Assembly: GCA_028282685.1 (NCBI GenBank)
Contig: JANQHK010000015.1
Location: 1 to 35,708 of the forward strand
DNA length: 35,708 nt
Direction of reading: 5' to 3'
Origin: Phycisphaeraceae bacterium
GTDB lineage: Bacteria > Planctomycetota > Phycisphaerae > Phycisphaerales > Zrk34
Part shown: positions 1-35,708 of the stretch, piece after piece
Layout: the number at the start of each line of letters is the position of its first letter
Numbering within the stretch: position 1 is the first letter of the stretch
Program-made: the position numbers and the translations under genes
Notes under the pieces: generated by a model
What the model was told of the DNA's origin: nothing
Seen by the model: the letters and a program-made list of their open reading frames with translations, nothing else
The model's database searches: none

Positions 1-90
1 CATACTCCGCCGGATTCGGGCGTTGTGCGGACCGCTTCCTCACGGGCGCGGCTCGTACAAGCCCGGCATGAATGACGCAAGATGCTCTAA

Positions 91-176
91 TGGCCGAGGT
101 GGGACTCGAACCCACACCCGGGGTGAACCGGAACGGATTTTGAATCCGTCGCGTCTGCCAATTCCGCCACTCGGCC
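91..176 (-). tRNA. tRNA-Leu (anticodon CAA)
   Basis: Read on the minus strand, the sequence folds into a complete 86-nt tRNA. A 7-bp acceptor stem starts GGCCGAG and closes with CTCGGCC. There is a D arm, an anticodon stem ACGGA/TCCGT around the loop TTCAAAA (anticodon CAA, reading UUG leucine codons), a long class II variable arm, and a T arm with GTTCGAGTC. The long variable arm fits leucine tRNA. The 3' CCA is not encoded, so it must be added after transcription. Confidence 0.97.
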
Positions 177-186
177 GGTGCTCCGC

Positions 187-214
187 ATTCTATTGCCCCG
201 CGTCGGATTTTCAA
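187..214 (-). promoter_or_regulatory. Promoter of tRNA-Leu
   Basis: On the minus strand TTGAAA (214-209) and TAGAAT (192-187) are separated by 16 bp, and the -10 box ends 10 nt before the mature tRNA 5' end. Both boxes resemble the housekeeping sigma consensus. The promoter lies just past the stop codon of the upstream leftward gene, so the tRNA probably has its own transcript. Confidence 0.5.
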
Positions 215-219
215 ACGGG

Positions 220-1281
220 TCAGCCGACCAGCGCTTGTTTGTAGTACCACCACCACGCCGCGATCTCGCGCGCCATAGCGTAGGGCAGCCAGCGGCTGCG
301 CCGCCAGACGCGCTGCGCCGGGACGGTGTACACCTGCACGCCCGCCCGCAGGTAGGCCAGCTTGATACGCGGCAGATGATAGAAATGGCTGACCGCCAGC
401 ACGCGGTTGTATTGATACCGCTCGAACAGGGTCACGGTGTTGGTCACGGTGGAGGCGGTGTTCAGGCCGACCGGATCGCAGACGATCGCCGATTCGGGCA
501 CGTCCAGTTGCCGGGCGAGGTTCAGCATGGCGTCGGTCTCGTTGATTTCGCCGCGCGTCGGCCCGCCGGAAAAAATCAGTTGCTTGACGGCGCCCTCGTG
601 GTAGAGACCGCAGGCGGTGCGCACACGCTCGGACAACGGGGCTGAGCAGCGGCCGTCCGGGTAGGCCAGGCATCCGAAGACGACGGCGGCATCGGCGGGG
701 CGACGGTAATCGGTCATGCCGAACGCCACCATCTGCGCCACCGGAAACACCAACCCGCTGAACATCAGGCAGATCATCGCCAAGCCGCGATGCAGACGCG
801 GCGGAGCGGCCATCGGGCGACGCGCCATCCAACCGATCCAACCCAACAGCCCCACCACCGCCAGCGATAACGGCAGCGGGCAGCCGCTGTCGATTCGGCC
901 CCAGCCCAGCAACGTGAAGAAAACGGTCGCGTTGCTGATCGCCGCCAGACCCAGCAGCCAGAACAGCATCAGCGTGATCCGTCTTCGCCGCCGTCCCATC
1001 ACCGGGCGCACGGCGTAGCCCATCGCGGCCAGACCGAACACCGCCAACAGACCCTCTTCCATGAATCGGGGAACAAAACGCAGGTCCACCCACCACAGGT
1101 TGGCATGAAAGGCCGGCTCGCCCCGCGCCGCAGCCAGGTTCAGCAGCGTGAATCCGCCCAGCGCCGGCGCCAACGTGCGCGCCACGGTCACAGGCCACGC
1201 GCGATGACGCGGCTTGGCGCCCGCATCGGGCGCATCCATCGTGTCCGCAGTCAATGCATGCATAACGTCCCGACTTTTCAT
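220..1281 (-). CDS. YdcF/SanA-type DUF218 membrane protein
   Basis: 353 residues. The N-terminal half holds about five hydrophobic segments (roughly residues 30-190). The C-terminal half (about 195-335) is a DUF218 domain: an AVVFGC strand, SERVRTACGLY, an FSGG turn, an acidic NETDAM stretch, a TASTVTN motif and a VSHFYHLPR motif, all typical of YdcF/SanA/ElyC proteins. Members of this family act at or near the membrane and some affect envelope or peptidoglycan precursor metabolism, but the reaction is not settled, so I assign none. The start at 1281 is the furthest upstream ATG; residue 7 is another possible start. It follows the ferritin gene by 45 bp in the same direction and could be co-transcribed. 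Confidence 0.8.
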   Translation of the reverse strand: MKSRDVMHALTADTMDAPDAGAKPRHRAWPVTVARTLAPALGGFTLLNLAAARGEPAFHANLWWVDLRFVPRFMEEGLLAVFGLAAMGYAVRPVMGRRRRRITLMLFWLLGLAAISNATVFFTLLGWGRIDSGCPLPLSLAVVGLLGWIGWMARRPMAAPPRLHRGLAMICLMFSGLVFPVAQMVAFGMTDYRRPADAAVVFGCLAYPDGRCSAPLSERVRTACGLYHEGAVKQLIFSGGPTRGEINETDAMLNLARQLDVPESAIVCDPVGLNTASTVTNTVTLFERYQYNRVLAVSHFYHLPRIKLAYLRAGVQVYTVPAQRVWRRSRWLPYAMAREIAAWWWYYKQALVG

Positions 1282-1326
1282 CGGCCGGGAGTTGAAGTGA
1301 GCATGATTATGCTGTTCGGTGCGGCC

Positions 1327-1821
1327 TTACGAACCTTCGCGGCTGCCGAGACGCCCGTCGAACATCAACAGGCCGGCCGGGTTGTCCTGGATCATGTCCA
1401 GTTGGGCGAGGATGTCGGCGAAGCTCTTTTCTTCCTCGACCTGCTCGTCGATGAACCATTGGAGCATGATCTGTGCGGGGTAGTCTTTGGCGCCCAGGGC
1501 GGCTTCGTAGAGCTTGTTGATGTTGGCGGTGTTGCCCTGTTCGAGTTTCAAGCCGTTCTCAAAGACATCGCGCACGTCCTTGAAGGTGTTGTTGGGTTTG
1601 GCGATGGCTTGGTAGGTGACGTTTCCGCCGCGGTCGAACACGTGCTCGTAGATTTTCATTGCGTGTTCGTATTCTTCGAAGGCCTGCTTGCCCATCCACT
1701 TGGCGCAGCCGGTCAGGTTGGCCTGCTCGAGCCACGCGGCCATGGCCATATAGGCGTACATGGCGCCGAGTTCGTAGTTGATTTGGTCGTTGAGGGCCTG
1801 TTCCAGTTCCTTGCTGAGCAT
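1327..1821 (-). CDS. ftnA: Non-heme ferritin (FtnA-like)
   Basis: 164 residues, the usual length for bacterial ferritin. It stores iron by oxidising Fe(II) at a di-iron ferroxidase centre and depositing ferric mineral inside a 24-mer cytoplasmic shell. The ferroxidase ligands fall at the E. coli FtnA positions: Glu17 (NYELGAMY), Glu50 and His53 (FEEYEH), Glu94, Gln127 and Glu130 (DEQVEEEKSF). No bacterioferritin heme methionine context is evident. The reading frame stays open to 1935, but the ATG at 1821 is chosen because AAGGTGG lies 6 nt upstream and the family begins MLSKELEQAL. A Fur-like inverted repeat lies about 100 bp upstream (1920-1934), consistent with iron control. Confidence 0.93.
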   Translation of the reverse strand: MLSKELEQALNDQINYELGAMYAYMAMAAWLEQANLTGCAKWMGKQAFEEYEHAMKIYEHVFDRGGNVTYQAIAKPNNTFKDVRDVFENGLKLEQGNTANINKLYEAALGAKDYPAQIMLQWFIDEQVEEEKSFADILAQLDMIQDNPAGLLMFDGRLGSREGS

Positions 1822-2147
1822 GACATCCACCTTGTCGGTTCGTTGTTCGGGGTGTTGCCGCCGCGACGGCCCGGCGGGCGTTCGCCGATAGTTTAGCCGA
1901 TCGCGCGGATATAATCCTGTGAGACTGTTTCTCATTTACCCAGACTAAACCTGTCTTCCTCCATGGTCACTGACCTTCGTACGAAGTCAACGTCTGCTTC
2001 CCGTTGCGACCTACCGAACCTGCGGCTCCTCCGCCGGGCGAAGGGCGGCTGTCGTCGGGCGCGGGCAGCACCACCGGGTGCGGCGGTTGCTGGAGCGGCT
2101 CTCCCCGCGCCACGGGTGGGTTTTTTTTTGCATGCGCGGCTTTCGAC
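1822..2147. other. Intergenic region between ferritin and membrane-protein genes
   Basis: About 326 bp separate two leftward genes. It contains the Fur-like repeat at 1920-1934, a plus-strand TATAAT at 1910-1915 with no gene to serve, a GC-rich stretch (about 2020-2115), and a run of nine T at 2121-2129. I see no convincing terminator stem next to the T run and no gene with a ribosome binding site. Confidence 0.6.
1920..1934. promoter_or_regulatory. Fur-like inverted repeat upstream of ferritin
   Basis: TGAGACTGTTTCTCA is a 7-1-7 inverted repeat. It matches the classical Fur core TGATAAT-N-ATTATCA at 10-11 of 14 positions. It lies in the region from which leftward ferritin transcription should start; a weak -10-like TATATC sits at 1913-1908. 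Assignment to Fur or another metalloregulator is inference from the match and the adjacent ferritin. Confidence 0.4.
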
Positions 2148-3797
2148 CTACGGTTCGATGAGCGGCAGGCGGAACACGAGATCGCCGACTCGCTCCATGG
2201 TGATCGGTTCGCGGTGGATCGGTTCGCCGCCGTCGTCTTTCAGATCGGCGCCGATGCTGTAGAGCACCAGCATCCCGCCACGCTGGATGAGTTTGAACGG
2301 CAGGCCGGTGAAGGGATCGTTGGGGACTTGCTTGAGGTATTGCGGGGCCAGGTCGCCCAGGGCCGGGGGGTATCGGCCGTGCTGCTGCGCATACCGCGTC
2401 ATGGCCAGGGCGATGCGTGCGGCGTTGTGCCGGGCGTCGGCCTCCTCGAAGTACTGCGCCGCCGTCATCAGTGCCGGGAAGATCATCACGGTCATCAGAC
2501 CCTGGCCGGTGGTTTCGAACTCGCGCTGGATCTGCATCAATTTCGGCGAGGCCTGCCACCACGGCCTGGCGCAGGCCAGTTGCGTTTGATGCATCACACG
2601 CCGAAAACTGACCAGGTCGTCGGGAAGGATAAAGACGCGGTAGATCGGCGCCACGCCTGGCGCTTTGAGTATGGCGTTCTGGTCATGATCCAGCAGGCGA
2701 GCGAGGTGGCGGCCGGAATCCGACCCGAAATCGCTGAACGTCGACAGTCCGTGCGCTTCCTGCATCTTGAAACAGCGTTGGATCGCCCGGTGGTAGCTGA
2801 CCATGGCCTGAAGTTCGATCGTCTGCACCGCTTTGGGGCTCTGGACGGGATCGTTCAGAACCTCCTCCAGAAGCTGCACGGCCATGTGCTCGAGGGAAAC
2901 CGCCGTCAGCCCGACGATGAGAATCGGTTCGCGCTGCATATGCTCGGCCATGCGGAAGATGGCGTTGAGGTTTTCGGCAATGCGCTGCGTGTGCCCGGTG
3001 GCCAGCGCATGGCGGGCCTCGATCGCCAGCATCTGCGCGCCGTTGCGGAAGCGGTTCAGTTCCGGGACGAGCATTTTCACGCTGGGACTACCGTAGTCGC
3101 GCTCGAAATAGCAGTCGGGCAGAGCGGAGGCCCGGCGCAGCAGTTGGAGGGTGGGGCCGTGCTCGTCGATCAGTGCGGTGACCGAGGCATCGGTCCAATC
3201 GAAATCCCCGGTGGCGCGGTCGGGATTGATCTGGTCGATCAGAGCCAGCCAGTGCTCGGGCGGATCGTCATCCTGTTGCCACATGCGCGCAAAGGCCTGC
3301 TCGTAGATCAGGGCGGCGTTATGACGATCGGCCACGCGCGGCGGCGCCACGCTCAACGCCAGCGCTCCCGCCTCGGCATGCGCTGTCGCCAGGCGTGCTC
3401 GCATCGACAGGTCCAGGTTCCAGAATGTGAACACCCCCAGCGTCACCGCCACCAGCCAGCCCAGCCACAAGCGACCGGTTGGCCAGCGACCAAACGCCCG
3501 CGCACGCTCAGGTGAGACGCGCCGAAATCCCAGGATCAGGCAGAACAGCAATCCCGCCGTGCCGGCGATCGTCAACAGCACCATGCCCAGGTACGGACCG
3601 CTGAACACGTGATACCGGATCCGCACCTCGGCCAGGCCCACGGTGATCCCGGCGATGCACACCAGGGGCAGGCCGGCGGCGGCGAAGACCATCACCCCGC
3701 GCCATACCGCATTGCGATGTTTGCTGACGGCCAGGACCGCCGCCACAAGCAGCAGATACGCTGCCAACGCTTCGAACCAGAGTAAGACGTAACCCAT
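2148..3797 (-). CDS. Membrane protein of unknown function with pseudopilin-like C-terminus
   Basis: 549 residues; I do not recognise a named family. Four hydrophobic segments occupy about residues 1-25, 34-57, 69-89 and 105-125. A long soluble alpha-helical region follows (about 130-465). The last roughly 80 residues (ARIALAMTRYAQQHGRYP, then PNDPFTGLPF, then LYSIGADLKDDGG) resemble the C-terminal region of type II secretion major pseudopilins, where DPF-G and GxDGxxxDDG patterns form a calcium loop. The pilin N-terminal helix is absent, so this is not a pilin. The frame is open to 3881, but the ATG at 3797 has a GGGAG ribosome site about 6 nt upstream and starts directly in the first membrane helix. 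It is divergent from the sulfatase, 82 bp away. Proteins with this layout are common unknowns in planctomycetes (recollection). Confidence 0.75.
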   Translation of the reverse strand: MGYVLLWFEALAAYLLLVAAVLAVSKHRNAVWRGVMVFAAAGLPLVCIAGITVGLAEVRIRYHVFSGPYLGMVLLTIAGTAGLLFCLILGFRRVSPERARAFGRWPTGRLWLGWLVAVTLGVFTFWNLDLSMRARLATAHAEAGALALSVAPPRVADRHNAALIYEQAFARMWQQDDDPPEHWLALIDQINPDRATGDFDWTDASVTALIDEHGPTLQLLRRASALPDCYFERDYGSPSVKMLVPELNRFRNGAQMLAIEARHALATGHTQRIAENLNAIFRMAEHMQREPILIVGLTAVSLEHMAVQLLEEVLNDPVQSPKAVQTIELQAMVSYHRAIQRCFKMQEAHGLSTFSDFGSDSGRHLARLLDHDQNAILKAPGVAPIYRVFILPDDLVSFRRVMHQTQLACARPWWQASPKLMQIQREFETTGQGLMTVMIFPALMTAAQYFEEADARHNAARIALAMTRYAQQHGRYPPALGDLAPQYLKQVPNDPFTGLPFKLIQRGGMLVLYSIGADLKDDGGEPIHREPITMERVGDLVFRLPLIEP

Positions 3798-3838
3798 GAC
3801 ATGCTCCCGGGTTGTTTCGCAGCATGCGGCGCGGCAGT

Positions 3839-3871
3839 CGGATGCACGGACGGTAACGCATCCGCTATAAT
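3839..3871 (+). promoter_or_regulatory. Sulfatase -10 box with adjacent 7-bp inverted repeat
   Basis: A perfect TATAAT lies at 3866-3871, leaving 8 nt before the ATG at 3880, so transcription would begin at or almost at the start codon. No ribosome binding site is present. A perfect inverted repeat CGGATGC (3839-3845) and GCATCCG (3858-3864) with a 12-bp spacer ends 1 bp before the -10 box and covers the -35 position, where no good -35 hexamer is visible. The arrangement suggests a regulator-dependent or repressed promoter (inference). Confidence 0.45.
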
Positions 3872-3879
3872 CGGTCACC

Positions 3880-5733
3880 ATGAAACGACTCCTATTCTAC
3901 ATCGGACTGATCGTGCCGGCGGGACTTGCGCTGTCCGGCTGCGCCACGGAACTCACCACTTCGCCGGATGCGCAGCCGCCCAATGTCATCCTCGTCCTGA
4001 CCGACGACCAGGGCTACGGCGATCTGTCCTGCCACGGCAATCCCATTCTGAAAACGCCGAACATGGATCGGTTGTACGCCCAGAGCGTGCGGCTGACGGA
4101 TTTTCACGTCGATCCCTGCTGCTCGCCGACGCGGGCGGCGCTGCTCAGCGGACAGTACAGCGATCGCACCGGCGTCTGGCACACGATCCTGGGCCGATCC
4201 ATCATGCGCACCGGGACGCCCACCCTGGCCGACCTGTTCGGGCGCGCCGGGTATCGCACGGCGTTGTTCGGCAAGTGGCACCTCGGCGACAATTATCCCT
4301 ATCGTCCGCAGGACCGCGGCTTCGATGAAGTGCTTGAATTCGGCGCCGGGGCCATCGGAAACATGCCGGACTACTGGCGGAACGATTACTTCGATGACAC
4401 CTACCACCGCAACGGCAAACCCGAATCGCAACAGGGCTACTGCAATGACATCTGGTTCGATGAGGCCATCCGCTTCGCCAGGGACAATCGCAACCGGCCG
4501 TTTTTCTGCATGGTGGCCACCAACCTGCCGCATTATCCTTTTTTTGCGCCGCAGGAACTGATCGATCGCTTCAAGACGGTCACGGATGACCAGAAGCTGC
4601 GGGCCTATTACGCCTGCCTGGCCAGCATCGACGACAACCTCGGCAAGCTCATGGCCGCGCTGGAGCAACAGGGCCTGGCCCGGAACACGATTCTGATCTT
4701 CATGTCCGACAACGGCGCCGATCCCTGGGTCGGACCGATCCGCACCGATGACAACCATTTCGTGACCAGCGGATACAACGCGGGCATGCGCGGCGGCAAA
4801 ATCAGCGAATACGAAGGGGGCCATCGTGTGCCTTGTTTCGTCCGCTGGCCCGCTGGAGGAATCGCAGGCGGCCGCGATGTCGATCAACTGACCGCCCACT
4901 TCGACTGGATGCCCACGCTCATCGAGGCCTGCGGTCTGGACAAGCCGCGGAAGACGCCGCTGGACGGTCGTTCGCTGCTGCCGCTGTTGCAGGGCAAGGC
5001 GACGAACTGGCCGGATCGCACGGTGTTTGTTCATAACCAGCGCGTCGATTTTCCGGTCAAGGGCAAAAACTACCAGGCCATGACCGGCCGCTGGCGCATG
5101 GTCAACGGCGCCGAACTCTACGACATCAAGGCCGACCCGGGACAGAAGCACGATGTCGCTGCGGCACACCCGCAGGTGATGAAACAACTGCGCACCGAGT
5201 ACGACCGATGGTGGGCGAGTTTGCATCCGGCGCATCAACAGTACACGGTGATTCCGGTCGGCGATCCGGACGCCAACCCCACCCGGCTGACCGCGCACGA
5301 CTGGCACGGCGCGCCGTGTTGGGACCAGTCCCATGCGAAGCGTGGCGCGCTGCGAACCGGCACGTGGGTGATCGACGTGGTGCGCGACGGGGAATACGCC
5401 GTCGAACTGCGCCGCTTTCCGCCTGAAGCGGATCTGCCGATTCAAGGTGGGGGAGAAGCCGGTCAAAAGCGCGCGGTGAGCCAGGCCGAGTTAAAGATTG
5501 GGCAGTTGACCACCGTGAAAATGCTCGGTGAATCGGTGACGGTGGTGCGCTTCCACGTGGGGCTGCGCAAGGGCGTGACGTGCCTGTCGGCGACATTTTC
5601 CGATGGCGGCGAAATCAACATGGGCGCCTTTTATGTCACCCTCGAGCGCACGCGCGACGCCTCACAAAAGGACCTGGAACGCTACCGCCCCAGCGATCCG
5701 GATAAAGTGGTCCGTCCACCGAAAACCGAATGA
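3880..5733 (+). CDS. Arylsulfatase-type sulfatase lipoprotein
   Basis: 617 residues. It is predicted to hydrolyse sulfate esters, probably on sulfated polysaccharides or glycans, outside the cytoplasmic membrane. The signal peptide ends in a lipobox L18-S19-G20-Cys21. The alkaline-phosphatase fold follows: metal-binding TDDQGYGD (Asp42, Asp43), the formylglycine motif Cys81-Ser-Pro-Thr-Arg85 followed by AALLSG, GKWHLG (Lys132, His134), TNLPHYPF and a late SDNGADP metal motif. After the catalytic domain come about 140 extra residues of unknown role. The Cys type needs a formylglycine-generating enzyme or anaerobic maturase; neither is encoded here. The exact substrate cannot be read from sequence. 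No ribosome binding site is seen and the -10 box lies 8 nt away, suggesting a leaderless mRNA. Confidence 0.92.
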   Translation: MKRLLFYIGLIVPAGLALSGCATELTTSPDAQPPNVILVLTDDQGYGDLSCHGNPILKTPNMDRLYAQSVRLTDFHVDPCCSPTRAALLSGQYSDRTGVWHTILGRSIMRTGTPTLADLFGRAGYRTALFGKWHLGDNYPYRPQDRGFDEVLEFGAGAIGNMPDYWRNDYFDDTYHRNGKPESQQGYCNDIWFDEAIRFARDNRNRPFFCMVATNLPHYPFFAPQELIDRFKTVTDDQKLRAYYACLASIDDNLGKLMAALEQQGLARNTILIFMSDNGADPWVGPIRTDDNHFVTSGYNAGMRGGKISEYEGGHRVPCFVRWPAGGIAGGRDVDQLTAHFDWMPTLIEACGLDKPRKTPLDGRSLLPLLQGKATNWPDRTVFVHNQRVDFPVKGKNYQAMTGRWRMVNGAELYDIKADPGQKHDVAAAHPQVMKQLRTEYDRWWASLHPAHQQYTVIPVGDPDANPTRLTAHDWHGAPCWDQSHAKRGALRTGTWVIDVVRDGEYAVELRRFPPEADLPIQGGGEAGQKRAVSQAELKIGQLTTVKMLGESVTVVRFHVGLRKGVTCLSATFSDGGEINMGAFYVTLERTRDASQKDLERYRPSDPDKVVRPPKTE

Positions 5734-6005
5734 TTGTTTCGCGTGGCGGTTGCATCGGGGGGCTGTAGATCCAGCGCTTACATAAAACAAACATGAAAAT
5801 AACTTGCAATGGCCGAGATGGTTTTGTAGAGTTATCCTATTGACTTATCTGTATGGGGGAAGTTCCAGAGAGATATAGGTTAAGAAGTCACGCGTAGCTC
5901 AATCGCTGTTGCTAGGCATGACGTACCAGGGCCGAACTACCGGTGCAGGTTGTCTGCTGCGCCGAAAGTCGGCAGGGTCATTCCCACTTATAGAAGGAGT
6001 TGGAA
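5734..6005 (+). other. AT-richer leader of the SBBP/PEP-CTERM gene
   Basis: This 272-bp gap is AT-richer than its surroundings, like the gene downstream. A possible promoter is TTGCAA (5804-5809), a 17-bp spacer and TAGAGT (5827-5832), which would give a leader of about 165 nt. Near the end a short hairpin GCCGA/TCGGC forms just after 5959. A strong ribosome site AAGGAG (5994-5999) sits 6 nt before the ATG. I do not recognise a known riboswitch. Confidence 0.35.
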
Positions 6006-7334
6006 ATGGGATCTCGTCACACACTTCATGTATCCGCGATTGCACTGGTTTTTGGATTGTCATTTTCTGCGTTTGGTGAAGCGCCCTACCAGATTGAATG
6101 GGCAAGGCAGTTCGGTACGGGTGAGTGGGATGACGGTCGATCTGTTGCCGTAGATGGCATGGGCAATGTATACGTCAGCGGCTGGACAAATGGCGATCTC
6201 GGGGGGACGAATGCAGGTAGCTCAGATGCATTTTTAACCAAGTACGATCACTTGGGCAACCTACTCTGGATGCGTCAAGTTGGTACTGATGAGATTGATT
6301 ACAGTACCTCTGTTGCGTTGGATGCCTCAGGAAATGCGTACATTACTGGTTACACCTTTGGAAGTCTTGCCGAAGCGAATGCCGGTGCAGCCGATGCATT
6401 CTTGATTAAGTACGATTCTTTAGGCAATCAGCTTTGGTCGCAACAGATTGGTGCAATTAGCGGGGATGTCAGTCATGCAGTTGCTGTAGATAGTCTGGGC
6501 AACGTATATATCAGTGGCTATACCTACACCGATCTCGCAGGCACAAGCGCCGGAGGACAAGATGCATACCTTATTAAGTTCGATAGTTTGGGAAACCATC
6601 TTTGGTCAGAGCAGATCGGTACGAGCAGCGGAGACCAGAGTTGGTCGGTCGCTGTCGACGGAACGGGCAACGCATATATCAGTGGCAGGACCGCTGGCAG
6701 CCTCGGGAGGCCGAACGTAGGTAGTCAGGATGCATTCCTTGTTAAATATGACAGTTCAGGCAATCTACTGTGGTCGCAACAGATTGGAACGTCTGAATGG
6801 GATCAGAGTATGGGTGTTACGACAGATAACACAGGCAACCTCTATATTGGTGGCTCAACCAGAGGCAACCTCGGAGGGCCGGACAACGGTGATATGGATG
6901 TGTTCCTGACTAAAATCGATTCTTCAGGCAATGAGTTGTGGTCGCGGCAGATTGGCACTAGCGATTTGGATCGCGGTTGGTCAGTCGCAGTGGATGGAGC
7001 AGGTAACATTTTCATCAGCGGCGATACCGAAGGCGATCTCGGAGGACCAAATACGGGCAATAAGGATGCGTTTCTAGCCAAGTTCGATAGCTCGGGAAGT
7101 CTTCTCTGGACACAGCAGATTGGTTCGACACAATTAGATCAGAGTTGGACTGTGACTGTAGATGGCTCAGGAAATGCCTATATTACCGGGCAAACAAGGG
7201 GCAATCTCGGAGGGCCGAATGCTGGCGATTATGACGCCTTCCTGGTGAAGTATTCCCCCATCCCCGAGCCGGCCACGCTGCTCTTTCTGGGCGCGGGTGG
7301 CCTGTTGGCGATGCGGCGCAAAGCCAAGGTATGA
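6006..7334 (+). CDS. SBBP-repeat beta-propeller protein with PEP-CTERM anchor
   Basis: 442 residues. A Sec signal peptide (about 1-29, ending FSAFGEA) precedes seven tandem units of about 52 residues. Each carries an SVAVDGxGNxYISG core, a G-x-LGG-x-N-x-G turn, DAFLxKYD and LLWxxQIG, the SBBP (seven-bladed beta-propeller-like) pattern. The protein ends with PEPATLLFLGAGGLLAM and RRK, a PEP-CTERM signal processed by an exosortase, so it should be exported and either surface-anchored or released. No exosortase is in this window. The ATG at 6006 is fixed by AAGGAG 6 nt upstream. Base composition is unusual: 28 of 60 bases are G or C at 6301-6360 against 44 of 60 at 7261-7320, the PEP-CTERM part. 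The substrate or binding partner is unknown. Confidence 0.9.
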   Translation: MGSRHTLHVSAIALVFGLSFSAFGEAPYQIEWARQFGTGEWDDGRSVAVDGMGNVYVSGWTNGDLGGTNAGSSDAFLTKYDHLGNLLWMRQVGTDEIDYSTSVALDASGNAYITGYTFGSLAEANAGAADAFLIKYDSLGNQLWSQQIGAISGDVSHAVAVDSLGNVYISGYTYTDLAGTSAGGQDAYLIKFDSLGNHLWSEQIGTSSGDQSWSVAVDGTGNAYISGRTAGSLGRPNVGSQDAFLVKYDSSGNLLWSQQIGTSEWDQSMGVTTDNTGNLYIGGSTRGNLGGPDNGDMDVFLTKIDSSGNELWSRQIGTSDLDRGWSVAVDGAGNIFISGDTEGDLGGPNTGNKDAFLAKFDSSGSLLWTQQIGSTQLDQSWTVTVDGSGNAYITGQTRGNLGGPNAGDYDAFLVKYSPIPEPATLLFLGAGGLLAMRRKAKV

Positions 7335-7365
7335 ATTGATCTTCAATGATCCGGATAACAAGTAA

Positions 7366-7393
7366 AAACCCTCGAGCCGCGGCCCGAGGGTTT
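7366..7393. terminator. Bidirectional intrinsic terminator between convergent genes
   Basis: A 9-bp perfect stem AAACCCTCG (7366-7374) and CGAGGGTTT (7385-7393) encloses a GC-rich 10-nt loop. On the plus strand it is followed by TTTGTTT. On the minus strand the stem runs into five T. It lies between the rightward SBBP gene and the leftward aldolase gene and can serve both. Confidence 0.75.
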
Positions 7394-7420
7394 GTTTGAT
7401 TCAGGGGGTGTGTCCGGATA

Positions 7421-8455
7421 TCAACCCAGCGACTTGCCTTCGGCGTGCAGGTCGACGATGGCTTCCTTGACGCGCTCGGCCATGGCCTGCTCGCCCTTCT
7501 TCAGCCAGACGCGCGGGTCGTAGCCCTTCTTCTTGTCGCCGACTTCGCCGTCGATCTTCATCACGTCGTCGTAATTCTTGAACATGTGATCGGCCACGGC
7601 GCGGCTGAAGGCGTACTGGGTGTCGGTGTCGACGTTCATCTTGATCACGCCGTAATTCAGCGTTTCCTCGATCTTTTCCTTTTCCGAGCCGGACCCGCCG
7701 TGGAAGACCAGCCAGAAGTAGGCGTCGTTGCCGAATTCCTTCTTAATGGCTTCCTGGCCCTTCCTGAGGATGGAGGGGTCGAGCTTGACGACGCCCGGCT
7801 TGTACGCCCCGTGCACGTTGCCGAAGGTGGCGGCGAACATGTAGCGTCCGTTCTTCACTTCGCCCAGACGCTTGTAGACATACACCATGTCTTCGGGGGT
7901 GGTATAGAGCTTGTCATCGGGGGTGTCTTCGGAACCGGCGGCGCCGTCTTCCTCACCGCCAACCACGCCGGCCTCGACCTCGATGATCTGGCCGATCTTG
8001 GCCATGCGCTCAAAGACGGGCACGGACAGGTCCATGTTTTCTTCGATCGGCAGGCCGGAGGCGTCGAGCATGTGGCTCTGGAAGAGGGGCAGCTCGCCGT
8101 TGGCCACGCGCCGTTCGGATTCCTCGATCAGCGGGATCATGAAATCGTCCACGTTCTTCGGCGGGCAGTGGTCGGTGTGCAGGGCCACGTTGATCTTGTA
8201 ATGCTTGGCCACGCGGTGCACGTGCTCGGCGATGGAGATGGCGCCTTCGACCATGTCGCCCACGGCCAAACCGGACGCGAACTTGCCGCCGCCGGTCGAG
8301 ACCTGGATGATCCCGTCGCTGTTCAGGTCGGCGAAGGCCTTGAGCGCGGCGTTGGCGGTGATTTCGCTGGTCACGTTGATTGCCGGGTAGGCGAACTTGT
8401 TTTTGTACGCGTTGTCCAGCATCTGGCAGTATTTGTCGTAGGGGGCGATGGGCAT
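7421..8455 (-). CDS. fba: Fructose-bisphosphate aldolase, class II
   Basis: 344 residues, close to E. coli FbaA (359). It reversibly cleaves fructose 1,6-bisphosphate into dihydroxyacetone phosphate and glyceraldehyde 3-phosphate in cytoplasmic glycolysis and gluconeogenesis. Visible signatures are FAYPAINVTS near the N-terminus, VALHTDHCPP with the zinc-binding His and catalytic Asp, an acidic EVEAGVVGGEEDG segment, GNVHGAYKPG with a zinc His, and FHGGSGS for phosphate binding. It belongs to the longer, E. coli-like class IIA group. The frame stays open upstream to 8680, but the ATG at 8455 has AAGGA 6 nt before it and matches the family N-terminus (MPIAPYDKYCQML). A good promoter lies about 80 bp upstream and a terminator follows. 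Confidence 0.95.
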   Translation of the reverse strand: MPIAPYDKYCQMLDNAYKNKFAYPAINVTSEITANAALKAFADLNSDGIIQVSTGGGKFASGLAVGDMVEGAISIAEHVHRVAKHYKINVALHTDHCPPKNVDDFMIPLIEESERRVANGELPLFQSHMLDASGLPIEENMDLSVPVFERMAKIGQIIEVEAGVVGGEEDGAAGSEDTPDDKLYTTPEDMVYVYKRLGEVKNGRYMFAATFGNVHGAYKPGVVKLDPSILRKGQEAIKKEFGNDAYFWLVFHGGSGSEKEKIEETLNYGVIKMNVDTDTQYAFSRAVADHMFKNYDDVMKIDGEVGDKKKGYDPRVWLKKGEQAMAERVKEAIVDLHAEGKSLG

Positions 8456-8536
8456 GGCGATTCCTTGGCAGTACGGGGGAAATACAGTTCTTGGGTAGGG
8501 GACCGGACCCGGGGGTCGGCCGTACACGGAGCGGGA

Positions 8537-8565
8537 AATATAGTCCAAGTGACCCGGAAATACAA
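8537..8565 (-). promoter_or_regulatory. Promoter of the aldolase gene
   Basis: On the minus strand TTGTAT (8565-8560), a 17-bp spacer and TATATT (8542-8537) form a sigma70-type promoter. It would give a leader of about 75 nt ending in the AAGGA ribosome site before the ATG at 8455. Confidence 0.5.
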
Positions 8566-8640
8566 GATGCCGGTATCCGGGTTCAGGGATTTCTCGGCGA
8601 GGCGCCACGGTTGTCTTTCCCCGCCGTGCTCCCCGGTTAT

Positions 8641-9588
8641 TCATTCGTCCCTGGCCATCTTGAAACGGATTTTCCGCCAACCCTCATATGCGTTTTTTTC
8701 GACCTTGGGCTGCACGGTCAGGATGATTTGGTTGCGCGTTTCCATTGGCATGTAGAGTCCGCCGCGGTTGATGGCCCGATGAACGACGCGCCATTCATCG
8801 GCGTCACGCACGAGATGGAAGAAGTTCGCTCGCGTTGCTCCGTCTGCGTTCAACGTCAGTGTTTCTTTTCCGACGGCCAGCTCGTCGAGCTGCAGCAGCA
8901 TGTCCAGCTTCCCATCGTCGCCCAGATCACGGGTGAAACACCCGGCTGTCCGGTAGGTGATCGGCTGATCGGCAGGCAGGTCGAGCAAACGGCGCACCAG
9001 GGCATCGTTGATCGGCGTGGGAGTCATCAGCGTCCAGCCATCGCCAAGACCGACGACACCGATTCCCCACTGGCCGACGTATTTCCGGCCATCGTACCGT
9101 AACAAGGACTTACGGCCGACTTTGCCGCCTGCGGCGCCGCCCGAGGCCAGGTCCAGCCAACCGTGGGTGCGGGTCTCGAGCACAGCGGGGCGAAAGCCGC
9201 AGCCATACGAGACGATGCGAAAAGCGTCGCCTTCCTCCGCGGCAAGCACGCACCATGAGCAGTTGCCTGTAACGCCGTCGACGTTGTAGACCCGTCCTTC
9301 GTAATCGACGCCGACGCCATTGCGGACGATCACATCGGGTCGATCGTCCTGGTTCAGGTCCACGCGGATGTGCCGCTTGGGATCGGCCAGCAGTTTCAAC
9401 GTGGCCTGGCGGTTGGGCTGGTGATGTTCGATCCAGTCGCTGTTCATGGCATAAAAAGCCGCCAATGCGCCCGCCTCGATTGAATCGTAGTGTTCACGCG
9501 GCAATGGCGATTCCCCGGCTTGCGCAAACGATGCGGTTGCCGGCAAAGCCAGCGCAATGAACAAAATGAATTGAAGGTTGTTCCCCAT
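8641..9588 (-). CDS. Secreted protein of unknown function
   Basis: 315 residues. A signal peptide (about 1-22, ending ATASFAQA) indicates export. The mature part contains Asp-rich strand-turn segments such as VDLNQDDRPDVIV and TRDLGDDGKLDMLLQ, reminiscent of FG-GAP/VCBS calcium-binding loops in beta-propellers. It also contains four cysteines, in GNCSWCV, SYGCGF and AGCFT, that could form disulfides. I do not recognise a family or catalytic motif. AAGGA lies 7 nt before the ATG. The gene sits alone between the aldolase and the helicase in the same direction. Confidence 0.7.
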   Translation of the reverse strand: MGNNLQFILFIALALPATASFAQAGESPLPREHYDSIEAGALAAFYAMNSDWIEHHQPNRQATLKLLADPKRHIRVDLNQDDRPDVIVRNGVGVDYEGRVYNVDGVTGNCSWCVLAAEEGDAFRIVSYGCGFRPAVLETRTHGWLDLASGGAAGGKVGRKSLLRYDGRKYVGQWGIGVVGLGDGWTLMTPTPINDALVRRLLDLPADQPITYRTAGCFTRDLGDDGKLDMLLQLDELAVGKETLTLNADGATRANFFHLVRDADEWRVVHRAINRGGLYMPMETRNQIILTVQPKVEKNAYEGWRKIRFKMARDE

Positions 9589-9655
9589 GGCCGAATCCTT
9601 TCTGTCTGACCGAACGTGGCGTCCATTGCCCTGGCAGACCCCAATGTCACATGCA

Positions 9656-11965
9656 TTATCTCATAATTTCCAGCCGCGCGTATTCCAGGACAAGCGTCTT
9701 GACGCCGACGCGCTGGAATTGCACTTTGGCGCGCGCGTTCGGCCCCGCGCCGCCGACTGACACGACGGTGCCCACGCCGAATTGCGGATGACGCACGCGC
9801 AGGCCTTCCTGTAAACCGCTGTGATGGGGCTGCGCTGATCGGCGGGTTGTCGGGCCGCGATCGCGCGCTGCCGGGCGGAACCGCGGCGTCGGCCGTGCCA
9901 GTTCATCTTCAAACATGCCGCCGGCGCCGGACAGGTCCGTTATTTCCAGGCAGTTTTTGGGTAGTTCGCGCAGGAACTGGCTGGCGATGGTGCGCTCGCG
10001 GTAGCCGCGCATCGCGCGGTAGCGGGCGTGGGTCAGCAGCAACCGCTGTCGGGCGCGCGTGATGCCGACGAAGCAGAGCCGACGTTCCTCTTCCAACTCT
10101 TCCGGATTTTCAAACGCTCGGCTGTGCGGAAGCAGTCCTTCCTCCAGTCCCACAATCGCCACTGCCGGGAATTCCAACCCCTTTGCCGCGTGCAGCGTCA
10201 TCAGCGTGACCGCGCCCGCATCGTCTTCCATCGCATCCACATCGCTGACCAGCGACACCTGCTCCAGGTAATCGCCGACGCGCTGGGCGAGTGTGCGGTT
10301 TTCCTCACCGTATTCCTCGTCGAAGCGTTGTGCGGCGGTGATCAGTTCGTACAGGTTGGCCAGCTTGTCCTCGTCGGCGTCTTTGCCGTCCTTGTACATC
10401 GCCTCGAGGCCGGAGTCGCGGATGATCATCTCGACCACATCGCGCACGCTCGGCTCGAACATCAGGTCGTCACCATCCTGGTCCAGCTTGTTCCGCCAGG
10501 TTTGATACATCACAGAAAACTTGCCCGTGGCGGGGGCGGCGCGTCCGCGCACCACCCCTTCGCGCCGTGGATCGCCCAGGGCCTCGAACAATGTCATGCT
10601 TTGCGCTGCGGCAAAGGCCTGGAGGTGCTGCACCGAAGTGTCGCCGATACCGCGCCCGGGTGTGTTGATGATGCGCAGCAGCGACACTTCGTCCGCGGGG
10701 TTTGATAACACCTTCAGGTACGCCAGCGCGTCTTTGATCTCCTTGCGCTGGTAAAACGCGGTCCCGCGCACCACCTGGTACGGCACCGACGATTTCATCA
10801 GCGACTCCTCCAGCGCGCGCGTCAGCGCGTTCACGCGGTAGAAGATCGCCATGTCGGCCCAGCGCAGGTCCTGCTCGTGCAATTCCTTCAACCAACCGAC
10901 CGCCAGGTCCGCTTCGTGTTCTTCGTCGGCGGCATGGAAGCACGTCAGCTTCCGCCCGCCCGGCTGCGAGGTGAACAGCGGCTTGTGTTTGCGCTGCTTG
11001 TTGTGGCGGATCAGGTGGTCGGCGGCTTGGAGTATCTGCGGCGTGGAGCGGAAGTTTTCGCCCAGTTGAATCACGCGCGCCTCCGCGTAGCGCTGCTCGA
11101 ACTCGAGGATGTTGCGCAGGTTCGCCCCGCGCCAGCCGTAGATCGACTGATCGGGATCGCCCACCACGCAGATGTTGCGATGCGATGCCGAGAGCATGTT
11201 GGCGATGACGAACTGAGCGTGGTTGGTGTCCTGGTATTCGTCGATCAGCAGGTACTGGTAGCGGTCCTGCAATTCGGTGCGCACGGCTTCGTTGCGGCGG
11301 AGCAGGTTGGCCGTCAGCAGCAGCAGGTCGTCGAAGTCCACCGCGTTGTTGGCGCGCAACATCTGCTGATACTTCTGGTAAACCTTGGCGACGGTGCGCG
11401 CAAAGAAATCCCCGGCGTCGGCGGTGAAGGCGCGCTCGTCGGTCAATTCGTTCTTCGCTTTGGAAATGGCGCTGCGGATCGCTTCGGGTGCGAAGTTCTT
11501 TGGGCTGATGTCCAGCACTTTCATCGCGTCTTTGATCGCGCGCTTCTGGTCCGCCGTGTCGTAGATCGAGTAACCGGGCGGCAGGTTCACCTGCTCGGCG
11601 AACTCGCGCAACAACCGCGCGCACAACGAATGAAACGTGCAGATCGTCGCGGCGCGCGCCTGCCTGGCGCTGAGCAATTGCGCGATGCGCTCGCCCATCT
11701 CTCCCGCGGCCTTGTTGGTGAAGGTGATCGCCAGCACCTGCCACGGCGCCATGCCCACCTCGCGAACCAACCAGGCGATGCGGCGCGTGATCACGCGCGT
11801 CTTGCCCGAGCCCGCCGCCGCCAGCACCAGAAGCGGCCCTTCCGTGCAGACCACGGCGCTGCGCTGGGCGTCGGTCAGATCGGCCAGGAGGGGATGATCG
11901 GCGGGGGGCTCGGCGGGGGCCGGAGATGGCGGCGTGTTCGCGATGTCTTCCAGTGATCCATCCAT
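9656..11965 (-). CDS. pcrA: ATP-dependent DNA helicase, UvrD/PcrA type
   Basis: 769 residues. It is a superfamily 1A 3'-5' helicase for nucleotide excision and mismatch repair and for clearing protein or RNA obstacles from DNA. Motifs in order: Q motif LTDAQRSAV, Walker A AAAGSGKTR (about 49-57), TFTNKAAGEM (Ia), LLIDEYQDTN (II), VVGDPDQSIYGWRGA (III), LGENFRSTP (IV), TLHAAKGLEFPAV (V) and CFVGITRARQRL (VI). The last 55 residues (GLRVRHPQFGVGTVVSVGG through to LVLEYARLEIM) form the Tudor-like C-terminal domain that in PcrA/UvrD contacts RNA polymerase. The frame is open to 12022. I prefer the ATG at 11965 because the extra residues look non-conserved; neither start has a strong ribosome site. 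Overlap with rep-type helicases is possible, but the C-terminal domain favours PcrA. Confidence 0.93.
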   Translation of the reverse strand: MDGSLEDIANTPPSPAPAEPPADHPLLADLTDAQRSAVVCTEGPLLVLAAAGSGKTRVITRRIAWLVREVGMAPWQVLAITFTNKAAGEMGERIAQLLSARQARAATICTFHSLCARLLREFAEQVNLPPGYSIYDTADQKRAIKDAMKVLDISPKNFAPEAIRSAISKAKNELTDERAFTADAGDFFARTVAKVYQKYQQMLRANNAVDFDDLLLLTANLLRRNEAVRTELQDRYQYLLIDEYQDTNHAQFVIANMLSASHRNICVVGDPDQSIYGWRGANLRNILEFEQRYAEARVIQLGENFRSTPQILQAADHLIRHNKQRKHKPLFTSQPGGRKLTCFHAADEEHEADLAVGWLKELHEQDLRWADMAIFYRVNALTRALEESLMKSSVPYQVVRGTAFYQRKEIKDALAYLKVLSNPADEVSLLRIINTPGRGIGDTSVQHLQAFAAAQSMTLFEALGDPRREGVVRGRAAPATGKFSVMYQTWRNKLDQDGDDLMFEPSVRDVVEMIIRDSGLEAMYKDGKDADEDKLANLYELITAAQRFDEEYGEENRTLAQRVGDYLEQVSLVSDVDAMEDDAGAVTLMTLHAAKGLEFPAVAIVGLEEGLLPHSRAFENPEELEEERRLCFVGITRARQRLLLTHARYRAMRGYRERTIASQFLRELPKNCLEITDLSGAGGMFEDELARPTPRFRPAARDRGPTTRRSAQPHHSGLQEGLRVRHPQFGVGTVVSVGGAGPNARAKVQFQRVGVKTLVLEYARLEIMR

Positions 11966-12238
11966 GGTCGGTCGGGTGTTATCGGGCTTTTTCCAAGGGG
12001 CGCCCGGCACAGTGTAGCACACCGGGGCAAGTTACGTTTTTTTCGCTTGAAACAAGCTGAATTCGTGCCTAGCATGAGTTTTGTAAGACACCAGATGTTG
12101 TGGAAAACCTGACGAAATCGACAGGGCGAACACTACTTCTGGTGTTTTTGAAAAAATTTTGTCAACGGTAACAGGTCATCGATCCGACAGTTATGTTAAT
12201 GGGGCGTCAAACGGTGCCAGATTTTGTTAACAACGCGC

Positions 12239-12266
12239 TTGCATCCCCCATATTTGGGGCTATATT
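12239..12266 (+). promoter_or_regulatory. Candidate nrdJ promoter with operator-like repeat in the spacer
   Basis: TTGCAT (12239-12244), a 16-bp spacer and TATATT (12261-12266) form a plausible promoter. The spacer is almost filled by the inverted repeat CCCCA-TATT-TGGGG (12246-12259). Binding of any protein to it would block polymerase. The core is only loosely NrdR-like (about 9 of 16 consensus positions), so the regulator is not assigned. Transcription from here would give a leader of about 540 nt. Confidence 0.4.
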
Positions 12267-12362
12267 GGCTTTTGACTTGATTCAAGGTCGGTTCAGTTCT
12301 GGTGGAACTGCGACGTAGAGACCGGCCGACGAGAAACCCAAACCAAGCCCCCGGGCCGATTG

Positions 12363-12636
12363 ACCCGGAGAAAAACCGTTCGGTAACGGTTCGGGTTGTG
12401 GCATTGGCTTGAAGGGAATCATGGACGTGCGTCTGGACTTGGACAATCCGACCCAAAGCACCGGACGCACCGGGATGGATCGGCCCCGTGGGAGCGGGGG
12501 CCGGTGCCCGCAAGGGATTGGTTTTGCACCTCATCGCCAGGGGAGCTGGCGTTTGACTTGTGGCGGGCCTCAGTCGCCCGCCTCCGCTTAAGGCCCGGGC
12601 AAAGGGCCGAGGCCGCGTGTTCGTTTGAGCACGCGG
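12363..12636 (+). ncRNA. Structured 5' leader RNA of nrdJ (hairpin chain)
   Basis: Successive stems: ACCCG with CGGGT enclosing AACCGTT/AACGGTT on a CGGT loop (12363-12396); 12427-12436 with 12461-12470 (10 bp, one G-U) enclosing TTGGA/TCCGA; CGGCCCC 12481-12487 with 12497-12503; GGTGC 12503-12507 with GCACC 12526-12530; CGCCAG 12535-12540 with CTGGCG 12546-12551; GGCGGGC 12562-12568 with GCCCGCC 12576-12582; GGCCC 12592-12596 with GGGCC 12604-12608; CCGCGTG 12613-12619 with CACGCGG 12630-12636. No conserved B12-box is recognisable. As I recall, a published nrdJ RNA motif (Weinberg 2017 survey) precedes such genes in uncultured bacteria; I cannot confirm a match. A cis-regulatory role in dNTP or cobalamin control is inference. 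Confidence 0.5.
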
Positions 12637-12811
12637 CGTGTGTTGTTGCGAGCAGTGTGGTCACGGACCGCCACGATCCAGGGATGGGTCGATTCGGCGG
12701 GGGACAAAAGATGCAGACGGATGAAAAGATGACGACAGGCCGTCGACGGGTAAGGACGCCCGCCGAGCCGTGCACGCAGCGGAACTGATTTGAACGAGGT
12801 TGAAGTTCCCC

Positions 12812-15800
12812 ATGAAGATCGAACGCAAATTCACCAAGGCCGGCGAAGATGTTTTTGAGAGTATCGAGTGGGTGCGTCGTTCCAGCCGCATCGTTAACCC
12901 GGATGGCTCGGTGGTGTTCGAGATGAACGACGCCGAGGTGCCGGCGGGCTGGTCGCAACTGGCCACCGACATCATGGTCAGTAAGTATTTCCGCAAGGCC
13001 GGCGTCCCGCAGTACGACGCCGACGGGCAGGTGGTGACCGATGAGCACGACGAGGTGGTCACCGGGCCGGAACGTTCGGCGCGCCAGGTGATCGCCCGGC
13101 TGGCCGGGTGTTGGCGGTGGTGGGGTGAAAAATACGGCTACTTCGATTCCGAACAGGATGCGCAGGCGTTTTACGACGAGATCTGCCACACGCTGTTGCA
13201 CCAGATGGTCGCGCCCAACAGTCCGCAGTGGTTCAACACCGGTCTGCATTACGCCTACGGCATGACCGGTCCGGCGCAGGGCCACTGGTACACCGATCCG
13301 ACAACCGGCGAAACCAGACTGGCCGAGGACGCCTATTCCCATCCCCAACCGCACGCCTGTTTCATCCAGAGCGTGGATGACGATCTGGTCAACGAAGGCG
13401 GCATCATGGACCTGTGGGTGCGGGAGGCGCGGCTGTTCAAGTACGGCTCGGGCACGGGCACCAATTTCTCGCACCTGCGCGGCGACGGCGAACGGCTCAG
13501 CGGCGGGGGCCAGAGCAGCGGCCTGATGAGCTGGCTGAAGATCGGCGATCGCGCCGCCGGCGCCATCAAGTCCGGCGGGACCACGCGCCGCGCCGCCAAG
13601 ATGGTCTGTCTCGATCTCGACCACCCGGACATCGAGGATTTCGTCAACTGGAAGGTGCGCGAGGAACTGAAAGTCGCCGCGCTGGTCGAAGGCGTCAAGC
13701 AGCTCAGTGAAGACCAGAAGCGCGTTGCCGAGGAGTTGGGCCTGAAGCTCGATTACGATTTCAACGGCGAGGCCTACGCCACCGTCAGCGGGCAGAACGC
13801 CAACAATTCCGTCCGCATCCCCAACAGTTTCTTCAAAGCCCTGGACGAAGGGACCGACTGGGAACTGAACAACCGCGTGGATCACCGGGTCGCCCGTTCC
13901 GTGCCGGCGCGCCGCCTGTGGGATCAGATCGGGTTTGCCGCGTGGCGTTGTGCCGACCCCGGCGTGCAGTACGACACGACGATCAACCAATGGCACACCT
14001 GCCCGGAGTCGGGACGGATCAACGCCTCCAATCCGTGCAGCGAGTACATGTTCCTCGACAACACCGCCTGCAACCTGGCGTCGATCAACCTGCTGACGCT
14101 CTACGACGCCGAGAAGCAGACCTTCGACATTTCCGGTTACGAACACACCATCCGGCTTTGGACGATGGTGCTGGAAATCAGCGTGTTGATGGCGGCGTTC
14201 CCGAGCAAGGAAATTGCGCGGCTCAGCTACGAGTTCCGCACGCTGGGGCTGGGTTACGCCAATCTCGGGGCGATGCTGATGCAGGCCGGCGTTCCGTACG
14301 ACAGCGATCTCGGCCGCGCCCTGGCCGGCACGTTGGCGGCGGTGATGACCGGCCGGTCGTACGCGACCAGCGCCGAGATGGCCGAAGAACTGGGCCCGTT
14401 CCCCAGCTACTTCCGCAACCGCGATCACATGCTGCGCGTGGTGCGCAACCACCGCCGCGCCGCTTACGGGGTGCCGCGGGAGCGCGATGCCGCCGCCGGA
14501 CATGAACTGGGCTACTACGAGGGCCTGGAGATCACGCCCGTGCCGATCGACGCGTCGGTCATCGAGCATCCGACCCACGCCTGCAACGGTCTGCACAACG
14601 GCGAGGAACTGCTCACCGCCGCACGGCGCAGTTGGGATGATGCCTTCAAGCTCGGCAAGGCCCACGGCTTCCGCAACGCCCAAGCCACCGTCATCGCGCC
14701 CACCGGCACGATCGGCCTGCTCATGGATTGCGATACCACCGGCGTCGAACCGGACTTCGCGCTGGTCAAGTTCAAGAAGCTGGCCGGGGGCGGGTATTTC
14801 AAGATCGCCAACCAATCGCTGCGCCCCGCCCTGCGCTCCCTGGGATATGACACCACGCAGATCGATCAGATCATGAACTACGTCATGGGCAGCGGGGATC
14901 TGAACGTCACCATGCCCGGCGACGACGGCGCGGCGCCCGGCAATCCCACCGATACCTTTGCCGATTTTCTTCGCGCCCGCGGCGCCAGCGATGACGATCT
15001 GGCCAAGATCACCCAATCGCTCGGCTCGGCGCTGGAACTGGGCTTCGTCTTCAATGCGTACACGCTGGGCGAAGCGGCGATGAAGCGGATGGGGCTGGAA
15101 GGCCGGCCCGATCCCCTGCGCGCCCTGGAACTGTCGCGCAAGCAGATCGCCAAACTGAACGAGATGATCTGCGGCACCGGCGCCATCGAAGGCGCGCCGC
15201 ATATGAAGGACGAGCACCTGCCGGTGTTCGATTGTGCCAACCGCTGCGGCAAGACGGGCAAACGTTTCATCGCGCCCACCGGCCACATTCGCATGATGGG
15301 CGCGGTGCAGCCGTTCATCAGCGGGGCGATCAGCAAGACGATCAATCTGCCGCACGAGGCGACGGTCGACGAGATCAAACAGGCCTACCGCCTGAGCTGG
15401 GAGTTGGGTCTGAAGGCGAACGCGCTGTATCGCGACGGCTCGAAGCTCAGCCAGCCGCTCAGCGCTACCGCCGATGGAGCCGAGGACGATGACGAGGAGG
15501 CGATCGAAGCGGCAAAAAAAGAGGTTACTGCCGAGGTCTCTACGGTGGCCAGCCGGATTGCGCATGCGGAGACTGACACCGACGCGGACTCGGCACAGGG
15601 CCCGGTGGAAAAAATCGTCGAGCGCATCGTCGAACGTCCGTTGCGCCGCCGACTGCCCGCCACGCGCAACAGCATCACCCACAAGTTCAACGTCGCCGGA
15701 CACGAGGGATACCTGACCGTCGGTCTGTACGACGACGGCATGCCCGGGGAGTTGTTCATCACGATGGCCAAGGAGGGCTCGACGATCGGGGGACTGATGG

Positions 15801-16567
15801 ATTCGCTGGGCACGGCGATCAGCGTGGCGATGCAGTACGGCGTGCCGATCGATTCCCTGGTGCACAAGTTCACGCACCAGCGGTTCGAGCCGGCCGGCAT
15901 GACCGACAACAAGGAAATCCCCTTCGCCAAGTCGCTGGTCGATTACATCTTCCGCTGGCTGGGGATGGAGTTCATCCCCGGCTATCGCGAAGCCAATGGC
16001 CCCAAGCGCCCGGACAGCAAGCCGGCCAAGTCCGCGCCGGTGACTGGGGCCGGGGCCAAGGCCGCGGAAACGCGCCCGCGCGCCGCGGCGGCGGCGAAAA
16101 CCACCACGATGCAGCAAAGCCGCGGGAAGGAGCCGACGGCTGACGATCGCACCGGCGCAGGTCAGGGAAGCCCTGCGCCGGTTCCCGTGAATCGATTGCG
16201 CGGCGAAAAAGAGGCCGAGCCTGCCGCGCCGCGCATCCGACGCATCGATCAGGACAAGCCGGCCGAAGCGGCCAAGCCGTCTGACGCGGATACCGCCGCC
16301 CCGCGCGGTGTCGATGATCCGCATCTGGCGACGCAGCACCAGGCCAACACCGGTCCGCTGGCGGTGCTGCAGAAGAGCGCCGGCACGGTTTTGGCGACCG
16401 CCGATCGACAGAACGCCACCGCCGCGGCGCTGGTCGGCTCCCTCAACGAAGCCAACAGCCAGATGATGGGCGATGCCCCGGCGTGCGATGTCTGCGGATC
16501 CATCACCGTCCGCAACGGCACCTGCTACAAGGGCCTGAACTGCGGCAACTCGATGGGATGCTCTTAA
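12812..16567 (+). CDS. nrdJ: Adenosylcobalamin-dependent (class II) ribonucleotide reductase
   Basis: 1251 residues. It reduces ribonucleotides to deoxyribonucleotides, using coenzyme B12 to generate a thiyl radical, so it works with or without oxygen. The redox pair is Cys183 (PHACFIQS) and Cys420 (DNTACNLASINL). The radical Cys409 and Glu411 lie in NASNPCSEY; the 11-residue gap between 409 and 420 equals that in Thermotoga NrdJ. PTGTIG lies in the barrel end. A C-terminal TSCPD-type domain (about 950-1060) is followed by a low-complexity Ala/Pro/Lys-rich linker (about 1064-1170) and a cysteine-rich tail (CDVC, then four more Cys in the last 20 residues) that probably re-reduces the active site. 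The ATG at 12812 fits the family start MKIERKFTKAGED; a TTG at 12800 is in frame but has no ribosome-site spacing. Confidence 0.95.
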   Translation: MKIERKFTKAGEDVFESIEWVRRSSRIVNPDGSVVFEMNDAEVPAGWSQLATDIMVSKYFRKAGVPQYDADGQVVTDEHDEVVTGPERSARQVIARLAGCWRWWGEKYGYFDSEQDAQAFYDEICHTLLHQMVAPNSPQWFNTGLHYAYGMTGPAQGHWYTDPTTGETRLAEDAYSHPQPHACFIQSVDDDLVNEGGIMDLWVREARLFKYGSGTGTNFSHLRGDGERLSGGGQSSGLMSWLKIGDRAAGAIKSGGTTRRAAKMVCLDLDHPDIEDFVNWKVREELKVAALVEGVKQLSEDQKRVAEELGLKLDYDFNGEAYATVSGQNANNSVRIPNSFFKALDEGTDWELNNRVDHRVARSVPARRLWDQIGFAAWRCADPGVQYDTTINQWHTCPESGRINASNPCSEYMFLDNTACNLASINLLTLYDAEKQTFDISGYEHTIRLWTMVLEISVLMAAFPSKEIARLSYEFRTLGLGYANLGAMLMQAGVPYDSDLGRALAGTLAAVMTGRSYATSAEMAEELGPFPSYFRNRDHMLRVVRNHRRAAYGVPRERDAAAGHELGYYEGLEITPVPIDASVIEHPTHACNGLHNGEELLTAARRSWDDAFKLGKAHGFRNAQATVIAPTGTIGLLMDCDTTGVEPDFALVKFKKLAGGGYFKIANQSLRPALRSLGYDTTQIDQIMNYVMGSGDLNVTMPGDDGAAPGNPTDTFADFLRARGASDDDLAKITQSLGSALELGFVFNAYTLGEAAMKRMGLEGRPDPLRALELSRKQIAKLNEMICGTGAIEGAPHMKDEHLPVFDCANRCGKTGKRFIAPTGHIRMMGAVQPFISGAISKTINLPHEATVDEIKQAYRLSWELGLKANALYRDGSKLSQPLSATADGAEDDDEEAIEAAKKEVTAEVSTVASRIAHAETDTDADSAQGPVEKIVERIVERPLRRRLPATRNSITHKFNVAGHEGYLTVGLYDDGMPGELFITMAKEGSTIGGLMDSLGTAISVAMQYGVPIDSLVHKFTHQRFEPAGMTDNKEIPFAKSLVDYIFRWLGMEFIPGYREANGPKRPDSKPAKSAPVTGAGAKAAETRPRAAAAAKTTTMQQSRGKEPTADDRTGAGQGSPAPVPVNRLRGEKEAEPAAPRIRRIDQDKPAEAAKPSDADTAAPRGVDDPHLATQHQANTGPLAVLQKSAGTVLATADRQNATAAALVGSLNEANSQMMGDAPACDVCGSITVRNGTCYKGLNCGNSMGCS

Positions 16568-16619
16568 AAGTCGTAAGTTCCAAGTGTCAGGTCATTGAAA
16601 AGTGAAAGGTAAATCAAGC

Positions 16620-16779
16620 CGGACCCGAGGAGCACCGCGACGAAGGTCCGAATGAACGAATGAACAAGTTAACCGGTTAACAAGTTAACGAAATAATCAG
16701 GTACGGGCCGAGTCGCAGCTCCCTGCAGGGAGGCGCACCGGAGCCGAAACAACGGATTGAACTTAACGGGCCTGTACCT
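16620..16779 (+). ncRNA. Candidate structured RNA downstream of nrdJ
   Basis: Inverted repeats in order: CGGACC (16620-16625) with GGTCCG (16645-16650); palindrome GTTAACCGGTTAAC (16668-16681) inside two copies of AACAAGTTAAC 16 bp apart; and AGGTACGGGCC (16699-16709) pairing over 11 bp (one G-U) with GGCCTGTACCT (16769-16779). The last stem encloses the palindrome CTCCCTGCAGGGAG (16719-16732). An intrinsic terminator starts 9 nt later. It could be a 3' UTR structure of nrdJ, a small RNA or an attenuator. I recognise no known family. Confidence 0.4.
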
Positions 16780-16788
16780 CCCCTCCGT

Positions 16789-16827
16789 CCCCCCGAGATC
16801 GCCACCACCTCGGGGGGTCTTTTTTTT
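16789..16827 (+). terminator. Intrinsic terminator after nrdJ region
   Basis: CCCCCCGAG (16789-16797) pairs perfectly with CTCGGGGGG (16809-16817) over 9 bp around an 11-nt loop. TC and eight T follow. Eleven consecutive G (16828-16838) come directly after the T run, a homopolymer pair that could be error-prone in sequencing. Confidence 0.85.
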
Positions 16828-17055
16828 GGGGGGGGGGGAATTGCTGTTTGGTCGCCGGGTATCCCCTCGGCCAGCAAAAAGGAATTTGTTGCAGGCGTGC
16901 TTTTGTATTGATTTGGATCGGTCGTGCGATCAAAATCGAATCGCTTTTTCCTATTCAGAATCCGTAAACACCCCTATTGATTCCGCCGACCCGACCGGTC
17001 ACAATCATCTGTGGAGGCGGTGTTTCGTTTTCTATCGATTCCCGTCCCTAACCGA

Positions 17056-17438
17056 AGATTTGCCGGCGGGGTGGTGATTTATTTCCCCCGGCAATCTCCG
17101 AGGAAGAGTCAGCGAGAACCGATCCGGTGTGCCGGGTAGCGCTCCGGTCGGTGGCTGTGGTGTCGAGTTGAGCGCCCCTCTTCCGGGCGGTGTGTTGCCA
17201 TCAAGAGCGGACGCTCCTTTTGCACCACGGCCAACGTACAGCCGATGCCGTGCGGTATCGTGCTGCCCGGAGAGCGAGGCATCGACATATACGTGTTCGC
17301 CACCGTGCGAACGTAACCCGCATCGCGATCTTCATAAAGGATAGGCCTATGCGCATCGCTCACGTGGGTATAGGGTGAGAGATTCGAAGAGTGTGAGAGC
17401 AGCGCGGCGCGTGCCGCGCGGGAGAGTGTACGAATCTC
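17056..17438 (+). promoter_or_regulatory. Hairpin-rich 5' leader of the second PEP-CTERM gene
   Basis: Stems in order: 17056-17097 (AGATT, GCCGG and GGGG arms with small bulges); ACCGA plus CCGG (17118-17127) with CCGG plus TCGGT (17144-17152); TTCGC (17296-17300) with GCGAA (17307-17311), extended by ACG/CGT across a bulge; and GAGATTCG (17379-17386) with CGAATCTC (17431-17438). The last stem encloses GCGCGGC-GCGT-GCCGCGC (17402-17419) and lies 8 nt before the ribosome site AGGAG (17447-17451), so it could influence translation. No known riboswitch class is recognised. Confidence 0.4.
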
Positions 17439-17456
17439 GTATTAAAAGGAGAGCCA

Positions 17457-18179
17457 ATGATGAGTACGAGTAAAGCCGCGATTGCATTGGCGGCCGTCGT
17501 CTGGTTTGGCGGTACGGCCTTGGCGGATAATTTCGCTGAGCCGGTCTGGGCCGACGCCCCGTTGGCCGTCTGGGCGGAATGGCAGCACGACCAGCAGCAA
17601 CTGCCGGCCGGTTCGCCCTTCGATGTCTACGCCTTGAACTGGGGCGACGGTGGGCCGGAAACCAACGAAAGCATCTCGACCACTCCGAGCATGCCGGGCG
17701 GCGCGCCGCCCTGGCCGGTTGTCCGCCTGGAGCAGTTGAGTGATTTCACGCAGCTCCCCGAGGGCTGGCAGAGCACCAAGGACGCTGCGCTGCATTTCAA
17801 CGTGAACAATTGGGTCGACGACAAGCCGATGAAAAAATTACGCATCCAGTTCACGTATCGTGATCCGCTGGACACAGGAAAATCGCCTTACGTGGAACTG
17901 ATTGAAATACTCGACCCCGCCCTCCCCGGCGGAAGCGGCAACGGCAGCGTGGATCCGGGCAATCCCAATCCCGTGCATGTCCAGTCCACGAACCCGGTCG
18001 GCTATGTGTATGAAGACTGGGTCGCGTTTCCCAATCCCGACTGGGAAATCATCAAGGTGATCGTGCCCCAGGGTGTCGTGCTTCAGCAAACGTACATCAA
18101 CACAATTTCTCCCGAGCCGGCTTCGTTGTCACTGCTGGCTATCGGCGGGCTGGTGGCGTTGAGACGGCGCAGGGCCTGA
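17457..18179 (+). CDS. PEP-CTERM-anchored secreted protein of unknown function
   Basis: 240 residues. The signal peptide (about 1-25, KAAIALAAVVWFGGTALA) is followed by a compact domain rich in Trp and Pro with no motif I recognise. The C-terminus PEPASLSLLAIGGLVALRRRR is a PEP-CTERM exosortase signal: the PEP motif, a hydrophobic helix and an arginine cluster. The protein should therefore be exported and sorted to the cell surface or matrix. AGGAG lies 5 nt before the first ATG (17457) and 8 nt before a second, directly adjacent ATG (17460); either could be used. Composition matches the GC-rich neighbours, unlike the other PEP-CTERM gene at 6006. An intrinsic terminator follows. Confidence 0.85.
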   Translation: MMSTSKAAIALAAVVWFGGTALADNFAEPVWADAPLAVWAEWQHDQQQLPAGSPFDVYALNWGDGGPETNESISTTPSMPGGAPPWPVVRLEQLSDFTQLPEGWQSTKDAALHFNVNNWVDDKPMKKLRIQFTYRDPLDTGKSPYVELIEILDPALPGGSGNGSVDPGNPNPVHVQSTNPVGYVYEDWVAFPNPDWEIIKVIVPQGVVLQQTYINTISPEPASLSLLAIGGLVALRRRRA

Positions 18180-18264
18180 GGGGCGATTGCGGATTGCAGA
18201 TGAGATGAACGATCGGAAGGGGGGGGACGGGTGAAACCGCGAGGGAGGAGGTCAGGGGAAATAC

Positions 18265-18297
18265 GCGCGGGCCATTCTCCATGGGCCCGCGCTTTTT
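18265..18297 (+). terminator. Intrinsic terminator after PEP-CTERM gene
   Basis: GCGCGGGCC (18265-18273) pairs perfectly with GGCCCGCGC (18284-18292), followed by five T (18293-18297). It stops rightward transcription just before the convergent queF gene, whose stop codon begins at 18297. Confidence 0.8.
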
Positions 18298-18665
18298 CAT
18301 GCGAGGTATTTGATCGGCACTTCACCGGATGTCGCCGTGATGACCGAGCGGATGCCGCCTCGCCCCGCCCATTGGGTCTGCGCCAGCAACCAGCGCGGCT
18401 GCATCAGCGCCGCCAGATCATCGCGGATGCGGTTGGTCACCGCCTCATAGAAAATCCCTTCGTTGCGAAACGCCTGGTAATACAACTTCAGCGATTTCAA
18501 TTCCACGCACAGCCGATCCGGGCAGTAGACCAGGCGCACCGTACCGAAGTCCGGATGGCCGGTCTTGGGACAAAGCGAGGTGAACTCCTCGGCGATGTGC
18601 TCGATCACGTAGTCGCGCTGTGGCGCGGGATTCTCAAAACATTCCAGTATTTTGGTGTCGGACAT
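18297..18665 (-). CDS. queF: NADPH-dependent 7-cyano-7-deazaguanine reductase
   Basis: 122 residues, the short single-domain (type I) QueF of the tunnelling fold. It reduces preQ0 to preQ1 with NADPH, a step of queuosine synthesis for tRNA. The catalytic Cys32 lies in SLCPKTGHPD and the conserved acid is Asp39. The diagnostic QueF motif is Glu55-Leu-Lys-Ser-Leu-Lys60. The later Glu74 (GIFYEAV) is preceded by Tyr, where Bacillus QueF has His; I recall this variant in other bacteria and do not consider it inactivating. No other queuosine genes are in the window. The start ATG at 18665 gives the usual length. Confidence 0.92.
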   Translation of the reverse strand: MSDTKILECFENPAPQRDYVIEHIAEEFTSLCPKTGHPDFGTVRLVYCPDRLCVELKSLKLYYQAFRNEGIFYEAVTNRIRDDLAALMQPRWLLAQTQWAGRGGIRSVITATSGEVPIKYLA

Positions 18666-18737
18666 GGGTGTAGTCGCCAGTTACCGGTTTTCCGGTGCGC
18701 CGTGATTTTATTCAGCGAGGCGATTCATCGCGTTCGA

Positions 18738-19730
18738 TCATAACTTCCCGTACCGCGCGATCAGATCGATGATGCGCTGCTGATTCGAGTTCAGTTGCAC
18801 GCTCCGCCGCCAGGAGGCGATCGCTTCATCGCGCAGGGAGCGGTCGGCCCGTCGGCCGTGAAGGTATTGGGTCATGAGGATCACGCCCACGCCGTTCAGC
18901 GATTGCGTGTCTTTGGGATCGTAGCTCAGCGCCTCGCGGTAATGCGCCAGCGAAGCGGGGAAATCGCCGAGTTTGAAGTGAACGTAACCCAGCCGTTCGT
19001 ACACCATGCCGCTCGGCTTGGCCTTGGATAGCAGGTCCAGCGTGTTGGCGGCGCGCCGGTATCGGCCCACGCGGATCAGCGAGTCGGACATGTTCAGCAT
19101 GATTTCCGGTTCGAGATTGCCCATCTCCGCGGCGGTGCGGTACGATTCGATCGCCAGGTGATGCTGTCCCATCGATGCGTAGATCGATCCGAGGTTCACG
19201 TGCGCCGGCTGGCTGGTGGGCTTGAGCTTGGCGGCGGTTTCGGCATAGGGCAGGCCCAGCTGCGGCTGCTCGGTCTGAAGATAAGCCGTCGCCAGGTTGA
19301 GGTTGGCCTCGAAGCTGTTGGGCTGGATCGCCAGCGCGGCCAGGTACGTCTGGATGGCTTCGCCCAGTCGGTTGAGCAGGTGATACATCAGGCCCAGCTT
19401 GTAATTGGCGCCGTAGTTCTGCGGTTTCAAGTCGCGCGCGGTCTTGTATTTTTCCGCGGCTTTATCGTAATTGCCCTTGACGCGATAGATGTCGCCCATG
19501 CCCATGTGGGCCTGCGTGAGTTGTGGGTTGTCCCGCAGCACTTCCTCAAAGGCGATCAGGGCCTGGTCGAGCTGTCCGCGCTGCTGAAACAGACGCGCCT
19601 CGCGCAGTTGGTCGTGGTCGGTGGGGCGTTTCGCCGGTTGCGATGTGCGCTGCCATTGCTGACAACCGCCGACCAGCGCGATCAGCACCGCGGCCAGTAC
19701 CATCCGGCCAAGTTGTGTTCGGTTCTTCAT
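18738..19730 (-). CDS. TPR-repeat lipoprotein
   Basis: 330 residues. The lipobox ends at Cys23 (ALVGGC), so it is probably a membrane-anchored lipoprotein. From about residue 40 onward it consists of tandem 34-residue TPR helices, with motifs such as AHMGMGDIYRVKGNYDKAAEKY, ANLNLATAYLQ and VYERLGYVHFKLGDFPASLAHY, about seven to eight repeats. TPR arrays mediate protein contacts, often in envelope assembly, secretion or polysaccharide export; the partner is unknown. The ATG at 19730 has AGG 9 nt upstream; an in-frame ATG at 19751 is the alternative. It follows hemA by 32 bp and may share its transcript. A TAGAAT -10-like box at 19770-19765 could give separate expression. Confidence 0.85.
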   Translation of the reverse strand: MKNRTQLGRMVLAAVLIALVGGCQQWQRTSQPAKRPTDHDQLREARLFQQRGQLDQALIAFEEVLRDNPQLTQAHMGMGDIYRVKGNYDKAAEKYKTARDLKPQNYGANYKLGLMYHLLNRLGEAIQTYLAALAIQPNSFEANLNLATAYLQTEQPQLGLPYAETAAKLKPTSQPAHVNLGSIYASMGQHHLAIESYRTAAEMGNLEPEIMLNMSDSLIRVGRYRRAANTLDLLSKAKPSGMVYERLGYVHFKLGDFPASLAHYREALSYDPKDTQSLNGVGVILMTQYLHGRRADRSLRDEAIASWRRSVQLNSNQQRIIDLIARYGKL

Positions 19731-19762
19731 GGGTAACCTGCGGGTATGCATGGGGATCGATC

Positions 19763-21121
19763 TTATTCTACATCGGTTGAATGGGTATGGGGCACTTGAG
19801 CATTGGCCGGTTTCGGCGTGCCGACGGTGGATTCGGGGGGGTGAACGTCTTCTTCCGGCCCCAGCTCGAAAAGTCGGCGCAGCGCCGTGGCGAGCATGGC
19901 CGCTTCCGCTCCCGATTCACGCGTCAGCCGACTCAGCGGTTCGTGCAGAATCTTGTTTATCAGCCGCTGCGTGTGCTCGTTGACCAGCCGCTCCACATCG
20001 TTGCGGTCCGCTTCGCTCAATTTCTCGACGATGCGCCCCGCTTCCTGTTCGCCGATGTCGTGAAGATGCGTGCGCAAGCGGCGGATGAGTTGTCCCAGGT
20101 CTCCCATCTGCACCTGCGCGTAACATTGTTCGGCCTGTTCGGCGATGATCCGCCGCGCCGCGTCCAGTTCATCGCTGCGCAGCCGCCACGTTTCTTCCAC
20201 CACCGCCTGCAATGCGTCCAGATCGTAGAGATACACCTCGTCGTGCCGGCCGACTTCCGGCGCAATGTCGCGCGGCAGCGCCAGGTCCAGCATGAACAAC
20301 GGTCGGCGTTTGCGGCGTTTGCGGATCGCACCGAACCGCTTGGCCGTGATGATCGGCGCAGGCGAGCCGGTCAGCGTGACGACCATGTCCGCCTCCACCA
20401 GCGCCCGGTCGAGATCGGCAAAGTCGATGGCCCGGCCGCCGTGCCGGGCGGCCAGGTCGCGCGCGGCTTCCGCGGTGCGGTTGCAGATCAGAAGTTGCGC
20501 CGTGCCGCGTTGCCGGAAATGCTGAACGGCCAGTGCGGCCATCTTGCCCGCGCCGACGATCAGCAGCGTTTTGTCGTCGAATCGCTCGAAAAGATGGGCG
20601 GCGAAATCCACCGCCACGCTGGGTATGCTGATGCGGCCCTCGCCGAGTCTGGTGCGGGTTCGCACCAGCTTGCCCGCGGCCATGGCCGACTGAAACAGGC
20701 GATGCAAAACACTGCCGCAAGTGCCGAACTCCTTCGCCAGTTCGTAGCTGCGTTTCACCTGATGTGCGATCTGGTATTCCCCGAGCACCAGCGAATCCAT
20801 CCCCGCCGCCACGCCGAACAGGTGCTCCACCGCCCGGCTTGTTTCGTACTGATACACCGCCGGCGCCAGCACTTCGGCCTGGATTGCAGTCCTGTCGGCC
20901 AGCCACATCAGCAATTCCTCGCGCCGCGGATGGCCGTGCAAAGGCCGCGCCAGGTAAAACTCGGTGCGGTTGCACGTGGAAAGGATCGCCAATTCCGAGT
21001 GCGGGTATTGGGTGCGCAACGCCTCCAGCGCCTGGCGCGTTGCGGCTTCGTCCATGGCCAACGGCTCGCGCAGCGCCACCGGCGCGGTGCGGTGCGAAAT
21101 GCCGAGACAAAGGATGAACAT
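19763..21121 (-). CDS. hemA: Glutamyl-tRNA reductase
   Basis: 452 residues. It reduces glutamyl-tRNA(Glu) with NADPH to glutamate 1-semialdehyde, the first committed step of C5-pathway tetrapyrrole synthesis. The catalytic Cys50 lies in ILSTCNRTEFY. LVLGEYQIAHQVK is the conserved substrate-domain helix, and LLIVGAGKMAALA starts the NADPH-binding Rossmann domain. The C-terminal dimerisation helix (about 320-420) carries LNEHTQRLINKILHEP-like sequence. The gene overlaps the stop codon of the upstream membrane protein by one base (TGATG), a sign of translational coupling. A much longer frame open to 21787 is not used, since the family starts at MFILCLGISHRTAPV. Confidence 0.95.
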   Translation of the reverse strand: MFILCLGISHRTAPVALREPLAMDEAATRQALEALRTQYPHSELAILSTCNRTEFYLARPLHGHPRREELLMWLADRTAIQAEVLAPAVYQYETSRAVEHLFGVAAGMDSLVLGEYQIAHQVKRSYELAKEFGTCGSVLHRLFQSAMAAGKLVRTRTRLGEGRISIPSVAVDFAAHLFERFDDKTLLIVGAGKMAALAVQHFRQRGTAQLLICNRTAEAARDLAARHGGRAIDFADLDRALVEADMVVTLTGSPAPIITAKRFGAIRKRRKRRPLFMLDLALPRDIAPEVGRHDEVYLYDLDALQAVVEETWRLRSDELDAARRIIAEQAEQCYAQVQMGDLGQLIRRLRTHLHDIGEQEAGRIVEKLSEADRNDVERLVNEHTQRLINKILHEPLSRLTRESGAEAAMLATALRRLFELGPEEDVHPPESTVGTPKPANAQVPHTHSTDVE

Positions 21122-22056
21122 CAGCGTCCCTCGCTCGGCGGTGGGGGGGGAAGCGTTTCCGCCGTATCCTCGAACACGGTCGGGTCCGAGCCAATCATCA
21201 CGCGCTTGTCGTAACGGGCGCAGCCGGACAGCGTCAACGCAATCCCCAACACGATCAGCCACAACACCAGACCGACGATGCTCAGTACCGCGGCGCGCGC
21301 GCCGCGAAACGTCGGGGCGAAGTTGACGTGCATGATGACGGCATAGACCGCCCACGCCGCCGCCGACAACAGAACTTTTGGACTGCGCCACCACGGCTGG
21401 CCCAGCAGCCATTGCTCCGAGCTCAGTTCCGAAACCAGGCCCGTCGCCACGGCCAGCGTGACCAGCGCGAAGCCCACCGTTGCGGTGACGATGACGGTTT
21501 TCTCGACGCGCTCCAGCGAGGCCAGTCGGCCAAGCAGTCGAAAACGTCGCACGGCATGATCGCTGTGGCGCAGTTGACGCTGGACGAACAGGTACAACGC
21601 CCCGGAACCGGCCGCCAGAACCACCGCGCCCAGTCCCACGTAGACGCTCACCAGATGCATGACCGTCCACGTCGACATCATGGAGAACGGCTTGAACGAC
21701 CACCAACTCGCGCACACGCCCCACAGGGCCAGCACCACCGCGATCGGCCGGGCGAACAGTTCCACACCGCGCAACCGCCCGCCCCAATGCAGGTAGATCA
21801 GCAGCGCGCTGAGCAGCGCGGTCATCAGCAGCAATCCGTCGGCGTGGTTCCGCAACGGAGTCCAGCTGTGCAAGGTCGCCGCACGATACGTCAGCAGCGC
21901 TGCGGCCAGAATCAGCGCCGCCGCATCCACGGTGCGCTCGACGTTCAGATTTCCCGCGCGGCCCAACGCCAGTCGGCGGATCGATATCACCATTGCCGCT
22001 CCCAACAGCAACGCGATCAAGACAAAGCCGATCGTGACTATGAGATCATTGGGCAT
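21121..22056 (-). CDS. HemX/CcsA-type membrane protein (cytochrome c assembly family)
   Basis: 311 residues with about eight hydrophobic segments. It contains HADGLLLM, a tryptophan-containing SWWSFKPFS loop and a conserved His in TWTVMHLVSVYVGLGA, features of the CcsA/CcmC/HemX heme-handling family. HemX proteins are typically encoded next to hemA and influence GluTR abundance or heme handling, and CcsA members export heme for cytochrome c maturation. Position directly before hemA, with a one-base overlap, favours the HemX-like role (inference). The C-terminal 40 residues after the last helix are proline-rich. It starts 9 bp after the siroheme-type gene. Confidence 0.8.
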   Translation of the reverse strand: MPNDLIVTIGFVLIALLLGAAMVISIRRLALGRAGNLNVERTVDAAALILAAALLTYRAATLHSWTPLRNHADGLLLMTALLSALLIYLHWGGRLRGVELFARPIAVVLALWGVCASWWSFKPFSMMSTWTVMHLVSVYVGLGAVVLAAGSGALYLFVQRQLRHSDHAVRRFRLLGRLASLERVEKTVIVTATVGFALVTLAVATGLVSELSSEQWLLGQPWWRSPKVLLSAAAWAVYAVIMHVNFAPTFRGARAAVLSIVGLVLWLIVLGIALTLSGCARYDKRVMIGSDPTVFEDTAETLPPPPPSEGR

Positions 22057-22065
22057 GAATGGGTC

Positions 22066-22692
22066 TCACGGCTGCGCCTTGCCGATCAGGGATTCGCAGC
22101 GCTGTCTCAATGCCGGCTCGCCTTCGTTCTTCAGCAGCGCCAGCGCTTCGGTGTCGACCAGTCGCCGCAGCAGGTCCCGGCGTTGTGCGGGGTCGGTGAT
22201 TTTCTGTTGAATCCGTCGGCGGTAGTCGACGGCAATGTTCAGCAGCCGCGCCCAGTCGCCGTCGAGTGTCGCCAGCAGTTGATCGCGTATCGCCGCTCCC
22301 GCCGCCGCGCTGATTCCATCGGTTCCCACGGCCAGCGTGATCGGGCCCGCTCGGCCGTGCGCGGGAACGATCACATCGCCGTCCTGCGGATCGTCGGCCC
22401 GGTTGACCAGCGCCCCGGCGGCTTGTGCGTCTTTCACCACCTGAGCGTTGACGGCCGGATCGTCCGTCGCCGCCACCACCAGCCACCGGCCGGCCGCATC
22501 CTCCGTGCGGTATTTACGCTGCATGACTTCACACCCCGGGATTTCGCCCGCCCGGTTCGTTTCCGGGGCCACCACCGTGACCTCCGCTCCCGCCTCGGCG
22601 AATGTCCCGGCCCGGCGCAGCGCCACCGTACCGCCGCCGACCACCAGCACATTCCGTCCGTCCGCCCGCAACATGACCGGCACCTCACTCAT
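22066..22692 (-). CDS. Precorrin-2 dehydrogenase / sirohydrochlorin ferrochelatase-like
   Basis: 208 residues, matching the CysG N-terminal/Met8/SirC family without the methyltransferase domain. It oxidises precorrin-2 to sirohydrochlorin with NAD and may insert iron to give siroheme. Visible are the Rossmann motif VLVVGGGTVALRRA, VAATDDPAVNAQV, the conserved NRADDP segment with the catalytic-type Asp, and a C-terminal helical domain (about 130-205). Its usual GKSP sequence appears as GISAAA, a divergence that could affect chelatase activity. It is the first gene of a tight tetrapyrrole operon with hemX/ccsA and hemA. A TAGAAT box 6 nt before the ATG, with no ribosome site, suggests a leaderless mRNA. 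Confidence 0.85.
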   Translation of the reverse strand: MSEVPVMLRADGRNVLVVGGGTVALRRAGTFAEAGAEVTVVAPETNRAGEIPGCEVMQRKYRTEDAAGRWLVVAATDDPAVNAQVVKDAQAAGALVNRADDPQDGDVIVPAHGRAGPITLAVGTDGISAAAGAAIRDQLLATLDGDWARLLNIAVDYRRRIQQKITDPAQRRDLLRRLVDTEALALLKNEGEPALRQRCESLIGKAQP

Positions 22693-22698
22693 GGTTCT

Positions 22699-22704
22699 AT
22701 TCTA
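22699..22704 (-). promoter_or_regulatory. -10 box directly before the tetrapyrrole operon
   Basis: TAGAAT on the minus strand (22704-22699) leaves 6 nt before the ATG at 22692. There is no ribosome binding site and only a weak -35 region. Transcription would start at or next to the ATG. Confidence 0.4.
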
Positions 22705-22806
22705 ACCCGCCATCGCCTGCCCGACACGCTATCCCCTCGCGACGCATTCGTTTAACATATCCGGACCGTACCGCTGAATACCGAACGGCAAAACTGAAAA
22801 CGATTC

Positions 22807-24168
22807 ATGATCGACCTGAAAGACCTGCGCGACCACCCGGCCAAATACCAAGACGGCGCCGCCGCCAAGGGTGTCGAAATCGATATCGATTCGCTGCTCC
22901 GGCTCGATGAGCAGGTGCGCGCCATCATGACCGAGCAGCAGCAGCTCACCGCTGAGAAAAACCAGATCGGCAAGCAGATCGGCCAACTCGCCGGCAAACT
23001 CAAAAAAGCCGAGGGACAGGATAAGCAGTCATTGCAGGAACAGATGCAGCAGTTGCAGCAGCGGCCCAACCAACTCAAAGCCCGCGAGCAGGAACTGGCC
23101 GACCTCCTGGCCGACCAGCTGCCCAAACGCGACGCCCTGTGGGTGCGCATCCCCCAGCCGCCCGATTCCGACGTTCCCCGCGGCGCCTCGGCCGAAGATA
23201 ACGTCGAGTTGCGCCGGTGGAATCCCGGCTGGTTCGATCCCGCCCAACCCTTCCGGCAGATCAAGGGCTTTGCCGCGAAAAGTCACATCGAATTGATGGA
23301 AGCGCTGGGGATGGTGGATTTCGAGCGCGGGACGAAACTGAGCGGCTCGCGCAGTTACGTATTGAAGGGCGATGGTTTTCGTCTCCACCAGGCCGTGCTG
23401 CGGTTTGCGTTTGATTACATGGTCAACGAAGAGCAATATACGCCGCTGACCGCGCCGCCTCTGGTCCGCGAGCACGTGCTGGTCGGCACGGCCTTCTTCC
23501 CGCATGGCAAGGACGATGTCTACCACATCGCCAATCCCACCAGCGACGACCAACTCTATCTCACCGGCACCGGCGAAGCGGGACTGATGGCCTACCACGG
23601 CGATGAGATTTTGCCCGGTGACTCGCTGCCGCGGTGCTATACCACCGTGAGCACCTGCTTCCGACGCGAAGCCGGATCCGCCGGGAAAGATACCGCCGGC
23701 CTCTACCGCATCCACCAGTTTGACAAGGTGGAGCAGGTGGTGATCTGCCGGGCCGATGAAACCGAGAGCCGCGCCTGGCACAAGAAGATGCTCGATACGG
23801 TGGAAGCGCTGCTTCAGAAGCTGGAACTGCCGTACCGCCTGCTGCAATGCTGCACCGGCGACCTGGGCCCGAAGAACGCCGACATGATCGATATCGAATG
23901 CTGGATGCCCTCGCGCGGCGACGGCGGCGAATACGGCGAAACCCATTCCGCCAGTCGACTCTACGACTACCAGTGCCGCCGGCTCAACCTGCGCTACAAG
24001 GATACAGAAACCGGCAAGAACATCTTCGCCCATTCGCTGAACAACACGGTCCTCGCCTCGCCGCGCATTTTGATTCCGCTGGTCGAGCTTTATCAGAATG
24101 AAGACGGCACGATCACCGTTCCCGATGCGCTGCGTCCTTACATGAACAACCAGGCCCGGATCGGGTGA
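22807..24168 (+). CDS. serS: Seryl-tRNA synthetase
   Basis: 453 residues. It charges tRNA(Ser) with serine in the cytoplasm. The N-terminal arm (about 30-105) is a long antiparallel coiled coil rich in Gln, Lys and Glu that binds the tRNA long variable arm. The class II catalytic domain shows TAPPLVRE (motif 1 region), a serine-binding TGTGEAGL, motif 2 CFRREAGSAGKDTAGLYRIHQFDK, and motif 3 SLNNTVLASPRILIPLVELYQ. The motif 3 form resembles that of Thermus rather than E. coli (recollection) and keeps the essential Arg. The protein ends in VPDALRPYM. It is divergent from the tetrapyrrole operon by 114 bp. Confidence 0.96.
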   Translation: MIDLKDLRDHPAKYQDGAAAKGVEIDIDSLLRLDEQVRAIMTEQQQLTAEKNQIGKQIGQLAGKLKKAEGQDKQSLQEQMQQLQQRPNQLKAREQELADLLADQLPKRDALWVRIPQPPDSDVPRGASAEDNVELRRWNPGWFDPAQPFRQIKGFAAKSHIELMEALGMVDFERGTKLSGSRSYVLKGDGFRLHQAVLRFAFDYMVNEEQYTPLTAPPLVREHVLVGTAFFPHGKDDVYHIANPTSDDQLYLTGTGEAGLMAYHGDEILPGDSLPRCYTTVSTCFRREAGSAGKDTAGLYRIHQFDKVEQVVICRADETESRAWHKKMLDTVEALLQKLELPYRLLQCCTGDLGPKNADMIDIECWMPSRGDGGEYGETHSASRLYDYQCRRLNLRYKDTETGKNIFAHSLNNTVLASPRILIPLVELYQNEDGTITVPDALRPYMNNQARIG

Positions 24169-24262
24169 ATCGCGTCCCCAGATGCAGAGGGGTGCGAAGG
24201 GAATGCAGTTAACAGAGCCCCGGGCATTCGATCGCGCGACCGATTATGCCTACCGCGATGCG

Positions 24263-25195
24263 TCAGGGGTCCAGCCGATGCAATCCGACTTCGCGGGCAT
24301 GATCCCGGACGGTCTGCCATTCTTCTTGGCGGATGGGTCGTCCCAGTTCTTCAAACAGGCCCTGGATCACCCGGTTGGCCGGGCGATACTGGTCCATGAG
24401 GTTCACGTAGGAGTCCGTTGACAGTTCCTCGGCGAGGAATTTCATGATCGCGCGCGCATCGTCCAATCCGTCGGGCATGACCAGGTGGCGTACGATCAAC
24501 CCGCGCTGTGCGATGCCATCGTCGTCGCAGACCAGGTCGCCAACCTGCTTGTGCATCAGACGCAGGACCCGGCGCACGACGGCAGGGTATGCCGGGGCGT
24601 CGAGGTATCGCTTGGTTTTGGTTTCGTTAAAGAACTTGATGTCCGGCATGTAGATGTCGATCACGCCGTCGAGCAGTTCCAGGGCGACGGTCGCATCGTA
24701 CCCGCCGCTGTTGTAGACCAGCGGCAGGCGCAGGCCCTTGTCGATGGCGATCGGCAGTGCTTCGAGGATATGTGCGGTGACGTGCGAGGGTGTCACCAGA
24801 TTGATGTTGTGGCAGCCCAGGTTCTGCAGTTCGAGCATGATGGCGGCCAGATCGTCGGGCCGGGCTGTGATGCCCGCGTTGTGCTGGGACGTATCGAAGT
24901 TCTGGCAGAAGACGCAGGCCAGATTGCAACGATTGAAGAAGATCGTGCCGCTGCCGCGGATCCCGCTCAGGCAGAGTTCCTCGCCGAAGTGCGGCCCGAA
25001 GCCGACCACACGCGCGTGACGTGCGGTGCTGCAGTAGCCCGTCGCCCCGTGTTCCCGATCCACTCGGCAGTCGCGTGGGCACAGCCGGCACTCGGCCAGC
25101 GCCGCCGTCGCGCGGTCGATACACCGGCGCAACTCACCCCGGCGATGCAGTTGAAGGTATGACGGCTCGAATGCTTGGTCCCCGGTCCCGTTCAT
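24263..25195 (-). CDS. Radical SAM protein, PflA/PflX-like
   Basis: 310 residues. The [4Fe-4S]/SAM motif is Cys90-x3-Cys94-x2-Cys97 in FNRCNLACVFCQN. A preceding cluster Cys36, Cys39, Cys43 and Cys55 (CRLCPRDC, then GYC) could bind a second metal site. The family (COG1313-like, annotated as pyruvate formate-lyase activating-enzyme homologues) has no firmly known substrate, and no glycyl-radical enzyme is encoded nearby, so I do not assign activation of PFL. Downstream segments LVTPSHVTAHILEAL, VYNSGGYD and DIYMPDIKF are typical of the family. The frame is open to 25279. The ATG at 25195 is preferred because the extra N-terminus looks like intergenic DNA. Confidence 0.85.
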   Translation of the reverse strand: MNGTGDQAFEPSYLQLHRRGELRRCIDRATAALAECRLCPRDCRVDREHGATGYCSTARHARVVGFGPHFGEELCLSGIRGSGTIFFNRCNLACVFCQNFDTSQHNAGITARPDDLAAIMLELQNLGCHNINLVTPSHVTAHILEALPIAIDKGLRLPLVYNSGGYDATVALELLDGVIDIYMPDIKFFNETKTKRYLDAPAYPAVVRRVLRLMHKQVGDLVCDDDGIAQRGLIVRHLVMPDGLDDARAIMKFLAEELSTDSYVNLMDQYRPANRVIQGLFEELGRPIRQEEWQTVRDHAREVGLHRLDP

Positions 25196-25301
25196 GATCC
25201 ATAAGCATAGCCGCGCTGCCGACCAAAACCTAATAACCCGAATTGAATTAAAAGTATTAAAACGATGTTTCAATAACACCGTGTCTTTTCAAGATTCGGT
25301 C

Positions 25302-25976
25302 TCATTTTTCAAATGCCCAGGTTTCGCCCGGCTCCATTTTCTTCACCGGCGCCGAATCCGGGGTGAACGCCGAGATGTCATCGGTCAACATCCCCTCAAA
25401 CGTTTTGTAATGGATTGGAATGGCATGGCGGGGGCGGATCAGGTCGGCGGCACGCGCGCCCAGTTCCGGGCCCATCGTGAACCGATCGCCCACGGGGATG
25501 GCGGCGATGTCCGGTTTGTAGATTTCGCCGATCAGTTGCATGTCGCCGAACAGGCCCGTGTCTCCGCAGTGGTAGAACGTCACGCCCCCCATGCCGATCA
25601 CCAGGCCCGTGGGCTGGCCCATGTATCGCCCCTCGTAGCTCGAGGAGTGAAACGCCTGCGTGAAGGCGATCCAGCCGAACGGCGTTTCGATTTTTCCGCC
25701 CGGGTTGCCCGGCGAAGCCGTCACGCCCTGTTCGCTCATGTACTCGTAGATTTCAAACACGCCGTAGACCGTTGCGTCATTCCTCTTGGCGATCGCCACG
25801 GTGTCGCCGACGTGGTCGGCATGGCCGTGCGTGAGCGCGATGTGCTTCGCCTGAATCTGTTCCGGTTTGTGCACCGCCAGCGGATTGCCCGTGAGGAACG
25901 GGTCGATCGCCAACCGATGCTCCCCATCGTCCAGCAGAAACCCCGCGTGACCGAGAAACGTGATGTTCAACGACAT
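25302..25976 (-). CDS. Metallo-beta-lactamase-fold hydrolase, UPF0173 type
   Basis: 224 residues, the standard size of the UPF0173 metal-dependent hydrolases. The metal-binding motif is His50-x-His52-x-Asp54-His55 (LTHGHADHVGD). FTQAFHSSS, FYHCGDTGLFGDM and PIHYKTFE supply the later metal ligands. It is cytoplasmic by appearance. The physiological substrate of this family is unknown. A GGAG site lies about 9 nt before the ATG. It starts 44 bp from an inverted-repeat element and lies between the radical SAM and dus genes in the same direction. Confidence 0.88.
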   Translation of the reverse strand: MSLNITFLGHAGFLLDDGEHRLAIDPFLTGNPLAVHKPEQIQAKHIALTHGHADHVGDTVAIAKRNDATVYGVFEIYEYMSEQGVTASPGNPGGKIETPFGWIAFTQAFHSSSYEGRYMGQPTGLVIGMGGVTFYHCGDTGLFGDMQLIGEIYKPDIAAIPVGDRFTMGPELGARAADLIRPRHAIPIHYKTFEGMLTDDISAFTPDSAPVKKMEPGETWAFEK

Positions 25977-26018
25977 GATGCATGCTCCAACGTGTTTTGA
26001 TGAATTTCCGAACAGAAC

Positions 26019-26158
26019 TACCGCAGAGGCGCAGAGACACAGAAGAAAGAACTTTTATTGACAGGGTGAACAGGATGTGATCGATCATGCAGAACCCGTC
26101 TTCTTTTCATGCTGTTGATCCTGTTCATATTCCTCTGCGCCTCTGTGTCTCTGTGGTT
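26019..26158. repeat. Imperfect inverted-repeat element (about 140 bp)
   Basis: The outer arms are ACCGCAGAGGCGCAGAG (from 26019) and CTCTGTGTCTCTGTGGT at the right end (26141-26157), rich in CAGAG units and imperfectly complementary. The inner arms are TGAACAGGAT (from about 26067) and ATCCTGTTCA (26118-26127), perfectly complementary over 10 bp. It lies between two leftward genes with no coding content. Similar CACAGAGAC/AACAGGAT modules recur as dispersed intergenic repeats in planctomycete and other genomes (recollection). Copy number cannot be judged from one window. Confidence 0.65.
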
Positions 26159-26171
26159 TGTCTTGTTTTCA

Positions 26172-27260
26172 TTATGCCGGTACTGGCGACCCTTGTATGC
26201 GATTGGCTTCGATTTGCAACTGCTCGTGGCGTTGGGCCCAGGTGATGGGAACCGCGTCGGCCGCGGCGCCCGCTTCATCGAGGAAGCGATCCAGCGCCTC
26301 GTCCACATGGTCCGGCTCGGACACTTTTTGCATGGCGATACGCAGCGCTTTGCTCGGTCCGAGGTGCTTTGCGTATCCGCTGATTTTCTGCCGCATGCGG
26401 TTCAGGCCGTAAGGGGCATCGCGCATGGCGATCATGTGGCGTGCGTGTTGGCGAATCACCTCGATGCGCTGTTGCAGTGTCAGTTCGTTATCGATGCGGC
26501 CGACGGTAAGCAGTTGTCGGGTATCGTGGAAAATCCAGGGCGCGCCCAGTGCCGCGCGGGCGATCATCACGCCGTCGCATCCGGTGCGATCGAACATGGT
26601 GATCGCATCGTAGGGTGTGCGGATACCACCGTTGCCGATGCAGGGGATCGCACCGCCTCCGGCGCCATGCACCGCATCGACCACCGCGGCAATGCCGTCC
26701 ATGTCGGCGAATCCCTTGAATCGCTGTTCGGCGGTGCGCCCGTGAATGGTGATGCACTGGATGCCCACGTCAATCAGCCGCCGCGCCAGTTCCGGCGCCG
26801 TCAATTCGCCGTGGCGGTAGCCGAGTCGCATTTTCGCGGTGACGGGCGCCCGGTCGCCCACGGCTTCGACCAGTCGCTGCGCCAGCTCCACGGCATGATC
26901 GGCCGTGCAGAGCATCATCGCCCCGGCGAATGTCTTGGTGACCTTGTCGACCGGACACCCCATGTTGATATCGATCAGCGGCGCGCCGTGGTCGACCGCC
27001 AGACGAGCCGCCTCGCACATCAGGTCGGGGTCTTTGCCGTAGAGCTGTGTTCCCAGAGGTTGGTCGGCCGAATCGGTCGCCATCAGCCAGCGGGTCTGCT
27101 TGTTCTGTTTGATCACGCCGTGCGGGCAGAGCAGGTCGGTGTATGCCAGCCCGATCCCGCCGCAGGAACGAGCCGTCAAACGAAACGGCAGATCACAATG
27201 TCCCGCTACGGGCGCCAGCAACAGGGGGGAATCGAGTTGGAGCGATCCGATCCGCAGCAT
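26172..27260 (-). CDS. tRNA-dihydrouridine synthase (DusB-like)
   Basis: 362 residues. It reduces uridines in the tRNA D loop to dihydrouridine using FMN and NADPH. It has the TIM-barrel FMN start LLLAPVAGHCDLPFR, the catalytic Cys102 in DINMGCPVDKVTK, an FMN-binding Lys in VTAKMRLG, TIHGRTAEQRF, and the phosphate-binding GNGGIRT and GVMIARAALGAPW. A C-terminal helical tRNA-binding domain (about 265-360) completes the protein. The ATG at 27260 has no ribosome site but has TAAAAT ending 6 nt upstream, which suggests a leaderless mRNA. Its 3' end abuts the inverted-repeat element. Confidence 0.93.
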   Translation of the reverse strand: MLRIGSLQLDSPLLLAPVAGHCDLPFRLTARSCGGIGLAYTDLLCPHGVIKQNKQTRWLMATDSADQPLGTQLYGKDPDLMCEAARLAVDHGAPLIDINMGCPVDKVTKTFAGAMMLCTADHAVELAQRLVEAVGDRAPVTAKMRLGYRHGELTAPELARRLIDVGIQCITIHGRTAEQRFKGFADMDGIAAVVDAVHGAGGGAIPCIGNGGIRTPYDAITMFDRTGCDGVMIARAALGAPWIFHDTRQLLTVGRIDNELTLQQRIEVIRQHARHMIAMRDAPYGLNRMRQKISGYAKHLGPSKALRIAMQKVSEPDHVDEALDRFLDEAGAAADAVPITWAQRHEQLQIEANRIQGSPVPA

Positions 27261-27266
27261 GCCGTC

Positions 27267-27272
27267 ATTTTA
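27267..27272 (-). promoter_or_regulatory. -10 box directly before dus
   Basis: TAAAAT on the minus strand (27272-27267) leaves 6 nt before the dus ATG at 27260. No Shine-Dalgarno sequence lies at usable spacing and no clear -35 hexamer is visible. It lies just before the stop codon of the aminotransferase gene. Confidence 0.4.
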
Positions 27273-27279
27273 CCTCGGA

Positions 27280-28584
27280 TCATCCTGGCGAATGCACTTG
27301 CACATTCTGCGCCATGATTGCCTTGATCGCGCGGGCCAGGCGTTCGATTCCGGTGCGGATCTGATCGGGCTCGGCGACGCCGAAGCTGAGGCGGATCTGG
27401 TTGTTGGGGATCGGTCGCGTGGGGTCGTTGCCGTAGCAGAACTCGCCGGGCACGTAGATCATGCCTTCCTCGATGGCGCGGCGGAACAACGCGCTGGCGC
27501 GGCCGGTATCGACCGACGGTGGCAGGGTGAGGTAGATGTAGAGACCGCCGTTGGGCCGGGTCCAGTGGACGCCGTCGCCGATTTCACCGAGTTGGTCGTC
27601 GAGCGCATCGAGCATCACATCGCGCTTGTGCGCATAGCTGGAGCAGAGTTTGCTGACCTGATGCTGGTAGATACCGGTGCGCAGGGCGGCGAGCATCAGG
27701 TGTTGCGTGAGATTGGCCGAGCCGAAGTCGTGGTTGCCTTTCTGCAGGACGACCGGATCGACCAGGTCGTGCGGCAGCAGGCCGTACCCGCACCGTACGC
27801 CCGGAGCGAACGGCTTGGAAAACGTCTGCAGCAATGCCACGTATTCGTTGCCGGTGTCGTAGCGTTTGATCGACGGCGGGGCTTCATTGTTGTACGTCAG
27901 CTCCCGGTACGCCGCGTCTTCGACAATCAAAATGCGGTGATCTTTCGAGTAACGCTGGATGATTTGGAGCACCTGCGGACGGCGCTCGGCCGAGAGCGTG
28001 ATGCCGGTGGGGTTCTGGTGGTAGCTGACGAGGTAGAGCATTTTGACGCGGGGCAGGTCGCCGGCGTCATCCAGTTGTTTGAGCACCGCATCGAGGGCTT
28101 CGGGGCGGATGCCCTGTTCGTCCATGTCGATCCCGCGCACTTGGGCGCCCTGGGAAGCGAGCGTGTCGGTGAAGACGAAGTAGCTCGGCCAGGCGGAAAG
28201 CACGATATCGTCGGGGTCGATCAGCACGTCGCCGAGGATGAACAGCATCTGCTGCGACCCGGTGGTGATGACCAGATCGTCGGTGCTGACGTTGATGTCA
28301 GCGGATTGCCAGCCATTGAGTTGTTCGAAATGGCTCAACAGTTCGGCGCGCAGTTCGATCAGACCTTCGGTGGTTCCGTATTGGAGGGCGGCGCTGGCCG
28401 TGTTGGGGCTGGAGAGAATCTGCTGGAGTAGTTCGGCGGTGTCGGCGCCGGGCAGGGTGGTGTAGTCGACCAGTCCCGCGGCCAGGGAAATCAGGTTGGG
28501 ATTGTGCAGCGCCTGCTGCATCAGGTAGCTGATGGGCTGGGCGTGGGTGCGGGAGGCACGCTGAGAAAAAGCAAAATCGCTCAT
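27280..28584 (-). CDS. PLP-dependent aminotransferase, class I/II fold
   Basis: 434 residues. A fold-type I aminotransferase of the group that includes LysN/alpha-aminoadipate and MocR-like catalytic domains; the exact amino acid is not assigned. Visible are an N-terminal ISLAAGLVD (ISFxxGxPD-type) substrate motif, QYGTTEGLIELR, TTGSQQMLFILGDVLIDPDD, YLVSYHQNPTG with the PLP-contacting Asn, VEDAAYRELTYN, and the Schiff-base Lys in TFSKPFAPGVRCGYG. PNGGLYIYL and QIRLSFG near the end include the carboxylate-binding Arg. The frame is open to 28665. The ATG at 28584 is chosen because a good promoter places transcription at or next to it and no ribosome site is seen. Confidence 0.88.
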   Translation of the reverse strand: MSDFAFSQRASRTHAQPISYLMQQALHNPNLISLAAGLVDYTTLPGADTAELLQQILSSPNTASAALQYGTTEGLIELRAELLSHFEQLNGWQSADINVSTDDLVITTGSQQMLFILGDVLIDPDDIVLSAWPSYFVFTDTLASQGAQVRGIDMDEQGIRPEALDAVLKQLDDAGDLPRVKMLYLVSYHQNPTGITLSAERRPQVLQIIQRYSKDHRILIVEDAAYRELTYNNEAPPSIKRYDTGNEYVALLQTFSKPFAPGVRCGYGLLPHDLVDPVVLQKGNHDFGSANLTQHLMLAALRTGIYQHQVSKLCSSYAHKRDVMLDALDDQLGEIGDGVHWTRPNGGLYIYLTLPPSVDTGRASALFRRAIEEGMIYVPGEFCYGNDPTRPIPNNQIRLSFGVAEPDQIRTGIERLARAIKAIMAQNVQVHSPG

Positions 28585-28591
28585 GCGGTCC

Positions 28592-28619
28592 ATTATCTGC
28601 GCCGGGTGCGGCTTGTCAC
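28592..28619 (-). promoter_or_regulatory. Promoter of the aminotransferase gene
   Basis: On the minus strand GTGACA (28619-28614), a 16-bp spacer and GATAAT (28597-28592) each match the sigma70 consensus at five of six positions. Seven nt separate the -10 box from the ATG at 28584, so the mRNA is probably leaderless. A further TTGACA lies upstream (28661-28656) without a good partner box. Confidence 0.5.
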
Positions 28620-28742
28620 CCTCAAGTCCCTGCCAATTCATCATTACCATCATTTTGTCAAGCAAGCAGCCCAGTGCTAGGATGGCCCTGTCGGTAATTC
28701 ACCTCGCATCGACTGGAAACGGTGATCCGGCGGAGTGCAACC

Positions 28743-29780
28743 ATGGCAACCATGCAGGCATTGGTCAAAGCCGAACGCGGGCCCGGGCTGGAATTGCAGG
28801 ACGTCCCGGTGCCGCAGGTCGGTGCGAATGACGTGCTGATCCGCGTGCTCAAGACGAGCATCTGCGGGACGGACGTGCACATCTGGAATTGGGATGAGTG
28901 GGCGGCGAAGACGATTCCCGTACCGATGGTGACCGGGCACGAGTTTGTGGGCGTGATCGATTGCGTGGGCGATAACGTGACCGACCATTTCCCCGGCGAA
29001 TTGGTCTGCGGTGAAGGGCATGTGGTCTGCGGTCAGTGCCGCAATTGTCTGGCCGGACGCCGTCACCTCTGCCCGCACACACAAGGCGTGGGGGTCAATC
29101 GCCCCGGTGCTTTCGCGGAGTACCTGAGCATACCGGTGGCCAACGTCTGGCATGCCGATCCGAACATTTCGCTGGATGTGCTCAGTTGTTTCGATCCGCT
29201 GGGCAACGCCACGCACACCGCGTTGCAGTTCGACGTGTTGGGCGAGGACGTGCTGATCACCGGCGCCGGGCCGATCGGCTGCATGGCCGCGGCCATCGCA
29301 CGCCACTGTTCGGCGCGGCACGTGGTGGTGACCGATCCCAATCCGCTGCGTCGCGACATGGCGAAGAAGATGGGCGCGACGCTCGCCGTCGATCCCGCGC
29401 AGTTCGACTTGGCCGACGTCCAGAAGCAACTCGGCATGGACGAAGGATTCGATGTGGGCATGGAGATGTCCGGCCATCCCGATGCGTTGCGGCAGATGCT
29501 GGCGAACATGTGTCACGGCGGGAAAGTCGCGCTGTTGGGCATTCTCCCCGAATGCGAAATCGACTGGGACCTGGTCGTTTTCAACATGCTCACGATCAAG
29601 GGCATCTACGGCCGGGAAATGTTCGAAACGTGGTACAAGATGACGATGATGATCCAGTGCGGTCTGGACATCACGCCCGTCATCACCCACCGCTTTGATT
29701 ACACGGATTACCATCAGGCGTTTGAGGTCATGTGTTCGGGCGACAGCGGCAAGGTGGTGTTGCACTGGTCCGACCGGTAG
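28743..29780 (+). CDS. tdh: L-threonine 3-dehydrogenase
   Basis: 345 residues, very similar to E. coli Tdh along its length. It oxidises L-threonine with NAD to 2-amino-3-ketobutyrate in the cytoplasm. Catalytic zinc ligands are Cys41 ([16 protein letters not shown]), His66 and Glu67 (GHEFVG). The structural zinc site is Cys96, Cys99, Cys102 and Cys110. The Rossmann motif is [28 protein letters not shown] is the family-specific C-terminal signature. The ATG at 28743 has GGAG 7 nt upstream; an ATG three codons later would align exactly with the E. coli start. It lies 12 bp before kbl, with which it forms a two-gene operon. Confidence 0.96.
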
Positions 29781-29792
29781 CGGAGTTGAACG

Positions 29793-30983
29793 ATGTACGA
29801 TGCGTTGAAAGAAAAAGTGTCCGGTGTGCTCGGCGAGATCGACGCCCAGGGCCTGTACAAGCAGGAGCGGATCATCACCACGCCGCAGCGCGCGCACATC
29901 GAGGTCAGCGGCGGACGGAAGGTGATCAACTTCTGCGCCAACAATTACCTGGGTCTGGCCGACGATCCGCGGCTGATCGAAGCGGCCAAAGCCAGCTACG
30001 AAAAGTGGGGCTACGGCCTGTCGAGCGTGCGGTTCATCTGCGGTACGCAGCAACTGCACAAGGAGCTGGAATCGGCGATCTGCGGTTTTCTCGGGACCGA
30101 AGATGCGATTCTTTACAGTTCCTGCTTCGATGCCAACGGCGGGCTGTTCGAGACGCTGCTTGGGCCGGAAGACGCCATCATCTCCGATCAGCTCAATCAC
30201 GCGTCGATCATCGACGGCGTGCGGTTGTGCAAGGCCCGGCGGTACCGCTATCTCAACAGCGACATGGACGACCTCGAAGCGAAGCTGAAAGAAGCCGACG
30301 CCGCGGGCGCGAAAGTGAAGCTGATTGCGACGGACGGCGTGTTCTCGATGGACGGCTACATCGCCAAGCTGGATCGCATCTGCGATCTGGCCGATCGTTA
30401 CGGCGCGGCGGTGATGGTTGACGATTCGCATGCCTCGGGGTTCGTCGGCAAGACCGGCCGGGGCACGCACGAGTACTGCGACGTGATGGACCGCGTGGAC
30501 ATCATCACGTCCACGTTCGGCAAGGCGCTGGGCGGGGCGTCGGGCGGATTTACCGCCGGTCGCGGGCAGATCGTCGAACTGCTGCGGCAGCGGAGTCGGC
30601 CGTACCTGTTTTCCAATACACTGGCTCCGGCGATCGCCGCCACCACACTGCGCTGCATTGAACTGCTCAGCGAATCCACCGAACTGCGCGACAAACTCGA
30701 AGCCAACACCAAGCTCTTCCGCACCGGCATGGCCGAGCGCGGGTTCACGATCCCCGAATCCGACCACCCGATCTGCCCGATCATGCTGGGCGATGCCCGT
30801 CTGGCCACTCAGATGGCCGACGCCATGCTGGAAGAAGGGGTTTACGTGATCGGCTTCAGTTACCCCGTCGTTCCGAAGGATGCGGCGCGGATTCGCGTGC
30901 AGATTTCCGCCGCCCACAGCACCGGGGACCTGAACTTCGCGATGGACGCTTTTGCCCACGTTCGTGACAAGTGCGGCGGATGA
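29793..30983 (+). CDS. kbl: Glycine C-acetyltransferase (2-amino-3-ketobutyrate CoA ligase)
   Basis: 396 residues, nearly the length of E. coli Kbl (398). This PLP enzyme cleaves 2-amino-3-ketobutyrate with CoA into glycine and acetyl-CoA, completing the pathway begun by Tdh. The Schiff-base Lys244 lies in [14 protein letters not shown]. His136 (QLNHASII) stacks on the PLP ring, and [12 protein letters not shown] supplies the Asp and His contacts. The start MYDALKEKV follows a GGAG site 8 nt upstream. The tdh-kbl pair is a textbook operon. The product glycine could feed one-carbon metabolism and protein synthesis. Confidence 0.96.
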
Positions 30984-30990
30984 TCCGGCT

Positions 30991-31020
30991 TTGGCGGGGT
31001 TCTCACATCGATGGTAAAAT
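30991..31020 (+). promoter_or_regulatory. Promoter of the sugar cluster
   Basis: TTGGCG (30991-30996), an 18-bp spacer and TAAAAT (31015-31020) form a plausible promoter after the kbl stop codon. It would give a leader of about 55 nt that ends with a GGAG site before the ATG at 31083. Confidence 0.45.
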
Positions 31021-31082
31021 TGCCCGCCCATGCCTGACATGTGTCGTCGGTGCGCCCCGTTTATGCTTTTTTGGAGAACACG

Positions 31083-31898
31083 ATGAGCCAGCGATGTGAA
31101 AAGGCGGTGATTCTCGCCCGCGGTCTGGGCACGCGCATGCGCAAGGCCGCCGAGGCCTCCGGGCTCGATGACAAGCAGGCCGCCGTCGCCGACACCGGCG
31201 CCAAGGCGCTGATCCCGATCGATCGGCCGTTCCTGGATTACGTGATGCATAACCTGGCCGAAGCCGGCGTGAAGCAGGTCTGCCTGGTGATCGGGCCCGA
31301 GCATACCGCCATCCGCGAATATTACGACGGGCTGGAAACAACCCGGATTTCCGTCCACTACGCGATTCAGGAAGAACCTCTGGGCACGGCCGACGCGGTG
31401 CGTCCCGCCGAAGCGTTCGCCGCCGGCGACCCGTTCCTCGTACTCAACAGCGACAACTACTACCCCTTGGCTGCGTTGAAGGGCCTGTGCGAACTGGACA
31501 CGCCGGGCATTGCCGTTTTCGGGCGCGAAGCGCTGGTCGAGCAGAGCAATATCCCCGCCGAGCGCATCAAGGCCTTTTCCATCGTGGGCACGGACGATGA
31601 CGGATTCATGACGCGCATCATCGAAAAACCGGACGAGGCGACGCTGGCGGCGATGGGCGATGCGCCGGTGAACATGAACTGCTGGCGATTCGGCCCGTCG
31701 ATCTTTACAGGTTGCCGCAACATCGAAAAATCCCCGCGGGGCGAGTTTGAACTGCCCGATGCCGTGCAGCACGTGATCGATAACAAGCTGGAGCCGATTC
31801 GCGTGCTTGCGGTCAATGCGCCGGTGCTGGACATGAGCTACCGCGATGACATCCCCGCGATTGTCGAAAAGCTGGCCGGGTCTGAAGTGCGCTTGTGA
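31083..31898 (+). CDS. Sugar nucleotidyltransferase (NTP_transferase family)
   Basis: 271 residues. It probably transfers a nucleoside monophosphate to a sugar 1-phosphate; neither NTP nor sugar can be decided. The nucleotide-binding loop reads ILARGLGTRMRKAAE, followed by an insertion and KALIPIDRPFLDYVM. LNSDNYYP carries the metal-binding Asp and IIEKPDE is the sugar-contact signature. The first motif has Arg where the usual loop has Gly (LAGGxGTR). I recall a subgroup with this variant, so it is probably functional. The ATG at 31083 has GGAG 7 nt upstream. It is the first gene of a rightward cluster with a sugar-phosphate isomerase/epimerase and two Gfo/Idh/MocA oxidoreductases. Confidence 0.85.
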   Translation: MSQRCEKAVILARGLGTRMRKAAEASGLDDKQAAVADTGAKALIPIDRPFLDYVMHNLAEAGVKQVCLVIGPEHTAIREYYDGLETTRISVHYAIQEEPLGTADAVRPAEAFAAGDPFLVLNSDNYYPLAALKGLCELDTPGIAVFGREALVEQSNIPAERIKAFSIVGTDDDGFMTRIIEKPDEATLAAMGDAPVNMNCWRFGPSIFTGCRNIEKSPRGEFELPDAVQHVIDNKLEPIRVLAVNAPVLDMSYRDDIPAIVEKLAGSEVRL

Positions 31899-31904
31899 TG
31901 TTTT

Positions 31905-31985
31905 AACCCCTCTCTCCCATGTGGGGGAGAGGTTGGGTGAGGGGGTAGATTTCCGGGATGATTCATGTTCCCGGATCTCACCCTC
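31905..31985. repeat. Palindromic intergenic repeat (REP-like)
   Basis: CCTCTCTCCC (31909-31918) pairs with GGGGGAGAGG (31923-31932) over 9-10 bp around the tetraloop ATGT. The following GGGTGAG (from about 31935) is complementary to CTCACCC (from about 31977). TCCGGGA (31952-31958) pairs with TCCCGGA (31969-31975) between them. The CTCTCCC/GGGAGAGGxTGGGTGAGGG arrangement is a dispersed intergenic palindrome I have seen in many bacteria (recollection). There is no T tract, so it is not a classical terminator, but it could attenuate the operon or stabilise the mRNA. Confidence 0.6.
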
Positions 31986-32040
31986 CCCTGGCCCCTCCCT
32001 TGGAGGCAGGGGGATTCAATCCCAATGCAGTGGAGACAAC

Positions 32041-32889
32041 ATGGTCTTACCGACGTTTGAAACCGTGGGACTTTGCAGTTGGTCGGTGCAGCCGGCAAGC
32101 CCCGACGAACTGATTGAAAAAGTGCGGGCCGCGGGGTTGAGCGCGGTGCAATTGGCGCTGGAGCCGTTGCGCAGCGATCCGACCGGATGGGCCGACACCC
32201 GGGCCCGGCTCGACGCCGCCGGCATCGCCGTCCACAGCGGTATGTTCGAGCCCGTCGGCGAGGATTACTCCAGCCCGGCGACCATTCGCGCCACCGGGGG
32301 CATCGTCCCGGACAACACCTGGGAAGAAAACCAACAGCGCGTCGAGCAGGTCAGCACGATCGCCGCGGAACTGGGGCTGACCTGTGTGACCTTCCACACC
32401 GGCTTCATTCCTGAAGAACCGGACGATCCCAAGTATGCCGTCATGGTCGATCGACTGCGCCACGTGGCCGATCGTTTCGGTGAAGCGGACATCACGCAGG
32501 TGTTACTTGAAACCGGTCAGGAGCATGCCGACACGCTGCTGGCGTTTCTCGAAGCGGTGAACCATCGGTCCGTCGGCATCAACTTCGACCCGGCCAACAT
32601 GCTGCTCTACAACATGGACGAGCCGATCGATGCGTTGCGCAAGCTGCTGCCGCACGTTCGTCAGGTCCACCTCAAGGACGCCAACCGCCCCCAGGCCGAC
32701 GGGCAGTGGGGCGAGGAAGTGGTCGTCGGCACGGGGCAGGTCGATTGGCCGGCCTTCTGCCGGACGTTGGCCGCCAGCGCGTTTTCCGGCAAGCTGATCT
32801 TCGAGCGAGAAGCGGGCGACGACCGGGTCGGCGACATTCGGCGCGGCGCCGCTTTCATTCGGCCGCTGCTCGAAGGGGGTGCGGCATGA
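32041..32889 (+). CDS. Sugar phosphate isomerase/epimerase (TIM barrel)
   Basis: 282 residues of the xylose-isomerase-like/AP endonuclease 2 TIM barrel, the IolE/IolI/hydroxypyruvate-isomerase superfamily. The start VGLCSWSV, the TFHTGFIPEEP loop, VLLETGQEHADTLL with a metal-binding Glu, NFDPANMLLYNMDEP with the Asp, VHLKDANRP with His and Asp, and FEREAGDD with the last Glu make up the divalent-metal site. Substrate unknown; in this context a keto-sugar or inositol derivative is plausible (inference). The ATG at 32041 is preceded by GGAG at 5 nt; an in-frame ATG at 31846 would run through the repeat. The stop overlaps the next start by four bases (ATGA). Confidence 0.88.
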   Translation: MVLPTFETVGLCSWSVQPASPDELIEKVRAAGLSAVQLALEPLRSDPTGWADTRARLDAAGIAVHSGMFEPVGEDYSSPATIRATGGIVPDNTWEENQQRVEQVSTIAAELGLTCVTFHTGFIPEEPDDPKYAVMVDRLRHVADRFGEADITQVLLETGQEHADTLLAFLEAVNHRSVGINFDPANMLLYNMDEPIDALRKLLPHVRQVHLKDANRPQADGQWGEEVVVGTGQVDWPAFCRTLAASAFSGKLIFEREAGDDRVGDIRRGAAFIRPLLEGGAA

Positions 32890-33896
32890 CGAAAGTCGGC
32901 GTCATCGGACTGGGCATGATGGGTCAGACGCACCTCGACGCGTATGCCCGTCTGGACAACGCGCAAGTCGTCGCCATCGCCGATGCCGATCCCGATCGGC
33001 TCAGCGGCAAGGCCAAAGCCGGTGGCAATATCGAAGGCGCCGCCGCGGGCGACGACCAACTCACCGGAGTCGCACGTTATTCCGATGCGTCCGCGCTGAT
33101 CGCCGACGACGATGTCCAGCTGGTCGATATCTGTCTGCCCACGCCGTTGCATCTGCGCTTCGCCGAGCAGGCCATTGCCGCGGGCAAGCACGTGCTGATC
33201 GAAAAACCGCTGGCGCGGACTTCCGAAGACGCCTTGAGCATCGCCGAGTTGGCCGAGCAGTCGGATGTGATCGCGATGCCGGCGATGTGCATGCGCTTCT
33301 GGCCGGGGTGGACCTGGCTGAAGCAGACCATCGATCAACAAACCTATGGCAAAACGCTCGCGGTGCATTTCCAGCGCATCGGCGCCATCATCGCCGGCTC
33401 GTTCTACGAGGACGGAACCAGGTCCGGCGGGGCGATACTCGATATCCACCTGCACGACACCGACTTCGTCAATCATCTGTTTGGCGTGCCGAACACCGTG
33501 ACCAGCGCCGGGTATTCGCATTTGTCCGGCGAGATCGATTACGTGCGGACGCGCTTGCAATACGATCACGACACGTTGGTCACCGCGGAAGGCGGCTGGA
33601 TGGCGCATCCGCAATTCCGGTTCACCATGCGCTACCTGGCCAACTTCGAGCGCGCCACGGCGGTGTACGATATCGGTGCGGAAAATGCCCTGACGCTCTA
33701 CGAGCCGGGCAAGGACCCGCAAGCCGTCGCTCTCGATCCGCACATGGGCTACGATTACGAAGTGGCGTACATGGTCGAGTGCATCGAACAAGGCGTCGCC
33801 CCGCAGACCGTGACGTTGCGTCAGGCCGCCGATTCGATCCGCATTGTCGAGGCCGAGTCCCAAAGCGCCAAAACGGGCCGATCGGTAGCCCTGTAG
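32886..33896 (+). CDS. Gfo/Idh/MocA-family oxidoreductase
   Basis: 336 residues, cytoplasmic. The NAD(P)-binding Rossmann start is VGVIGLGMMGQTHLDAY. The conserved EKP motif is in KHVLIEKPLAR. The C-terminal alpha/beta dimer domain contains GGAILDIHLHDTDFVNHLFG, whose Asp and His form the usual catalytic pair. Members oxidise or epimerise sugars and inositols through a keto intermediate. Translation overlaps the upstream isomerase/epimerase by 4 nt, so the two products are made together and probably act on consecutive intermediates (inference). Substrate not assignable. Confidence 0.9.
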   Translation: MTKVGVIGLGMMGQTHLDAYARLDNAQVVAIADADPDRLSGKAKAGGNIEGAAAGDDQLTGVARYSDASALIADDDVQLVDICLPTPLHLRFAEQAIAAGKHVLIEKPLARTSEDALSIAELAEQSDVIAMPAMCMRFWPGWTWLKQTIDQQTYGKTLAVHFQRIGAIIAGSFYEDGTRSGGAILDIHLHDTDFVNHLFGVPNTVTSAGYSHLSGEIDYVRTRLQYDHDTLVTAEGGWMAHPQFRFTMRYLANFERATAVYDIGAENALTLYEPGKDPQAVALDPHMGYDYEVAYMVECIEQGVAPQTVTLRQAADSIRIVEAESQSAKTGRSVAL

Positions 33897-33968
33897 CCGA
33901 ATGAGCCGGACGTGGTGCGAAGGGCGTCTATAAGGTGGAAGTCTCCCACGATCCCCACGGAGATGGAT

Positions 33969-35363
33969 ATGTCAAACCGATCCACACGCAGAACCTTCCT
34001 CAAGCAGGCAACTGCGACCGGTGTGCTCGGCCCGGTGATCTTTTCCCGCCGCGCTTACGGAAAGAATGAATCCCGTAAATTACGCCATGCGATCGTCGGC
34101 GTCGCCGGCATGCAGGGAGGCAGCGACCTGGGCAGCTTTGCCGGTCACCCGGACATAGAGTTTGTCGCTCTGTGCGATGTGGACAAGCGGAATTTGAAGA
34201 AGGGCGTCGGCAAGGCGCCCAACGCCAGACACTACACCGACTGGCGGCAGATGCTCGAAAAGGAAGACAAGAACATCGATTCGGTCAGCGTGACCATTCC
34301 CGACCACATGCACGCGCCCGTTACCATGACCGCCCTGAAAATGGGTAAACATGTTTACTGCCAGAAACCGCTCTGCCACGATATCTACGAATGCCACCAG
34401 GTCATTCGGGAAGCGGCCCGGCGCCCCGACCAGGTCACGCAGATGGGCATCCAATGCCACTCGCTCAACCAATATCGACTGGCGGTGGCGATGTTGCAGT
34501 GGGGCGTGATCGGCAAGGTTAAGCAAGTGCATTCGTGGTCGAACAAGGGATGGGTCGGCGCCAAGGGAGAATCCGAACGGCGACCGGACCGCAGCGATCC
34601 CGTGCCCGATTATCTCGATTGGGATCTCTGGCTTGGCGCCGCTCCGCAACGGCCGTACGTCAACGAACTGTATCATCCCGTCAACTGGCGCCGCTGGATC
34701 GACTTCGGCACCGGCACCCAGGGCGACATGGCCGCTCACATCATGGACCCGGTCTACACGGCGCTCGAGCTGACCAGCCCGTTGTGGGTGATGAGCTACC
34801 AGACCCCGCCGTTTGAAGAAACCTACTCCGGAAACAACAAGATCGTCCACCGTTTCCCCCGGACCCGCTACACCACCGGCGAGATCGACTGGTACTGGTA
34901 CGACGCCGGCTGCATGCCCGACGAAAGCGACTGGCCGGTTGAGCATCGGCGCAGCAAGCCGGATGCGAACGGCAGGAAACACATCAACAAGCAGGGATCG
35001 ATGTTCATCGGCGAAGCCGGTTGCCTGCACCTGCCGCACCTCGGCGCCCCCGAGCCGCTGTTCCCTGAAGAAAAATTGAAAGAGGTTCTGAAACGGTTCA
35101 AGCAGGATTTCACGCTGTCGACAATCCCCAACCACTACCACCAGTTTGTCGACGCGGCGTTGGATAAGGGCGAAGCCACCACGCCCTTCAGTTACGCCGG
35201 CCCGCTGTCGCAGACCGTCCTCTTCGGCACCGTGATCAACCGCTTCCCGAACCGCAAACTGACCTTCGACGGCGCCGCCTGCCAATTCACGAATCATCCC
35301 CGGGCCAACCAATTCCTCCGCCGCACCTATCGCTCCGGCTGGGAAGTGGAAGGCCTGAGTTGA
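33969..35363 (+). CDS. Tat-exported Gfo/Idh/MocA-family oxidoreductase
   Basis: 464 residues. The twin-arginine signal STRRTFLKQATATG (residues about 5-18) sends the folded, cofactor-loaded enzyme across the membrane. After it come a Rossmann domain (LRHAIVGVAGMQGGSDLG, then FVALCDVDKRNL), a VYCQKPLCHDIYE motif where QKP replaces EKP, and a catalytic region GTGTQGDMAAHIMDPVYTAL. Such exported members are abundant in planctomycetes and related phyla and probably act on extracellular or periplasmic sugars. The ATG at 33969 is chosen over 33963 because GGAG (33959-33962) has 6-nt spacing to it. It follows the cytoplasmic paralogue by 72 bp in the same direction. Confidence 0.9.
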   Translation: MSNRSTRRTFLKQATATGVLGPVIFSRRAYGKNESRKLRHAIVGVAGMQGGSDLGSFAGHPDIEFVALCDVDKRNLKKGVGKAPNARHYTDWRQMLEKEDKNIDSVSVTIPDHMHAPVTMTALKMGKHVYCQKPLCHDIYECHQVIREAARRPDQVTQMGIQCHSLNQYRLAVAMLQWGVIGKVKQVHSWSNKGWVGAKGESERRPDRSDPVPDYLDWDLWLGAAPQRPYVNELYHPVNWRRWIDFGTGTQGDMAAHIMDPVYTALELTSPLWVMSYQTPPFEETYSGNNKIVHRFPRTRYTTGEIDWYWYDAGCMPDESDWPVEHRRSKPDANGRKHINKQGSMFIGEAGCLHLPHLGAPEPLFPEEKLKEVLKRFKQDFTLSTIPNHYHQFVDAALDKGEATTPFSYAGPLSQTVLFGTVINRFPNRKLTFDGAACQFTNHPRANQFLRRTYRSGWEVEGLS

Positions 35364-35368
35364 GCCAC

Positions 35369-35461
35369 TTAAGAGGTTTTGCGCTCCCTCTCCCCCAGGG
35401 TCTTCTTGCGGTAGGCGCTGGGGGTGGCGCCCAATTCACGCTGGCAGATATTGCTCGTCAT
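35369..35461 (-). pseudogene. Remnant of an AraC-family regulator C-terminus
   Basis: On the minus strand a 30-codon frame encodes QRELGATPSAYRKK followed by a short charged tail and a stop. That segment is the hallmark end of the AraC/XylS helix-turn-helix domain (usually ...F-x-R-E-x-G-x-T-P-x-x-Y-R). The preceding helices of the domain cannot be found in frame upstream, where promoter-like DNA begins. It is therefore a fragment left by deletion or rearrangement, not a working regulator. It ends five bases after the oxidoreductase stop codon, in convergent orientation. Confidence 0.7.
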
Positions 35462-35467
35462 GTTGTG

Positions 35468-35522
35468 TTTGCGCCTGTGATTACATGATTTGCGCCCATT
35501 GGCATTTTTCGCATGCTATATT
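35468..35522 (+). promoter_or_regulatory. AraC-type direct-repeat operator and extended -10 promoter
   Basis: TTTGCGCC occurs at 35468-35475 and 35489-35496, exactly 21 bp (two helical turns) apart, the spacing of AraC half-sites. The second copy overlaps the -35 position of an extended -10 box TGC-TATATT (35514-35522), which has no consensus -35 hexamer at 17 bp. This is the classical layout of an activator-dependent promoter. The regulator is unknown. Confidence 0.5.
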
Positions 35523-35708
35523 AGACCTGTCCAAGAGGAACGGCAAGGCAGTTTATACCCCTCCGATGGGATTGAGCTTGAGAGAACAGAGCGCGCCGGG
35601 CATGGCCGCATTCGCTTGCGGCTCGAAGAAGAGAGAGCGTTGGCGACCCCGTCTGTTCGAGGAGAGTCCGCAACGCTACCCGTCACGTCCGCATTGAGCG
35701 AGAACGTG

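Follow-up and report, generated by a model that had tools for sequence, protein, structure and literature searches.

A conserved candidate CsrA-binding hairpin in the nrdJ mRNA leader of Phycisphaerales

What controls the class II (adenosylcobalamin-dependent) ribonucleotide reductase gene nrdJ, and what its long upstream region contributes to that control, are the questions raised by the locus described here. The window, i.e. the whole 35,708-nt stretch of DNA that we analysed, comes from a Phycisphaerales genome, and its nearest NrdJ relatives are Phycisphaeraceae/Phycisphaerales records. The nrdJ gene lies at 12812–16567 on the forward strand, with a start ATG that aligns with those of its relatives, and is separated by an intergenic gap of approximately 790 bp from a uvrD/pcrA-like gene (9656–12022) in the opposite orientation. 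A promoter-like site, TTAACA-16-CATATT (12227–12254, forward strand), was recognized solely as a consensus match, at nine of 12 positions, and the region at 12363–12636 is presumably transcribed. Most of the relatives whose nrdJ leaders were compared have only a short gap upstream of nrdJ; many (e.g. L007, L013, L024, L028, L032 and L033) carry a dCTP deaminase-like (dcd) gene immediately 5′ of it, which is absent from that place in the window. We also observed that the nrdJ matches of three other genomes (G016:C37, G046:C60 and G022:C1) are interrupted by approximately 1 kb within a single open frame of 1400–1600 amino acids, as intein-like insertions. In the present analysis we propose, with a probability of roughly 0.75, that CsrA targets the mRNA leader of nrdJ and that this is conserved in two Phycisphaerales families; CsrA would thereby repress nrdJ, and FliW would relieve that repression.

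A covarying ANGGAN hairpin upstream of nrdJ

The main conserved element is an ANGGAN hexaloop hairpin at 12742–12767 on the forward strand, GTCGACGGGU-AAGGAC-GCCCGCCGAG, a candidate CsrA site supported by covariation, with a loop that begins 60 nt upstream of the ATG. We read 110 nrdJ leaders, of which 38 belong to the two closest Phycisphaerales families, f1 and f6, and applied a strict definition (an ANGGAN hexaloop on a stem of at least 7 bp, with no more than one mismatch, located between −110 and −25). Such a hairpin is present in 18 of the 38 leaders, against a mean of 0.1 and a maximum of 1 in dinucleotide shuffles, and mostly lies 50–85 nt upstream of the start codon. About half of the f1 and f6 leaders thus fail the strict definition, and looser versions, bulged, larger in the loop or placed further upstream, were found in G002, G004, G003, G069, G108, G120 and G045. 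When all hexaloop hairpins of these two families are considered, 20 out of 33 carry ANGGAN. Elsewhere in the order one of 72 leaders has the strict hairpin, and beyond the order an ANGGAN hairpin is absent from all of the 40 additional nrdJ leaders.

Nineteen nrdJ hairpins align without gaps, and 91% of their pair cells are standard pairs, a percentage favoured by the choice of rows on loop pattern and pairing. Two-sided changes occur in 52 cells and affect eight of the nine stem pairs, and the covariation score is 0.917, compared with 0.283 when shuffled and no more than 0.26 with the partner strand slid. The loop bases A, G, G and A are invariant, and so is the closing G immediately 3′ of the loop, a position that formed no part of the selection; the closing pair is U-G in 11 and C-G in eight. 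Neither the variety of pair types nor the dominance of ANGGAN among hexaloops is fixed by the choice of loop. Sequence comparison thereby establishes the hairpin and where it lies, as well as the invariance of its loop and the covariation of its stem, and the hairpin is also present in the held-out cases (the G120 nrdJ leader, L126 and L130). Chance origin is ruled out by the shuffles, the permuted loops and the control gene fba, before which none of 19 leaders has this hairpin type. A role as the terminator of the upstream gene was likewise rejected, as no T run follows the hairpin and the loop, rather than the stem alone, is conserved.

A second ANGGAN hairpin in the window, CGATCC-AGGGAT-GGGTCG (12674–12691, forward strand), has a 6 bp stem and a predicted formation probability near 1, and is a further candidate CsrA site. 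A possible third, ACGGAC in an 8-nt loop (GUGGU-CACGGACC-GCCAC; 12656–12675, forward strand), lies 17 nt 5′ of the second and is weaker, with a competing fold predicted, and an ACGGAT motif at 12717–12722 of the same strand has no hairpin of its own. In total the leader (12275–12811) holds eight ANGGAN motifs, compared with approximately 1.5 predicted from the rate in a 294 kb sample of the same genome (1592 in 589 kb, both strands counted); throughout that sample ANGGAN hairpins show no excess over permuted loops. No ANGGA in the window overlaps the ribosome-binding site, and the main hairpin is also clear of it. The predicted minimum fold lacks the main hairpin, whose 3′ arm (12759–12767) pairs instead with approximately 12691–12702; this alternative pairing could be a switch shifted by CsrA, or could mean that the hairpin on its own is weak here. 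Model R1, which we built on the nrdJ hairpins, finds its best match in this genome at 12742–12767 (26.4 bits), a sequence that belongs to its own training set. Its other matches there lie inside long open frames (e.g. a ptsH-like one), so a second target in this genome is not established.

In families f3 and f5, ACGGA is enriched near −20 of the nrdJ leaders, a position at which overlap with the ribosome-binding site is conceivable, although this is suggestive only; ANGGA stands at about −20 in many of these leaders and at −27 in G069, G072 and G108. Further motif clusters were seen in individual relatives. The region from approximately −420 to −230 of nrdJ in L130 is dense in ANGGA motifs, several of them in hairpins, and resembles a multi-site CsrA platform, and the G084 nrdJ leader (L047) has a row of ACGGAC/ACGGAA motifs just 5′ of the gene, in which hairpins are not clear.

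CsrA, FliW and the leaders of csrA

Together with its flanks, the loop of the nrdJ hairpin reads (C/U)ANGGANG and matches the published high-affinity CsrA/RsmE hexaloop of that form (PMC4894983, PMC4005645 and PMC7652899), and the loop and closing base match those of the CANGGANG hexaloop (PMC4894983). High affinity has been described for an ANGGAX hexaloop set directly on a stem (PMC4005645), and the ANGGA hexaloops of the nrdJ leaders sit directly on their stems, as in known CsrA/RsmE sites (PMC4005645 and PMC4894983). Most SELEX ligands had stems shorter than the 7–10 bp seen here (PMC7652899).

CsrA is encoded in all 121 genomes searched and is present throughout the order. In the genome of the window, csrA (C92:1017–1172) and fliW (C92:1353–1706) stand in the order flgL-fliW-csrA-flagellin, the outer genes, for a flagellar hook-associated protein on one side and flagellin on the other, being named from their translations. 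Genes arranged in this way are known for translational repression that FliW relieves (PMC7652899). The encoded CsrA begins MLVLSRQ and retains the VHRKE stretch. Among the solved CsrA/RsmE chains that it matches is the set of 2jpp, which is the complex of RsmE with hcnA RNA; as judged by sequence, a CsrA with the RNA-binding fold is present in the same cell. Comparison also establishes that the hairpin type is shared with csrA itself, as the csrA leaders of 11 out of 20 genomes (L266–L285) have an ANGGAN hairpin, against 0.045 in shuffles, with covariation of its own. Beside this hairpin, the csrA leaders of many relatives carry AAGGA, AAGGAAGGAG, at the ribosome-binding site, and csrA is likely to regulate itself. 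The csrA leader in the genome of the window has no hexaloop hairpin and carries AAGGAAGGAG at its ribosome-binding site. Model R1 also scores the G120 csrA leader, at 22.4 bits. In addition, a hairpin of the R1 type at G087:C163:7433–7458 (L254), 54 nt 5′ of a flagellar rod-protein-like gene, may mark a further CsrA target.

A site that overlaps the ribosome-binding site is common in CsrA-repressed targets, but is not required of every site. As the nrdJ hairpin stands away from the ribosome-binding site, as CsrA is also encoded in families without the hairpin and as CsrA binding is predicted here from sequence, the hairpin might instead bind another factor, or stabilize the mRNA with a loop fixed for other reasons, CsrA being incidental. 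We consider this unlikely, since a known CsrA/RsmE ligand has this loop and closing pair, and since csrA in the same genomes is preceded by the same hairpin.

The upstream hairpin chain and the promoter

A sequence-only reading of this DNA had proposed that the nrdJ leader contains a cis-regulatory RNA, a chain of strong hairpins at 12363–12636 (forward strand). The proposal stands in kind and moves in place, as the element that supports it is the hairpin at 12742–12767 (with those at 12674–12691 and 12656–12675), outside the chain. Hairpins are indeed present in the chain, the figure of ‘at least eight stems’ being reached by counting interrupted ones; perfect Watson–Crick hairpins of at least 6 bp number three, compared with 0.6 expected, and three of 200 shuffles reach this number. 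That pairing there is far above that of GC-rich DNA is not borne out by the total minimum free energy (−125.4 kcal/mol compared with a shuffled mean of −118.7; z −1.38, 19 of 200 shuffles as good, and z −1.30 in a repeat run), but is borne out when pairs are restricted to 40 nt or less (−117.5 compared with −96.0; z −3.38, none of 200 shuffles). Across 29 equally long control segments of the window, the lowest short-range z was −2.26. The reverse strand is equally extreme (z −3.61), so the short-range excess alone does not tell which strand acts. ANGGA motifs occur in the chain at 12413, 12421, 12475 and 12513, none of the four in a hexaloop.

No counterpart of 12363–12636 was recognizable in relatives: a comparison of the leader DNA with 200 of them gave four short matches, which on inspection were GC-rich chance matches. 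The covariation among relatives expected of the listed stems therefore cannot be found, as these stems have no recognizable counterpart in which to test it. Other long nrdJ leaders are hairpin-dense in G004, L130 and G013 (z −3.4, −3.6 and −2.4) and ordinary in G003 and G075 (z −1.4 and −0.9). The chain is thus a real local feature found in this genome only, and its conservation is not supported. If CsrA targets this long structured leader, the chain is best explained as an upstream portion of it that is not conserved.

At the end of the chain, a terminator-like hairpin (12612–12637, forward strand) has 11 pairs and a weak T tail, GTGTGTTGTT, with no continuous T run. An intrinsic terminator consists of a GC-rich hairpin followed by a T run. 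The chain and this hairpin could form a transcription attenuator, with or without CsrA, and the hairpin density of the long leaders of G004, L130 and G013 fits such an arrangement; given the T-poor tail, the ordinary folding of the long leaders of G003 and G075 and the failure to find a conserved anti-terminator, this is unlikely.

Nearer the uvrD/pcrA-like gene, two NrdR-box-like palindromes, ACACCAGATGTTGTGG (12088–12103) and ACACTACTTCTGGTGT (12130–12145), lie 42 bp apart on the forward strand with one mismatch each, and are the only such sites of this quality in the window; a weaker pair near 12214 and 12245, 31 bp apart, was noticed by eye. An nrdR gene is present in the same genome. These two upstream palindromes and the nrdR gene resemble the NrdR-box promoters of ribonucleotide reductase genes, a transcriptional layer of control, although the 42 bp spacing differs from the usual distance of about three helical turns. 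Transcription of nrdJ is probably under NrdR control. That NrdR at the promoter is the sole control, with a passive leader, draws on the same boxes and gene but is improbable, as it leaves the conserved RNA hairpin 3′ of the promoter unexplained; NrdR control is, moreover, compatible with that by CsrA.

The chain had also been suggested to sense cobalamin or nucleotides, whereas the conserved element proves to be of the CsrA-binding-site type. A cobalamin riboswitch or other known RNA family finds no backing in Rfam: nothing in the leader reached gathering score against 4227 models, among which the nrdJ motif was perhaps not included, and an E-value of up to 10 gave two chance matches on the minus strand. 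A riboswitch or other metabolite-sensing leader in the chain, for which its unusual short-range folding (z −3.4) and the B12-dependence of the nrdJ product might speak, is very improbable in view of the lack of an Rfam match and of any sequence counterpart in 200 relatives, the equally structured other strand and the short gap before nrdJ in most relatives, and neither a riboswitch nor a conserved RNA class finds support at 12363–12636.

Proposed mechanism and known systems

In the mechanism that we favour, a CsrA dimer would bind the high-affinity ANGGAN hexaloop hairpin approximately 60 nt before the nrdJ start codon, with one or two extra sites 70–90 nt further upstream assisting in this genome. 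We infer CsrA binding, the direction of its effect and the role of FliW from the features described above. Once bound, CsrA would most likely lower nrdJ translation, either by bridging leader hairpins or by changing the structure of the leader close to the ribosome-binding site. With the main hairpin 45–85 nt from the start codon, repression would require a bridge to a weaker site or such a change of structure, and CsrA might conceivably activate nrdJ instead. FliW, encoded beside csrA with flagellin, would relieve the repression, and the supply of dNTPs would then depend on how the flagellar/CsrA switch is set, as well as on transcriptional control by NrdR.

These features make nrdJ a new, conserved candidate target of an already known regulator. 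A wider and decidedly tentative reading is that the CsrA–FliW flagellar switch controls a DNA-precursor enzyme in Phycisphaerales, so that motility and replication readiness are coupled through one RNA-binding protein, with csrA and nrdJ sharing a type of leader hairpin. In the titles and abstract openings of the papers screened we found neither a CsrA regulon in planctomycetes nor CsrA control of ribonucleotide reductase. A conserved, covarying and loop-invariant site at a DNA-precursor enzyme, shared with csrA, provides a starting point for experiments on post-transcriptional control in planctomycetes and prompts the question of whether these bacteria couple motility to DNA replication.

The nrdJ RNA motif and cobalamin riboswitches are positioned 5′ of class II reductase or B12-related genes. 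The present leader differs from them in giving no match at the thresholds tried and in being a plain hairpin with the loop of a protein site. The best-known CsrA regulons are those of Gammaproteobacteria, Campylobacter and Bacillus. The nrdJ leaders resemble Campylobacter jejuni flaA and Bacillus subtilis hag, where FliW is the antagonist, in having 5′ leader ANGGA hexaloop hairpins with compensatory changes and a csrA gene that adjoins fliW and flagellin (PMC4894983 and PMC7652899). Unlike in those systems, the target is a ribonucleotide reductase instead of a flagellin, CsrA binding is predicted and the main hairpin lies 45–85 nt upstream of the start codon rather than over the ribosome-binding site. 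The RsmE sites of Pseudomonas hcnA and RsmZ also have an ANGGAX hexaloop directly on the stem, closed there by C-G (PMC4005645), whereas the nrdJ hairpins are closed by U-G more often than by C-G, have a longer stem and occur in a different phylum, in an mRNA leader that is conserved.
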